NCBI GenBank assembly: GCA_003024785.1
Contig: PUQB01000800.1
Location: forward strand, 32,218-96,217
Length of the DNA: 64,000 nucleotides
Direction of reading: 5' to 3'
Source of the DNA: Selaginella tamariscina
Lineage: Eukaryota > Streptophyta > Lycopodiopsida > Selaginellales > Selaginellaceae
The notes below the pieces were generated by a model that had not been told where the DNA came from, searched no databases, and worked only from the letters and a program-made list of their open reading frames with translations. This document shows, piece by piece, positions 1-64,000 of this stretch. Position 1 is the stretch's first letter; each line of letters begins with the position of its first letter. The position numbers and the translations under genes were made by a program.

Positions 1-665
1 ACTTGTTTGTTGAATGGGCTTCAAGGTTTCTAAACACAATAACCAATAACCCAATAGTGAAATTGAAGTCGCTAGACCAATGTGGAAATGAAAAGTGTCT
101 ACAACTGTGTCTATGTGTTAGCACACTTGTTAATGAAACCGAAAGTTTCATGACATTTCCAAAGCACTTTGGTGTTGTAATTAGCTTTGGAATGCTAATC
201 TTTAAATGATCCATCTTATCGTGGATCAAGCACATGTATTCTGATGGGCTTGTTCACAGAAGCATGTAGTGTGCATATGAAATTTAGCAAGTTTGTTATG
301 CAATCACGTGAGCCTCCATCTCCTTTTGAATGATAGTGATCTTCACCAAGGTTTTTGCACAAGTCTTTGCAACCTTCAATGATGTACAAGTGTCACACTT
401 GGAAAAGCTAGATCTCCACATCCTAAACTAAGTATTCCATATGTTTGTTAAAGGTACTAATGCAGATTATTTGGAGCCTCACCAAACTAAAGCCCTTATT
501 CACATGTTCAAATGTATTGAAGGCAAACCTTGAGATTTTCCCTGACCCTTGGCACTTGTGAGGCATACTATTTTGTATTTTTCTCCACAAATTCTTTAGT
601 ATCTCTATGGCTGTCATAATGTGAGAGCATGTTTTGACCAGGTGAGTGTTCCCATGTATTAAGGT
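1..665. other. Unassigned sequence left of gap
   Basis: I see no coding region, RNA gene or recognisable repeat in this stretch. Short open frames exist, but none shows a known motif, and those running into the adjacent N block are artefacts of the gap. Confidence 0.5.
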
Positions 666-890
666 NNNNNNNNNNNNNNNNNNNNNNNNNNNNNNNNNNN
701 NNNNNNNNNNNNNNNNNNNNNNNNNNNNNNNNNNNNNNNNNNNNNNNNNNNNNNNNNNNNNNNNNNNNNNNNNNNNNNNNNNNNNNNNNNNNNNNNNNNN
801 NNNNNNNNNNNNNNNNNNNNNNNNNNNNNNNNNNNNNNNNNNNNNNNNNNNNNNNNNNNNNNNNNNNNNNNNNNNNNNNNNNNNNNNNNN
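666..890. other. Assembly gap (225 N)
   Basis: An uninterrupted run of N. Reading frames that appear to cross it have no meaning. Confidence 0.99.
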
Positions 891-944
891 ACATGGAGGG
901 GCAAGGCAGATGGGGGAGTTCACAAAGTTGTGGAGCACGAGGGC

Positions 945-1013
945 GCCGATGCCGGGGATTGAACCGGGTCGTCCGCGTGACAGCGGAAATACTCACCACT
1001 ATACTACATCGAC
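945..1013 (-). tRNA. tRNA-Asp (GTC), with two one-base deletions
   Basis: Read on the minus strand this folds as a tRNA-Asp. The acceptor arms GTCGATG and CATCGGC pair, the D arm holds AGTGGTGAG, and the anticodon is GTC between stems TCCGC and GCGGA. Two positions look short against ordinary plant tRNA-Asp: the anticodon loop is six bases (TGTCAC, normally seven) and the 5' side of the T stem is CCGG instead of CCGGG. Total length is 69 rather than about 71. Both losses fall in short homopolymers, so sequencing error is as likely as a pseudogene. The identity is secure; function is uncertain. Confidence 0.85.
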
Positions 1014-1209
1014 GAGACGCGACGTTGATCTCGAGGGTTAGCACCGGCAGCACGTGTTAAAGGCCATGCCCCACTCGTCCGTGTTTCACCCCGCTCACAT
1101 CTCTTCCAGGAATATTGAATAATACTCCTTTGGCTGAACATAACCACCGACCACGCACAATCCAACTGGTTTGGGATTTGATCCAACATAACCCTAACAC
1201 CGCTGCATT

Positions 1210-1280
1210 GCGTCAACTGGGAGTCGAACCCAGGTCTATTGCTTGGAAGGCAATTATCCTCACCGTTGGACTATTGACGC
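1210..1280 (-). tRNA. tRNA-Gly (TCC)
   Basis: The minus strand gives a complete 71-base cloverleaf. The seven-base acceptor pair is GCGTCAA with TTGACGC, the anticodon TCC sits in the loop CTTCCAA, and the T arm is CTGGG-TTCGACT-CCCAG. No intron is present. It decodes glycine GGA/GGG codons. It lies about 200 bases from the tRNA-Asp gene in the same orientation; plant tRNA genes are usually transcribed singly from internal A and B boxes, both visible here. Confidence 0.95.
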
Positions 1281-1367
1281 GCAGAAGGCAACCGAAAGCC
1301 CAGTGCTGCCTTGCTCTAGGGTTTACGCCCTAATCCCTCAAGGCGGGCGGGTTTAGCCGATCGGCAG

Positions 1368-2331
1368 TGTCATAGTTTTTACTATGACTCGACCCTTTAC
1401 TTTGGGGTTTGACTGTTGTTACCTACCGAGTTGTGTGGCGAACCCTAGTTGTAGTGAGAAACAGCCCCGCTTAGTGCACTTAGGTGTTTAGGGGTAGTCC
1501 GGCCGGCTGTCACTAGGTACCTCGAGAAACTCTAGGCGAAGGTAGTACTTACCCTCTAGAAAACTCTCCCCCAGTTTGACGTAGGTTTTCCGTTAAATAT
1601 AGCTTGTCAAAAAGGGTTAGGGACACCCTAGGGTTGACCTAACCCTAGGGTTGCCCTAACCCCACGCCCTAATACCCCCCCCTAGGGGTTAGGTTTAGGG
1701 TTAGGTTAGGACAACCATTTTCTCTAAGGGCTGGCATTTCCGTGCCAGCCCACTTACTCATTTAGGTAAACAGGGGGGGGGGGTCCGTCACATAAATAAG
1801 GTAGAGTATATGTAGTGAGGCTTCCTGGGTTCAAAAGAGAGCTCGTTAACCTCCTACCGGTGCAAGCTAAGCTTGTGTCGTCAAGGTGCAACCCTCTGTT
1901 GTGCCGCCCAAACTTCCACACGACAGGGGTACAACCCACCCTAGGGTTAGACTATCCTTATCGTTGGCAGGATCTTGCCTTTGAGACAAGGGCACGTCAC
2001 TTCCAAGGAGTTAGCCAGATTCCTTGGTCCGAAAACCTGCTCGCAAGCTCAAAGGTATTGCCCGAGTTCACGTTCCGCAGAACTAGTGGTTGAGGCCTTG
2101 CTCCGGCCGCCTCAACCACGCCAAGCTAGGAACACACCTAACTCGGCTAGTCCGTGTATCCTGATTCACAAGGTGAGTCTCGTTCGTGGACTTGTCAGTT
2201 AGGGTTTAGTTCCTAAGGCTTGGGTTCCTAATACGGGTTACTTTACCAGATTCCGTGGGGTTTCCAGAGAGGGGATTCCAGGGTTGGCACCTGGCAAGCC
2301 GCCTTTGTGGCACCAGGTAAAAACTCTGACA
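1368..2331 (+). repeat. 5' LTR of copy A
   Basis: It begins TGTCATAG and ends CTCTGACA, the TG...CA termini shared by all family 1 LTRs here. Inside are telomere-like CCCTAA-type repeats (about 1613-1712), a run of 11 G (1773-1783) and a TATA-like box. Confidence 0.93.
1773..1798 (+). promoter_or_regulatory. LTR core promoter: poly-G tract plus TATA-like box
   Basis: A run of G at 1773-1783 is followed eight bases later by ATAAATA (1792-1798). The same pair recurs in every family 1 and family 2 LTR in the window, with the G run varying from about 10 to 14. Position inside the LTR fits the U3 core promoter; the role of the G run is unknown. Confidence 0.55.
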
Positions 2332-2333
2332 AT

Positions 2334-2346
2334 TGGTATCGGAGCA
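2334..2346 (+). promoter_or_regulatory. Primer-binding site, initiator Met-tRNA
   Basis: TGGTATCGGAGCA starts two bases after the LTR and is complementary, with one mismatch, to the 3' end of plant initiator Met-tRNA (expected TGGTATCAGAGC). This is where minus-strand cDNA synthesis would start. Confidence 0.85.
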
Positions 2347-2655
2347 AGTTCTCTGCGGTCAGTAGGACTACCTTAAGTCATAGAGTGTTTCAATGTTTAG
2401 ATAACTCTAAATTCTTGATTACTCTATTGCTTTGGTTACATGTCTGTATTCTGCGCAGAGAGTTTGATCCTGTGAGTTGTCAAACTTCGGAGAACACTTG
2501 CTCAGTGAGTCGGCGTGAGATTCTAGGTATGTCCGAAAGTCTTATGCTAGTTTAAGCTGATGTGTGTGGGTGTACAACCTGTGCAGGGTGTTTCCAACTT
2601 ACATTGGGAATATTCCAAGCATATTCTCCGAGTGTTGAAACTAGGGTTCAATACG

Positions 2656-4286
2656 ATGAGCAAAGAAAGCAACCAGAGCCTGAGGCAGAGAGGGCTGTCG
2701 CAGAGGCTCAAAATGAGGAGATGGATGAGCTGATCCAGGTCGACCCCCTAGGTTAGGCAACGACCTGGTTGGCGAGAAATAATGATGGATGCCCTAAACG
2801 AACTTCGAGGGGATGTCTTGGGGTTGAACGACAGAATCGATAATGTTGCCGTTCGGATTCCAACGAATACGCAGTGCCAGATGTTCCGCAACCAGACACA
2901 CGGAAAAAGAAGAAGAAGCATGACTCAGAGTCAGGTTCCTCTGAATCAGATTCTTCGACGGAAGTAGTTGGTGGAGGTCCCAGTAAATTCAAACCGGTAA
3001 AGCCTTCGAATTTCATGGGTTCAAAGGATTACAAGGTTTTGGATGACTGGTTGTATGATATGGAAAGCTATTTCGAGGCTGCTTCCGTGAGAAAGACAGA
3101 AAAGGTTGCATGTGCCAAGCAGTTTCTTAAAGAAGAAGCTAAGACTTGGTGGCGAATTGTTGAAGGTGAACGTGGATACCGAAACAGCTGGAAGCACATG
3201 AAAAAGGAGATCAAAAAGCAGTATATGCCGGATGATCTCGGTTTGCGATTGCGTGCTGACCTGGCACTTTGTCAACAGGGAGTTCGGGGAAGTCCTATGG
3301 ACCACGTTTATCGATTCGAAAGTGTACGGCGATTGGTGCCAAATATGAGCGATGATGAAGCTCGAAGTTGCTTCATGGCTAGCTTGAATGAGAAACGCGA
3401 AGGGAGAATTAAGGTACAAGCCACAAGCTATCGGGAATGTCAAGAGGCAGCTCAAAAGGTTGCTTATGGCATGTCGTTAGAAGACTTGTACAAAGGGGAG
3501 GAAGCAAAACCTAAACCAAGGAGGTTTCCTCCAAAGTCTGGGTTCAGAAGGTTTGATAGGCGACCAGATCAATCGCCATCAATTCGAAGTGCAAGTCCCT
3601 TTGTTGGCAGTTCCAAGTTTTCGGACACATCAAGACCCACCGGATTTCGGAAACCATTGGCGTTACCACCTCCTCAGCAGACCAAAGGATCGGCTCCAAA
3701 GTCTGCTCCCCCGCGTTCCGCAGGCGGGGTCGTGAAATGTTATAATTGTAACAAGCCTGGTCATTTTGCTAAAGAGTGTCCGGCACCCTCACAACAATCA
3801 GGACATTTCAAGGCGATGGTAGAAGAGGAAGTTGCTGAACCAGAAACGCTTGAAGATCCGGAAGATGAGTCAGAAGAGGTAATGTTGTGCCAGACACAAC
3901 CTGCCTTATTCGCTATTCAAGACAAAACTGACCCTTTGCTATATTTGACAGGAAGGATACGAGGGGACCGAGTCCGAATGATGATCGATACTGGAGCAAC
4001 ATACAACTTCATATCGACTAGTCTAGCTCGTCGATTGAATTTGGATGTAATAAAGATGTGTGAAATAAAGATCAATTTTGGCAAAGGTTCTCAAAATACT
4101 AATAATATAGCAAGGGCAGTTCCTGTCCAAATCAAAGATTGGAAGGCTAAGCTAGACTTAGTTGTCTTGAATATGACGGGGTTTGACTTTGTTCTGGGTA
4201 TGGAATGGTTCCATAAACATGTAATCGAAATGAGGGGTTCCGGAGATAATCGAATCACGCTTGCAGCAGATAAAGAAGCCAATTAG
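2656..4286 (+). pseudogene. gag-pro: gag and protease of copy A (frameshifted)
   Basis: The likely gag start is the ATG at 2656, by comparison with the copy at 10216, but the frame is lost within about 60 codons. From 2874 a 470-codon frame runs without a stop. It holds a Lys-rich/acidic Ser tract, the retrotransposon gag core (KTWWRIVEGER region), a CX2CX4HX4C zinc knuckle (CYNCNKPGHFAKEC, 3738-3779) that binds RNA, and an aspartic protease with active site IDTGAT near 3984. The frame ends at a TAG just before the reverse transcriptase because of a small indel. Gag forms the particle and protease cleaves the polyprotein. Confidence 0.85.
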
Positions 4287-5886
4287 AAAAACGACGCTCA
4301 GAATGGAAACGCTAACTGATAGGATTGGAATCCTATGTTCCTTACCTTGACTCAGTTGCGTAAAGCAGTTAGACATCGGGAACGTGTGTTTCTTGCAATG
4401 GTTTTGGATACTGGTGAAGTCAAAATAGGAGATGGTCAAGAACATGTTCCCGAACCTATTTTGGAAGTCTTGAACATGTTTAGGGATGTGTTACCGGAAG
4501 ATTTGCCGCCTGAGTTACCTCCACGTCGAGCTGTGGACCACAGAATAGAGGTTTTGCCGGGTTCGTCTCCACCGGCAAGAGCCCCATATCGGTTAAATCC
4601 TCAAGAGTTGATTGAATTGAAGAGACAGCTGACGGAATTGGTTGGTCGAGGACACATTCGACCTAGTCGATCACCATATGGTGCACCGATCTTGTTTGTA
4701 ATGAAAAAGGATGGTACGATGCGAATGTGTGTGGACTATCGAGCACTGAACGCGATAACTATCAAAAACAAGTATCCTCTTCCGCGAGTGGACGACTTGT
4801 TTGATAGACTATCAAAAGCAAAGTCTTTTCAAGAATAGACTTGAGGTCTGGGTACCATCAGATTCGGGTAGCAGAGAATGACATTGAGAAGACCGCTTTT
4901 CGAACGCGTTATGGATCATTTGAGTTTCTAGTCTTGCCATTCGGGTTGTGCAATGCTCCAGCAACTTTTTGCACAATGATGGATGATGTGTTTAGAGACT
5001 ATCTAGACGAGTTCGTGTGGTGTATATTGATGACATTCTGGTTTTCAGTTCGACAATTGAAGAACATGTGGAACACTTAGAAAAAGTGTTTCAGAGGTTG
5101 AGAGAGAACCAGTTGTATGCTAAAGAAAGCAAGTGCGCATTTGGTCAAACCAAGATAGATTTCTTGGGACACTTGATCTCAGGTGGGGAGGTTGCCATGG
5201 ACCCAAAGAAAATTCAAGCTATTACTGAGTGGATGACCTTAAAAGACGTGCATGAAGTTAGATCATTTCTTGGTCTGACAGGGTATTACCGAAGATTCAT
5301 AAAGGGTTACTCAAAATAGCGGCCCCATTGACAGATCTTACGAAAACATTCCATGGCATTGGACTCCAGAGTGCCAACGTGCATTCGTCAAACTCAAAGA
5401 GGCTATCTCTTCTGAGCCAGTTTTGCAGTTGCCCATCTTTGAAGATCCCTTTGAAGTAGAATGTGACGCTTCCGACTTTGCAATTGGTGGTGTATTGCAA
5501 CAAAAAGGACATCCAGTGTCCTTCTTCTCGAAGAAGTTAGATGCCGCGCAAACTCGATGGCCTACCACGAAAAGGAGATGTATGCTATTGTTGCTTCCTT
5601 GGAGTATTGGCGTCATTATCTTCCAAGTCATGGCACTGTGGTTTGGACAGATAGTGTAACTCTAAGGTATTTTGAAACGCAGCCGAAGCTATCACCAAAG
5701 TATGCTAGATGGCAGCAGAAGTTGGCACGATTTCAGCCTGAAATCAGACATAAGGCGGGAAAGGACAATGTGGTAGCTGATGCACTCAGTAGAAAGGGTC
5801 ATCTTCGTTATGTCAGCACCCATGTCTCTTTGGTGGATGAATTTGTGACGGCGTATCCTCAGGACAAGTTTGCTAAGAGGCTTTGA
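4287..5886 (+). pseudogene. pol: Reverse transcriptase and RNase H of copy A (frameshifted)
   Basis: Successive frames together give a full Ty3/gypsy reverse transcriptase: the [13 protein letters not shown] entry motif (from about 4675), [10 protein letters not shown], and the catalytic YIDD near 5018. RNase H follows, with VECDASDFAIGG (about 5455), a Thr-Asp pair in WTDSVTLRYF and the ADALSRK tail near 5780. At least four one- or two-base shifts break it, for example at 4838, 5015, 5315 and 5570. The inverted copy keeps the frame at several of these places, so the breaks are specific to this copy or to its sequencing. Confidence 0.87.
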
Positions 5887-7340
5887 GCCTGGTGGCAAAG
5901 AGGAAACAAGTTCATCAGTTACGAAGAGATGGTAATATTCCAGCAGGAATAGAAAGTCGAATGGATGCACTCAAACAGGCCATTTTGCGGTACGAGATGG
6001 AGTTCTTTATTATAAAGAAAAGAGACTCTATGTTCCAGAAGGGACATGGAGGGAGAGGCTGTTAAGAGAGCATCACGATGTTCCTTTGGCAGGACATGGT
6101 GGAAGGCATAAGACGTTGGCTTTGTTGAAGCAGGGATTCTATTGGCCGGGTATGATAGATGATGTTGCCAAATATGTCAAGACATGCCCCACATGTCAAC
6201 AAGTAAAGAGCCGATCGCAAAAACGAGCTGGGAAGTTGCAGTGTATACCGATTCCAGAGCGGCCATTTCAAAGTGTTACTTTGGACTTTATCATGGGATT
6301 GCCAAAATCTTGTGGTTTTAACGCGCTCATGGTGGTAGTCGATCGATTTTCAAAGGTTGCTCATTTCATTCCAACTGTAGAGACAGTGAATGCAATTCAA
6401 GCAGCAAAGTTGTTCTTCCACGAAGTCATAAGAGTGCGCGGACTACCGGAAACCATGATCTCAGATCGGATCCTCGGTTTACGGGGAAGTTTTGGGGACA
6501 TTGTTAAGCAGTTTGGTACGATGCTCAAGTTCAGTACAGCTACCATCCGCAAACTGATGGTCAAACGGAGAGGGTGAATCGACAAGTCGAGGACTATCTC
6601 AGATGCTATGTTCAAGGTGATCAACTTGATTGGGCTGAACACTTAGATATGGCTGAGATATGTTACAATAACTCGATGCACACTGCAATCGGATGTAGCC
6701 CGATGGAAGTGTTAACTGGGAATAAGGGTGGTATTCCTCAGAGTATGGTGTTACCGAAAGACGATAGCAATCGAGTTCCATCTGTAGCAGAGTTCACGGG
6801 ACAATTGTATCGAACATGGGAAGCTGCTCGTCAAGCGATGGCTGCAGCACAGGAAAGGTATCGTCAGCAGTACGATAAACATCGGCGGGATGTAGAGTAT
6901 CAGGTTGGGGATATGGTATTGTTGAGTACCAGAAACCTGAAGGTTCCAACAACTCTTTCGAAGAAGTTTCTAAAATAAGGTGGTGAAGAAGTAAAGTGGC
7001 TTATGAGTTAGATCTTCCTCCGAAATACACAATGTGTTTCATGTCAATTTACTCGAGCCATTCACAAGGATGAGAAACATCCGCAGAGATATGAAAGCTT
7101 ACGTCCGCTTCCTGAGCTGGTCGGCGATATGAAGGAGTTCGAAGTTGAGTCGATATTGGATGCAAAGGATATTAAACGCCGAGGGACGCGAAACGTAAAC
7201 GAGAATATCTTGTCAAGTGGAAGGGTTACCCGGCATGCGAGTCGACATGGGAACCATTGGATAATCTACAGAACGCGATGGAGATAGTGAAGGAGTTTGA
7301 GGCAAGGTCTCAAACTGTTAGTAATGATGATAAGGAATAA
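5887..7340 (+). pseudogene. int: Integrase and chromodomain of copy A (frameshifted)
   Basis: The integrase zinc-binding region (H...H...CPTCQQ, about 6090-6200) is followed by the catalytic core starting LDFIMGLPKS (about 6285) and ending near 6800, then the GDMVLLSTRNLK segment. A degenerate chromodomain at about 7145-7290 ([16 protein letters not shown]) ends at the TAA closing at 7340. In chromoviruses this domain steers integration to marked chromatin. Frameshifts occur near 6470, 6577 and 6975. Confidence 0.83.
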
Positions 7341-7697
7341 AGCAAGTCTTTATTTCTTATTAACCAAGGGGCCGGCAACAACACTAACTAGAGGCCTCCT
7401 ATATAAATTCTAGTTAAATAAAGAAATTAACCAGTGTTGTGTGCGTCGGGTGACAGACTTTGCAGACGTGCAAAAGGTCTCCAAATGACTTCATGTCGCA
7501 GGTGGTGCCTCCGGCAGCTGGGTTTACGACTCAGTGAACGACGGTTCTGAAGTACTTGGTTTCGCGTAATGCAAGGGGGTAATAAAACTTATGTGAACTT
7601 TTGGCTGACTCCACATAGAGTGATATGTTTTCTAACATTATCTAGTCTTGGAGTTGGACGTCAACGAGGACGTTGACATTTTCAAAGGCGGGGAGTG
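7341..7697 (+). other. 3' untranslated region and polypurine tract of copy A
   Basis: No coding sequence. The purine-rich AAAGGCGGGGAGTG just before 7698 is the expected plus-strand priming tract next to the 3' LTR. Confidence 0.75.
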
Positions 7698-8658
7698 TGT
7701 CATAGTTTTTACTATGACTCGACCCTTTACTTTGGGGTTTGACTGTTGTTACCTACCGAGTTGTGTGGCGAACCCTAGTTGTAGTGAGAAACAGCCCCGC
7801 TTAGTGCACTTAGGTGTTTAGGGGTAGTCCGGCCGGCTGTCACTAGGTACCTCGAGAAACTCTAGGCGAAGGTAGTACTTACCCTCTAGAAAACTCTCCC
7901 CCAGTTTGACGTTAGATAGGTTTTCCGTTAAATATAGCTTGTCAAAAAGGGTTAGGGACACCCCTAGGGTTGACCTAACCCTAGGGTTGCCCTAACCCCA
8001 CGCCTAATACCCCCCCAGGGGTTAGGTTTAGGGTTAGGTTAGGACAACCATTTTCTCTAAGGGCTGGCATTTTTGTGCCAGCCCACTTACTCATTTAGGT
8101 AAACAGGGGGGGGGGTCCGTCACATAAATAAGGTAGAGTATATGTAGTGAGGCTTCCTGGGTTCAAAAGAGAGCTCGTTAACCTCCTACCGGTGCAAGCT
8201 AAGCTTGTGTCGTCAAGGTGCAACCCTCTTGTGCCGCCCAAACTTCCACACGACAGGGGTACAACCCACCCTAGGGTTAGACTATCCTTATCGTTGGCAG
8301 GATCTTGCCTTTGAGATAGGGGCACGTCACTTCCAAGGAGTTAGTCAGATTCCTTGGTCGAAAACCTGCTCGGAAGCTCAAAGACATTGCCCGAGTTCAC
8401 GTTCCGCAGAACTAGTGGTTGAGGCCTTGCTCCGGCCGCCTCAACCACGCCAAGCTAGGAACACACCTAAAGCTCGGCTAGTCCGTGTATCCTGATCACA
8501 AGGTGAGTCTCGTTCGTGGGCTTAGTCAGTTAGGGGTTGTTCCTAAGGCTTGGGTTCCTAATACGGGTTATTTACCAGATTCCGTGGGGTTTCCAGAGAG
8601 GGGATTCCAGGGTTGGCACCTGGCAAGCCGCCTTTGGCACCAGGTAAAAACTCTGACA
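7698..8658 (+). repeat. 3' LTR of copy A
   Basis: Nearly identical to the LTR at 1368-2331, again TGTCATAG to CTCTGACA, with 10 G before the TATA-like box. It is followed directly by RNase H sequence of a different family 1 copy. Confidence 0.92.
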
Positions 8659-8919
8659 GGTGGTGTGTTACAACAAAAGGACATCCAATGTCCTTTTTCT
8701 TAAAGAAGTTGGATACCGCACAAATTCAATGGCTTACTCATGAAAAGGAGATGTATGCTATTGTTGCTTCCTTAGAGTATTGGCGTCATTATCTTCCAAG
8801 TCATGGCACTATGGTTTGGACAGATAGTGTAACTCTAAGGTACTTTGTAATGTAGCCGAAGCAGAAGTTAACTCGATTTCAACCTGAAATTAGACATAAA
8901 GCTGGAAAGACAATGTGGT
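8659..8919 (+). pseudogene. RNase H fragment of an older family 1 copy
   Basis: It starts at the GGVLQQK position of RNase H and runs through LEYWRHYLPSHGTMVWTD to a premature TAG, ending at GTGGT next to an LTR. It diverges from copy A by many substitutions, but a segment almost identical to its second half recurs at about 13150-13298. It is a remnant of the older element into which later LTRs were placed. Confidence 0.85.
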
Positions 8920-9889
8920 TGTCATAGTTTTTACTATGACTCGACCCTTTACTTTGGGGTTTGACTGTTGTTACCTACTGGATTATGTGACGAACCCTAG
9001 ATGTAGAAGAAACAGGCCCATAGTGCACTTGGGTATCTAGTGATGGTCCGGCCGGGTGTCGTTAGGTATTTGCAAGAAACTCTAGGCGAAGCTAGCACTT
9101 CCATTTAGAGAACCCTCCCCATTTTGACGTTCCAGGTTAGGGTTCTTCGCTGATTATAGCTTGTCAAAATAAGGGTTAGAGACACCCCTAGGGTTGACCT
9201 AACCCTAGGGTTGCCCTAACCCACGTCCTAAACCCCCCCCCTAGGGGTTAGGTTTAGGATTAGGTTAGGACAACCATTTTCCTAAGGGCTGGCATTTCCG
9301 TGCAGCCCACTTACTCATTTAGGTAAACAGGGGGGGGGGGGTCCGTCACATAAATAAGGTAGAGTATATGTAGTGAGGCTTCCTGGGTTCAAAAGAGAGC
9401 TCGTTAACCTCCTACCGGTGCAAGCTAAGCTTGTGTCGTCAAGGTGCAACCCTCTGTTGTGCCGCCCAAACTTCTAACACGACAGGGGTACAACCCACCC
9501 TAGGGTTAGACTACCCTTATCGTTGGCAGGATCTTGCCTTTGAGACAAGGGCATGTCACTTCCAAGGAGTTAGCCAGATTCCTTGGTCCGAAAACCTGCT
9601 CGCAAGCTCAAAGGTATTGCCCGAGTTCACGTTCCGCAGAACTAGTGGTTGAGGCCTTGCTCCGGCCGCCGACCACGCCAAGCTAGGAACAACACCTATA
9701 ACTCGGCCAGTTCGTGCATCCTGATTCACAAGGTGAGTCTCGTTCGTGGACTTGGTCAGTTAGGGTTTAAGTTCCTAAGGGTTGGGTTCCTAATACGGGT
9801 TACTTTACCAGATTCCGTGGGGTTTCCAGAGAGGGGATTCCAGGTTGGCACCTGGCAACCGCCTTTGGCACCAGGTAAAAACTCTGACA
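8920..9889 (+). repeat. 5' LTR of copy C
   Basis: A TGTCATAG...CTCTGACA LTR of 970 bases with telomere-like repeats and 12 G before the TATA-like box. It is preceded by GTGGT (8915-8919), the same pentamer that flanks the LTR at 13299-14281. Confidence 0.92.
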
Positions 9890-9891
9890 AT

Positions 9892-9904
9892 TGGTATCGG
9901 AGCA
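9892..9904 (+). promoter_or_regulatory. Primer-binding site of copy C
   Basis: TGGTATCGGAGCA, the same initiator Met-tRNA site as in copy A, two bases after the LTR. Confidence 0.85.
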
Positions 9905-10215
9905 AGTTCTTTGCGGTCAGTAGGACTACCTTAAGTCATAGAGTGTTTCAATGTTTAGATAACTCTAAATTCTTGATCTACTCTATCGCTTTGGTTAACA
10001 TGTCTGTATTCTGCGCAGAGAGTTTGATCCTGTGAGTTGTCAAACTTCGGAGAACACTTGCTCAGTGAGTCGGCGTGAGATTCTAGTATGTCCGAAAGTC
10101 TTATGCTAGTTCAAGCTGATGTGTGTGGGTGTACAACCTGTGCAGGGTGTTTCCAACTTAACATTGGGAATATTCCGAGCATATTCTCCGAGTGTGGAAA
10201 CTAGGGTTCAATACG

Positions 10216-11573
10216 ATGAGCAAAAGAAAGCAACCGGAGCCTGAGGCAGAGAGGGCTGTCGCAGAGGCTCAAAATGAGGAGATGGATGAAGCTGATCCAG
10301 GTCGACCCCTAGGCTAGGCAGCGACCTGGTTGGCGTGAAATAATGATGGATGCCCTAAACAAACTTCGAGGGATGTCTTGGGATTGAATGACAGAATCGA
10401 TAATGTTGCCGTTCGGATTCCAACGAATACGGCAGTGCCAGACGTTCCGCAACCAGACACACGGAAAAAGAAGAAGAAGCATGACTCAGAGTCAGGTTCC
10501 TCTGAATCAGATTCTTCGACGGAAGTAGTTGGTGGAGGTCCCAGTAAATTCAAACCGGTAAAGCCATCGAATTTCATGGGTTCAAAGGATTACAAGGTTT
10601 TGGATGACTGGTTGTATGATATGGAAAGCTATTTCGAGGCTGCTTCCGTGAGAAAGACAGAAAAGGTTGCATGTGCTAAGCAGTTTCTTAAAGAAGAAGC
10701 TAAGACTTGGTGGCGAATTGTTGAAGGTGAACGTGGATACCGAAACAGCTGGAAGCACATGAAAAGGAGATCAAAAAGCAGTATATGCCGGATGATCTCG
10801 GTTTGCGATTGCGTGCTGACCTGGCACTTTGTCAACAGGGGTTCGGGGAAGTCCTATGGACCACGTTTATCGATTCGAAAGTGTACGGCGATTGCCAAAT
10901 ATGAGCGATGATGAAGCTCGAAGTTGCTTCATGGCTAGCTTGAATGAGAAAAGCGAAGGGAGATCTTAAGGTACAAGCCCACAAGCTATCGGAATGTCAA
11001 GAGGCAGCTCAAAAGGTTGCTTATGGCATGTCGTTAGAAGACTTGTACAAAGGGAGGAAGCAAAACCTAAACCAAGGAGGTTTCCTCCAAAGTCTGGGTT
11101 CAGAAGGTTTGATAGCGACCAGATCAATCGCCATCAATTCGAAGTGCAAGTCCCTTTGTTGGCAGTTCCAAGTTTTCGGACACATCAAGACCCACCGGAT
11201 TTCGGAAACCATTGGCGTTACCACCTCCTCAGCAGACCAAAGGATCGGCTCCAAAGTCTGCTCCCCCGCGTTCCGCAGGCGGGGTCGTGAAATGTTATAA
11301 TTGTAACAAGCCCGGTCATTTTGCTAAAGAGTGTCCGGCACCTCACAACAATCAGGACATTTCAAGGCGATGGTAGAAGAGGAAGTTGCTGAACCAGAAA
11401 CGCTTGAAGATCCGGAAGATGAGTCAGAAGAGGTAATGTTGTGCCAGACACAACCTGCCTTATTCGCTATTCAAGACAAAACTGACCCTTTGCTATATTT
11501 GACAGGAAGGATACGAGGGGACCGAGTCCGAATGATGATCGATACTGGAGCAACACAACTTCATATCGACTAG
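10216..11573 (+). pseudogene. gag-pro: gag and protease of copy C (frameshifted)
   Basis: This copy shows the gag start best: ATG at 10216 opens MSKRKQPEPEAERAVAEAQ before the frame breaks near 10310. The acidic Ser-rich region and gag core follow in the frame of 10378-10911, then shifts near 10770, 10845, 10965 and 11055. The zinc knuckle lies near 11290-11335 and the protease IDTGAT near 11537, broken right after it by a lost codon position. Sequence otherwise is about as in copy A. Confidence 0.85.
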
Positions 11574-13298
11574 TCTAGCTCGTCGATTGAATTTGGATGT
11601 AATAAAGATGTGTGAAATAAAGATCAATTTTGGCAAAGGTTCTCAAAATACTAATAATATGCAAGGGCAGTTCCTGTCCAAATCAAAGATTGGAAGGCTA
11701 AGCTAGACTTAGTTGTCTTGAATATGACGGGGTTTGACTTTGTTCTGGGTATGGAATGGTTCCATAAACATGTAATCGAAATGAGGGGTTCCGGAGATAA
11801 TCGAATCACGCTTGCAGCAGATAAAGAACCATTAGAAAAACGACGCTCAGAATGGAAACGCTAACTGATAGGGATTGGAATCCTATGTTCCTTACCTTGA
11901 CTCAGTTGCGTAAAGCAGTTAGACATCGGGAACGTGTGTTTCTTGCAATGGTTTTGGATACTGGTGAAGTCAAAATAGGAGATGGTCAAGAACATGTTCC
12001 CGAACCTATTTTGGAAGTCTTGAACATGTTTAGGGATGTGTTACCGGAAGATTTGCCGCCTGAGTTACCTCCACGTCGAGCTGTGGACCACAGAATAGAG
12101 GTTTTGCCGGGTTCGTCTCCACCGGCAAGAGCCCCATATCGGTTAAATCCTCAAGAGTTGATTGAATTGAAGAGACAGCTGACGGAATTAGTTGGTCGAG
12201 GACACATTCGACCTAGTCGATCACCATATGGTGCACCGATCTTGTTTGTAATGAAAAAGGATGGTACAATGCGAATGTGTGTGACTATCGAGCACTGAAC
12301 GCGATAACTATCAAAAACAAGTATCCTCTTCCGCGAGTGGACGACTTGTTTGATAGACTATCAAAAGCAAAGTACTTTTCGAGAATAGACTTGAGGTCTG
12401 GGTACCATCAGATTCGGGTAGCAGAGAATGACATTGAGAAGACCGCTTTTCGAACGCGTTATGGATCATTCGAGTTTCTAGTCTTGCCATTCGGGTTGTG
12501 CAATGCTCCAGCAACTTTTTGCACAATGATGGATGATGTGTTTAGAGACTATCTAGACGAGTTGTAGTGGTGTATATTGATGACATTCTGATTTTCAGTT
12601 TGACAATTGAAGAACATGTGGAACACTTAGAAAAAGTGTTTCAGAGGTTGAGAGAGAACCAGTTGTATGCTAAAGAAAGCAAGTGCGCATTTGGTCAAAC
12701 CAAAATAGATTTCTTGGGACACTTGATCTCAGGTGGGAGGTTGCCATGGACCCAAAGAAAATTCAAGCTATTACCGAGTGGATGACCTTAAAAGATGTGC
12801 ATGAAGTTAGATTATTTCTTGGTCTGACAGGGTATTACCGAAGATTCATAAAGGGATACTCAGAAATAGCGGCCCCATTGACAGATCTTACGAAAAACAT
12901 TCCATGGCATTGGACTCCAGAGTGCCAACGTGCGTTCGTCAAACTCAAAGAGGCTATCTCTTCTGAGCCAGTTTTGCAGTTGCCCATCTTTGAAGATCCC
13001 TTTGAAGTAGAATGTGACGCTTCCGACTTTGCAATTGGTGGTGTATTGCAACAAAAAGGACATCCAGTGTCCTTCTTCTCGAAGAAGTTAGATGCCGCGC
13101 AAACTCGATGGCCTACCCACGAAAAGGAGATGTATGCTATTGTTGCTTCCTTAGAGTATTGGCGTCATTATCTTCCAAGTCATGGCACTATGGTTTGGAC
13201 AGATAGTGTAACTCTAAGGTACTTTGTAATGTAGCCGAAGCAGAAGTTAACTCGATTTCAACCTGAAATTAGACATAAGCTGGAAAAGACAATGTGGT
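11574..13298 (+). pseudogene. pol: Protease tail, reverse transcriptase and RNase H of copy C; chimeric end
   Basis: The reverse transcriptase spans roughly 12060-12850, with YIDD near 12571, and is split by single-base losses at about 12275 and 12565. The frame 12683-13234 covers the connection and RNase H with DASDFAIGG. Up to about 13140 the sequence follows copy A. From there to 13298 it follows the older fragment at 8659-8919, including its premature TAG and the skipped segment after it. Integrase is missing: an LTR follows at once. This is a recombinant junction. Confidence 0.85.
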
Positions 13299-14281
13299 TG
13301 TCATAGTTTTACTATGACTCGACCCTTTACTTTGGGGTTTGACTGTTGTTACCTACTGGATTATGTGACGAACCCTAGATGTAGAAGAAACAGGCCCGCA
13401 TAGTGCACTTGGGTATCTAGTGATGGTCCGGCCGGGTGTCGTTAGGTATTTGCAAGAAACTCTAGCGAAGCTAGCACTTCCATTTAGAGAACCCTCCCCC
13501 ATTTTTGACGTTCCAGGTTAGGGTTCTTCGCTGATTATAGCTTGTCAAAATAAGGGTTAGAGACACCCCTAGGGTTGACCTAACCCTAGGGTTGCCCTAA
13601 CCCCACGTCCTAAACCCCCCCCCTAGGGGTTAGGTTTAGGATTAGGTTAGGACAACCATTTTCTCTAAGGGCTGGCATTTCCGTGCCAGCCCACTTACTC
13701 ATTTAGGTAAACAGGGGGGGGGGGGGGTCCGTCACATAAATAAGGTAGAGTATATGTAGTGAGGCTTCCTGGGTTCAAAAGAGAGCTCGTTAACCTCCTA
13801 CCGGTGCAAGCTAAGCTTGTGTCGTCAAGGTGCAACCCTCTGTTGTGCCGCCCAACTTCCAACACGACAGGGGTACAACCCACCCTAGGGTTAGACTACC
13901 CTTATCGTTGGCAGGATCTTGCCTTTGAGACAAGGGCATGTCACTTCCAAGGAGTTAGCCAGATTCCTTGGTCCGAAAACCTGCTCGCAAGCTCAAAGGT
14001 ATTGCCCGAGTTCACGTTCCGCAGAACTAGTGGTTGAGGCCTTGCTCCGGCCGCCTCGACCACGCCAAGCTAGGAACAACACCTATAACTCGGCCAGTTT
14101 CGTGCATCCTGATTCACAAGGTGAGTCTCGTTCGTGGACTTGGTCAGTTAGGGTTTAAGTTCCTAAGGGTTGGGTTCCTAATACGGGTTACTTTACCAAG
14201 ATTCGTGGGGTTTCCAGAGAGGGGATTCCAGGGTTGGCACCTGGCAAGCCGCCTTTGTGGCACCAGGTAAAAACTCTGACA
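13299..14281 (+). repeat. LTR flanked by a 5-bp duplication (GTGGT)
   Basis: A 983-base family 1 LTR with 14 G before the TATA-like box. GTGGT occurs on both sides (13294-13298 and 14282-14286), and the host element's RNase H resumes exactly after it, as expected of a solo LTR inserted in an older copy. Confidence 0.88.
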
Positions 14282-14286
14282 GTGGT

Positions 14287-15877
14287 AGCTGATGCACTCA
14301 ATAGGAAGGGTCCATCTTCATATTATGTCAGCACAATGTCAACTTTGGTGGATGAATTTGTGACAGTGTATCCTCACGACGAGTTTGCTAAGAAGGCTTT
14401 GAACCTGGTAAGCAAAGAAGAAACAAGTTCATTAATTACGAAAATATGGTATTATTCCAACATGAATAGAAAGTCGAATGGATGCACTCAAACGAGCGCA
14501 TTTTGCAATACGAGATGGAGTTCTTTTTTAAAGAAAGGAGACCTATGTTCTAGAGAGGACATGGATGGAGAGGCTGTTAAGAGAGCATCACGACGTTCCT
14601 TTGGTAGGACATGGTGGAAGGCATAAAATGTTAGCTTTGTTGAAACAAGGATTCTATTGGCTGGGTATGATAAATGATGTTGCCAAGTATGTTAAGACAT
14701 GCACCACATGTCAACAAGTGAAGAGTCGATCGCAAAAAACGACTGCAAAGTTGCAGTGTTTACCGATTCCAAAGCGGCCATTTCAAAGTGCTACTTTGGA
14801 TTTTATCATGGGATTGCCAAAATCTTATGGTTTTAACACGCTCATAGTGGTGGTTGATCGATTTTTAAAGGTTGCTCATTCATTTCTACTATAGAGACAG
14901 TGAATGCAAAACAAGCAGCAAAGTTGTTTTTCCACGAGGTCGTAAGAGTGTGCAGGCTATCGGAAACGATAATCTCAGATCAGGATCCTCGATTTATGGG
15001 CAAGTTTTGGCGAACGTTGTTTCAAGCAGTTTGGCACGATGCTGAAGTTGAGTATGGCTTACCATCCGCAAACAAATGGTCAAACAGAGAGGGTGAACTG
15101 ACAAGTTGAGGACTATCTCAGATGCTATGTTCAAGGTGATTAACTTGATTGGGCTGAACACTTGAATATTGCTGAGATATGTATAATAACTCGACACACA
15201 CTGGTTTAGGGTAGCCCAATGGAGGTGTTAAATGAAATAAGGGTGGTATTCCTCAGAGTATGGTGTTACCGAAAGATGATGTTTATCGAGTTTCTCTATA
15301 GTAGAGTTCACTAGAGAGTTGTATCAGACTTGGGAAGCTGCACGTTAAGTGACGGCTGTAGCACAGGAAAGGTATCGTCAGTAGTACAAAGCATCAACGA
15401 GATGTAAAGTATTAGGTTGGGGATATGGTATTGTTGAGTATCAAAAATTTGAAGGTTCCAATAACTCTTTCAGGAAGTTTCTATCGCACTACATAGGTCC
15501 ATACAAGGTGGTGAAGCGAGTAGGGAAGGTGGCTTATGGGTTAGATCGTCCTTCAAAGTTGGGAGCAATACACAATGTGTTTCATGTCAATTTACTCAAA
15601 CCATTTCATGAAGATGAGAAACATCCGTATAGATATTAAGTTTACGTTTGCCTCTAAAATTAGTTGGTGAGGAGAAAGAATTTGAAGTTGAGGCGATATT
15701 AAAAGGGAGGAACATTCATGGACAGCGAAAATGTAAACATGAATATCTTATTAAGTGGAAAGGTTACCCGGCATGCGAGTCAACATGGCAATCATTGGAA
15801 ATCTGCATAACGCGATGGAGGTAGTGAATGAGTTTGAGGCAAGGTTTCAAACTATTGGTAATGGTGATGAGAAATAA
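14287..15877 (+). pseudogene. int: RNase H tail, integrase and chromodomain of the older family 1 copy
   Basis: It resumes with ADALNRKG of RNase H directly after the LTR. The integrase zinc-binding part (HHDVPLVGHGG ... CTTCQQ, about 14580-14720) and catalytic core (LDFIMGLPKS, about 14800 onward) are readable but carry several frameshifts and stops (14890, 15100, 15180). A chromodomain remnant at about 15690-15830 keeps [11 protein letters not shown]. It is more diverged from copies A and C than they are from each other, so this is the oldest member of the cluster. Confidence 0.85.
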
Positions 15878-16252
15878 AGTGAACTTTATTTCTTATTAAC
15901 CTAGGGGCCGACAGACAACCTTAACTAGAGGTCAACAATATAAATTCTAGTTAACTTAAAGAAATTAACTAACTTGTTGTTTGTGTGGGTGACAGACTTT
16001 GCAGATGTGCAAAAGGTCTCCAAGTGACTTTTTGTCGCCAGTGGTGCCTTCGGCAGCTAAGTTGTTACTCAATAAACGACGATTCTAAAGTACTTGGCTT
16101 TGTGTAATGCAAGGGGGCAAATAAAACTTGTTGAACTTTTGGCTGACTCCGCATAAAGTGATTAGCGTTAGGTTTCGGTTAATTTTTTTAACATAGTCTA
16201 GTCTTGGAGTTGGACGTCAATAAGGACGTTGACATTTCAAAGGTGGGGAGTG
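15878..16252 (+). other. 3' untranslated region and purine tract of the older copy
   Basis: Alignable with 7341-7697 and ending in AAAGGTGGGGAGTG before the LTR. No gene. Confidence 0.65.
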
Positions 16253-17219
16253 TATCATAATTTTTATTATGATTTAGCCTTTACTTTAGGGTTTGACTAT
16301 TGTTATCTACCGAGTTGTGTGACGAATCTTAGATGTAGTAGGAAACAAGCCTGCTTAGTGCACTTGGGTATTTGGTGATGGTCCGGCCGGGTGTCATTAG
16401 GTATTTGCAGGAAACTCTAGGTGAAGCTAGAACTTACCTTCTAGAAAACTCTCTCTCAATTTGATGTTCCAAAATAGTAGCTTGTTAAAAAGGGTTAGGG
16501 ACACCCCCTAGGGTTGACCTAACCCTAGGGTTGCAATAAACCCATGCCCTAATACCCCTCCCTAGTGGTTAGGTTTAGGTTTAGGTTAGGACATCTCATT
16601 TTCACTAAGGGTTGGCATTTTCATACGAGCCCACTTACTCATTTAGGAAAACGAGGGGGGGGGGGGTTCCGTCATATAAATAAGGTAGAGTATGTGTAAT
16701 GAGGCTTCCTAGGTTCAAAAGAGAGCTCATTAACCTTCTATCGGTGCAAGCTAAGCTTGTATCATCAAGACGCAACCCTCTATTGTGCCGCCAAAATTTC
16801 CACATGATAGTGGTACATTCCACCTTTGGGTTAGACTATCCTTATCGTTGGCAAGATCTCGCCTTTGTGACCAGGTATGTCACTTCCAAGGAGTTAGTCA
16901 AATTCCTTAGTTCGAAAACCTGCTCGCAAGCTTAAAGGCATTGCCCAAGTTCACGTTCCGCATAACTAGTGGTTGAGGCCTTGCTCCGGCCGCCTCAACC
17001 ACGCCAAGCTAGGACCGATACCTGTAGCTCGGCTGGTCCATGTATCCTGATTTACAAGATGAGCCTCGTTCGTGGACTTAGTCAGCTAGGGATTAAGTTC
17101 CTAAGGGTTGGGTTTCTTATATGGGTTAATTTACCAGATTCCATGGGGTTTCCAGAGAGGGGATTCCATGGTTGGCACCTGGCAAGCCGCCTTTGTGGCA
17201 CCAAGTAAAAACTTTGACA
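16253..17219 (+). repeat. 3' LTR of the older family 1 copy
   Basis: It aligns over its full length with the other family 1 LTRs but is more diverged; the first bases read TATCATAA instead of TGTCATAG, and the end is ACTTTGACA. This is consistent with greater age. Confidence 0.88.
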
Positions 17220-17560
17220 TCAGAGGTCTGTAGGGGGATGGCCAAAAGTCATGGGAGGTTGTCCAAAGGTATGAAGGGGGATAATCAAAGGTCCTAGGAG
17301 GTCATCTAGAGGTTCATAGGGGGACAACCAAAGGTCTTAGGAGGTCGTTCGGAGGTCTGCAAGGGGGATGGTCAGATGTCTAAGGAGGTTGTCTAGAGGT
17401 TCGCATGGGAACGGCCAGAGGTTTGCATGGGAATGGCCAGAGGTCTGCATGGGAACGAACAGAGGTCTACATGGAGGTTGGTCAAATGCTTAGGAGATCA
17501 AAGGAGGTCCAATAGACTACAAGAGGCATGAGAGGCCACCTATGGACACTAAGAGGATAG
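17220..17560 (+). repeat. Degenerate short tandem repeat (AGGTCTGCATGGG-like)
   Basis: Units of roughly 20-35 bases around AGAGGTCTGCATGGGAACGG recur about ten times with drift, for example at 17340-17480. No open frame of interest. Confidence 0.65.
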
Positions 17561-18270
17561 TGCAGCATTTTGAGCCTTGGTTATGGTAGTGACAGCTACA
17601 GGTCATCATGAGGAAGGACAAGATAGATAGGCATCTACATTAAGGAACCACATTAATGCTGGAGTCAACATCCATCATAAGATTCCTAGAAGTAGGTGGA
17701 TGATGGTGACATGATTAATTACCAGCCATTGGACAACATGGCAAGTGTCTATTAAACTATAAGAGGAGAGCAACTTCAACACAGTGGGAGGATCCACATA
17801 GAAACATACATTCACATAGGGTTTATAGTAGGCTCTCTCATAATATTAAGTAACAAGGGTTGCACTGACGGCCAGGGAGCACCCAATCTTAGAATAACCC
17901 ACTATAGCATAACTTAGATAGACTCTTCTCCTCTATATGGGAGGCAGAAGTATTCCTCTTTTCTAAATAGATTTTCATTCTTCTTTTCCATAATCTACTA
18001 CAAAGTGATCATTGGTTGACTATAGGCCGTTGGGAGTTTGTAAATAGCCAAGGCATTTTATCTGCCACCAGACTTAATGAACCCATTTCGTCTAGCAATC
18101 AAAAGGGCGGACTTGATCAGTGGAACTCCCTCCAAGCGCACAACCACCAAGAGGCTCCATGTGGACCCCCTTGAGGGGCGGGGTGACCCCACAATCTGAA
18201 GGTGGCCATTGGTAACAATGCCCTTGCGACTCCACATCTATGGAACACAATGGTCCCGTGCAAAAGTTAA
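17561..18270. other. No recognisable gene
   Basis: I see no supported coding sequence. The small minus-strand frame at 18092-18280 shows no motif. Confidence 0.4.
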
Positions 18271-18289
18271 GACAAAACATCTAGGGGAC

Positions 18290-18668
18290 TGTGCAGGCCA
18301 AATGTGAGGTGAATTCAGATGGTTTCAATGGTTGTCAAGTTGTTTGCAACGTCCAGTCCTGAGGTTTTGAGTTGGAGGTCTAGTCTTTGCCTTGGGTTGT
18401 GTAGGGGTGTGCGATGGTGGCCTTTAGGGAGAGAGAGAGAGATAGAGGGAAAAAAGAGACCCAAGAGGCCAATTGTAACAAACATAAGAAGAAGAATATA
18501 TGTATTACAGCTTAGAATTATAATTTGCCCCTCCCAAGTGGCTGATAGCCAAGAACTCCATTTAATCACTTAGACAAGACACCAAGAAGAAGATGAACTA
18601 GAAGGAATGCCACCCCACTACTTGCATGCCTTCTTATATAGTAGGTCAGGTGGTACTTGTTCGTAACA
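18290..18668 (-). repeat. Candidate LTR of a minus-strand element
   Basis: Read on the minus strand it would begin TGTTACGAAC, has a clear TATATAAGAA box at about 18632-18641, and then a leader-like stretch with a GA-rich/CT-rich tract. It sits at the 3' side of the decayed Tat-like element. Its far end and a partner LTR are not visible. Confidence 0.35.
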
Positions 18669-21300
18669 GACAGTTAAACCTTGTCAAAATGTTCCCATAA
18701 ATGAACTTGGCTGTTTGGCTCGCCGTTGCCTCCCTAAGTGCCTTTGTTTTTACCCACTTCGTGGCATAATTTATTGTCACTATAATGTACCTAGAATGTG
18801 TTGTCTAGGCCTTTGGATTAATCAGTCCTATGAAGTTTTAGTCCACTTCTTGAACGCTGACATTCCTATTGCTGGGTGGTATTTCATGCCTTGGTTGGCT
18901 GTCAATCAATTGACTTGTTGACAGTTGTTGTAGCTCCTCATTGTTCTTGCATCTCAAAAGATCGTTCGCCACCATAGTCTTGTTTGCAAGATCTTCCTAT
19001 CTATTTTCTCCCCCTGAAGTGTCCATCACCAAGTCCCGCATTGTTGTGTCGAGGATCCCGGGGATTTCCCACCCTAAAGGACATCTCTAAAGGATGTCAT
19101 CTCTCCCCCTTATATACTGCTGATCTCCAATTAGTTGGAAAACATGGACCTTTGGGTAAGGCTGTGTCTATGATTGGGGGACATCCTCGGGAGTCCATTG
19201 AATCTCTCATTGAGGTAGCGATGTATCGGTTGTTGCAACTCCAGGACCTCCATGTTGTTTCCGGCTTATTAGTTCATGATGGGTCGTGTTGTTCCACTAC
19301 AGCTTTGAAGAGTTGACATCTGGTATGTTGAGCAACAGTGTGGATTTGGGTCATTCGCCGCTCAATATTCTAGACAAGAGATCAGGGCTTACCCGCCTTG
19401 TGGACCAATGATGAAGTTGAACTTTGCAGTAAAAGGGTTTTCAATCAGTTGTGGCATGTTGACGAGGTACAATAGGGTGTGGTGGTCCATGATCAACACA
19501 AAGTGGTTTCCCAAGAGGTAATAGCAAAACTTTTAAGATCCCGTAGATCATAGCCAAGCACTCTTTGTCCATTGCCGAATAGTTTACACTTGATCAATGT
19601 CATGAGCTAGCTCCCGTATGTGATGGGGTGCAACATCCGCACTTCATCCTCTTGTGATAAAATGACACCCGCCACCACGTTGGATTTGTCTGTCTGTAGG
19701 TGGAACTACCGATTCCAATTGAGTAAAAAGAGAATAGGTGTCCCACTAGTTGGCACTTTATGTCTTTAAATACCCTCTGTTGGTCGGCCATCCATTCATA
19801 TGGCGTTTCCTTTGCGAGTAGTCATTGGCTGGGCCGTTTTAGCATATTATCTGATGAACTTGCGGTAAAAGCCTTTTCCAAGAATTGCCTAAGTTTGGTG
19901 ATGTTTTAGGGATGTGGCATCTCTACTATCACCTACACCACTGCTGGGTCTATTGTGATGTTGTTCTCCAAGTTGACTAGTGGGTTGACCCTTACCTCTT
20001 GCTGGGCTTATGACCTCGTGATGGCCCCACATTGTAGCTCTAGTGGTACTAATGCTACATGATTGGCATGTGGTGTAAAGACTAGTGTCAATGTGGAGGT
20101 GGTCTAGTTGATGGCTGCTTTTGTGTTTCCCGATACATGTGCCTCCTACATTGGATTGATCCTAGAGATCCAGGAATATCAGTATAGTGGGTGGTGCCCA
20201 CTACATAGGGTGTAAATCATCTTTCAACACTCCAGCTTTCTATCCTTGTCATCATACTTTACTGATAGGGCTGGGGTTCCAGACATTGTGAATGTTGCTT
20301 GTGCTCCCCCAAGAGTGACCTTCTACAAGGTTGCTCATTCCTATTAGTCTGGCAACCCTTGCCCATAAGCTTGGCCAACGTATAGCAGTCATTTGTGTTG
20401 TGGGATCCTTAAACATTACATACCTTATAATATTTGTCTCCTCTCACTATGTAGCCCAATTTAGCAAGGGTGATGGTCAAGTCGGCCTTCTTAATTGCCC
20501 ATCCATGTTCTTTCCCTTGTGGGTTTTGTCCCCACTCCTTGGCTCTTGGGGTTGCTCCTTTGGGCAAGTCTTGAGGTGTTTGAGAGGTTTTCCTTGTCCA
20601 TGGTGGTGGCATTTGCCCCTTCATCGTCAGATTTGTCCTATCTCTTCTTTTCATGGCACCTCTTGACCTCCCTCTTCTCTACTTTTTTGGTGTATCGAAA
20701 CAGCTTCTTGAATGTCCAATTGTTGTCCAACCCAATCCATTTGCAAATCTCCGACACAAACATGTTCGGTACCACATCTTTTTAGTGAGGTCGATTAGTG
20801 GGTCCTTGAGCTAGGCAATATATCCTAACATGCAAACTGTGCAATCGTCAATGGACTCCTCTACTCTTTGCTTCAGGCTGGCTAATTTGTGAATTACCTC
20901 CTCCTCGTTCTTCTCCTCGCGGAAGGTGTCCAAGAATGCTATTTGAGCGGTGTCCCACTAGGCTCCCTCATTAGCCTCTTGAAACTGCATCCACCATGCA
21001 TGAACCTTCTTGTTCAAGGTGTACATGCATGCATGTGCCTTCTTATTCAGGGTGTACGTGAATGCGCTTAACTTCTTATGGTTATCGGTCATGCTTCTCA
21101 GCTCACACACATGTTTAAACTTGTGTACGTGTTGGTTAGCATCTTTGCCCTTTGCTCTTTAGAATGCAGAAAAGAGTACTACCATTGTGCTTGCATGTAT
21201 CTTGCTGAGTGCATGGGTTAGTAAGATTATTGGGTCCTCTACTCCGGCTTTCCATCGTTCTTGGGAACTATCCAAAGCTGACCCCTCAATTTTAGGCATG
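18669..21300 (-). mobile_element. Decayed Tat-like Ty3/gypsy element with internal deletion
   Basis: Stretches match the better preserved minus-strand element at 57-64 kb. 18720-18930 corresponds to the start of its integrase core (60190-60360); 19560-19800 to RNase H (61040-61290, FEDIKRQLVEAP region); about 19900-19990 to the end of reverse transcriptase (61380-61470); and 20380-20480 to the gag zinc-knuckle region (63735-63840). The sequence jumps near 19990-20040 from the position of 61.47 kb to that of about 63.3 kb, so most of reverse transcriptase and protease is missing. All frames are broken. Confidence 0.7.
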
Positions 21301-22190
21301 CTAAGGTCAATGTCTCAGTGCCATGAGGGCACCTTGTCCTTCCTTTGCACATCCATCCTTCCTACTGGAGTAGGTGACGATGATGGGCTTCTTCTGACTA
21401 TCCCTTAAGACTTCTTTGCTAATGATGCAGTACTCCTTGTTTGGACAATATCCCCTCATCCAACAGTTGACTTGATAGGACCATGCGACCTTGCAAAATC
21501 CCCTCACATTATTGTGACGGATTCTCCTCACCTTGAAATGGTATCCTCTCGTCTCTTAATTGTCACGGCTCTTCCATACGACCTTGCAAAATCCTCTTGC
21601 ATGGTCAGTACGGTCTCACTTGCCTGGGCGAATTCCCTTTGCCCTGGGACAAAATCCCCTCATCCCTAGTCTAGAATGGTTGTTGTGTGCCCCCCCAAGG
21701 CGACCCATGCAAGAGAATATGGTATTTCTTCATAATGGACATTTATGTTTACTTCAACAAGGGTTGCTGTTGGAAAAGGTCATCTTGAAGAATTGCAAGA
21801 TGGGTTACATGGTAAAATCACATGTGATCGACACACCACTTTATTTGGTTAGATTTAGGATCATTATTGCTGAGTTCTTGGGACTATTGGGCCCAATACC
21901 ACCATGAGATTTAGGGATCTATTTTTAAGTCCAAATGCAAGATTGAGCCAGATTTTTCTAATGAACTCAAAGAAAAAAAAAGAAATCCTCATAAGGAACC
22001 AAATGAGCAGGGTCAAAAATCTTATAATGCTTCAAACCTCATAGGGTAATTTAAGTTTGTTGTGCTGATTCTTTTTTAGGGAAGGTATTATACACAATAT
22101 CTCCGTTATTAACATTCTCCGTAACAATAAGGAAATTAAAGTGGACTTCTTGAGGTATATAGATTTATGTAAATAAAAGAGAAAAATTTG
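21301..22190. other. No clear gene; probable repeat remnants
   Basis: CTTGCAAAATCC-type segments repeat loosely near 21490-21660. The rest shows no supported coding sequence. Confidence 0.35.
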
Positions 22191-22636
22191 ATGAGTGGCG
22201 CTATTGTCACCCTTGGGCTGCCGACTGGATTGGAAAAGATGAACAAAAATGGTCACATCCTCATCAAAGAAAGACAAGGAGAAGCACAAAAACAGTAACA
22301 ATTATTGCGCTCTCTTCAATTGAAGCGGAATATGTAGCAGCAACACAAGCAGCGAAGGATGTAGCTGGCTTCGCCAACTTTTGGATGAGAAGCAACAGTG
22401 GTTTATTGTGACAATCTCAGTGCGATTGCTCTCACAAAGAATGCTCATATCACAGGAGGACCAAACACATCCAAGTGCACTTTCATTTTATTCAAGATCA
22501 AGTCACCCAGAATGTTCTTGAGCTAGTACACTGCCGCACAGAGGAACCAGCCGCAGATATCTTTACTAAGGCTCTCTACCTCACACCGTTTCAGCAACAC
22601 GTCAAGACACTTAGCATTAGCAAGAGTTTTTCCTAA
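22191..22636 (+). pseudogene. Ty1/copia RNase H C-terminal remnant
   Basis: Frames together give the typical copia end: SSIEAEYVAATQAAKDVAG, then CDNLSAIALTKNAHI, and finally EEPAADIFTKAL. These are the conserved SxxEAEY, CDNxSAI and ADIFTKAL motifs of Ty1/copia RNase H, on the plus strand and broken by indels. Upstream parts of the element are not recognisable. Confidence 0.85.
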
Positions 22637-22654
22637 GAGCGAGCACGCTTATGC

Positions 22655-22760
22655 TCGAGCGGGAGTGATATAGGATATTCCTTTTAGTAGTTGGCTAGGT
22701 AGTTAGCAGTTCAGCTAGTATATGTAGCCTTTTATTGGGTGATACTGGGGAGCCGCATAA
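22655..22760 (+). repeat. Probable start of the copia 3' LTR
   Basis: A purine tract CGAGCGGGAG is followed by TGATATAGGATATTCC at about 22666, the expected place and form of a copia LTR start. The LTR end is not evident. Confidence 0.4.
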
Positions 22761-24285
22761 GGTGGCACAACCTAGTAAAGAAATGGTGGAGATTGAGGCA
22801 CTGCAGGAGGCGGCACAGTCCATAGTAACTCCCCACAGGCAAAGGAAATGGGGGCACCACAGGAGTTGGTGCAGACCATTATAGATTCTCTGAAGTAGCG
22901 GAGGAGATGGGGCGCTGCAAAAGGTGTCGAAGCTGATCCTGCAGTGGCGACGGAAGCCATGCAGGCAGTGCAGACCCCGCAGGAAAGGCGGGTTAGTGCA
23001 GATGGATAGGAGCAGAAGCGGCAGTATCCTAGACATCCAAGGAGTCTGAAGTTAAAGGTGGCATGCAGCAGTGTGACATGGTAGGAACAGATGTTAACAG
23101 GAAACAATCAGAAATCATGTCATATCAGTTGGAAGGGAGTGTTAAGAATATTCGCCTTACATGACATGAGATGTCGGACCGGTGGTGTTCCTCTTAAAAA
23201 GAAGTTGAAGATGAATAGACTTATTCATGTATATAATAACTTCGTACATGATGTTCAAAATATAAGAAGAGAAATGTTTGAAGTAATAAATATTTCTCAA
23301 CAATATGTATATAAATTGTAAATATACTGCAAGTTTCTATGTCTAATGAAGGATATTGAGATCTACATTTTTTGAGACAATTATATATATTCATTATACT
23401 AAAAAAATGAACACTATATAACATCATATGTACATATATGTTTGTGTGAGCATAAATATACTGTATGGTCTATGGTTGATACGAACTCATATATAGATGT
23501 GTGTTGTGACATGTATTCCTCTTAAAATAATGTAAATTGTTTATAACAATATGTACATGAATGTAATACGTGATCATGAATTTACTGCATTTTCTATATA
23601 TGTATATATAATTGCTTCCAAAGGTTTATATAAATTCCATTAAATTATAAAAATGCAGTAGATTTATTCACAGTTATAAATCGTACACTATCCCACTATT
23701 ACTGAATATTTGAATATACAAATATATAAATATACTACATTTTTTGTGTTTAATGAAGGAATTGAGGATTTACAAACCTCATCACGGAGATCAGGAGGAG
23801 TCTAATAAAATTAATCATCTTTAAGAATAATAATACGTTAATTAAATGGAGCTGTAAATGTATAAAATACTTTCTACTATAACAAAAAGAACTTCATCTT
23901 AAAAACGTAGTTTTCAATCAAAATACTAATATGAAAATCTTCCATTTACGCATTTATATATACATATATACATGTAAGTGCAATGCAATGTGTGTGTATG
24001 GGTGTAAAATTTGTCATCATCTATCTAGGATGTTAATTTCTTCCTGTTGTGACATGTACACTGTCTCCCACTTGAGCAGCATGGCCATATATCTGTACCG
24101 TTGAGTGTATTTGGATCGCAGCCACTGCCATGTGTGAATATATACAAGCGTATATAAACATACATATATGCTATGGCAATCTCACAACAGACAGCCATGA
24201 ATATATATATATAGAGAGAGAGAAAAGACACACGTATCGACATATCGAAAAAACCTTATATTAAATCAGATGAGCTAAAACATGT
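22761..24285. other. AT-rich intergenic sequence
   Basis: 22740-23080 holds loosely repetitive GCAG-rich sequence. From about 23200 the sequence is strongly AT-rich, with a short (TA)/(GA) microsatellite near 24199-24225. No supported gene. Confidence 0.5.
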
Positions 24286-25627
24286 TCAACAGAGAAACTC
24301 ATAATAATTGCCTTGGCAATCTGAATCGTCCATAAGAATCCATTCCTGGGTATCGAGGTTGCATGCTACTGGGATACAACAAAACTCATCCTCCCATGCA
24401 GGATGTCTAATGTACTCCGTCTGGTCCTGGTCTACTCTCACGGAGTTACCATTTGAATAATGTGGAAACGTAAACAAGAAATCCCCATCCAGCTTGAACT
24501 TGGCACCGCCTCGTATCCAGGACTAGGATCAACACTGTGGAAGATGGGGATGCCTCGTTGATATCCCTCAAGGTCCACCTTGCACTGGTTGATGTCATAG
24601 TATCCCTATTGACCCATTCTTCCTGGTCAGGATTGTACTCCAGCACGTACAGGAAATCATTCACCATAGCCATAGCAAACATCAGCTTGCCTCTGTAAGA
24701 GAAGAACCTGTGTTTACCGTGCCACTCACCTGCCTCCATATCAGGGACAGGGACGGTCACAGCACCCCACTTCAGATGCTTCATGCTGTACACAAAAAGT
24801 TTAAACACCTTCTCGTCAAAAGCAAAGAGCTTGCCCTGGTACGACGTGCCGGTTCTCTGGTTGATTATTCGGGATACATACGCAGAGGATCCGAGGTCTA
24901 TCTTCCCAAGTAAGGCCTCCTCCACAACGTCCTCTTGCGCTTGCCTTTGGCTAAGGTTCCAGGTTCGCTCTTCAGAGTTGAATACTGCCACCCAGGGAAG
25001 AGGCCCATCCCATTCCTGTTTCAATTGATACAGCCTGTTCCATTCTTCGACCGCTCTGTCAATTGTTGCAAGGGCTCGATCTAGCCGAGGGCCTTTTTGC
25101 GGACGCCTTTCTAGTTGTATCTCTTGGTATGCCGCAACTACATCTGGATCCCTGTCAAAGAACTGTTTTTCCGCATCAATCTTCTCCATTGCAGAGATTC
25201 TGTAGGCTCCTGTGACAGGATCCACATGCATCCGAAAAGCTAAATCTCTTATAGGTGCGTCTAGTGGAGGGAGAATATCGAGCTCTCCTTTTTCACCTAC
25301 TTGTCCCACAGCCAAGCAGCAAAGTGCGTCCTGTCTATCCTCCTTGTTCTTGTACAGGAGGCGGCCATTGAACAGCGACAGTGGATCGTACTCTGGAACC
25401 GTGGGCACATTCAATCGCTCTTGCGTGGCAGGGTACCAAACTTGGAGGCGCCCTTGGTCTTCCTTACCTTGTTTGGGACGAATTCGCAACAAAACTCCAG
25501 AATCCTTCCTGCTCTTGAACAGGACCGTACTCTCTCTTGCTCTTCCCACCTTTGGCAGGGTGCCAAAAGCCGGGTCCTTTCCGTTTAGCAGCGACATCAC
25601 TAGCAGAGACGCCCTAAAAAACTCCAA
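24286..25627 (-). CDS. Hypothetical protein, possibly F-box-associated/kelch-like; one frameshift
   Basis: A 393-codon frame (25627 to 24446) continues, after a one-base shift near 24510, into the frame of 24477-24286, giving about 445 residues. I do not recognise a catalytic motif. Repeated Trp/Tyr/Phe-rich beta-strand-like segments such as KLFAFDEKVFKLFVY, KHRFFSYRGKLMFA and DFLYVLEYNPDQEEW resemble the repeats of plant F-box-associated or kelch-type proteins; no F-box itself is seen. The frame opens at the ATG at 25627, but a possible splice acceptor (TTTTTTAG) lies just inside, so an upstream exon may exist. It is not similar to the surrounding repeats. Confidence 0.6.
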
Positions 25628-25666
25628 ACAAGGTCAGCTTCGAAGCCGTCCGAATATTCTTGATTA

Positions 25667-25745
25667 ATCCATCTTTCAATCCAACGGCTTAAATGTTATC
25701 GGTTTGATCCATCTTTCAATCCAACGGCTTAAATTTTATCGGTTT
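25667..25745. repeat. Two-copy 40-bp direct repeat upstream of the hypothetical gene
   Basis: ATCCATCTTTCAATCCAACG and the following 20 bases occur twice in tandem with one difference, directly upstream of the minus-strand gene. Confidence 0.85.
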
Positions 25746-26375
25746 AAGAAAAATGTTAATAAACTTATGGAATTTTAGTGCTTACGTATAAACCGGATCT
25801 GTTCCACGGGATCGCGGTGAGTTAGCCCTCAATCCGTAAAAAATACATATTAATAATAATAACACATGACTCATAAATTCCTATCTTAAAACCACTAGCA
25901 ATGAAATTTTATTTTTAGTACATGATGTTATAATTTTGATTCTGACTTTGTTGTTTAATTCATTATTGAACATTCGTGTCTAATTTGACAATTTTCATTT
26001 GCCTTTACGTGTCATCTACTGCACGAAACACGTACTCCCCATCTCCCTCAGTAATCTTGGGAATTTCTTGTTAGCCATTTCTTGTACGGCATTCTTGCTC
26101 ACTTCATTTTCCAAGATAACAGCCTTGGACACACATATACGCGCGTGTGACACACACACACACACATGAGTGACAATGAGGCTATAATTCACCTACAGAA
26201 ACAACACTAGAGTAACCAAAATAAAACACATGCCCATTCGCACATGCAAGGTTGGTATGCTAGCAACCCAGAAAAGGCATTAGAACACTGTCAACACAAG
26301 ACCTTAAGCTAAAGTAGGGACATTACAGTAAACGCAAACAAGATACCGTGTTCCCATGCAGAACTCAGGAAGCTG

Positions 26376-26406
<31 letters not shown>

Positions 26407-26837
26407 ATGTGTGTGTGTCACTGTGATATACAGTTATACCATCTTTGTATGATTCCAGCATAAAATGATTCTTATTTATAAGCTCGTTTTCATTTCTAGT
26501 TTAGACACTGCAGCGTACAACGGACTTACAAGTCTATGTGAATATGAATCATGGGGAGTTGGGAGACGCTTAATATCCATTTGTGATGTACCAAAGTAGA
26601 GATGATTTCGCATGGACGAGCACGAAAAGAAAGAATGTATGTAGAATGAAAGAATTATATATCCAGAATTTGATGTTTATTCATAGCATGTATGTGTATA
26701 TATATCATATTAATTCATGGCTCTAATCACTCCGTGATATCTACTTAGTGATGCATGCTCCAACGCTCCCCTTGATTTTCCGTTTGTGCAAATGGATGAA
26801 TCGCCTAACATGCCAAGGAAAGAATAAAGCAAGAGAC
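25746..26837. other. Intergenic sequence with microsatellites
   Basis: No gene seen. A (CA)n run lies near 26148-26166, and (TA)n/(GT)n runs near 26375-26420. Confidence 0.6.
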
Positions 26838-26846
26838 TAGTTATAC
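26838..26846 (+). repeat. Left 9-bp target site duplication
   Basis: TAGTTATAC here and again at 41166-41174, immediately outside the inverted termini. Nine base pairs is the Mutator superfamily length. Confidence 0.88.
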
Positions 26847-26895
26847 GGGTCTCGGCGAAAAGGAGGCTCCGGCTCAGGAGGCTTCATATTATTCT
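26847..26895 (+). repeat. Left terminal inverted repeat
   Basis: It starts GGGTCTCGGCG and contains GGAGGCTCCGGCTCAGGAGG. The reverse complement of the right end starts GAGTGTCGCC and contains GGAGGC...CAGGAGGC at the same spacing. The first 21 positions match at 13. Confidence 0.7.
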
Positions 26896-27062
26896 AGTAT
26901 ATTCGCGGATATTCTAGGGTTATTCTAGCATATTCTAGAATATTCTCAAGAATATTCTAGAATATATAAGTTTTTTTAATATGCCGACTGGTTTAATATA
27001 CGCCGACTGGCTTAATATATGCCGGCTGGCTTAATAAAACATTATCCTAAACCCTAAACCAT
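26896..27062. repeat. Left subterminal repeats of the transposon
   Basis: Several AATATTCTAGAATATTC-like palindromes (about 26890-26965) are followed by three near-copies of GCCGACTGGCTTAATATA (26980-27038). Confidence 0.7.
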
Positions 27063-29604
27063 TTATCCTTGTAGCACCGGTGGGTCATGTACTCTATTGT
27101 AATTCACTAGCAAACGGTGGACCTCCATGTCACTGAGCGATCGCCTTTGTAGAAAATATGTGACTTCCAGGTTCAAGCCAAGCACACGGCTATAGATGAA
27201 GTACATGTGTACACATGGGCTCCAACTTTTGCTCTTCTGAAATGTAGAACAACTGCATGAAGGATAAGTATTAATAGTCACCTTTGCAGAGTCATTTCCT
27301 GCCGACACAACGAAAGCCTCTTTCCGTCCTCTAGCTGTCACTTCAACATTTCGCACACAACCTAAAAACGTCTTGGCCTTGCGGAAATTCTTCTCTTGTT
27401 CCTTAGACATTTTTGTTGGAGTCCGAACCATACGTCCTTCGAAAGGTGGAATTGTTGTAGATCCAGCTCCACGTGGTGGCGATGGTGTTTTGTCCTTCTG
27501 ACCCTCATCTACTCTTCCTGCCATCCCCTGTAAACCTTCCAGAACAAAGCCTGCATCATGTAGTTCTCTGACCTCCTCACTTGTCAGCTTCGTTTCCTTG
27601 AGCACAGGCCAAACCGTTGGTGGTGTTGGAATACGTGACCGAAGAATTTTGCCGTTTGGCTGCGTGAAACACCCTGAATCTTTTGGGTAGAACCACATCA
27701 TCTGTTGTGCATACTCCTCATTCCCCAAGGCATCAATGTACATTCGTTTTCCATAGAATCCTGGTGCTGGCACTCTGCTTGGATAACCGATTGGTTTTCC
27801 ACACAGAGCAGTTCCTTCCTGATTCATCCCCAAACTTAACCTTACTGGATGCTCCGATTCGTCTGATGGCCCACTCTGTTTGAGCAATCTCTCTCTCCGA
27901 AACCTCTTCGAACCTTAACCTCTTTCTCCTGTTGTTTTGGACCACCCACTCTGTGTACTCTACATCATGTCTGTGTGAACGTCGAGCATCAGACTGTTCT
28001 GTTCCTGTGACTGTTCTCCCTAACAGTTTGCACTCGAACGTTAGTGGTACTCGTGAACTCCGGGCTGGTCAAGTGTTCCTCGCCTTCCACCAGATTAATA
28101 ATTGTTGATGGAGATACACTTTTCCCCTCAGAGAGTTTGCGTTGCACTCGTTTCAACAGAGTTTCCTTCGAAGGCCCTGACCCTGTATACCTCCCTTCTA
28201 TTGCCGCTTTCACCTTCGCACTCTACATAACTGCATCGGTGAGGTCTAACATTGTCGCCTCCAGCAGTGGTACTCTTTTGGCCAATCTTACTCTTCTTGC
28301 TCTCGCGTGAATCACTTCAGCATTGTTTGTAGTTGGAACGCTCGCGAGTCCTTCTTCTGTCATGTCTCCCAGTTCCGCCATGGAGATGTGATCCTCATGC
28401 CTGATCCACCAAGACAGCCATGTCTTCAAAGCTCGAATGTTTGACGCTCGTCCTTCCCAAAAAGACTCGAGAATTGCCAGTTGTTCTTTCTTAGATTGTT
28501 CATTCAGTGCTGCAGGCCAGGCACGAGCAAGCTTCATGTGTTCTTCGCGATGTTCTTCTGCGATCCATTTCTTTGTCACCTGACGCACGGATTGCATAAA
28601 GTGAAACAGACAGCTTCTTTCCCTCCCTTTCATCTTTGCTCCGTTGTTGAATACTTGGCGCAAGGCTATCCATATCGCTCCAGCCTCATCCGACATGAAA
28701 CCAGTAAAGTTGACATTCTCCAAACCCTGCTTCTTACAAACCTCTAGCATTGTGTTCAAGAACTTCAGCACTGCAACATTATCTTCGCGGCACATATCTG
28801 CGTAAGCTATAGTCACCATGGATCTGACACTGCAAGGAGCGTTAGATAACGAAGATTAGAAAGTGTTATGAAGAGTTTTACAACTTACAATGGGTCATAA
28901 AGGTGTATTCCAATTGTCGCCCAGTCTGGTATGCGGTGCGTGTGGTCCAGAACAACCCATTGATCATGAAGGTCTCCTCCACTTTGACACCTTCTGATGT
29001 ACTCAACTCCTGAACCCGGTCCCTCAACTGTCATTTTGAAGATCAGAGGCTGCTCCTCAGCACCATGCAGTTCCATCCCTGGAACATATATGACGTGAAT
29101 GAAAGGTATTGGCAGCTTTGTCTTCAGCTCCAGAAGACCCTCGTAACCCTCTCTAAAGTGTGTCTCCTTCTGTCTTGATTGTGTAATCTAGTCCCGAGTC
29201 CTAAAGAAAAGGTCACGTCAGTGTGTAGAGATCTAAAAAAAAATATCTTCGATGGTTTGTTAGAGGTTCAAGTTTTGAGAGTAAACCAGTGTACGAGACT
29301 TCTCCTTCTTCCTTGAAAAGTTCTTCAAAGATGAGCTCACGCGCGGCTTGAAACTCAATCACTCGTTGATTGGTTCGCGGACTGCTCTTTACCACGTTGC
29401 TGACACTATATCTGGCTCGCTGAACGTTTGAAGCTGACACTGAGGGGCTGACTGGATGCTGATGAACACCTCTATGAATGAACAACCTTGTAAAAGAAAT
29501 GTCGTCTGGCAGAATGTAGTACACATAAGCCGGACAAGTGTGCACCAGCAATGGCTCCTCTCCACAATGCTTACATTTTATGCCTATTACTTTGCCTGTC
29601 TCAG
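27063..29604 (-). pseudogene. Mutator-like transposase, catalytic and SWIM part
   Basis: Minus-strand exons carry the DDE core: first Asp in WVVLDHTHR (about 28957), second in FMSDEAGA (about 28694), the CLFHF (CxxH) motif after it, and Glu in TTNNAEVIHA (about 28325). A C-terminal SWIM zinc finger (CSCSTF...CVH, about 27225) precedes the stop at 27063. A 59-bp GT-AG intron lies at 28830-28888 and another acceptor near 29190. Zinc-ligand pair CKHCG near 29560 marks the N-terminal domain, cut at 29604 by the LTR element. Frameshifts occur near 27890, 27985 and 28220. The order and motifs fit Mutator-like transposases, which excise and insert by DDE chemistry. Confidence 0.85.
29599..29603 (+). 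repeat. Target duplication of the inserted chromovirus (TCTCA)
   Basis: TCTCA stands left of the element and again at 35734-35738. One extra G separates it from the LTR's TG start, so the exact boundary could be shifted by one base. Confidence 0.6.
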
Positions 29605-30132
29605 TGTCACGACCCGATACAGAATACAGGATTCCGGAAAAAGGACATGGGTTGCAGGATTTTCCTACAGGATATTCCTACCAGGATTCTGGACACAGGA
29701 TTCGGTTGCAGGATATTCCCACAGGATATGCCTAAGGATAAGGGACATGTGGACTCATCTTAGCCTCTGCATGCATGCAATCACTTTTGCATGCATGCAA
29801 CCACTTTTGCATCATGCCTAGATTAGCTCTTGGAGTTGTGAGCATAAAAGCTCCGACCTAATTGTTGTACAATCAGTTACTATCAACACCAGTCTTACTA
29901 CGATCAATCTGTCTTGTCTTGTTCTTGTCTTGTTTCCTGTCCTGTTCCTGTCTCGCTCCTTTTCCTGTCCTGTTCCTGGATCCTTCCTGCTCCTGGATCC
30001 TGTCCTGTTCCTGTCTTGTTCCGGATCCTATCCTGCTTCCTGTCTTGCTCCCGGATCCTATCCTGATCCTGTCTTGCTCCTAGATCCGTCCTGTTCCTAT
30101 TCCTAGTTCCTGTCCTGCTCTCGGTCCTGTTC
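29605..30132 (+). repeat. 5' LTR of the second chromovirus
   Basis: It starts TGTCACGACCCGATAC, identical to 35190. Its second half is a pyrimidine-rich array of TCCTG(T/G)TCCTG-type units. The two LTRs stop matching around 30132, so the 5' LTR end is approximate; no convincing primer site was found. Confidence 0.75.
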
Positions 30133-30280
30133 CTGAGTCAAGCCTTCCTGTCCTTGGAATCCTGTTCTCTTCCTGGTTCCTGGATCGTGGCTTGACAGTT
30201 TGATAGTAACTGCTTCATAGTTCTCCGTTTTCCAGCTACCTTTTTTCTTGATTCTTTTCCTCCTTTTTCTTTCCTAGATC

Positions 30281-31258
30281 ATGGCTGATTTTGAGCGCTT
30301 TCAACGCGAGCACCAAATGCTACTTCATGAGCTGGCCACTTTGCGCCAAGTGGTCACCGACCTGCAAGGTTCCACCACTGCGGCACATGCAGCTGCTGAT
30401 GCATCCTCCAAGGCTGCTGCGCAGGCTCTCTCCCAGGCATCGGTGGTTCCCTCTTCATCAAACTTTTCTTCGGAGCCGAAGGTTAGCATGCCAGAGAAGT
30501 TCAGTGGCAATCGTGCCGATTTCCAAGGTTTCCTGAATCAGATCCGGCTCTTGATCCGTATGCAACCACGGCGCTACTCGACTGATGCTCAAAAGGTGGG
30601 TCTTTTGGCATCCTTACTAAGTGGATCTCCACGGGCTTGGGTTGCCCCCTTGCTGGAGCGTGACGACCCATTGATGGAAGACTTTGAAGGTTTCGTGGCT
30701 GCCTTTGAAGCCTGTTTTGGAGATCCTGATAAGTACCGTTCTGCATGCACGAAGTTACGGAAGCTCACTCAAGGATCCCGACCAGCTTCCGTCTATGCAT
30801 CCGAATTTCAGCAACTTTGCACGAACATTCCATGGGACGAGACTGCATTGATCGAACACTTCCGTTTTGGGTTGAGGGATGACGTGAAGGACCTTCTCCT
30901 TACGTTACCGGATGCCCAAACATTAGCGGAGATCATGCAACAAGCTGTTCGTTGCGACAACCGTTTGTTCGAGCGTCGTCAGGAAAGATCCCGTCAGCAG
31001 TTCCTGCAAACCAATCCTGCAGCTGTGGTACATGTTCCTGCACCACCTTCTGGAGTAGTTCCTATGGAGGTTGAGAAATCCAAGCGTGGCTCTCTTTCCG
31101 CTGCTGAGAAGCAACGTCGTCGCAGTGAGAACCTGTGCTTGTATTGTGGTGGAGCAGGACACAAGGTGGCAGATTGTCCTATTAAAGCCAGGAACTTCAA
31201 GACGCGTGAAGTTGAAGCTGAAGTTCAGTCGGAAAACTCCAATGTCCACTTCGTCTAG
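30281..31258 (+). CDS. gag: gag of the second chromovirus (intact)
   Basis: A 325-codon uninterrupted frame from the ATG at 30281. It has an N-terminal coiled-coil-like region (FQREHQMLLHELATLRQ), an Ala-rich linker, the retrotransposon gag core (residues about 65-200, PEKFSGNRADFQGFLNQ onward) and a CX2CX4HX4C zinc knuckle (CLYCGGAGHKVADC, residues about 284-297). It would form the virus-like particle. This is the only full-length retrotransposon frame in the window, which suggests a relatively young insertion. Confidence 0.9.
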   Translation: MADFERFQREHQMLLHELATLRQVVTDLQGSTTAAHAAADASSKAAAQALSQASVVPSSSNFSSEPKVSMPEKFSGNRADFQGFLNQIRLLIRMQPRRYSTDAQKVGLLASLLSGSPRAWVAPLLERDDPLMEDFEGFVAAFEACFGDPDKYRSACTKLRKLTQGSRPASVYASEFQQLCTNIPWDETALIEHFRFGLRDDVKDLLLTLPDAQTLAEIMQQAVRCDNRLFERRQERSRQQFLQTNPAAVVHVPAPPSGVVPMEVEKSKRGSLSAAEKQRRRSENLCLYCGGAGHKVADCPIKARNFKTREVEAEVQSENSNVHFV

Positions 31259-34200
31259 GAGCCGCGAAGTTGGACGTAGGTGCAGGCTCCATTGGTGCTG
31301 CTCATACCATCCATCACTTAAGTTTCCTGTACACATTCATCTTAATAATCGAGAGCTCATGGAGTTTGCCTTGTTAGACACTGGTGCAAATGCATGCTTC
31401 ATGGATGACACGTTTGCAACTCAACATGGCATTTCGGTGGTGAAGTTGAAGCGTGCAGTTCCTGTAGAGGTGGCCGATGGGCGTCTGATTGCTTCTGGCG
31501 CAGTTACCCATGCTACCGAACCTCTCTCCTGCAGTTATGGCACATTCAACTGTTCAATTTCCTTCAACTTGATCAAGACTCGGTCGACTCCCATCATTTT
31601 GGGCATGCCATGGTTCGTTGTTGCAAATCCGCAGATCGACTGGAGGTCTAGGACGCTCACGTTTTCCTCTCCGACAGCTAGGATCAATCCTGTACCTTCC
31701 TGTGTGCAGGATACATCCTTAGTATCTGAGGCAGTACAAGCTACAGGATTGACCGTGCCTGTTCCTGTACCAGTGTTGAAGACTCCTCCTCGACAGGATT
31801 CACCTCATGTCAGTTCCTCAGCACATCCGCAGGCTCTCTCCACTCCTGTAAGTTTGCGGTGTCCTGTACAGGGTTCTTCCAATCCTGTATCAGTGTCGAA
31901 GGTTCCTCCTCAACAGGATCCACCTCCTGTTGATTCGTCAGCACATTCGCAGGCTTTTCCCACTCCTGCGCAACCACGGACTCCTGTACAGGATTCTTCC
32001 AATCCTGTACACTCATCAACACCACACAGGTTTTTTCCAATCCTGCTTCTTTCTGTTACCCTGCTTCTGTTCCACCCCCAAGATCCTTCCTCTTTTTCAG
32101 TCACAGCTCCCTCCTTCTCCTCTCCGAGTTCTTACCACTACCATGCATGAACTCGCCACTGATCCTGCTCCTTCCACCTTTTTGCCTTTCAAGTAACTCC
32201 TACGTCCTCTTCTACCTTTCCTGTATCCGACTCCTGTTTTTCTCCTTCTCCTTCTCCTTCTCCTCCTTCTTCCCTACCATCCAAGTACCACGACTTTAAG
32301 GACGTTTTTGACAAGCACAAGGCTGCAGTTCTTCCTGTTCACAGGTCCTACGACTGTCCTATTGATCTTGCGGAAGGAAAGACTCCACCATTCGGACCGA
32401 TTTATGCATTGTCACCCACAGAGTTGGAGGTTCTTCGTCAGTACATCGAGGACAACTTGGCATCCGGCTTCATTCGTCACTCAAAGTCCCCTGCAGGAGC
32501 GCCTATCTTCTTTGTCAAGAAGAAGGATGGGAGTTTACGTTTGGTTGTGGACTACAGGGGTTTGAATCAAGTCACCATTCGGAATCGGTACCCGTTGCCA
32601 TTGATCCCGGAACTTCTCGATCGGCTGCGAGGAGCAAAGGTGTTCACGAAGATCGACTTACGAGGGCCTACAACCTTGTACGGATTCGTCCCGGCGATGA
32701 GTGGAAGACTGCCTTTCGTACAAGGTATGGACATTTTGAGTACACGGTAATGCCTTTCGGCCTTACCAATGCCCCAGCTGTGTTCCAACACATGGTGAAC
32801 GACATTTTCGTGACTTCTTGGACCAGTTTGTGGTGATCTACCTCGACGACATCTTGATTTTCTCCAAGGACCAGGCGGCACATGACAAGCATGTACGACT
32901 AGTTTAGAGCGGCTTCGCGAGCATGGCCTGTACGCGAAGTTGGAGAAGTGTTTTTTCGATAGGGATTCGGTGGAGTTCTTGGGCTACATCGTCTCTCCTG
33001 CTGGCGTTTCCATGGACATGCACAAGGTGAAGACCATCGTGGAGTGGGAGAGGCCCAAGTCGGTACGAGATGTACAATGTTTCCTTGGCTTTGCAAACTT
33101 CTACAGGCGGTTCATACAGGACTTCTCCAAGCGTGTACTTCCACTCACAGAACTCACCAAGCGCACAGGATTTTCTCTTGGTCCGACAAGGCGGAACACG
33201 CGTTCACAACACTCAAGGACGTTTTCACGACAGCTCCGATTTTAGCACATCCTGACCCTTCTCATCCTTTCTTCATTGAAGCAGATGCCTCGGATTTTGC
33301 AGTAGGATCCGTCCTATCGCAAGTTGGAGAGGACAAGTTGCTTCATCCTGTAGCTTTTCACTCTCGTAAGTTCCTGTCGGCGGAGATCAACTACGAGATT
33401 CATGACAAGGAACTCAAGGCCATTGTGGATTCGTTTGAGGAGTGGCGGCATTTCCTGGAAGGTGCTGCACATCCTGTACAAGTTCTTACGGATCACAAGA
33501 ACCTGGAGTACTTTCAAACGGCTCGGTCTCAGTCGGCGACAGGCTAGGTGGGCAGAGTTCCTATCACGTTTTGACTTCGTCATCGTCTACAGGCCCGGCT
33601 TTCGGAATGGCAAGGCGGACGCATTGTCTAGGCGCTCTTACCTTGCACCAAGCCCGGGCGATCCTGCATTTGACTGTCAAAGGCAAGTGTTGTTGGGTCC
33701 TGATCGTTTCCGGCTTGCGGCACTGCAGGTTCATCAGGCTCCAGCAAATTCAACACTCCTACAGGACGTCCGTTCGCAGTTGGCTACAGACGACTTGGCA
33801 AAGAATGTGTTCTCACACATTCATCCTGACTCCTGTACCGGGAAGGTCTCCTGTACGTTCCTGCTGGTATTTCTAGGACTCGTGTGGTACAGGATTGTCA
33901 TGATACCCCGGCTACAGGACATTTTGGTGTGGCCAAGACAGTGGAGTTGGTGACTCGCAACTATTTGGCCTGGGTTGCGAGGTTTTGTGGAGAGGTTTGT
34001 ACGGAGTTGTGACACTTGTAGCAGGTCGAAGATGCCTCATCATGCACCCTCTGGTCTTCTTCGTCCTCTTCCTGTTCCGTCTGCTCCTTGGAGATCCATT
34101 TCTATGGATTTCCTCACAGATCTTCCTCCTTCTCGTGGGTTTGATGCAGTTCTTGTGGTGGTTGACCGTTTCACCAAGCAGGCTCATTTCCTACCCTGCA

Positions 34201-34866
34201 ACAAGACAGCTACAGGTCAGACAACTGCCGAGTTGGTGATCCGCGAGGTGTTCCGACATCATGGTCTTCCTGAGAGCATTGTTTCCGATCGAGGTCCACA
34301 ATTCATGTCCAAGTTTTGGCGAGAGCTTCTTCGGAGTTTACAGGTCAAAGCGGATCTTTCTTCAGGATATCATCCACAAACCGATGGGCAGTCCGAACAC
34401 ACAATTCAGACCTTAGAACAGTATCTCCGTTGCTTCATCAGTTACCAGCAGGACAACTGGTTGGACCTCCTTCCAATGGCGGAGTTTGCCTACAACAACT
34501 CCATCCACACATCTACAGGACAGACACCCTTCTTTGCTCTTACAGGTCACACCATCCACGTTTTGATTTTGCTCCTCCCGCTTCTCCTTCTTCCGCTCCT
34601 GCAGTACAGGATCGTCTTCAGCATCTTCGGCAGGTACAGGATGATCTCCAGGTTCATCTTCAACAGGCACAGGAACGATACAAGCATCATGCTGATGCTC
34701 ACCGTCAGCCGGCACCTGCATACAAGATTGGTGATCTCGTGTGGCTTCTTCGTCGACACATTCGCACCAACAGGCCTTCTTCTAAGTTGGATTTTCAACG
34801 ATTGGGCCCTTATAGGATCGTGGCAGAGGTAAATCCTGTAGCTTTCCGACTCGAGTTACCATCCAC
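31259..34866 (+). pseudogene. pol: pol of the second chromovirus: protease to integrase (frameshifted)
   Basis: Aspartic protease motif LLDTGANACF lies near 31373. A long Pro/Ser-rich linker follows, built of repeats with CCTGTACAGGA. Reverse transcriptase starts near 32400, with [27 protein letters not shown] and YLDD near 32840. RNase H has [11 protein letters not shown] near 33280. Integrase has CDTCSRSK (near 34010), the core from SMDFLTDLPPS, ESIVSDRGPQF near 34275 and YHPQTDGQSEHT near 34370. Frameshifts occur near 31260, 32150, 32670, 32800, 32905, 33180, 33535, 33900 and 34550. No programmed shift site is obvious. Confidence 0.87.
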
Positions 34867-35178
34867 ATGAAACTTCATCCCGTGTTTCACACCTCTTTGT
34901 TGGAGCCGTATCATCCTTCTTCTCTTCCCGGTCGTGTTTCTTCTCCTCCCCCTCCTGTGGTCATTGACACGGAACCTGAGTACGAAGTCGCAGCCATCCT
35001 TGACTCTCGTCTTCATCGTCACCAACTCCAATACTTGGTGGATTGGAAAGGGTACCTGCCTACTGATCGCACTTGGGAACATGCATCCAACTTACTCCAT
35101 GCTTCTTCCAAGGTTGCTGCCTTCCATCGGCATTATCCTGCTAAACCAGGTCCCAAGACTCGTGGAACTCGTCTTTAG
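34867..35178 (+). CDS. Integrase C-terminus with chromodomain of the second chromovirus
   Basis: A 103-codon frame begins MKLHPVFHTSLLEPYH, the usual end of a gypsy integrase, and carries a chromodomain: YEVAAILDSR then YLVDWKGYLPTDRTWEHASN (about 34980-35095). It would normally be fused to pol; a frameshift just upstream separates it. In chromoviruses this domain guides insertion. Confidence 0.85.
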   Translation: MKLHPVFHTSLLEPYHPSSLPGRVSSPPPPVVIDTEPEYEVAAILDSRLHRHQLQYLVDWKGYLPTDRTWEHASNLLHASSKVAAFHRHYPAKPGPKTRGTRL

Positions 35179-35189
35179 GGAGGAGGTGC

Positions 35190-35733
35190 TGTCACGACCC
35201 GATACAGAATACAGGATTCCGGAAAAAGGACATGGGTTGCAGGATTTTCCTACAGGATATTCCTACCAGGATTCTGGACACAGGATTCGGTTGCAGGATA
35301 TTCCCACAGGATATGCCTAAAGGATAAGGGACATGTGGACTCATCTTAGCCTCTGCATGCATGCAACCACTTTTGCATGCATGCCTAGATTAGCTCTTGG
35401 AGTTGTGAGCATAAAAGCTCCGACCTAATTGTTGTACAATCAGTTACTATCAACACCAGTCTTACTACGATCAATCTTGTCTTGTCTTGTTCTTGTCTTG
35501 TTTCCTGTCCTGTTCCTGTCTCGCTCCTATTTCCTGTCCTGTTCCTGGATCCTATCCTGCTCCTGGATCCTGTCCTGTTCCTGTCTTGCTCCCGGATCCT
35601 ATCCGGTGCTTTCCTGTCTTGCTCCCGGATCCTATCCTGATCCTGTCTTGCTCCTAGATCCGTCCTGTTCCTATTCCTAGTTCCTGTCCTGCTCTCGGTC
35701 CTGTTCCTATTCCTAGTTCCTGTCCTGCTTTCT
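35190..35733 (+). repeat. 3' LTR of the second chromovirus
   Basis: Begins TGTCACGACC after the purine tract AGGGAGGAGGTGC. It is nearly identical to the 5' LTR for about 500 bases, with length changes in the TCCTG array. Confidence 0.82.
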
Positions 35734-35738
35734 TCTCA

Positions 35739-36304
35739 AAAGCCAAGTAGGGGCATGTAGGATTGATGCATTGGAGATGTCCGACACATGAACTTCGACT
35801 GACTCGCGCCGGAACATGCCAGTGTTGTGCTCGGGTGTGTCCAATGGTAGCAGCTATCCTTGCGATTCATCCCCGAGTACTTCTCTCTGTGCTTTCTGTC
35901 TTAGGGGGAAGTTCGAAAATGACATTTCCATTGTATATCTGCGTAGTTCAGAGACTCGTTTAACTTCAGACGAACCAATGAGATCCTTCCCTATCCTACA
36001 TTTGTCTGCTCTTAGAAGACAAACCAGCATGGATTCCTCACGCTCCTCTGTCCGCAACCTGAACAACGGGCCCTTTGCCGGGCACAATGTGTAAAAGACA
36101 AACTGGTTTGATGCATTGCCTTCTGGTAACAACTCCACATCTTCTCCAGAACTCGCAAAAAACTGACATCAATTGGACCACATGTATATTGAACCAACAA
36201 GGAATGTTGAAAGCAATGTGAAGATCATGTTCAAACACAAAAGCATTTCCATCTTCATCGACTGGGAAATCTTTGTCAATGCCTTCATAGGTAACTCTGG
36301 CCAT
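35739..36304 (-). pseudogene. Mutator-like transposase, N-terminal part
   Basis: The frame opens with the ATG at 36304 (MARVTYEGIDKDFPVDEDGNAF) and continues, over small frameshifts near 36200 and 35855, through LPEGNASNQFVFYTL to a Cys-rich end (CVGHLQCINPTCPYL, near 35770). The chromovirus cuts it just after that; the partner Cys pair CKHCG lies on the far side at about 29560. Together these look like the zinc-binding N-terminal domain of a Mutator-like transposase. The start is the first ATG after an upstream region without other conserved frame. Confidence 0.75.
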
Positions 36305-36806
36305 GACAATGCAAGGAGAAAGCTCGGTGGTTTAGGAAAGCAAAGCAAAAGATTAAACACACACTTTCTCTTACCAAAAAAAAATTACAATCGTTAACAA
36401 TAAACGTGAATACACGTTTGTATATAATTAATTCTATGCTGCCCAGTTTACAGTGTTCTTAATGATGTCCTCTCTAGTATCACCGATTTAATTTAATTTC
36501 TACCTTTTATGATTTGAAATATCTTCACATTTACCAATTATTCACATATTTAAAATAAACCCTAAATATTAATGTCACATTTATTCCATAGGGTTCACTG
36601 TTTTCATTGCGGCTAGGGTTTTTTGGTAGATAGGGTTTACTGTTTCCATTGCGGCTAGGGTTCTTTCAATCTCAGATCTGTTTCCACTGCGGCAGATCCA
36701 GAGGGTTTCTTCAATCTCAGATCTCAGAGTTACGGTTTCCACTACGGCACCATCCATTTCGACTCGATTCGTGCAGCGCCCAAGTATAACAATGGAGATT
36801 TCTGTT
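36305..36806. promoter_or_regulatory. Divergent promoter region between the two transposon genes
   Basis: About 450 bases separate the transposase start from the first repeat unit of the methyltransferase gene leader. It is AT-rich at left. At right (36585-36770) are three diverged copies of TTTCCATTGCGGCTAGGGTT with CAATCTCAGATCT repeats. No coding sequence. The divergent layout implies that both genes are driven from here; this is inference. Confidence 0.5.
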
Positions 36807-37671
36807 TATTTGGGTCTTCTTATTTGTGCCGACTGAGAGCAACGGCACCATCCTGGTTCAGTCGGCAAACACAAGGTATCGTCGATTTATTTATTTTTTC
36901 CTTGCGGCTCAAGTATACGTGTCACAATGTTTTTTTTTCCAGAGTTAATGGGTCTTTCCATTTGTGCCGACTGAGAGTGACGGCACCATCCTGGTTCAGT
37001 CGGCAAAAACAAGGTATTTTCGATTTGTTTTTTTTTTGCTTTCTGGCTCAAGTATTCGTATCACAAGGTTTTTATTTTCAGAGTTAATGGGTCTTCCCAT
37101 TTGTGCCGACTGAGAGTGACGGCACCATCCTAGTTCAGTCGGCAGCCACAAGGTATGTTCGATATATTTATTTTTTGCTTTCTGGATCATGTATTCGTAT
37201 CACATTGTTTTTTTTCAGAGTTAATGTGTCTTCTCATTTGTGCCGACTGAGAGTGACGGCACCATCCTTCTTCAGTCGGCAGCCACAAGGTATTTTGAAT
37301 TTGTTTATATTTTGCTTTGCGACTCAAGTATCCGTATAACAATGTTTTTTTTTCAGAGTTATAGTGTCTTCCCATTTGTGCCGACTGAGAGTGACGGCAC
37401 CATCCTTCTTCAGTCGGCAGCCACAAGGTATTTTGAATTAGTTTTTTTTTTCTTTGCGTCTCAAGTATTTCTTTTAAAAACAGTTAATGGGTCTTCCCAT
37501 TTGTGCCGTCAGAGAGGGACGGCACCATCCTATCTCAGTCGGCACCATTATCTCTTCAGTGCCGTCTGACAGAGTCGGCACAAAACTATCTCAGTCGGCA
37601 GGTTTTTTCTTCTACATCTCTCTGCCGACTGAGAGGGTCGGCAGCATCTAGCTTGAGTCGGCAGCCACAAG
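36807..37671 (+). repeat. Tandem array of exon-like units in the 5' leader
   Basis: Six units of about 137 bases. Each holds an exon-like block of about 71 bases, starting after a CAG acceptor and ending in ACAAG before a GT donor (36943-37013, 37082-37152, 37219-37289, 37357-37427; the first ends at 36875, the last spans 37484-37671). Inside each of the first five blocks TGCCGACTGA is followed about 21 bases later by its inverse TCAGTCGGCA, able to form a hairpin. Introns between them would be T-rich and 65-70 bases long. The last donor pairs with the acceptor at 37738, eleven bases before the ATG. Confidence 0.8.
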
Positions 37672-37748
37672 GTTAGTCATCTTTGTTTGTTTTTTTATTT
37701 TGACTCCTCATCAATTGACTTGTGTGTTTACTTTCCAGAGTTTACAAA

Positions 37749-38640
37749 ATGGTGAGAGCTTCAAAACGTCTACTAGAGACTGCACCTGATGAAGAGCCAC
37801 GGGAAGAGAAGAGGATATCGAAGCAAAAGCGAGGCAAGAGAGGAGAACCATCTAATGTAGCAAAGGAGGATCCTCCAGTGACTCAGTCTGGAGTAGTAGC
37901 AGTTGAGCAAGAACAGCCTCCACCAACAATCACAGATTTCCCAGAGAGCTCGTCGCAGTTGCCTCCTTCATCCACTGAGGTTGCAGTCCTGAACGAGCAG
38001 TGCAGATGACAGAGGCAACTGAAGCAAGCGAGGACGACTTGGAGGAGGCAGTCAGCAAAAAGAGAGGCCGCGGAAAGCTGATCCAAAAGGCAAGAAGGCG
38101 AAGAGCGATAAGGAGCCGAAGGAGTTATATAGCATACCGGCTAGCCTGCATTTGGAGAGCTCAGCGAACCTGCTCGACAAAATTACTATCAAGGGACTTG
38201 GTGATCCTCCTGATGTGCCCATCTGCAGAATACATTCCAACGAGGTGGTTCGACGAGTGAACCCAGGGGACTTGGACAAGCTGGTGTCATCGTTGAAGAA
38301 GGCTGGTTATCTACGCAACACGGCCTTGTTCATTCTGTCCATCGGAGATCGACTCACTGCTGAGGAGCTATCAGAGCTGTCGAAGGACACGATTCAGTAC
38401 GAGCAGCACCGGTCTTCGAGCAAGCTCTTACTCAGCCGGAGTACAAACAGTGGGCTTCAAGGCTCTCAAACAGGAAGTTTAGCTGCTGGGACGGGAACCA
38501 TAGGCTACAGGCTTTGCAGAAGCTGTACTGAGAGGATGCAGAGGACAACCAGCGATGGGCTATTGCGTTCAATCGAGTTTCATCTCCACAGAGAACCTCG
38601 ACATTCTTCAACTGGTTTCGATGTTCCAATCAATTAACAT
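37749..38640 (+). CDS. ParB-like domain part of the transposon companion gene
   Basis: The frame opens at ATG 37749, just after a splice acceptor, with a Lys/Arg- and Glu-rich, nuclear-signal-like N-terminus (SKKRGRGK). A ParB/sulfiredoxin-like fold follows: PICRIHSNEVVRRVNP, then LDKLVSSLKKAGYL (about 38215-38320), and the hallmark WDGNHRLQAL near 38485-38515. ParB-type folds bind or cut DNA or hydrolyse CTP; which applies here is unknown. The frame shifts near 38000, 38095 and 38415, and a TGA follows the motif. A donor at 38641 ends the exon. The domain call rests on motif and order, not on a search. Confidence 0.65.
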
Positions 38641-38696
38641 GTGAGTATTTTCTTTTCTTTTTGTTAAGAGTTTAGACTTACAGTTTCGTTGAACAG

Positions 38697-39951
38697 ATCT
38701 TCAGCAACATCTATGGAAACAACGCTACCACATATTCTCCTCGCTGTAAAGGCGGTCTGCACTAGTACAGAAGGAACTCAGAAAATCCTCGAGTCACTCA
38801 CGGAGGTTGACCGTCTTGAGGTGCGGAAGTGGAAGGAGAGTTCATCAGGAAAGACGGCTTGGCATCCTCTTCCGAACCTGATCTGCGCAAAGATACTTTT
38901 CAAGGTAACCTCCGATTTAATTTATAGGAAAGAAATTTTTAACTTGTTCTATGTGCAGAACGAGATCGACGATGATCTCAACAGAGCAGTCACCAGTGCT
39001 AAGGGCAATTCACAGGTTGAGTGAACCTAAAGCAGCTAGTGTACAAGAAGCATGACAAGCGTATGCACAAGTTCCTCTCCATCACAGACCCAGACTTGGG
39101 GGAGGAGTGGTTCCAGAAGGTGACAAACATCTCTCATAAGCAGTGTCGCTGGATGGGCATTGAGAAGCTGTATGCGATGTCAAGGGCGAAGATTCCAAAC
39201 ATGCTGCGACTCCGATACCTGAACAAGCTCACCCGTCTCGAATCCAAGGCAGAACAACAGACACTTGGGCTACCGGGCATGCAGGACAAAGAGTGGATCA
39301 AGTGGTTCACCTTGGACTTATATTGGAAGGCTGTGCGCGAGGAAGCCATTCAGATCCTTAAGGGGTTGCGAGAGGATGGTGAAGAAGTTGGAACGGATGT
39401 CGACTTCATGAGCTGGTTTGACGAGATGAGAATTCGGAGCAAGTGCCTGGTCTTTCAGCCCTTCCATGACTGCATACGGTTCACTTATTCGATGGAGCCG
39501 AATGAGTTTCTGGAGCGTGAGGAATCTGCGCGTCGGATGATATGGAGGTAAGCTTTCAATCCAGCATTGCTACTGTCTGACTTTGTGTTGCAGGTTCATA
39601 CTGGCGAAGCAAATGACACCGTCCCATACGATGAAGCTGTGGACAGATCATACAAGCGAGCCTCACATGTGGTCGAAGAGCAGAGGAGCTCTAACACCGT
39701 TCGAACGGGAGCATGTTCCATTCTGGCTCGACTGTCCGTCGCAACAGCCACCAGCTTGGGAGAGCACACTATTCGACATGCACGCCAATGATCTACCAGC
39801 GATTGTTTGGGAGCCAGAAGAAGTAGAGGCTATCAAGAAGAGCAAGATGAAGAAGACGGTGCGGAAGACAACTACACCTGCAAAGGGATCGGGAGCCGGG
39901 ACCAAGCTCTTCTACAGCACCTCCGCCGGCATTCGACTTTACAATCAATGA
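38697..39951 (+). CDS. Middle part of the ParB-methyltransferase gene
   Basis: Exons 38697-about 38904, about 38960-39017 and 39021-39547 are separated by GT-AG introns (38641-38696, about 38905-38959), then a 46-bp intron at 39548-39593. The encoded region is mostly helical and rich in Trp and Lys (LRLRYLNKLTRLESKAEQQ, KWFTLDLYWKAVREEA, FVPFWLDCPSQ-like). I recognise no known domain here. A one-base shift lies near 39018 and another near 39925. It connects the ParB-like and methyltransferase parts. Confidence 0.6.
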
Positions 39952-40971
39952 GGTACAGCCACTTGTAGCTAGTTTGGACATCAAGGACGACCTGATGACC
40001 TTCATCCCGACCCTGGCTGCATCCCGTGGATCCTACGACCTAGCTGTGTGCGACATGGAGGAGATGAGCAGGTCTTTCTTCGAGCCAGGTGCTTCCCAGA
40101 CAGAGGTGTACACCAAGCTCCGAGAACAGGTTGACAGACTACATACGGTTGAGTCACAAACGTTGTTCCAGGAAGTGGTAGGTGAATACGGCTTCAACCT
40201 CATCATCCTCGACTTGCCCAATGAGCTTGTATATGGAGGTGCTAGCATCAACAAGGACATTGTGCAGCTAGATCCGGTGAAGTTTGAGGAGGCCTTGCAG
40301 TTCAGTGGAATGCACTTGGCAGCGAGTGGTTTCATGGTCGTCTTCGCGAGTTCTCCTTCTGTTTCGGCGGTGATTCAGGCGGCTGCAGTAATCAACTTGG
40401 AGGTTGCAGGGACTTACAGCGTCTACCGTGCACGAGGCTGGGGATACCGTGACAAAATTAAGGTAAGCTAGCTATTCAAGTTCAAGTTTAACTTGGTCTA
40501 TGTGGCAGGATAACTTGTTAGTTCTCTTGGTGCTGCAAAGCTCTGAGAAGAAGTCGAAGAGGCCAAACCCTCTGGCGTTGACGAACACGATCCTCGTCGA
40601 CACTGCCGACCGTTATCAGGAGGCTTGGTAAGGAAGTGCTTTGCTATGTTTATCCTAATGGAAGATTGTGCAGGATTATGATTCAACCGAAGAGTGTTCG
40701 ACTCATGCAGCTTTTGATCGAGCGTCTCAGTAGACCTGGCGACCTAGTCTGGGATATTGGTTCCGGAACCGGGTCATCATTGTTAGCTGCCGTCGAGCTC
40801 GGAAGGAATATTATAGGAACCGAGAAGAGTTTCGAACTCTCTAGGTTGGCAACAAACAAGCTTGCAGAGAACATTAGACCAGAAGAGTTACCTACTCAAA
40901 CACCTCCACGTCCAAGCGTAACTGGTGGTTCGAGAACTGCAGCTTTACTTAAGATGAAGAAGAAACTTTAG
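39952..40971 (+). CDS. Beta-class DNA methyltransferase-like C-terminal part
   Basis: From the frame around 39940 the region with YDLAVCDMEEMS and GFNLIILDLPNEL (about 40190-40225) sits where amino-methyltransferase motif IV (D/N/S-PP-Y/F/W) is expected, but reads DLPN. Introns at 40463-40508 and 40628-40673 (46 bp each) are clean GT-AG. The last exon gives the AdoMet-binding motif after PKSVRLMQLLIERLSRPGD: GDLVWDIGSGTGSSLLAA, then GRNIIGTEKSFELSRLA (about 40738-40855). Motif IV before motif I is the permuted beta order of N4-cytosine/N6-adenine methylases. The stop is at 40971. DLPN leaves activity open. Confidence 0.72.
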
Positions 40972-41116
40972 CTAATGTATATTGAGTAATAAATTAAGCT
41001 AATATAAAAAAATTAAAAAGAAATACAACAGTTTTAATAGAATTCTTTTTTGCCGACTGAGGCCAATACTGCCGACCAGAAAGAATATTCCAAAATATTC
41101 TAGAATATTCTTGAAT
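40972..41116. repeat. Right subterminal repeats of the transposon
   Basis: TGCCGACTGAGG and TGCCGACCAG (41051-41079) are followed by AATATTCTAGAATATTC-like palindromes (41084-41120), matching the motifs at the left end. Confidence 0.7.
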
Positions 41117-41165
41117 ATTCGAGCCCAGGCCTCCTGGGCCCCAAGCCTCCAAAATGGCGACACTC
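41117..41165 (-). repeat. Right terminal inverted repeat
   Basis: The reverse complement starts GAGTGTCGCC, then GGAGGC and CAGGAGGC, parallel to the left end. The perfect 9-bp duplication follows. Confidence 0.7.
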
Positions 41166-41174
41166 TAGTTATAC
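41166..41174 (+). repeat. Right 9-bp target site duplication
   Basis: TAGTTATAC, identical to 26838-26846. Confidence 0.88.
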
Positions 41175-41510
41175 TCATCAACGTCCCAGAAACCCATCGA
41201 GCTTCTCCTATATATGAAAAAAAGCTTCCCATTGAACTACAACACATGGTTTCTTCTTCTTCTTTTTTTTTCCTCCTAAGATTTTTCGTCCTAAAAAAAG
41301 CGGTTAAACCCATCAATCGTCTCAAACAAAGAAAATCTTGCTCTGAAATTTGCTGAATTAATATATCAGCTGGCAAATCTGGGGATGGTTTATACTCTAA
41401 CTTTATAACATCATCATTAGTTAAGTCCTTTAAAAAAAAACTATATTTTTATATTGTATTTTTTTTAATTTTGAAAGTTGATTATTATTACATATCCAGT
41501 TCATAACTGA
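41175..41510. other. Spacer without recognised gene
   Basis: AT-rich sequence right of the transposon. It contains a T-rich run near 41260 and no supported coding sequence. Confidence 0.5.
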
Positions 41511-42334
41511 ACTTCTAAATGTAGTGAGAAACAAGCTCACTTAGGTCTTTGGGTAGTCGGTTCATATGTCATTACTAAACACCTTCATAAACTCTAGGTA
41601 AAGGTAGTACCTTTTAAAAAGCTCTCCCCTCGTGTCTTAGTTTGATAGGGTTATCAAACTACTAGTTTTGGAATATTCCCAAGATCTAAGGTTAACCTAG
41701 TCTTGCTAAACAAGGGGTTAGCAATTTACCCACATTCTACATTTTTATGGGGGGTGGCTCCATCATAAATAAGGTAGAGTTTATTGGGAAGAAGTAGGGT
41801 GTTTTGCTCGCATTAATGCATACTAGTTACTAGTATGCTACCCATGTCCCACTCGCATGCAAGGTACTGCACACCCTAGGGGTTAGCCTACACTTATTGT
41901 CATGACATTGCGAGGTTGAATACACACAAGTATCTAGCTAAGCACGTAGCCTAACTCACATTGTGATTATTATTTATGCCCTTGGTTAATAAGTGTGTGT
42001 GGATTCTTGAGTTGGGTCTCCAAATGTGAGCTTTATGGATTGGGCATTTAAGACTAGTAAGGCCACCCCACCTACTATTAGACCCACACTTGATCGACCA
42101 GAGGTGCTATCTAGGGTCCCTTTTCAATTTGAGAGGTTACCCAACCCTTGTGTTCAAGTGCGAGCATGCTTTACTTTTGGGATTAGGTAACCTCGTACCA
42201 GAAAGGCAAAAGGGGTGATCACTTATATAGGCCCTTACTTTGGAAAATCTTGTGTGGTATTTTTCTTTACCCACAATGTGTAACTACACACCCCTTGTGG
42301 GTCGGAAATTGGTTTAGAACTGTGGTGGCATGGG
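41511..42334 (+). repeat. Old LTR remnant
   Basis: It shares GTAGTGAGAAACAAGC, the CTCTAGG/AGGTAGTA block, a short G run and CATAAATAAGGTAGAG in the same order as the other LTRs, at lower identity and with a missing 5' end. Confidence 0.6.
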
Positions 42335-42527
42335 TGTCAAAGTTTTTACTTGAAGAGCCAACACGTGGTAACACATGATTGCCAAGTGGCCATATGGCAT
42401 CAACATTGTCAGAGTTTTAACCCGAAGGGCCAACACGTGGTTGCCAAGTAACCATTTGACATCAACAGTGAATTTTTAATCCAAAGGGCCAACATGTGGC
42501 TGCCAAGTGGCCATCCAACATCAATAT
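42335..42527. repeat. Three-copy tandem repeat of about 60-72 bp
   Basis: Three adjacent copies of a unit containing GGGCCAACACGTGG and TGCCAAGTGGCCAT. It corresponds to the single terminal segment of the family 2 LTR near 55530-55588, read on the other strand. Confidence 0.75.
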
Positions 42528-42720
42528 CCTATGTTAATAACACTAAGTTTTCCAAGATAACCCCAAGAGCATGATTCAAATGCCTAAATAGGCACAAGAC
42601 TTAGGGTTTTACCCTGAGTTCCATAGGATGACTATCTCCTGAACCTTAGAGAATAGACTTTTAGGATCCTACCCTATAAGATTTAGACATGCTCATGCCT
42701 TAACCTTACTAAAGAGACAT
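42407..42720 (-). repeat. Inverted fragment of a family 2 LTR
   Basis: Read on the minus strand it ends CGGGTTAAAACTCTGACA and aligns with about 55380-55588. It abuts a plus-strand LTR, so two LTR pieces face each other. Confidence 0.7.
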
Positions 42721-42722
42721 GT

Positions 42723-43599
42723 TGTTATAGTTTTCCTTTTACTTTGGACGTTAACTGTTGTTACTTACTGTACTATGTTGATAAGTCTTAGGTGTAGAAG
42801 AAACAGGCCCGCTTAGTGCACTTGGATATCCGGCGGGTGTCATTAGGTATTTGCAAAAAACTCTGGGCGAAGCTAGCACTTCCATCTAGAAAAATCTTAC
42901 CTTGGTTTTCCGTGTCCTGGTTGGGTTAATGGTTAGTTCCGGTGAGTTTGGCATGTCGGATATGTTTAGAAATGCCCCTAGTTTGACAAGTTAGGGTTTA
43001 GGGGTCGATGGATAACTCACTAAGTATATTCCCTCTGGGAATGACATTCTGTGCCAGCCCACTTATGTAAACAGGAAAACGGGGGGGGGGGGCTCTATCA
43101 CATAAATAAGGTAGAGTATGTAGGAGTGATGGTTCCTGGTTCATGACTAAGCTGTTACTCTTCTCCCGGTGCAAGCTCTAGCTTGTGTCGTCAAGGCACA
43201 ATCCTCTGTTGTGCTGCCCTAACTTAGATGACAGGGTACGTCTTACCTTTGGGGTAGCTTACCCTTAACGTTGGCAAATCCATGCCTGGGAGGTCTTTAG
43301 AATGCACATTCAAGAGGCAGAGGTTGAGGCTTGTCTCCAGCCTCCTCCTCCACGTCAAGCTAGGTGTAGCACTCACGGCCAAGCAAAGCACAACCGTGTC
43401 CTTGTCCAACTGTAGGTATGGGATCTTGTTTGATAGGTTCACGTTACCTAGTTCTTGAGGGTTCACTAAGGGGTTTTAGAGTTGGCATTTAAGAGTCATG
43501 TTTGTGGCACTTGGTGCAACTCTCAAATCTAAGGGCTATAGCATGATAGCCCACACTATGGAAGGCAGTGTCACATGGAGATGTGACACTAGGCTAGAC
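42723..43599 (+). repeat. Truncated family 2 LTR
   Basis: It starts TGTTATAG and aligns with 53981-about 54850, including the G run (12) and CATAAATAAGGTAGAG. It stops at GACGTCAC, where the inverted family 1 element begins. Confidence 0.75.
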
Positions 43600-43603
43600 G
43601 TCA

Positions 43604-45140
43604 CTAATTAGTTTGAGACCTTGCCTCAAACTCATTCACCAACTCCATCGCGTTTTGTAGATTCTCCAATGGTTCCCATGTCGATTCGCATGCCGGATAG
43701 CCTTTCCATTTGACGAGATACTCAAACTTACGTTTTCGCGATCCATAAACCTTCCTTTTGCCCAATATGGATTCGACTTCGTACTCTGTACCTTCATGAA
43801 CCAGCTCAGGGGGCAGACGTAAGTTTTCATATCTTTGCGGATGTTTCTCATCTTTGTGGAATGGCTCGAGCAAATTGATATGAAAACACATTGTGTATTG
43901 TTCCCAACTCTGGAGGAAGATCCAACTCATAAGCCACTTTCCCTACTTGCTTCACCACCTTGTATGGACCTATGTAGTGCCATAGAAACTTCCTCGAAAG
44001 AGTCGTTGGAACCTTTAGGTTTTTGGTACTCAACAATACCATATCCCCAACCTAATACTCTACATCCCGCTGATGCTTATCGTACTGCTGACGATACCTT
44101 TCATGTGCTGCAGTCATCGCTTGACGCAGCTTCCCATGTTCAATACAATTGTCCCATAAATTCTGCTACAGATGGAACTCGATTGCTATCGTCTTTCGGT
44201 AACACCATACTCTGAGAAATACCACCCTTATTCCCAGTTAATACTTCCATCGGGCTACATCTGATTGCCGTGTGTGTTGAGTTTTAACATATCTCAGCCA
44301 TATCCAAGTGTTCAGCCCAATCAAGTTGATCACCTTGAACATAGCATCTGAGATAGTCCTCGACTTGTCGGTTCACTCTCTCCATTTGACCGTCAGTTTG
44401 CGGATGTAGGCTGTACTGAACTTGAGCATTGTACCAAACTGCTTAAACAACGTTCCCAAAACTTGCCCGTAAATCGAGGATCCCGATCTGAGATCATCGT
44501 TTCTGGTAGCCCGCGCACTCTTATGACTTCGTGGAAGAACAACTTCGCTGCTTGAATTGCATTCATTGTCTTTACAATTGGAATGAAATGAGCAACCTTT
44601 GAAAACCGATCGACTACCACCATGAGCGCATTAAAACCACAAGATTTTGGCAATCCCATGATAAAGTCCAAAGTAACACTTTGAAATGGTCGCTCTGGAA
44701 TCGGTATACACTGCAACTTCCCAGCTCGTTTTTACGATCGGCTCTTCACTTGTTGGCATGTGGGGCATGTTTTGACATACTTGGCAACATCATCTATCAT
44801 ACTCGGCCAATAGAAACTCTGTTTCAACAAAGCCAACGTTTATGCCTTCCACCATGTCCTGCCAAAGGAATGTCGTGATTCTCTTTAATAGCCTCTCCCT
44901 CCATGTCCCTTCTGGAATATAGAGTCTCTTTTCTTTATAATAAAGAACTCCATCTCGTACCGCAAAATGTGCCTGTTGAGTGCATCCATTCGACTTTCTA
45001 TTCCAGCTGGTATTACCATTTCTTCGTAACTGATGAACTTGTTTCCTCTTTGCCACCAGGCTCAAAGCCTCCTTAGCAAACTTGTCCTGAGGATACGCCA
45101 TCACAAATTCATCCACCAAAGTCAATACGGGTGCTGACAT
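43604..45140 (-). pseudogene. int: Integrase and chromodomain of copy F
   Basis: The frame 44716-44393 gives the integrase core (LDFIMGLPKS, VVVDRFSKVAHFI, ETMISDRDPRF) with few changes. 43930-43604 ends in a full chromodomain (YEVESILGKR ... [20 protein letters not shown]), the best preserved in the window. The zinc-binding part near 44740-44880 and the stretch 44050-44390 are broken by shifts. Confidence 0.87.
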
Positions 45141-46462
45141 AATCCGAAGATGCCCTTCCTACTGAGTGCATCAGCTACCACATTGTCCTTTCCCGCTTTA
45201 TGTTTGATTTCAGGCTGAAATCGTGCCAACTTCTGCTGCCATCTGCATACTTTGGCGATAGCTTTCGGCTACATTTCAAAATACCTTAGAGTTACACTAT
45301 CTGTCCAAACCACAGTACCATGACTTGGAAGAAATGACGCCAATACTCCAAGGAAGCAACAATAGTACATCTCCTTTTCGTGAGTGGCCATCGAGTTTGC
45401 GCGGCATCTAACTTCTTCGAGAAAAAGGACACTGGATGTCCTTTCTGTTGCAATACACCACCAATTGCAAAGTCGGAAGCGTCACATTCTACTTCAAAGG
45501 GATCTTCAAAGACGGGCAACTACAAAACTGGCTCAGAAGAGATAGCCTCTTTGAGTTTGACAAATGCACGTTGGCACTCTGGAGTCCAATGCCATGGAAT
45601 GTTTTTCGTAAGATCTGTCAATGGGGCCGCTATTTCCGAGTAACCCTTTATGAATCTTCGGTAATACCCTGTCAGACCAAGAAATGATCTAACTTCATGC
45701 ACATCTTTTAAGTCATCCACTCAGTAATAGCTTGAATTTTCTTTGGGTCCATGGCAACCTCCCCACCTGAGATCAAGTGTCCCAAGAAATCTATCTTGGT
45801 TTGACCAAATGCGCACTTGCTTTCTTTAGCATACAACTGGTTCTCTCTCAACCTCTGAAACACTTTTTCTAAGTGTTCCACATGTTCCTCAATTGTCGAA
45901 CTGAAAATCAGAATGTCATCAATATACACCACTACGAACTCGTCTAGATAGTCTCTAAACACATCATCCATCATTGTGCAAAAAGTTGCTGGAGCATTGC
46001 ACAACCCGAATGGCAAGACTAGAAACTCAAATGATCCATAACGCGTTCGAAAAGCGGTCTTCTCAATGTCATTCTCTGCTACCCGAATCTGATGGTACCC
46101 CGATCTCAAGTCTATTCTTGAAAATACTTTGCTTTCGATAGCCTATCAAATAAGTCGTCCACTCGTGGAAGAGGATACTTATTTTTGATAGTTATCGCGT
46201 TCAGTGCTCGATAGTCCACACACATTCGCATCGTACCATCCTTTTTCATTACAAACAAGATAGGTGCACCATACGGCGATCGACTAGGTCGAATGTGTCC
46301 TCGACCAATCAATTCTGTCAGCTGTCTCTTCAATTCTACTAACTCTTGAGGATTCAACCGATATGGGGCTCTTGCCGGTGGAGACGAACCTGGCAAAATC
46401 TCTATCCTGTGGTCCACACTCGACGTGGAGGTAACTCGGGCGGCAAGTCTTCTGGAACACAT
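45141..46462 (-). pseudogene. pol: Reverse transcriptase and RNase H of copy F
   Basis: 46462-46112 and 46109-45708 together cover the reverse transcriptase with an intact [10 protein letters not shown] (about 45935) and [10 protein letters not shown]. RNase H follows with DASDFAIGG near 45470. Shifts lie near 46111, 45715, 45520 and 45375. Confidence 0.87.
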
Positions 46463-48270
46463 CCTTAAACATGTTCAAGACTTCCAAAATAGGTTCAGGA
46501 ACAGATTCTTGACCATCTCCTATTTTGACTTCACCAGTATCCAAAACCATTGCAAGAAACACACGTTCCCGATGTCTAACTGCCTTACGCAACTGAGTTA
46601 AGGTAAGGAACATAGGATTCCAATCCTTATCAGTTAGCGTTTCCATTTTGAGCGTGGTCTTTCTAATGTCCTCTTTATCTGCTGCAAGCGTGATTCGATT
46701 ATCTCCAGAACCCCTCATTTCGATTACATGTTTATGGAACCATTCCATACCCAAAACAAAGTCAAACCCCGTCATATTCAAGACAACTAAGTCTAGCTTA
46801 GCCTTCCAATCTTTGATTTGGACAGGAACTGCCCTTGCTATATTATTAGTATTTTGAGAACCTTTGCCAAAATTGATCTTTATTTCACACATCTTTATTA
46901 CATCCAAATTCAATCGACGAGCTAGACTAGTCGATATGAAGTTGTATGTTGCTCCAGTATCGATCATCATTCGGACTCGGTCCCCTCGTATCCTTCCTGT
47001 CAAATATAGCAAAGGGTCAGTTTTGTCTTGAATAGCGAATAAGGCAGGTTGTGTCTGGCACAACATTACCTCTTCTGACTCATCTTCCGGATCTTCAAGC
47101 GTTTCTGGTTCAGCAACTTCCTCTTCTACCATCGCCTTGAAATGTCCTGATTGTTGTGAGGGTGACACTCTTTAGCAAAATGACCAGGCTTGTTACAATT
47201 ATAACATTTCAACCCCGCCTGGGGAGCAGACTTTGGAGCCGATCCTTTGGCCTGCTGAGGAGGTGGTAACGCCAATGGTTTCCGAAATCCGGTGGGTCTT
47301 GATGTGTCCGAAAACTTGGAACTGCCGACAAAGGGACTTGCACTTCGAATTGATGGCGATTGATCTGGTCGCCTATCAAACCTTCTGAACCCAGACTTTG
47401 GAGGAAACTTCCTTTTTAGGTTTTGCTTCCTCCCCTTTGTACAAGTCTTCTAACGACATGCCATAAGCAACCTTTTGAGCTGCCTCTTGACATTCCCGAT
47501 AGCTTGTGGCTTGTACCTTAAGATTTCTCTTCGCGTTTCTCATTCAAGCTAGCCATGAAGCAACTTCGAGCTTCATCATCGCTCATATTTGGCACCAATC
47601 GCCGTACACTTTCGAATCGATAAACGTGGTCCATAGGACTTCCCCGAACTCCCTGTTGACAAAGTGCCAGGTCAGCACGCAATCGCAAACCGAGATCATC
47701 CGGCATATACTGCTTTTTGATCTCCTTTTTCATGTGCTTCCAGCTGTTTCGGTATCCACGTTCACCTTCAACAATTCGCCACCAAGTCTTAGCTTCTTCT
47801 TTAAGAAACTGCTTGGCACATGCAACCTTTTCTGTCTTTCTCACGGAAGCAGCCTCGAAATAGCTTTCCATATCATACAACCAGTCATCCAAAACCTTGT
47901 AATCCTTTGAACCCATGAAATTCGAAGGCTTTACCGGTTTGAATTTACTGGGACCTCACCACCTCTTCCGTCGAAGAATCTGATTCAGAGGAACCTGACT
48001 CTGAGTCATGCTTCTTCTTCTTTTTCCGTGTGTCTGGTTGCGGAACATCTGGCACTGCAGTATTCGTTGGAATCCGAACGGCAACATTATCGATTCGGTC
48101 GTTCAACCCAAAACATCCCCTCGAAGTTCGTTTAGGGCATCCATCATTATTTCTCGCCAACCAGGTCGTTGTCTAACTCTAGGGGGTCGACCTGGATCAG
48201 CCTCATCCATCTCCTCATTTTGAGCCTCTCCCTCTCTGCCTCAGGCTCTGGTTGCTTTCTTCTTGCTCAT
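46463..48270 (-). pseudogene. gag-pro: gag and protease of copy F
   Basis: The ATG at 48270 matches the gag start of copy C. The gag core is in frame at 47916-47518, the zinc knuckle lies near 47160-47205, and the protease IDTGAT near 46960 sits in a 294-codon frame (47168-46284) that reads into the reverse transcriptase. Protease and polymerase thus share one frame in the intact ancestor. Confidence 0.87.
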
Positions 48271-48578
48271 CGTATTGAACCCTAGTTTCAACACTCGGAG
48301 AATATGCTTGGAATATTCCCAATGTGAAATTGGAAACACCCTGCACAGGTTGTACACCCACACACATCAGCTTAAACTAGCATAAGACTTTCGGACATAC
48401 CTAGAATCTCACGCCGACTCACTGAGCAAGTGTTCTCCGAAGTTTGACAACTCACAGGATCAAACTCTCTGCGCAGAATACAGACATGTCAACCAAAGCA
48501 ATAGAGTATATCAAGAATTTAGAGTTATCTAAACATTGAAACACTCTATGACTTAAGTCCTACTGACCGCAGAGAACT

Positions 48579-48591
48579 TGCTCCGATACCA
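48579..48591 (-). promoter_or_regulatory. Primer-binding site of copy F
   Basis: On the minus strand TGGTATCGGAGCA, as in copies A and C. Confidence 0.85.
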
Positions 48592-48593
48592 AT

Positions 48594-49543
48594 TGTCAGA
48601 GTTTTTACCTGGTGCCACAAAGGCGGCTTGCCAGGTGCCAACCCTGGAATCCCCTCTTGGAAACCCCACGGAATCTGGTAAATAACCCGTATTAGGAACC
48701 CAAGCCTTAGGAACTCAAACCCTAACTGACTAAGTCCACGAAAGACTCACCTTGTGAATCAGGATACACGGACTAGCCGAGCTTTAGGTGTCGTTCCTAG
48801 CTTGGCGTGGTTGAGGCGGCCGGAGCAAGGCCTCAACCACTAGTTTTGCGGAACGTGAACTCGGGCAATGTCTTTGAGCTTGCGAGCAGGTTTTCGGACC
48901 AAGGAATCTGACTAACTCCTTGGAAGTGAAGGCGATCCTGCCAACGATAAGGATAGTCTAACCCTAGGGTGGGTTGTACCCCTGTCGTGTGGAAGTTTGG
49001 GCGGCACAACGGAGGGTTGCACCTTGACGACACAAGCTTAGCTTGCACCGGTAGGAGGTTAACGAGCTCTCTTTTGAACCCAGGAAGCCTCACTACATAT
49101 ACTCTACCTTATTTATGTGACGGACCCCCCCCCCCCTGTTTACCTAATGAGTAAGTGGGCTGGCACGGAAATGCCAGCCCTTAGAGAAAATGGTTGTCCT
49201 AACCTAATCCTAAACCTAACCCCTAGGGGGGGGTTTAGGACGTGGGGTTAGGGCAACCCTAGGGTTAGGTCAACCCTAGGGGTGTCCCTAACCCTTATTT
49301 TGACAAGCTATAATTTGAAGAACCCTAACCTGGAACGTCAAAATGGGGGAGGGTTCTCTAAATGGAAGTGCTAGCTTCGCCTAGAGTTTCTTGCAAATAC
49401 CTAACGACACCCGGCCGGACCATCACTAGATACCCAAGTGCACTATGCGGCCTGTTTCTTCTACATCTAGGGTTTTCACATAATCCATAGGTAACAACAG
49501 TCAAACCCCAAAGTAAAGGTTAGTCATAGTAAAAACTATGACA
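48594..49543 (-). repeat. 5' LTR of copy F
   Basis: TGTCATAG...CTCTGACA on the minus strand, with the telomere-like block near 49197-49300 and 12 G before the TATA-like box. Confidence 0.92.
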
Positions 49544-52370
49544 TATATAACAAGGTCATGCTAGCTTGAAATTAGTCCATCCACTTGATGTGTGATTGAA
49601 ATAAATTCATTCCCAATGGAAATCAAATTCAGGTCAAATCTGAGGCCATATGTCATAGCATTACCATTTGCCTTTCACAATCGATTTTGTACTCTTTCAA
49701 AACATCGATCAGTTCAAAGAGCAAATATAAGCTAACATACATTCTAACAAACTGATGTAAAAACTAGGAAAACTCAACCTATATCTAATGCCTCAACTAG
49801 TGATCTCTAGGTATCATGTGTCTCAATTGACCCGTTCTTATTATACTCATTCTTCAAATAGCACAATCATTAGGTTCATTCAATAATTCCTAACTCTTTA
49901 TCTCACTAAGTTTAAATATTGAATTTTAAAACTTAGTTTCCATGATAAGAATCTCCTTGAGCTCGTATTATTGCATGCCGCTGTAACATTATATCTATTT
50001 TCAACTCTCAAATTAATTATGTAAACATTTCCCCCAAAGTTACGAAGTATAAGCTCAACATTAATTTCAACAATTAGTGTTTTGACTAGCACCTTTAAAC
50101 TAATCCCTTCCACAAACAATTGTAATTTCAATATTGATACTTTCGAATTGATAATGATTATTTAACGTTCAATCTCAAGTTACTGACTAGTTGTTACATT
50201 AGCAGATATGACTTTACAATTGTATCAATTTATCAAAATGCAAGAACTATAATATGAAAATGACTTAGTTGTTATGAATCAAACTTTAGTTTTGAAATGA
50301 AAAATATAATGTTACTTTAGTATTCCAAGAAACTATTCAGGGACTAAGAACTAGTGTCTGGTTCATTCAATTGATTTAATAAAGTATCAACCTCCATATT
50401 AATGTTATCATGACATTTAAGTGTCATACTAACTTCACGTTTTAATTATTTTCATAATTTAAATATGAGCAAGATATCAGATATGTCACTCATTTTAGAC
50501 ATTAAGAATCCCATAAAGCACTACATTGCTCTCCAAGCAATGTATTAAGAAACTCTTTCTAAATTCTCAACTAACTTAAAGATCGAGTTTCAAGTTACAA
50601 CACTAAAGTACTATCTTATTAAAGTGTTAGAGTTAAATCCCTCCTTTTGAGTCTTTTTTCTCATGATTATGGCCACTTCATATTATCATAACCAAGTCCT
50701 AATATTGAGCTCCAATCTCAATATTCAACAAATAGTATACCTTATTTTGAAAAGTCATTTATAACGAATCTTAGAAAGACTATTATAAATACTTCCAAAG
50801 TCTAAAATATAATTAACTTAAGAGATGAGGTTGAGAAACCCCATATTTTTGAACCTAAATGGATTATGATCATCAAGAAGGGACATCATCTTCTTGAGCT
50901 AATTTAGCCACTCGATATCGTACTTTCACTGATATTAAGTCAAACTCAAGGAACACCATCAAACCTTGAGTCAAGAAAAAGTCTCATTTTTTAATATTCT
51001 CGAAGATTGAAGATACATACTTTGTATGTTCTTTAAGTGTTCACATTTACGATCATGATGCAGAGTCAAGAAACTAAAATTTAAATAACTGTATTTGACT
51101 TCAAGATGAAGTTGATTTCAAAATTCAACATCAACTTTTAAATTCTATGAGATACCAGGTCTCTAAGGATGTCATGTACTTAAACCTCCAAAATGAATAT
51201 CTAATCATTTTTAGCTCATTAAGCCCTCCAAACATAACCTATTGAACTTAGTAAGTTTCCTTACTTAATTGATAAGTACAGTGGAAAATCTTAACTGATG
51301 CTCTTGTTAATCAAGGACTTGTTCAAGAGCTTATCCCTATAGTACAAACAACGCTTCAAATTTCAAGCTTAAAGAGTTAACAATGAAAATGCACGAATGT
51401 GTGCTAAATGCCTTCACTATGCAAGCCCTTCATTATTTAATAAACTGAATATAAACGTATGTTTCCAATTTTGTTTCTAATAGATCATTCCATCTCCCCA
51501 AAATTGTATCATTAAAAATGCAGAATTGACAAGCTATTATCTCAAGTCTCCCTCATGATCTCTTATGAATTACAATTGTAATCTAATTAGCCAAGTTAAC
51601 TAACTTGAACATAGAGTGCACGCTTACAACCAATTAAGGTTTTATGTTATACTTTGTTCAAATTTAAGGACTTGAATTCAGGAATACAATCAACCTAGTG
51701 TCATTTGTAGTTAATGTGTGAAACACTAAACAATATTTTGACTATATTGCATTTTTGATCCAGCTACTTGACATATTTATCATATTTAATACTCAATTAT
51801 GCATGTTGTAACTAAAATGGGCATGATACATGAAATGAAAATATAAAATAAATTGCTAATTAATATGTAAGTTTTAATTATTAATTAATTATTTAATTAA
51901 TATGTAATTAAGCCTTAAATATTAATTAATTAATAAATTAATCCTTAATAACCTTACTTAGTAAGGAATATTCCTAAAATATCTTAGAATATTCATATTA
52001 TTCTTCGTTTTAAAAATAGTTTACAATACTTAAAAAATACTATCAAACATAATTACAATGAAATCATTTCCTTATCAACATGTTAATTTTTTTATAAATA
52101 CTTTCTTCCTAACCATACAGAGAAATCTCCTCATTTTGTTTAAATCATCACTCTTCGGATTAATTGAATCATTTTAGTCAATATCTTGATGTTGTTGCCA
52201 CCACTAACACTCTCACGAATGCAGTTAGGAGTTGCCATCCTTGTTAATATATAAGATATGATAAGACGAGGTCTGCATAAAGGCTCATCTAAAAAATGAC
52301 GTTCCTTAAGAATAATATTGTAAAGCGCCGATTGCTATCTTTCATTTTATAAAACTCAAAATCACAAGAA
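49544..52370. other. AT-rich sequence, probably decayed repeats
   Basis: No gene seen. On the minus strand, about 51500-51720 resembles 56340-56510, the decayed region behind the family 2 LTR. AATATTCCTAAAATAT-like sequence near 51966-51995 resembles the transposon subterminal motif but may be chance. Confidence 0.5.
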
Positions 52371-53085
52371 AAAAGCGTCAAAAAATATTTGATGCGGTGG
52401 ATATTGCTCATAAAAGTTTTCGAGATTCTTCTTTTTGAGGCACGTATCCAAGTAGTTCACTAGTTCATCCATGTATTGGTATCAGAATATGGGTCGAAAG
52501 TGATTGGATGAATATAAGTAATGTTTTGGTTAAGCATAGCCTTCTGAGGAGAGTCGTCTACCACTAAGATATGTGCGCTCTTCATTATCCTTAACTGATT
52601 GATTCCCCATGAAGCCCAATTATTCTTTCATTCTTGAAGAAGTATGGCTTGCTTTCTTTCTTATTGTGAAATTCGAGAGGTTTAAATATTCGCTGGTCAA
52701 AAATCCAATATTTACGAATCACCTCTTCTGCAACACTACAATGTTTCTTAAGTAAATTCAGCAGCGGTGTCAAGTTGTGAATTTGCATGCATGACCAAAT
52801 CCCCATAAGTGCACCCATCTCCTTAAGCTTTTGAAAGAGACGGTTCAACCCTAGACAAAAAATATCATATCGAAATTTACCATGACAAGGAATGAAATCT
52901 CCTTGTTTGATTTCTTTTTTTTATCCTCGGGCCTTTGTCAATAAAGTAGAACACCATTGACATCGAACAACACAAACATGGGGTAGCGTTGCCTCTTGAA
53001 TGCTTTGCAACTCACTTGTTTGCTCCCTTTCACATTTTTTGTTGACACTATATCGTTACTTATCCCTTTATCATTTAATTGTACA
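52371..53085 (-). pseudogene. FCP1/NIF-like HAD phosphatase, broken
   Basis: Minus-strand frames give the three HAD blocks in order: MFVLFDVNGVLLY (about 52970, motif I), MGIWSCMQIHNLTPLLNLL (about 52800, motif II region) and AHILVVDDSPQKAMLNQ (about 52555, motif III). These are typical of FCP1/NIF-like phosphatases. Motif I reads DVNG where active enzymes have DxDG. A frameshift in the A run near 52920, a TAG near 52575 and further stops near 52460 break it. Upstream residues to about 53085 may be coding. I cannot tell whether it is a retro-copy or a decayed gene; no intron is obvious between the blocks. Confidence 0.7.
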
Positions 53086-53980
53086 TTATACTTACAAGAT
53101 TCAGATATTGCAAGTGCTGAAGAAAGTGATTAGGAACTGAAGCCAATAGAAATGGTGATGAAAAAACTGAAGTGGTCCCATGGTAATGATGTTTTGAGCT
53201 GCATTATTATTCATTTCCTGCATGAACTCTATCATTCTAACATGTGGCACAAGAAATTTTTGCCAAACCCTCTCTTACCTCATGGCAATACTGAAAATCC
53301 ATGTTCTCAATTGTTTTATTACATCTACAAAATGATAGTTAACTGACCTTATAATTTTTAAGGTATATTATTTACCTTGTTAATGTGTGACCCATATTTG
53401 AACTAAAAGCTTCATTAATATTTGAGAATTTATTTTCTACAAATATAAACAAATATACAAAAATGCCTTATGTTATACTCATTTATAACTATTCGTCACT
53501 CTAAGAACTCATTAACAATTCTTCTTCGTTATTACCTTCTGAGTGAGGTGAAGAAGGTTTAAGCCGCTTATGAGATGGTTCATGATCTTTCGTATCTTCT
53601 GTTGATGTTTCCATGGTAATGGACTATGTGAATGTTCTGTATTCCTCGAGATAACTTCCAGTCTAATATCTAATTAAAGTTCGTCTTCAGACTTCGACAT
53701 TGAACCAGATTCGTCTTCAGAACTATCGCACTTCTCGGGAGGGAACTTTCTCAAATACTCATGTATGGGTTTGTTGGGGTAGTCAGTTGAGGACCTTTCT
53801 ATCCACTTGTTCCTCAACCATGGTCTTATCCTTTTCAACGGCAAATACACATGTATCCCGAAGGTAACACTCCTTCAAGACAACCCCCTAGTGTAGTAGT
53901 AAAAAACCCATGCATCACTTGAGGACCCCTGATCAAGTTGACGATGCTCCATGCCTCTTGACTTCTAATGTTTGGATAAC
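53086..53980. other. No recognised gene
   Basis: A 64-codon plus-strand frame at 53152-53346 shows no motif. A short repeated GATTCGTCTTCAGA segment occurs near 53680-53720. Confidence 0.45.
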
Positions 53981-55588
53981 TGTCATAGTTTTTATTATGA
54001 CTCGACCCTTTACTTTAGAGTTGACTGTTGTTCCTACTGTACTATGTTGACGGACCCTAGATGTAGTGAGAAACAGCCCAGGTAGCACTTACCTTCTAGA
54101 AAACCCACCCCCGATTTTGACATCCTAGTTAAAATAGTTTGGCATGTTAAATAGGGTTAGGAACACCCCTAGGGTTGACCTAACCCTAGGGTTGCCCTAA
54201 CCCACGCCTTAAAACCCCACCCCCCTTGGTTAGGGTTTAGGGGTAGGGGTTAGTGTGCAAACTCATCTCATTAACTAAGGGGCTGGCATTCAGTGCTAGC
54301 CCACTTACACATATAGGAAAAGAGGGGGGGGGGCTCCATCACATAAATAAGGTAGAGTATGTAGGAGTGAGGGTTCCTAGGTCCATGATTGAGCTCGTTA
54401 CTCTTCTCCCGGTGCAAGCTCTAGCTTGTGTCATCAAGGCACAACCTCTGTTGTGCCGCCCTAACTTCCAAACGACAGGGTATGTCCCACCTTCGGGGTA
54501 GCTTACCATTAACGTTGGCGAATCCATGCCTGGGAGGTCTTGTCGGGATGCACGTTCCAAGAGGCAAGGTTGAGGCTTGTCTTTAGCCTCCTCCTCCACG
54601 TCAAGCTAGAGCAACACTCACAGTTAACTAGGGCACGTTCGTGTCCTTGTCCAACTTTGGTTGTGGGTTCTTGATTGACAGGGTTTCCTTATTGGGTCTT
54701 GAGGGATAATTAAGGGGTTCTAGAGTTGGCATTTAGGAGTCATGTTTGTGGCACTTGGTGCAACTCTTGAATCTAAGGGCTATGGCATGATAGCCCACAT
54801 CGGGGAAGGCAATGTCACATGGAGATGTGACACTGGGCTAAACGTCACACGATACAACGCCCGAGGCACGCCCTTTGGGGTTATGTCATGGGCTTGTTGC
54901 CAAGGGGTTGGATACTCTATAAACAGACATGCTTGTGCTCGCGCTAGGGTGCTAAGCTTTGGGCATTTGCTCAAGGGAGGTTAAGTCTCGTAACCAGGTG
55001 TGTTTAAGCACACTTGGCTAGGGGAGTGTCCTCCTTGGAATCCAGGGGCTGAACAACCTTGTTAGCAGGAGCCTTTTCGTGAAGCACTCACAAGGTTATG
55101 TACTTAGGGTTTTTCAAACCTAGCCTTAGGGAGTTTACTTAATAAAACACTCGTGTCTGCCTACGGCGCACACTCGTGTCCTCACTAAGTACTAGCCCTA
55201 GGTCTAGGGTATGACTTGGCCACCCAAACCCTTAGGGGTTAGTTGTGGTTCAAGGTACCCCTTGTCACCCTAAAGGGTTGTACTCTCGGATGAGGTTGAT
55301 TCCTCAAGGGGTAAGTGACGATGCCTTGGCTCTGTCATGGGGGGGTATGTGTGAGACACATCTCCTTTGTGGGGTTAGGGCATGAGCCTGCCTAGGTCTA
55401 TTGGGATAGGATCCTAAAGTTCAGGGGATGGTCATTCTAGGGACTTAGGGTAAGACTCTAAGTCTTCTGGGCCTCTGAGTCAGACTCTTAGGGTTATCTT
55501 GGAAGACTTAGCATTGTTCACATAGGGTGATGACGCCAAATGGCCACTTGATAACCACTTGTTGGCCCTTCGGGTTAAAACTCTGACA
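53981..55588 (+). repeat. Family 2 LTR (1.6 kb)
   Basis: It starts TGTCATAG and ends CTCTGACA like family 1 and shares the telomere-like block (about 54150-54250), G run (10) and CATAAATAAGGTAGAG box. It then carries about 650 extra bases not found in family 1. A primer site follows. Confidence 0.85.
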
Positions 55589-55590
55589 AT

Positions 55591-55602
55591 TGGTAGCAGA
55601 GC
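55591..55602 (+). promoter_or_regulatory. Primer-binding site of the family 2 element
   Basis: TGGTAGCAGAGC, complementary to initiator Met-tRNA with one mismatch, two bases after the LTR. Confidence 0.8.
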
Positions 55603-56515
55603 CTATTCTCTATGGTCAGTAGGACTGCCTAAAGTGTAGTGTTTTATGGGTTTAGTTAGTTTCTAAATTCTTGAAGTACTCTATCACTTTTAGCTAACGT
55701 CTGAATTCTGTGTAGAGTTGGTCTTAAGGTTTAGGGTTTAGGGTTTAGGGTTATGGACTCCAATGTTGAAGGTAGCACTTAGAAGGTAACTTCCAAGTTG
55801 TATGCCAGGTTGCTTTACCTTAATATGGTCATCTAAGTTACTTTACCATATACTTCTATAAGACATGGCGTGTTAGTTTGTTCTGGCTTACAAACTAAGT
55901 CTTGTGAGGTGTGTCTTGTGATATCCTAAGTCTACACATTATTGAAATTTTTTCTTTTTCTTTAAAGGTGTTTGAATTTGGGATAACACATGATTTTGAA
56001 ATACAGTTTTATTAAGTTTTGACTTAGGGCAAGATTCAATATCGGATCCATCTATAGTGTTCAAAGGGGGAAAGACTTATGTTCAAATGTGCGTCTTTGA
56101 CTTCGAAAAAAGGGCATATTCAAAATAAGAGGGAACATTTTTTAACATAAAGTGTAAAATAAGCTCTCATTATAGTGCGTGTTTTTCTAAAGTGTAACTT
56201 TAGAAGCAGACTATGGTGATGAACTTATAATACAACGAATGACAAATATTAACATATGATGAATATGTTAAGCAGTTGGTTCTTAGATCCAATGTAATCA
56301 AAGTATTGTTCGACGTTTGCAATATTTTATGATGCTAGCTATAAGTAACATTAGGTGAAATAATTTACTAAGTTCAAGTACTTGATTTGAACAAAGTACA
56401 ACTTGAAACCTTAGTTGATTGTAAAGCGCGCCCTTTTATTTAAGTTAGCTAGCTCGACTAACTTGATTATGAAGTTATCTCATGTGGGATCATAAGAATG
56501 AAATAGAATAATAGA
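55603..56515 (+). other. Decayed leader of the family 2 element
   Basis: No gag or other coding sequence is readable. It includes three tandem TTTAGGG units (about 55729-55752). The end resembles, inverted, 51500-51720. Confidence 0.5.
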
Positions 56516-56518
56516 TTT

Positions 56519-57004
56519 TGGTAGTAGATGAATGGTCGTCGGGGACTCCGTAGGCCAGATGTGGTGCTTCTCAGGAAGCTGCAGTGGTCGCCAGGACGCT
56601 ATTGAGGGCGTCCAACTCCGGGGGTTCGGCTGGTACGCCGGGCCTTACCTCAGAAGTAATGGGAAGTAATGGATGCCTCTACCTGGACGCCGAGGGTCCG
56701 TGTACAGGTAAACGGGGAGTTCTACTGAGATGACTGAGTAGAGAGTGTTGCGGGGCCCAGGAGTCGGGCAAGCGGGGAGTGCCCGCATGTGGGTGATAGA
56801 AGGAAAATGGATATTATATTGCCTGTTTTGAGTACAAACTACCTCCAACAGGGGAGCAAGATATAAGACGCAGACTTGACTCTTGAACGACCCCGACCCA
56901 CTACCAGCCTTCCGGCTTTTAGTGGGTACCTACCGCTAGTCCCTAGCTACAGGTGGCGCTCTCCCACTGGTCTGCTGCCTGGTGACAAAGTCCTGCCTGT
57001 CACA
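56519..57004 (-). repeat. Candidate 3' LTR of the Tat-like element
   Basis: On the minus strand TGTGACAGGCAGG would start it at 57004, after a purine-rich GTGGGAGGCGGCATAAA. It contains a GCAATATAATATCC box near 56810. GC-rich sequence gives way to AT-rich sequence at about 56519. No second copy is available to confirm the ends. Confidence 0.4.
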
Positions 57005-57568
57005 TTTATGCCGCCTCCCACGCGTGCTGTCCTTTGTACCCTGGGTAGTTGGTCTGGACGATCGATATTTGCCTGCTTATGCTGCCGCCGACATCGGTCA
57101 CCATCATCTTACCTAAAGTACCTTCCCTTATCCGGCGCTTTGTCCAGCCGCTTGTCCGCGCCGGGGGCGACCTATCGGCTGGCTACGATGACGGGCCACC
57201 GTCAACTAGATGCCCGGGCTTATTCGTTGGCACGTCCTCGAGCCATGTGCCCTAGTTATCTGCTCCTTGGAGTTCCGGTATATGGCAATCTCGCTCTCGT
57301 TACTGCTAGCGTGGTTCTTAAGGTGGTGATGGTCGCCTCTCAAAGTGCAATCACCCTTCAGAGCTTGGCCTCGAACCCTGTCTGTTGCTCCCGGGCCTAC
57401 TGGAGCTGACCTTCCAAATCTTGTACCTTTCTCGCCAGTGTTGCAGCTCCTGTTCCCTTGCCGCGAGGAGTTGGCTTGTAGCTGGGTGTGTACCTCAAGC
57501 TCCCTGATGGTTTGGGCCGAGTCTACAGTTCTTCGACTGGTTGGCGCTCGCGAGTGGAGGGACAGTCA
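57005..57568 (-). other. 3' non-coding region of the Tat-like element
   Basis: GC-rich, between the accessory frame's stop and the candidate LTR. The plus-strand frames here show no motif. Confidence 0.45.
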
Positions 57569-59226
57569 CTAGGGCTCCATATGACTCGGCGTGGGCCTTT
57601 CTGAGGAAGGATGGGGGTTTGATTTTGAGTTGGGTGGCAGCTTGGTGCAGTCTTCCTTGGCCGCAGCCAGCTCTTGGTGAACTCGGTTGAGCTTTGCTCT
57701 GCGCCGCTCAAGTGTGGATCCTAGCTCAAAAACCTATCTCTCCTCCGCCGAGACCTGCTCAAAATCTCGCCCTAATTGGTCGTGGAGCTTTTGGATGTGG
57801 TCATACTTGATTTGTAGTTGATCCAAACTGTCGGTTAACTGTTGACATGTCTCCTCTGCTTGCTTCCTCCCGCCTCCGCAATGTCCCAAAGTTGAGTTCC
57901 CTTGATGAGCTGGTCCGAGTACTCCCGGGCCTCCTTTTGAGCGGTGTGGTAATTGTCCGTGAACTCCTGTATTATGGCGTCGTGCTCCATGTTAACCCCT
58001 TGAGATCCAACCCATTGTATACCGCTATGGACTTCCGGACTTGGCTGAAGGCTTTGGAATATCCATATGCATTGTAGAGGTCCATAGCCCCTTCGCATTG
58101 AAGTGTTTGTACGTCCCCTCAGCAAGTTGCTTGTGTCTTCCTCGATGTTCACTTTGTTGGCTTGTGAGGGGCCAGCGGGGCCCTCCCCGTGTTCCACAGG
58201 CTGTGGGTTGGTGGGGCCCTACTCCTGGATCTACCGGTGGGGATATGTGGTGGAGGCCCTCCAATCCTTTCCCCGCGGTCCTCTTCCCCTAGCTTGCTCC
58301 GTAGGGGAGTCTTCTCTCGCCCATTTTTGCGAAGATTCCAGAGTGTCCGGCTGCTTCCCTTCTTCGGTTTGACTGGGACCCGCCTGTTCTCCTGCCCCTG
58401 ATTCCCTGATGGCGTCTGAGTGGAACCGATCTGGTAGGAGAATCGGGGTTCGGTTGACTATCCAGGTGATCATCACGCTAAGGTGGGCCGTCGTTGGGAG
58501 CCTTTGTTCGGTTCCCTTCAGGATCCCGTTGATGCCGCGGGTCAGGGCTGGTATCATGTAGTGCCTGAGGCAGTCCGCCCAATCCACTGTGACTCCTTCC
58601 CAGGCGCTGCAGAGGGCACTCGCCAGTCGCGTGGCGACCCCTCTCTGTCCTTCCGGTGAACATAAACACTGCGAGCGCCAGGAACTCGTCCACTTTGTCC
58701 CTTCTTGTATGGAGAGTCGGGACTTGCAATTTCATCTCGATTGGTGGGGAACCACTGGCGTTTGGGTTCCCCCAGGTCGTCCAAGAGTTGCCATTCTCCG
58801 GTGACAGAACATTGCGGCCAGCTCTTTGAGATCGATACAGAAGCTCACGAAGTAGCCCATGCTGCAAATCCGAGCTTCTCTACTTCTCCCCAATGGGCAT
58901 GAAAAGTCCGAGCAGTCGCATCTACTTCCACACCCTCTGCACGTTGGGTTGCTGATCAACTCCTGAAATCGGGAGTACCTGGGGCTACGAGCGCTACTCC
59001 TGTCCTGGCCTTCGTACCGCACCCGGACGTGTTGGATGGTCACCGGCTTGTTCAGTGTGGTCCACTCCATCATCTTTGCTACTGGGGAATAGTCGATCTG
59101 TTTGTGAAAAGTGGCATGCCCTGGCTCACCCTTCGTTGTCTTTCCGAAGTTGGTGCCTAGTGGCAGCCTACCTCGCTGGATGGCCGACGCGTCCTTCCAT
59201 GCGCCATAATCAGGGCAGGTTGCCAC
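57569..59226 (-). pseudogene. Extra 3' reading frame of the Tat-like element (frameshifted)
   Basis: Four overlapping minus-strand frames (59226-58732, 58867-58478, 58587-58231, 58197-57835 and onward to a TAG at 57569) join into a protein of roughly 540 residues. The first part has Cys/Trp-rich blocks (ISNPTCRGCG, MGYFVSFCIDLKELAAMF). The middle has VDWADCLRHYMIPAL and MITWIVNRTPILL. A Pro/Glu-rich linker follows, then a C-terminal coiled coil (EETCQQLTDSLDQLQIKYD, KLHDQLGRDFEQVSAEE). I do not recognise it. It lies after integrase, where some plant gypsy elements carry extra frames. Confidence 0.6.
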
Positions 59227-59740
59227 CTGCCATTATTGCCTTGTTTTTCGTTCTCACGCGTGTGGTCTACCCTTGTGAACCTTGTGACCTTGTGAGTTGG
59301 CCACTCATGTGGGGTTGGAGTCCCCGCTCCCCCGTTGGGTGCCCCTTCCCCCGATTCCTAACGCCGCTGCTTCGGTCGTGCCTTCGCCCTGAAGGCCGTG
59401 GGGTTTACCTCTCTCCCTTGTTCCATCCCAGCAAGTGTTCTTGTTGGGTGGACATATGGCTTGAGATGGTTGCAATTAACCTTCTGTTGCAATGGCTGCC
59501 CATTAGCCCTTAGGAGAATCATGCCATTGTCGAAGGTTTGTAGCACCTCATATGGTCCCTTCCACCCTAGTCGGAATTTGCCTTTCCGGAATGCCTGTGG
59601 TTTCTTGAACCACCATACCCACTACCCTGGTTTATATTCTCGGAGTTTCTTTTTTCTATCTCTAACTTGTTTGGTCTGCTGTTGTCGATTTTCTCTCGTC
59701 ACTATGCTAAATCGTACTTCGTCCAGTTGCTCCAACTGTT
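59227..59740 (-). other. Integrase C-terminal end of the Tat-like element
   Basis: The frame 59546-59358 (MLQTFDNGMILLRANGQPLQ) and the KLEQLEQLDEVRFSIVTRENRQQQ stretch at 59822-59622 look like the usual integrase C-terminal part, ending before the extra frame. Frames are broken. Confidence 0.5.
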
Positions 59741-60629
59741 CTAGTTTTTCCGCGCAGTCGCTGGTTCGTCTGTGATCCTGTGGTCCAGGCTCGTCCGTAA
59801 GCTGGGTATGGTGAACTCCCATGGCATGATGGCCTTCATACCATAAGCTAGCTGAAAGGGTGTTGTTCCTATTGCGTTTTGAACGTTGTCTGGTACGCCC
59901 ATAGCACTGATGGTAGCATCTCTTCCCAACGCCTGGGTTCCCTGTGGCAGAGCTTCCTCAAGATGGTGACCAGCACCTTGTTTGTGGACTCAGCCTGTCC
60001 ATTCCCTTGTGGATAGTAGGCTGTTGACGTGCGATGCTTGATGACAAATGCCTTGACCAATTCTCGGACTGTCTCGATGATGAAGTGGCTCCCTTGGTCG
60101 GACACCAGCTCCAGCGGGCATCTGAACCGTGTCAGGATGTTTGTATAGATGAACCTTGCTGTCTGTCCTGCGTTGCGTCCTTGAGTGCCTTTGCCTCTAC
60201 CCACTTTGTGGCGTAGTCCGTTGCCATTACTATGTACCTAGAGTGTGTTGTGTGGGCTTTTTTGATAGGTCCTACAAAGTCCAGGCCCCACTTCTCAAAT
60301 GCCGCCATTCCTGCCAAGGGGTGGTACTCCATGCCTTGGCCTGCCATGGGTTTGCCTATTCACTGACAATCGATACAGCTCCTTGCTACCTTGGTGGCGT
60401 CCCAAAGATGGTTGGCCACCAGAGTCCTAGTCTGTAGGATCTTCCTGGCCGTTTTGTCTCCCCCGAAGTGTCCTGCCCTTGGTCCTGCGTGAGCTCTCGA
60501 CAATCTCGGGGATTTCCCAGGCTGGTGGACATCTCCGGAGTATGTCATTCCTCCTCGCTTGTAGAGCTCATCTCCGATCAGCTGGAATGGTAAACACCTC
60601 CGAGCCAGGCTCTGTCGATGTGTCGCCAA
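59741..60629 (-). pseudogene. int: Integrase of the Tat-like element (frameshifted)
   Basis: The zinc-binding region reads GHFGGDKTARKIL ... CIDCQ (60629-60360). The core has [13 protein letters not shown] and [15 protein letters not shown] (60290-60200), SDQGSHFI (about 60100) and YYPQGNGQAEST with the catalytic Glu (about 60005). QLAYGMKAIMPWE follows near 59850. Shifts occur near 60355, 60190 and 59870. Confidence 0.85.
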
Positions 60630-60921
60630 TGTGCCGGAGAGGCTGTGTAACCCACTGATGAGGTAGTGCCATATTGGTCGTTGCCACTCTGGGACGTCCG
60701 AGCCGGTTCTTGGTTCGGTGGTTTGTTGTACTGTGCCCTGATCAACGGTTGTCCAGAAAAGGCCAGCGTCTGGTATGTCGAGCAGATCGGCAGTTTCCGC
60801 TGGTTCGCCACTCGTTATTCGAGAGGAGGTCTGGTGATATGTGCAGTTTACCTGCCTTATGGATTACAGTAAACGCGAACTTCTGCAAGAGGAGTATCCA
60901 CCGTGCCGGCCTCTCGGTGAG

Positions 60922-61299
60922 CTATGGTTTGTTTACGAGGTACAACAGGGCGTGGTGATCTACAATCAATATGAAGTGGTTGCCCAGAAGGTAGTGGCGA
61001 AACTTGGATACCTCGTAGATGACTGCCAGGCATTCTTTGTCGGTCGCCGAGTAGTTGCGTTCAGCTGGTGTCATGAGTCGATTGCCGTATACTATGGGTC
61101 GGAGCATGCTCTTGTCATCCTCTTGCGATAGGACGCGCCTGCCGCTACGCTTGAGCCATCCGTCTGCAAGTGGAACTAGCTTCCAATCCAGTGGGATGAG
61201 GATGGGCGCTTCTACCAGTTGGCGCTTTATGTCTTCGAAGGTTGCCTGACGGTGAGTGGTCCATTTGTACAGAGCTCCCTTGGTGAGTAATTCCGTCAT
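60922..61299 (-). pseudogene. RNase H of the Tat-like element
   Basis: Reads ATFEDIKRQLVEAPIL, then PLADGWLKRSGRRVLSQ where the first catalytic Asp is usual, and AERNYSATDKECLAVIYEVSKFRHYL. It is in frame here but shifted relative to reverse transcriptase at about 61300. Confidence 0.82.
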
Positions 61300-62276
61300 T
61301 GGTTGGGCCCGATCCGCATACTTCTGGATAAACTTACGATAGAACCCTGCTTTCCCCAGGAACCTTCGGAGTTCCGTGACGTTCTATGGGGGGGCATTTC
61401 AGCCAGTGCTCGTACTGAACCTGGGTCCACCGTGATACCTTCCTTGGAAACGATGTGCCCTAACAACTTGCCCGCGGTCATGCCAAATACGCACTTTGAG
61501 GGGTTGAGGGATATCCCATATTCCTTGCAGTGCGGAATACCTTCCAAGCGCGTCACATGGTCTTCTGCTGGTCCGTAAGCTATGAAGTTGTCCAGAAATG
61601 CCTGGACAAAATCTGTCAGGTTGTCTAGGAATACCCACTGGACCAAGCTTTGAAACGTGGTTGGAGCGTTGCAGAGCCCAAACGGCATAACTCTAAAGGC
61701 GTAAGCTCCCCAATCCGTGATGAAGGCAGTTTTGGCCTGGTCGTCCGCTGCGATCTTCACTTGATTGTATCCACTGAAGCTGTCCATGAACGAGTACATC
61801 TCATGGCCTGCTACGTCTTCTAGGATGGCCTCTATGAATGGAATAGGGAACGGGTCCTTCTCTGTGGTAGCATTCAGCCTTCGGTAATCTACACAGATTC
61901 TCAGCTGGCCGTCTTTCTTCGGCACGATCACAATTGGTGACAGCCATTCCGGGTTTTTGATGAGGTAGACAAAGTCCGCTTCGAGCCATTTGTTGATCTC
62001 TTGTTTGGCCTTTCGGGCGTAGTTTGGATTGATGCGGTAGCATTGTTGCCGGCTGGGTCGAGTGTCGGGTTTCAGTTTAATTCGATGCTGACACAATTCC
62101 AGCGGTATCCCCCTTAGGTCGTGATAGGTCCAAGAATATTTCTTTGTATCTTGGAGACAGTCGGTGATTTGCTCTTCCAGCTGTGCTCCGATGTGAGCAT
62201 TAATATTTACTAGTTGGGGGTTTTTATCGGAGCTTATGTTGACCTGCTTGACTGCTGCTTTGGCGTTATGTTCCAC
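61296..62276 (-). pseudogene. pol: Reverse transcriptase of the Tat-like element
   Basis: A 326-codon frame with the usual order: [66 protein letters not shown], then AFLDNFIAYG where Y/F-x-DD should stand, and KCVFGMTAGKLLGHIVS. The second catalytic Asp of the x-DD box is replaced by Asn, so this copy should be inactive whatever its frame. The frame is lost at about 61380 in a run of G. Confidence 0.88.
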
Positions 62277-63124
62277 TCATACATTGGTCTGCTACGGTAC
62301 TCTTCCTGGGCCGAGGGGGCTAGACTCGTTATTTCCTTCCACAGAACAGGCCACTTCGGGATTTGAGCTTCCGGAGTGTCTGCATCGATTTCTAACCGAG
62401 TCATTAGGTATGTAGCAACCGACTCTCGTACTTCCTGTCGAGGATCCACCTCTCCTAGGACAAACTCATGCTGGGAAGAAGGGCATGGGAGAGGTCGAGG
62501 TAATCAAAAATGACTTCGGTAAGAAGTCTGGTGGAGATGGCAAGCACGCCAGAATGGCCGCTTCCTCATCATCATCCAGCCCCGCCCCCAGTCCGGGAGA
62601 TGGTTCATGGGGTCGGACTCCAAGGGTGCGCCGGGACTTGTCTTGCAGCAACGGATACGACTCCCTCCTTGACGGGAAACCGAATTCGCTACTTCTCCCA
62701 ATCGTGTTGTACCCTTGCACCCCGGAGCCTCAGCCGGCCCAGGAGTAAGTCGAACCCCCCTTTGGCGTGCATGTCGAGGACGACCACGTTCATCAGGAAC
62801 TTGATGCTCAGCATCCTGATGCTTTGGTTTGGTTCGCCATGCGTATGAGGAAGGGTGAGGGCTCCGGAGGTGGCATTCCCAGTTGTTGATGGAGTACTGT
62901 GGACATGATGTTCACGCCTAATCCCCATCTATGATTACGTTGTGGACTGTACGTCCTGCCATCTGAACAGGTATGGCTGGTACATCGTCCACGAAGTCTA
63001 CCGCTGTTGTTGCGACCCTTGGGGCCATGACTGCGGCTCCGTCCAATTCTCTAGTGAACTTCATACAGCCTTGGGGATAACCTAGCAGTTCCCCTAAGGT
63101 TACCGACATGTGGGTTTCTCGCAT
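62277..63124 (-). pseudogene. Aspartic protease region of the Tat-like element
   Basis: VHNVIIDGD near 62925 is followed after a shift by a region with NIMSTVLHQQLG and FDLLLGR, as in retroviral-type proteases of this branch where DGG/DSG replaces DTG. The stretch to 62277 links to reverse transcriptase and is broken by several shifts. Confidence 0.65.
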
Positions 63125-63157
63125 CCCCGTTGCTCCCCTGGCCTTTGCGCCTTGTGC

Positions 63158-64000
63158 CTATCTTACCTGTTCTGCAGCCGCCTCCACTTCAACACGTTTT
63201 TGCTCCCACTGGCCTGGTATCCCCAGTTCGGCTGCCACTTCCTCTTCACTGGACTCCCCATTGTCTTCCTCCTCCAAGTTGAGTGGTCGTCCGGTCTGTT
63301 GGGCTTGGGATCTCGTGATTGCCCTGCATGCAACTCGGGGGTTGACGTTTCCGTGGTGAGCCTGCGGTGTGGAACCTAGTGCTGCTATGGCCAGGGCTGG
63401 TCCCTCGACCACCCCTGTGGCTTTTGGTACAGTTTCCATCATGGGTTTGAGCATCGCGATCCAGATGCATCGATACAGTGGATGGTGTTTGCTGCATAGC
63501 GTGCATATCAACTCTCGGTGTTCCGACCGTCTATCTCTGTCGTCGCTGGGTCGGTTTTGTTGTCGTTCCCAGGAACGCGACCTCTGGTCGCAGTCTCCTG
63601 ACCGCAATCTGCAGCGGAATTGGCCCCCACTACGGCTCCATACCGTCGGTCCCCCAAATGATCCACCTCCTGTCGCTCAACGGCCTAGGTGCCGGCTGGG
63701 TAGCATGCTGCTTAGGAGCTTGGTTAGCTGGTAATAGTCATCTGTGTTGTGGGATCCATGGACATTACACACTTTGCAATACCTATCCCTGCGCGCTGTG
63801 TATCCTAACTGAGCAAGGGTTGCCGCCAAGTCTTCCTACTTTGTGACCGCTATGTAAGTCCTCCTTCGTTGGGACTGTGCGTGCTCCCTGGTCCCCTCCT
63901 GTCTTTCCCTCCAGGTCAGATTGGGGACATCTGAGAGGTCCTCTCGTCTGTGGTGCTGTTGGTCCCTTCTGCATTCGGTTTGTTCATGTGCCTTTTTTTC
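63158..64000 (-). pseudogene. gag: gag (partial) of the Tat-like element
   Basis: On the minus strand a zinc-knuckle-like YCKVCNVHGSHNTDDYYQ lies near 63725-63780. The frame 63607-63158 carries a second Cys/His cluster (CTLCSKHHPLYRC) and an acidic stretch (LEEEDNGESSEEEVAAELG). The N-terminal part lies beyond the window. The frame shifts between the two clusters. Confidence 0.7.

Follow-up and report, generated by a model that had tools for sequence, protein, structure and literature searches.

Maize MuDR, an autonomous Mutator-type element, has two genes (mudrA and mudrB) and 9-bp duplications. The VANC proteins of Arabidopsis VANDAL elements target tandem repeats that lie in non-coding and terminal parts of the elements (PMC5735166, excerpts). 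Transposons with epigenetic enzymes are known from a few lineages: going by the available excerpts of the respective reports, retrotransposons of Symbiodinium and Klebsormidium carry DNMT genes (PMC5890265), fungal DNA transposons carry TET/JBP (PMC12730594) and a Phytophthora MuDR element carries SET (PMC6446971). A bacterial-type amino-methyltransferase, N4CMT, occurs in bdelloid rotifers as a host gene linked to transposon silencing (PMC8885841, excerpts). Among the titles and starts of abstracts listed in our literature search, none reported a plant DNA transposon with a gene of the DNA amino-methyltransferase type.

The window analysed here is a stretch of 64,000 nt from Selaginella tamariscina (contig PUQB01000800.1), in an assembly with many single-base indels. 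It contains a composite element that is real, multicopy and recently mobile, with the following features:

26838–26846: target-site duplication, left copy, 9 bp, TAGTTATAC, one of two occurrences in the window
26847–41165: transposon, window copy, 14.3 kb including the insertion
26847–26883, plus strand: left terminal inverted repeat, imperfect over about 37 bp; end common to other copies
26933–27030: left subterminal region with GAATATTC palindromes and GCCGACTG motifs (26983, 27002)
27063–36304, minus strand: transposase gene (ATG 36304, stop 27063–27065), retrotransposon-interrupted, DDE by eye
27260–27207, minus strand: transposase CxC..CxH
28333–28301, minus strand: transposase E motif (NNxE), by eye
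28615–28586, minus strand: transposase H motif (CxxH-like), by eye
28702–28670, minus strand: second transposase D motif, by eye
28959–28927, minus strand: first transposase D motif, by eye
29605–35726, plus strand: nested LTR retrotransposon, not part of the element, Ty3/Gypsy type by eye
about 29605–30197 and 35190–35726: retrotransposon LTRs, the 3′ LTR truncated
36811–37660: central array, its units about 137 bp long and every one holding an inverted TGCCGACTG pair
37749–38640, plus strand: second gene, exon 1, frame broken in the window copy
38212–38265 and 38484–38516, plus strand: putative ParB-like stretches in exon 1
38697–38904, plus strand: exon 2
38959–39547, plus strand: exon 3
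39594–40462, plus strand: exon 4, with the DLPN motif IV region within 40208–40240
40509–40627, plus strand: exon 5
40674–40971, plus strand: exon 6, with motifs X, I and II and the PF01555 match
40750–40779, plus strand: motif I
40813–40839, plus strand: motif II
41051–41120: right subterminal TGCCGACTG (41051) and GAATATTC palindromes
41129–41165, minus strand: right terminal inverted repeat; matches of other copies end no more than a few bases from 41165
41166–41174: target-site duplication, right copy

The first-pass annotation had described a 14.3-kb Mutator-like transposon. The element stands, but not its length: the window copy measures 14.3 kb because a young LTR retrotransposon of ca. 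6.1 kb sits inside the transposase gene. This insertion, which the first-pass annotation did not mention, is missing from all ten other copies compared, nine other copies measure 8.28–8.71 kb, and the larger figure is thus ruled out in favour of a true length of 8.3 kb. The 9-bp sequence TAGTTATAC brackets the element at 26838 and 41166 and is found nowhere else in the window. Among the 27 of 30 loci with both ends read (L010, L018 and L034 were left out), 18 have perfect 9-bp duplications, all mutually different; in L029, L031 and L036 the duplication becomes perfect once the end is shifted by 1–2 nt by eye, and six have none. The ends are kept between the copies read. In these copies neither of the two outcomes named beforehand as refuting appeared, although six of 27 lack a duplication. 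The inverted termini are present, but they are short (about 37 bp) and imperfect, with 19 of 37 positions identical without gaps; their gapped local score of 26 was reached by one of 2,000 shuffles.

The second gene has at least 40 genomic copies, counting that of the window, with 98–100% identity. The genome search returned both genes between the same ends in nine of ten joined copies, and the second gene lay inside the element ends, not outside them, in all nine full-length copies read. As first described, the two genes diverge, each reading outward. Among the copies read, none could be shown to keep both genes whole; in L030 the second gene is intact and the core of the transposase lies in an open frame of 607 aa.

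The element likely belongs to the Mutator superfamily. By eye, D-D-E and CxC...CxH motifs can be placed in its proposed DDE/SWIM transposase. The protein did not match the PF10551 profile (E up to 1 and up to 10, HMMER filters dropping most matches above about 0.1), and the SWIM profile PF04434 scored 14.8 and 13.9 bits (E 0.021 and 0.04), under its cut-off of 19.6. The genome's 77 PF10551 matches do not include it, comparison with a MULE of this genome that is PF10551-positive gave no match, and no relative appeared among 7,979 scored candidates from 5.8 billion proteins. Two single-sequence structure predictions were uninformative (pLDDT 41 for the transposase and 32 in the other). A frameshift in this gene, with four Ts in place of five, is present in five of the eight copies readable at the site, the other three, including the window copy, having five; it may be an assembly error or real decay.

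Six exons make up the second gene, and its five GT-AG introns are all kept in 30 of 30 copies. The 992-aa frame is intact in ten of these and broken in 20; the window copy is itself broken, the open frames being in copies elsewhere. The C-terminal half of the product, with motifs X, I and II placed after motif IV, matched PF01555 (E 1.5e-9, profile positions 165–219), which was also the sole match in a Pfam scan of an 888-aa conceptual protein without the first ca. 105 residues. The second protein also matched phrog_67 (E 1.8e-10) and an HMM of eight phage methylases (E 2.1e-17, a value flattered because the eight were chosen for matching it; best of 200 shuffles, 0.13), and tblastn against phages gave short C-terminal matches, the best 20 of 146 records covering the motif X/I/II part. 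By profile, the C-terminus is therefore predicted to be of the DNA amino-methyltransferase type. Motif IV, in a position set by alignment only, reads DLPN in 30 of 30 copies of this family and in the one copy read of a second family, and not (D/N/S)PP(Y/F/W), such as DPPY; the half containing it had no statistical match. Since the aligned phage relatives include DLPY, DIPY and DVPY, the second position of this motif varies. Thus, of the beta-class DNA methyltransferase fold read initially, motifs X, I and II are significant but motif IV departs from the pattern, and because it lacks its aromatic residue catalytic DNA methylation is uncertain.

The ParB-like motif of the first-pass annotation has no significant profile support. 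The ParBc profile did not match the second protein, searches of the PDB gave no match, and tblastn with the stretch gave a single weak match in phages (E 2) and another in plasmids (E 10), of which neither is a ParB. With an insert deleted, the first-family protein had one weak match to phrog_4715, a 'ParB-like partition protein' (E 0.0083), besides phrog_12305 (E 0.22), the N-terminal part of the DNA methyltransferase phrog_498 (E 0.23) and ddrB-ParB (E 0.12); the second-family protein had no ParB match. The label reflects motif resemblance only.

The same divergent pair characterizes a second family, in which 20 of 30 transposase matches lie 4.9–5.7 kb from a methyltransferase match. The second-gene protein of the first family is 58% identical over 833 residues to that of one second-family copy, and at this distance both families keep DLPN and DIGSGTGSS. 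Far fewer amino-acid than silent changes separate them (dN 0.33, pS 0.84, giving no dN/dS ratio because pS is saturated). At least two families thus contain the methyltransferase-type gene as an integral second gene. A single-sequence query of 5.8 billion proteins found no close relative of its product among 7,994 scored candidates, and searches of viral and prokaryote contigs confirmed none; a two-family profile found one among 7,996 scored, a gene model of Selaginella moellendorffii, SELMODRAFT_402005.

Three 8.3-kb copies examined contain the motif TGCCGACTG 16 times each, where a Markov-1 model expects 0.055, and the remaining 49.7 kb of the window contain it a single time. The one second-family copy read has 11 within 440 bp upstream of the ATG, ten of which make up five perfect palindromes, and another close to its right end; apart from the motif, the DNA holding them shows no alignment with the first family. 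By eye, the second gene seems to have its 5′ UTR exons reiterated as the units of the central array. Recurring in both families, the TGCCGACTG arrays are likely the target of the second protein, although the motif arrays could be candidate targets of the transposase instead. Gene pair and arrays, common to two families, offer a directly testable protein–target pair.

The second protein would likely act as an anti-silencing factor or a transposition co-factor. Three functions had been suggested in the first-pass annotation: to mark element DNA, to protect its ends or to counter silencing. The last would be favoured by the recurrent motif arrays and the VANC-like layout. The copies bear a footprint of host 5mC, with 22 of 27 C>T/G>A events at CG/CHG against 673 of 1,697 cytosines (P 1.1e-5); silencing is therefore a pressure on the element, and any protection is incomplete, because copies were methylated at some time. 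The reading we prefer, tentatively and at a little under an even chance, is that of an 8.3-kb, likely Mutator element whose predicted amino-methyltransferase-type protein likely binds the element's own TGCCGACTG and would keep the element active against silencing. DNA would be recognised by the N-terminal part, including the ParB-like stretch, or by the methyltransferase-type fold, with TGCCGACTG as the presumed binding site; binding, with or without a methyl mark, may relieve silencing of the shared central promoter region, mark the ends for the transposase, or do both, in a VANC-like manner.

It is possible, if doubtful, that the protein is instead an active N4-cytosine/N6-adenine methyltransferase that puts a mark on the element's DNA independently of 5mC anti-silencing, the mark serving to protect the ends or to recognise those that are newly replicated or excision-competent. 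The significant motifs X, I and II, the conservation of DLPN and DIGSGTGSS between families and the variable second position in the phage motifs argue for this; the asparagine in place of the aromatic residue in every copy read, and the lack of a statistical match for that half, argue against it. An unlikely combination with anti-silencing is that this lycophyte transposon lineage has its own sequence-targeted DNA amino-methyltransferase writing an N4-cytosine/N6-adenine self-tag at the TGCCGACTG arrays, overriding 5-methylcytosine silencing; if true, a land plant would contain a transposon-borne second DNA methylation system co-evolving with its recognition arrays. On a further, rather unlikely reading the protein is a DNA-binding co-factor of transposition that pairs the ends or brings about synapsis at subterminal TGCCGACTG, its methyltransferase fold having lost catalysis. 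The altered motif IV and the presence of TGCCGACTG at both subterminal regions and the centre agree with this; against it, most TGCCGACTG lie away from the ends, in the central array beside the shared promoter region. MULEs often capture gene fragments (PMC13317346, excerpts), and the second gene might be a host or foreign gene passively captured in Pack-MULE style, without a role, as its 20 broken frames could suggest, though the assembly shows many single-base indels. However, it is full-length, with introns kept in every copy and ten intact frames, and two diverged families pair it with a transposase gene, with far fewer amino-acid than silent changes between them; this conservation largely rules out capture, which we consider very improbable. 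That the 9-bp match and termini arose by chance around mere neighbours has a negligible probability: short and imperfect as the termini are, common ends with different duplications at 18 of 27 copies rule it out.

Compared with known systems, the element resembles maize MuDR in its two genes and 9-bp duplications, and differs in its outward-reading, divergent genes, its short termini and a second gene of methyltransferase type (mudrB being set apart by description only). As far as the excerpts cited above go, it shares a DNA methyltransferase-type gene with the Symbiodinium and Klebsormidium elements, but those are retrotransposons with C5-cytosine DNMTs and this is a DNA transposon with an amino-methyltransferase type; like the fungal TET/JBP and Phytophthora SET elements, it is a DNA transposon with an epigenetic enzyme-type gene, enzyme class and hosts being different. 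With bdelloid N4CMT, on the same footing, it shares a bacterial-type amino-methyltransferase-type protein in a eukaryote, carried here by a transposon and not a host gene, which may bear on how bacterial-type DNA methyltransferases enter eukaryotic genomes. The closest functional analogue would be VANC: like VANDAL21 with its sequence-specific anti-silencing protein, this likely Mutator-like element has an extra gene and, in its non-coding DNA, tandem arrays of a motif of its own. Neither of the VANC domains DUF1985 and DUF287 appeared when the 888-aa conceptual protein, lacking the first ca. 105 residues, was scanned against Pfam; unlike VANC, the second protein is of DNA amino-methyltransferase type at its C-terminus, the motif differs from that of VANC21 (YAGTATTAY), and the host is a lycophyte instead of Arabidopsis.

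The Mutator-like element of the window is bounded by a perfect 9-bp duplication, TAGTTATAC, which occurs twice in the window, only on these two flanks, as the first-pass annotation had read it. The size of 14.3 kb proposed there did not hold for the family, because it includes a nested retrotransposon; the nine joined full-length copies measure 8.28–8.71 kb.

26847–41165, window element, between two copies of TAGTTATAC
29605–35726, nested LTR retrotransposon inside the transposase gene, of Ty3/Gypsy type by eye

The two LTRs of the retrotransposon are separated by 4 substitutions over 528 aligned bases, not counting indels, and the insertion is young. Its 3′ LTR is truncated, and comparison of the sequences by eye showed that ca. 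44 bp of the element were replaced; it is absent from all 10 other joined element copies.

Querying the genome (300.7 Mb, 1391 contigs) by blastn with 37700–41165, and scoring the best 40 of 897 candidates, identified at least 40 copies including that of the window, all 98–100 % identical across nearly the whole query. Thirty of them were analyzed at the locus level, with a mean pairwise substitution divergence of 0.24 %. Among the ten joined copies, nine are complete and carry the two genes within shared ends, so that the search for further copies bore out the two-gene composition; the exception, L010, lacks the left part. With L010, L018 and L034 left out, 27 loci had both ends read, and 18 of them showed perfect duplications, of 18 different sequences. 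Three more (L029, L031 and L036) did so once an end was shifted by 1–2 nt by eye, whereas six (L014, L015, L017, L024, L025 and L037) had none. The first four of these six have no substitutions from the second-gene consensus, and may lack duplications through misjoining of identical repeats in the assembly, or through recombination. Beyond the right end of L033, L034 and L037, at a distance of 0 to ca. 1 kb, lies the left portion of a further element copy, an arrangement that would correspond to nested or tandem insertion.

The second gene, which diverges from the transposase gene, is composed of six exons; its five GT-AG introns are present in all 30 aligned copies, confirming an intron-containing companion gene. 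Ten of the 30 copies retain an intact 992-aa frame, and the window copy is broken (27 substitutions and 8 indel columns with respect to the consensus). Profile matches of the last exon are to PF01555 (E 1.5e-9) and to DNA methyltransferase families of phages (phrog_67, E 1.8e-10). Additionally, an HMM of eight phage methylases, which had been chosen for matching the second protein, recovered it with E 2.1e-17 (best of 200 shuffles, 0.13), aligning motifs X, I and II alone (residues 898–966). The predicted beta-class methyltransferase fold is supported by the profile and these three motifs but not by motif IV, whose place is occupied by DLPN, versus DPPY, DIPY, DVPY or DLPY in the eight phage proteins. 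The stretch DVPIC...VRRVNP...CWDGNHRL looks ParB-like by eye, but profile tests of it were negative, with weak matches only when the insert between its halves was deleted.

The D, D, E and CxC...CxH motifs of the proposed DDE/SWIM transposase were recognized by eye, but a PF10551 profile scan gave no match to it, nor is it among the 77 PF10551 matches genome-wide; membership in the Mutator superfamily therefore rests on the duplications, termini and motifs. A frameshift at one T run interrupts the transposase in five of the eight copies readable there. In L030, an intact second gene is combined with a 607-aa reading frame that stays open around the transposase core. A MULE family of another kind, PF10551-positive and with 16 matches of equal score in the assembly (e.g., contig C102:183580–183867), has apparently been active recently.

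A PF01555 search of the same genome, with the best 150 of 739 candidates scored and all 150 above the cut-off, revealed a second family, to which ca. 139 of these matches belong as sorted on profile span and exon size. One of its copies, L076, was read; another match read, on contig C565 (L077), belongs to the first family, that of the window element, with 97 % DNA identity. Joining the L076 protein across two frame changes in exon 1 gave a sequence that shares 486 of 833 aligned residues (58 %) with the first family and retains the ParB-like stretches, DLPN and DIGSGTGSS; the L076 introns as placed, with exon 5 left out, correspond in site by eye. Between families, dN is 0.33 and pS 0.84, which is saturated, so no ratio of the dN/dS type is given; differences of 32, 24 and 61 % at codon positions 1, 2 and 3 fit purifying selection on the second gene. 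Scoring the best 150 of 1808 transposase-exon candidates yielded 30 matches with 79 % identity, at least 20 of which have a second-family methyltransferase match on the opposite strand, reading outward, 4.9–5.7 kb away. First-look candidates numbered 1808 for the transposase exon versus 739 for the methyltransferase domain, and there may be derivatives that lack the second gene. A two-family profile found one further relative, a 666-aa Selaginella moellendorffii model annotated just as "hypothetical protein" (SELMODRAFT_402005; E 1.3e-75, 28 % identity over 69 %), which keeps GDPPDVPVCR..NEVVRRVN and GTGTGTTLLAAL. The GNHR and DLPN segments are missing from it, perhaps owing to gene prediction; the model seems to skip those exons.

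The 30 copies show 62 distinct substitutions, including 27 C>T or G>A changes; CG or CHG sites account for 22 of these 27, compared to 673 of 1697 cytosines (P 1.1e-5). Judging from this sequence context, the excess is the trace left by host cytosine methylation, to which the window copy by itself contributes a part, with 12 G>A and 2 C>T in the 20 changes private to it.

The window element contains the motif TGCCGACTG 15 times, versus once in the other 49.7 kb of the window; three 8.3-kb copies that were examined have 16 occurrences each (expectation, 0.055). The sites are subterminal at both ends, with most in the center, where the array of ca. 137-bp units contains five inverted pairs 32 bp apart. 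L076 has 11 copies in the 440 bp upstream of the ATG, 10 of which form five perfect palindromes, CCCAGTCGGCATGCCGACTGGG, and one more near the right end; no alignment of this upstream DNA with the first family reached an E below 0.09, and the short matches found include TGCCGACTG. GAATATTC palindromes come next at the right end in both families, although this 8-mer occurs five times inside the window element versus eight in the rest of the window. They are subterminal at both element ends (26933–26962 and 41083–41120) and fit the heat-shock-element pattern, TTCnnGAAnnTTC, with one such match also outside the element, at 15469. Judged by eye, each ca. 137-bp unit at 36811–37660 resembles an intron-exon unit (TTTCAG ... 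CACAAG|GTATTT), so that a 5′ UTR exon of the second gene may be repeated in tandem; the array seems to vary from copy to copy.

Accessory genes in the table of a MULE survey include PMD, FAR1, an ovarian tumour (OTU) gene and SET (PMC6446971), and the word "methyltransferase" is absent from the main text of that survey, as it is from the available text of a 2026 review on plant gene capture (PMC13317346). No MULE with a DNA amino-methyltransferase appeared among the titles and abstract openings listed, largely outside subscription papers; the nearest precedents are DNMT-carrying retrotransposons (PMC5890265) and TET-carrying fungal DNA transposons (PMC12730594). With the Arabidopsis VANDAL elements and their anti-silencing protein VANC, the system shares a Mutator-like element, an extra gene and an element-specific motif in tandem arrays, placed in non-coding stretches close to the extra gene and to the ends. 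VANC21 is described as binding a short motif that lies in tandem repeats, and as inducing loss of DNA methylation (PMC5735166; PMC10398659). From this parallel in layout we infer that the second protein would recognize the TGCCGACTG arrays and maintain the activity of the shared central promoter and of the ends, a predicted role in which its domain of methyltransferase type may deposit a mark, or only bind.
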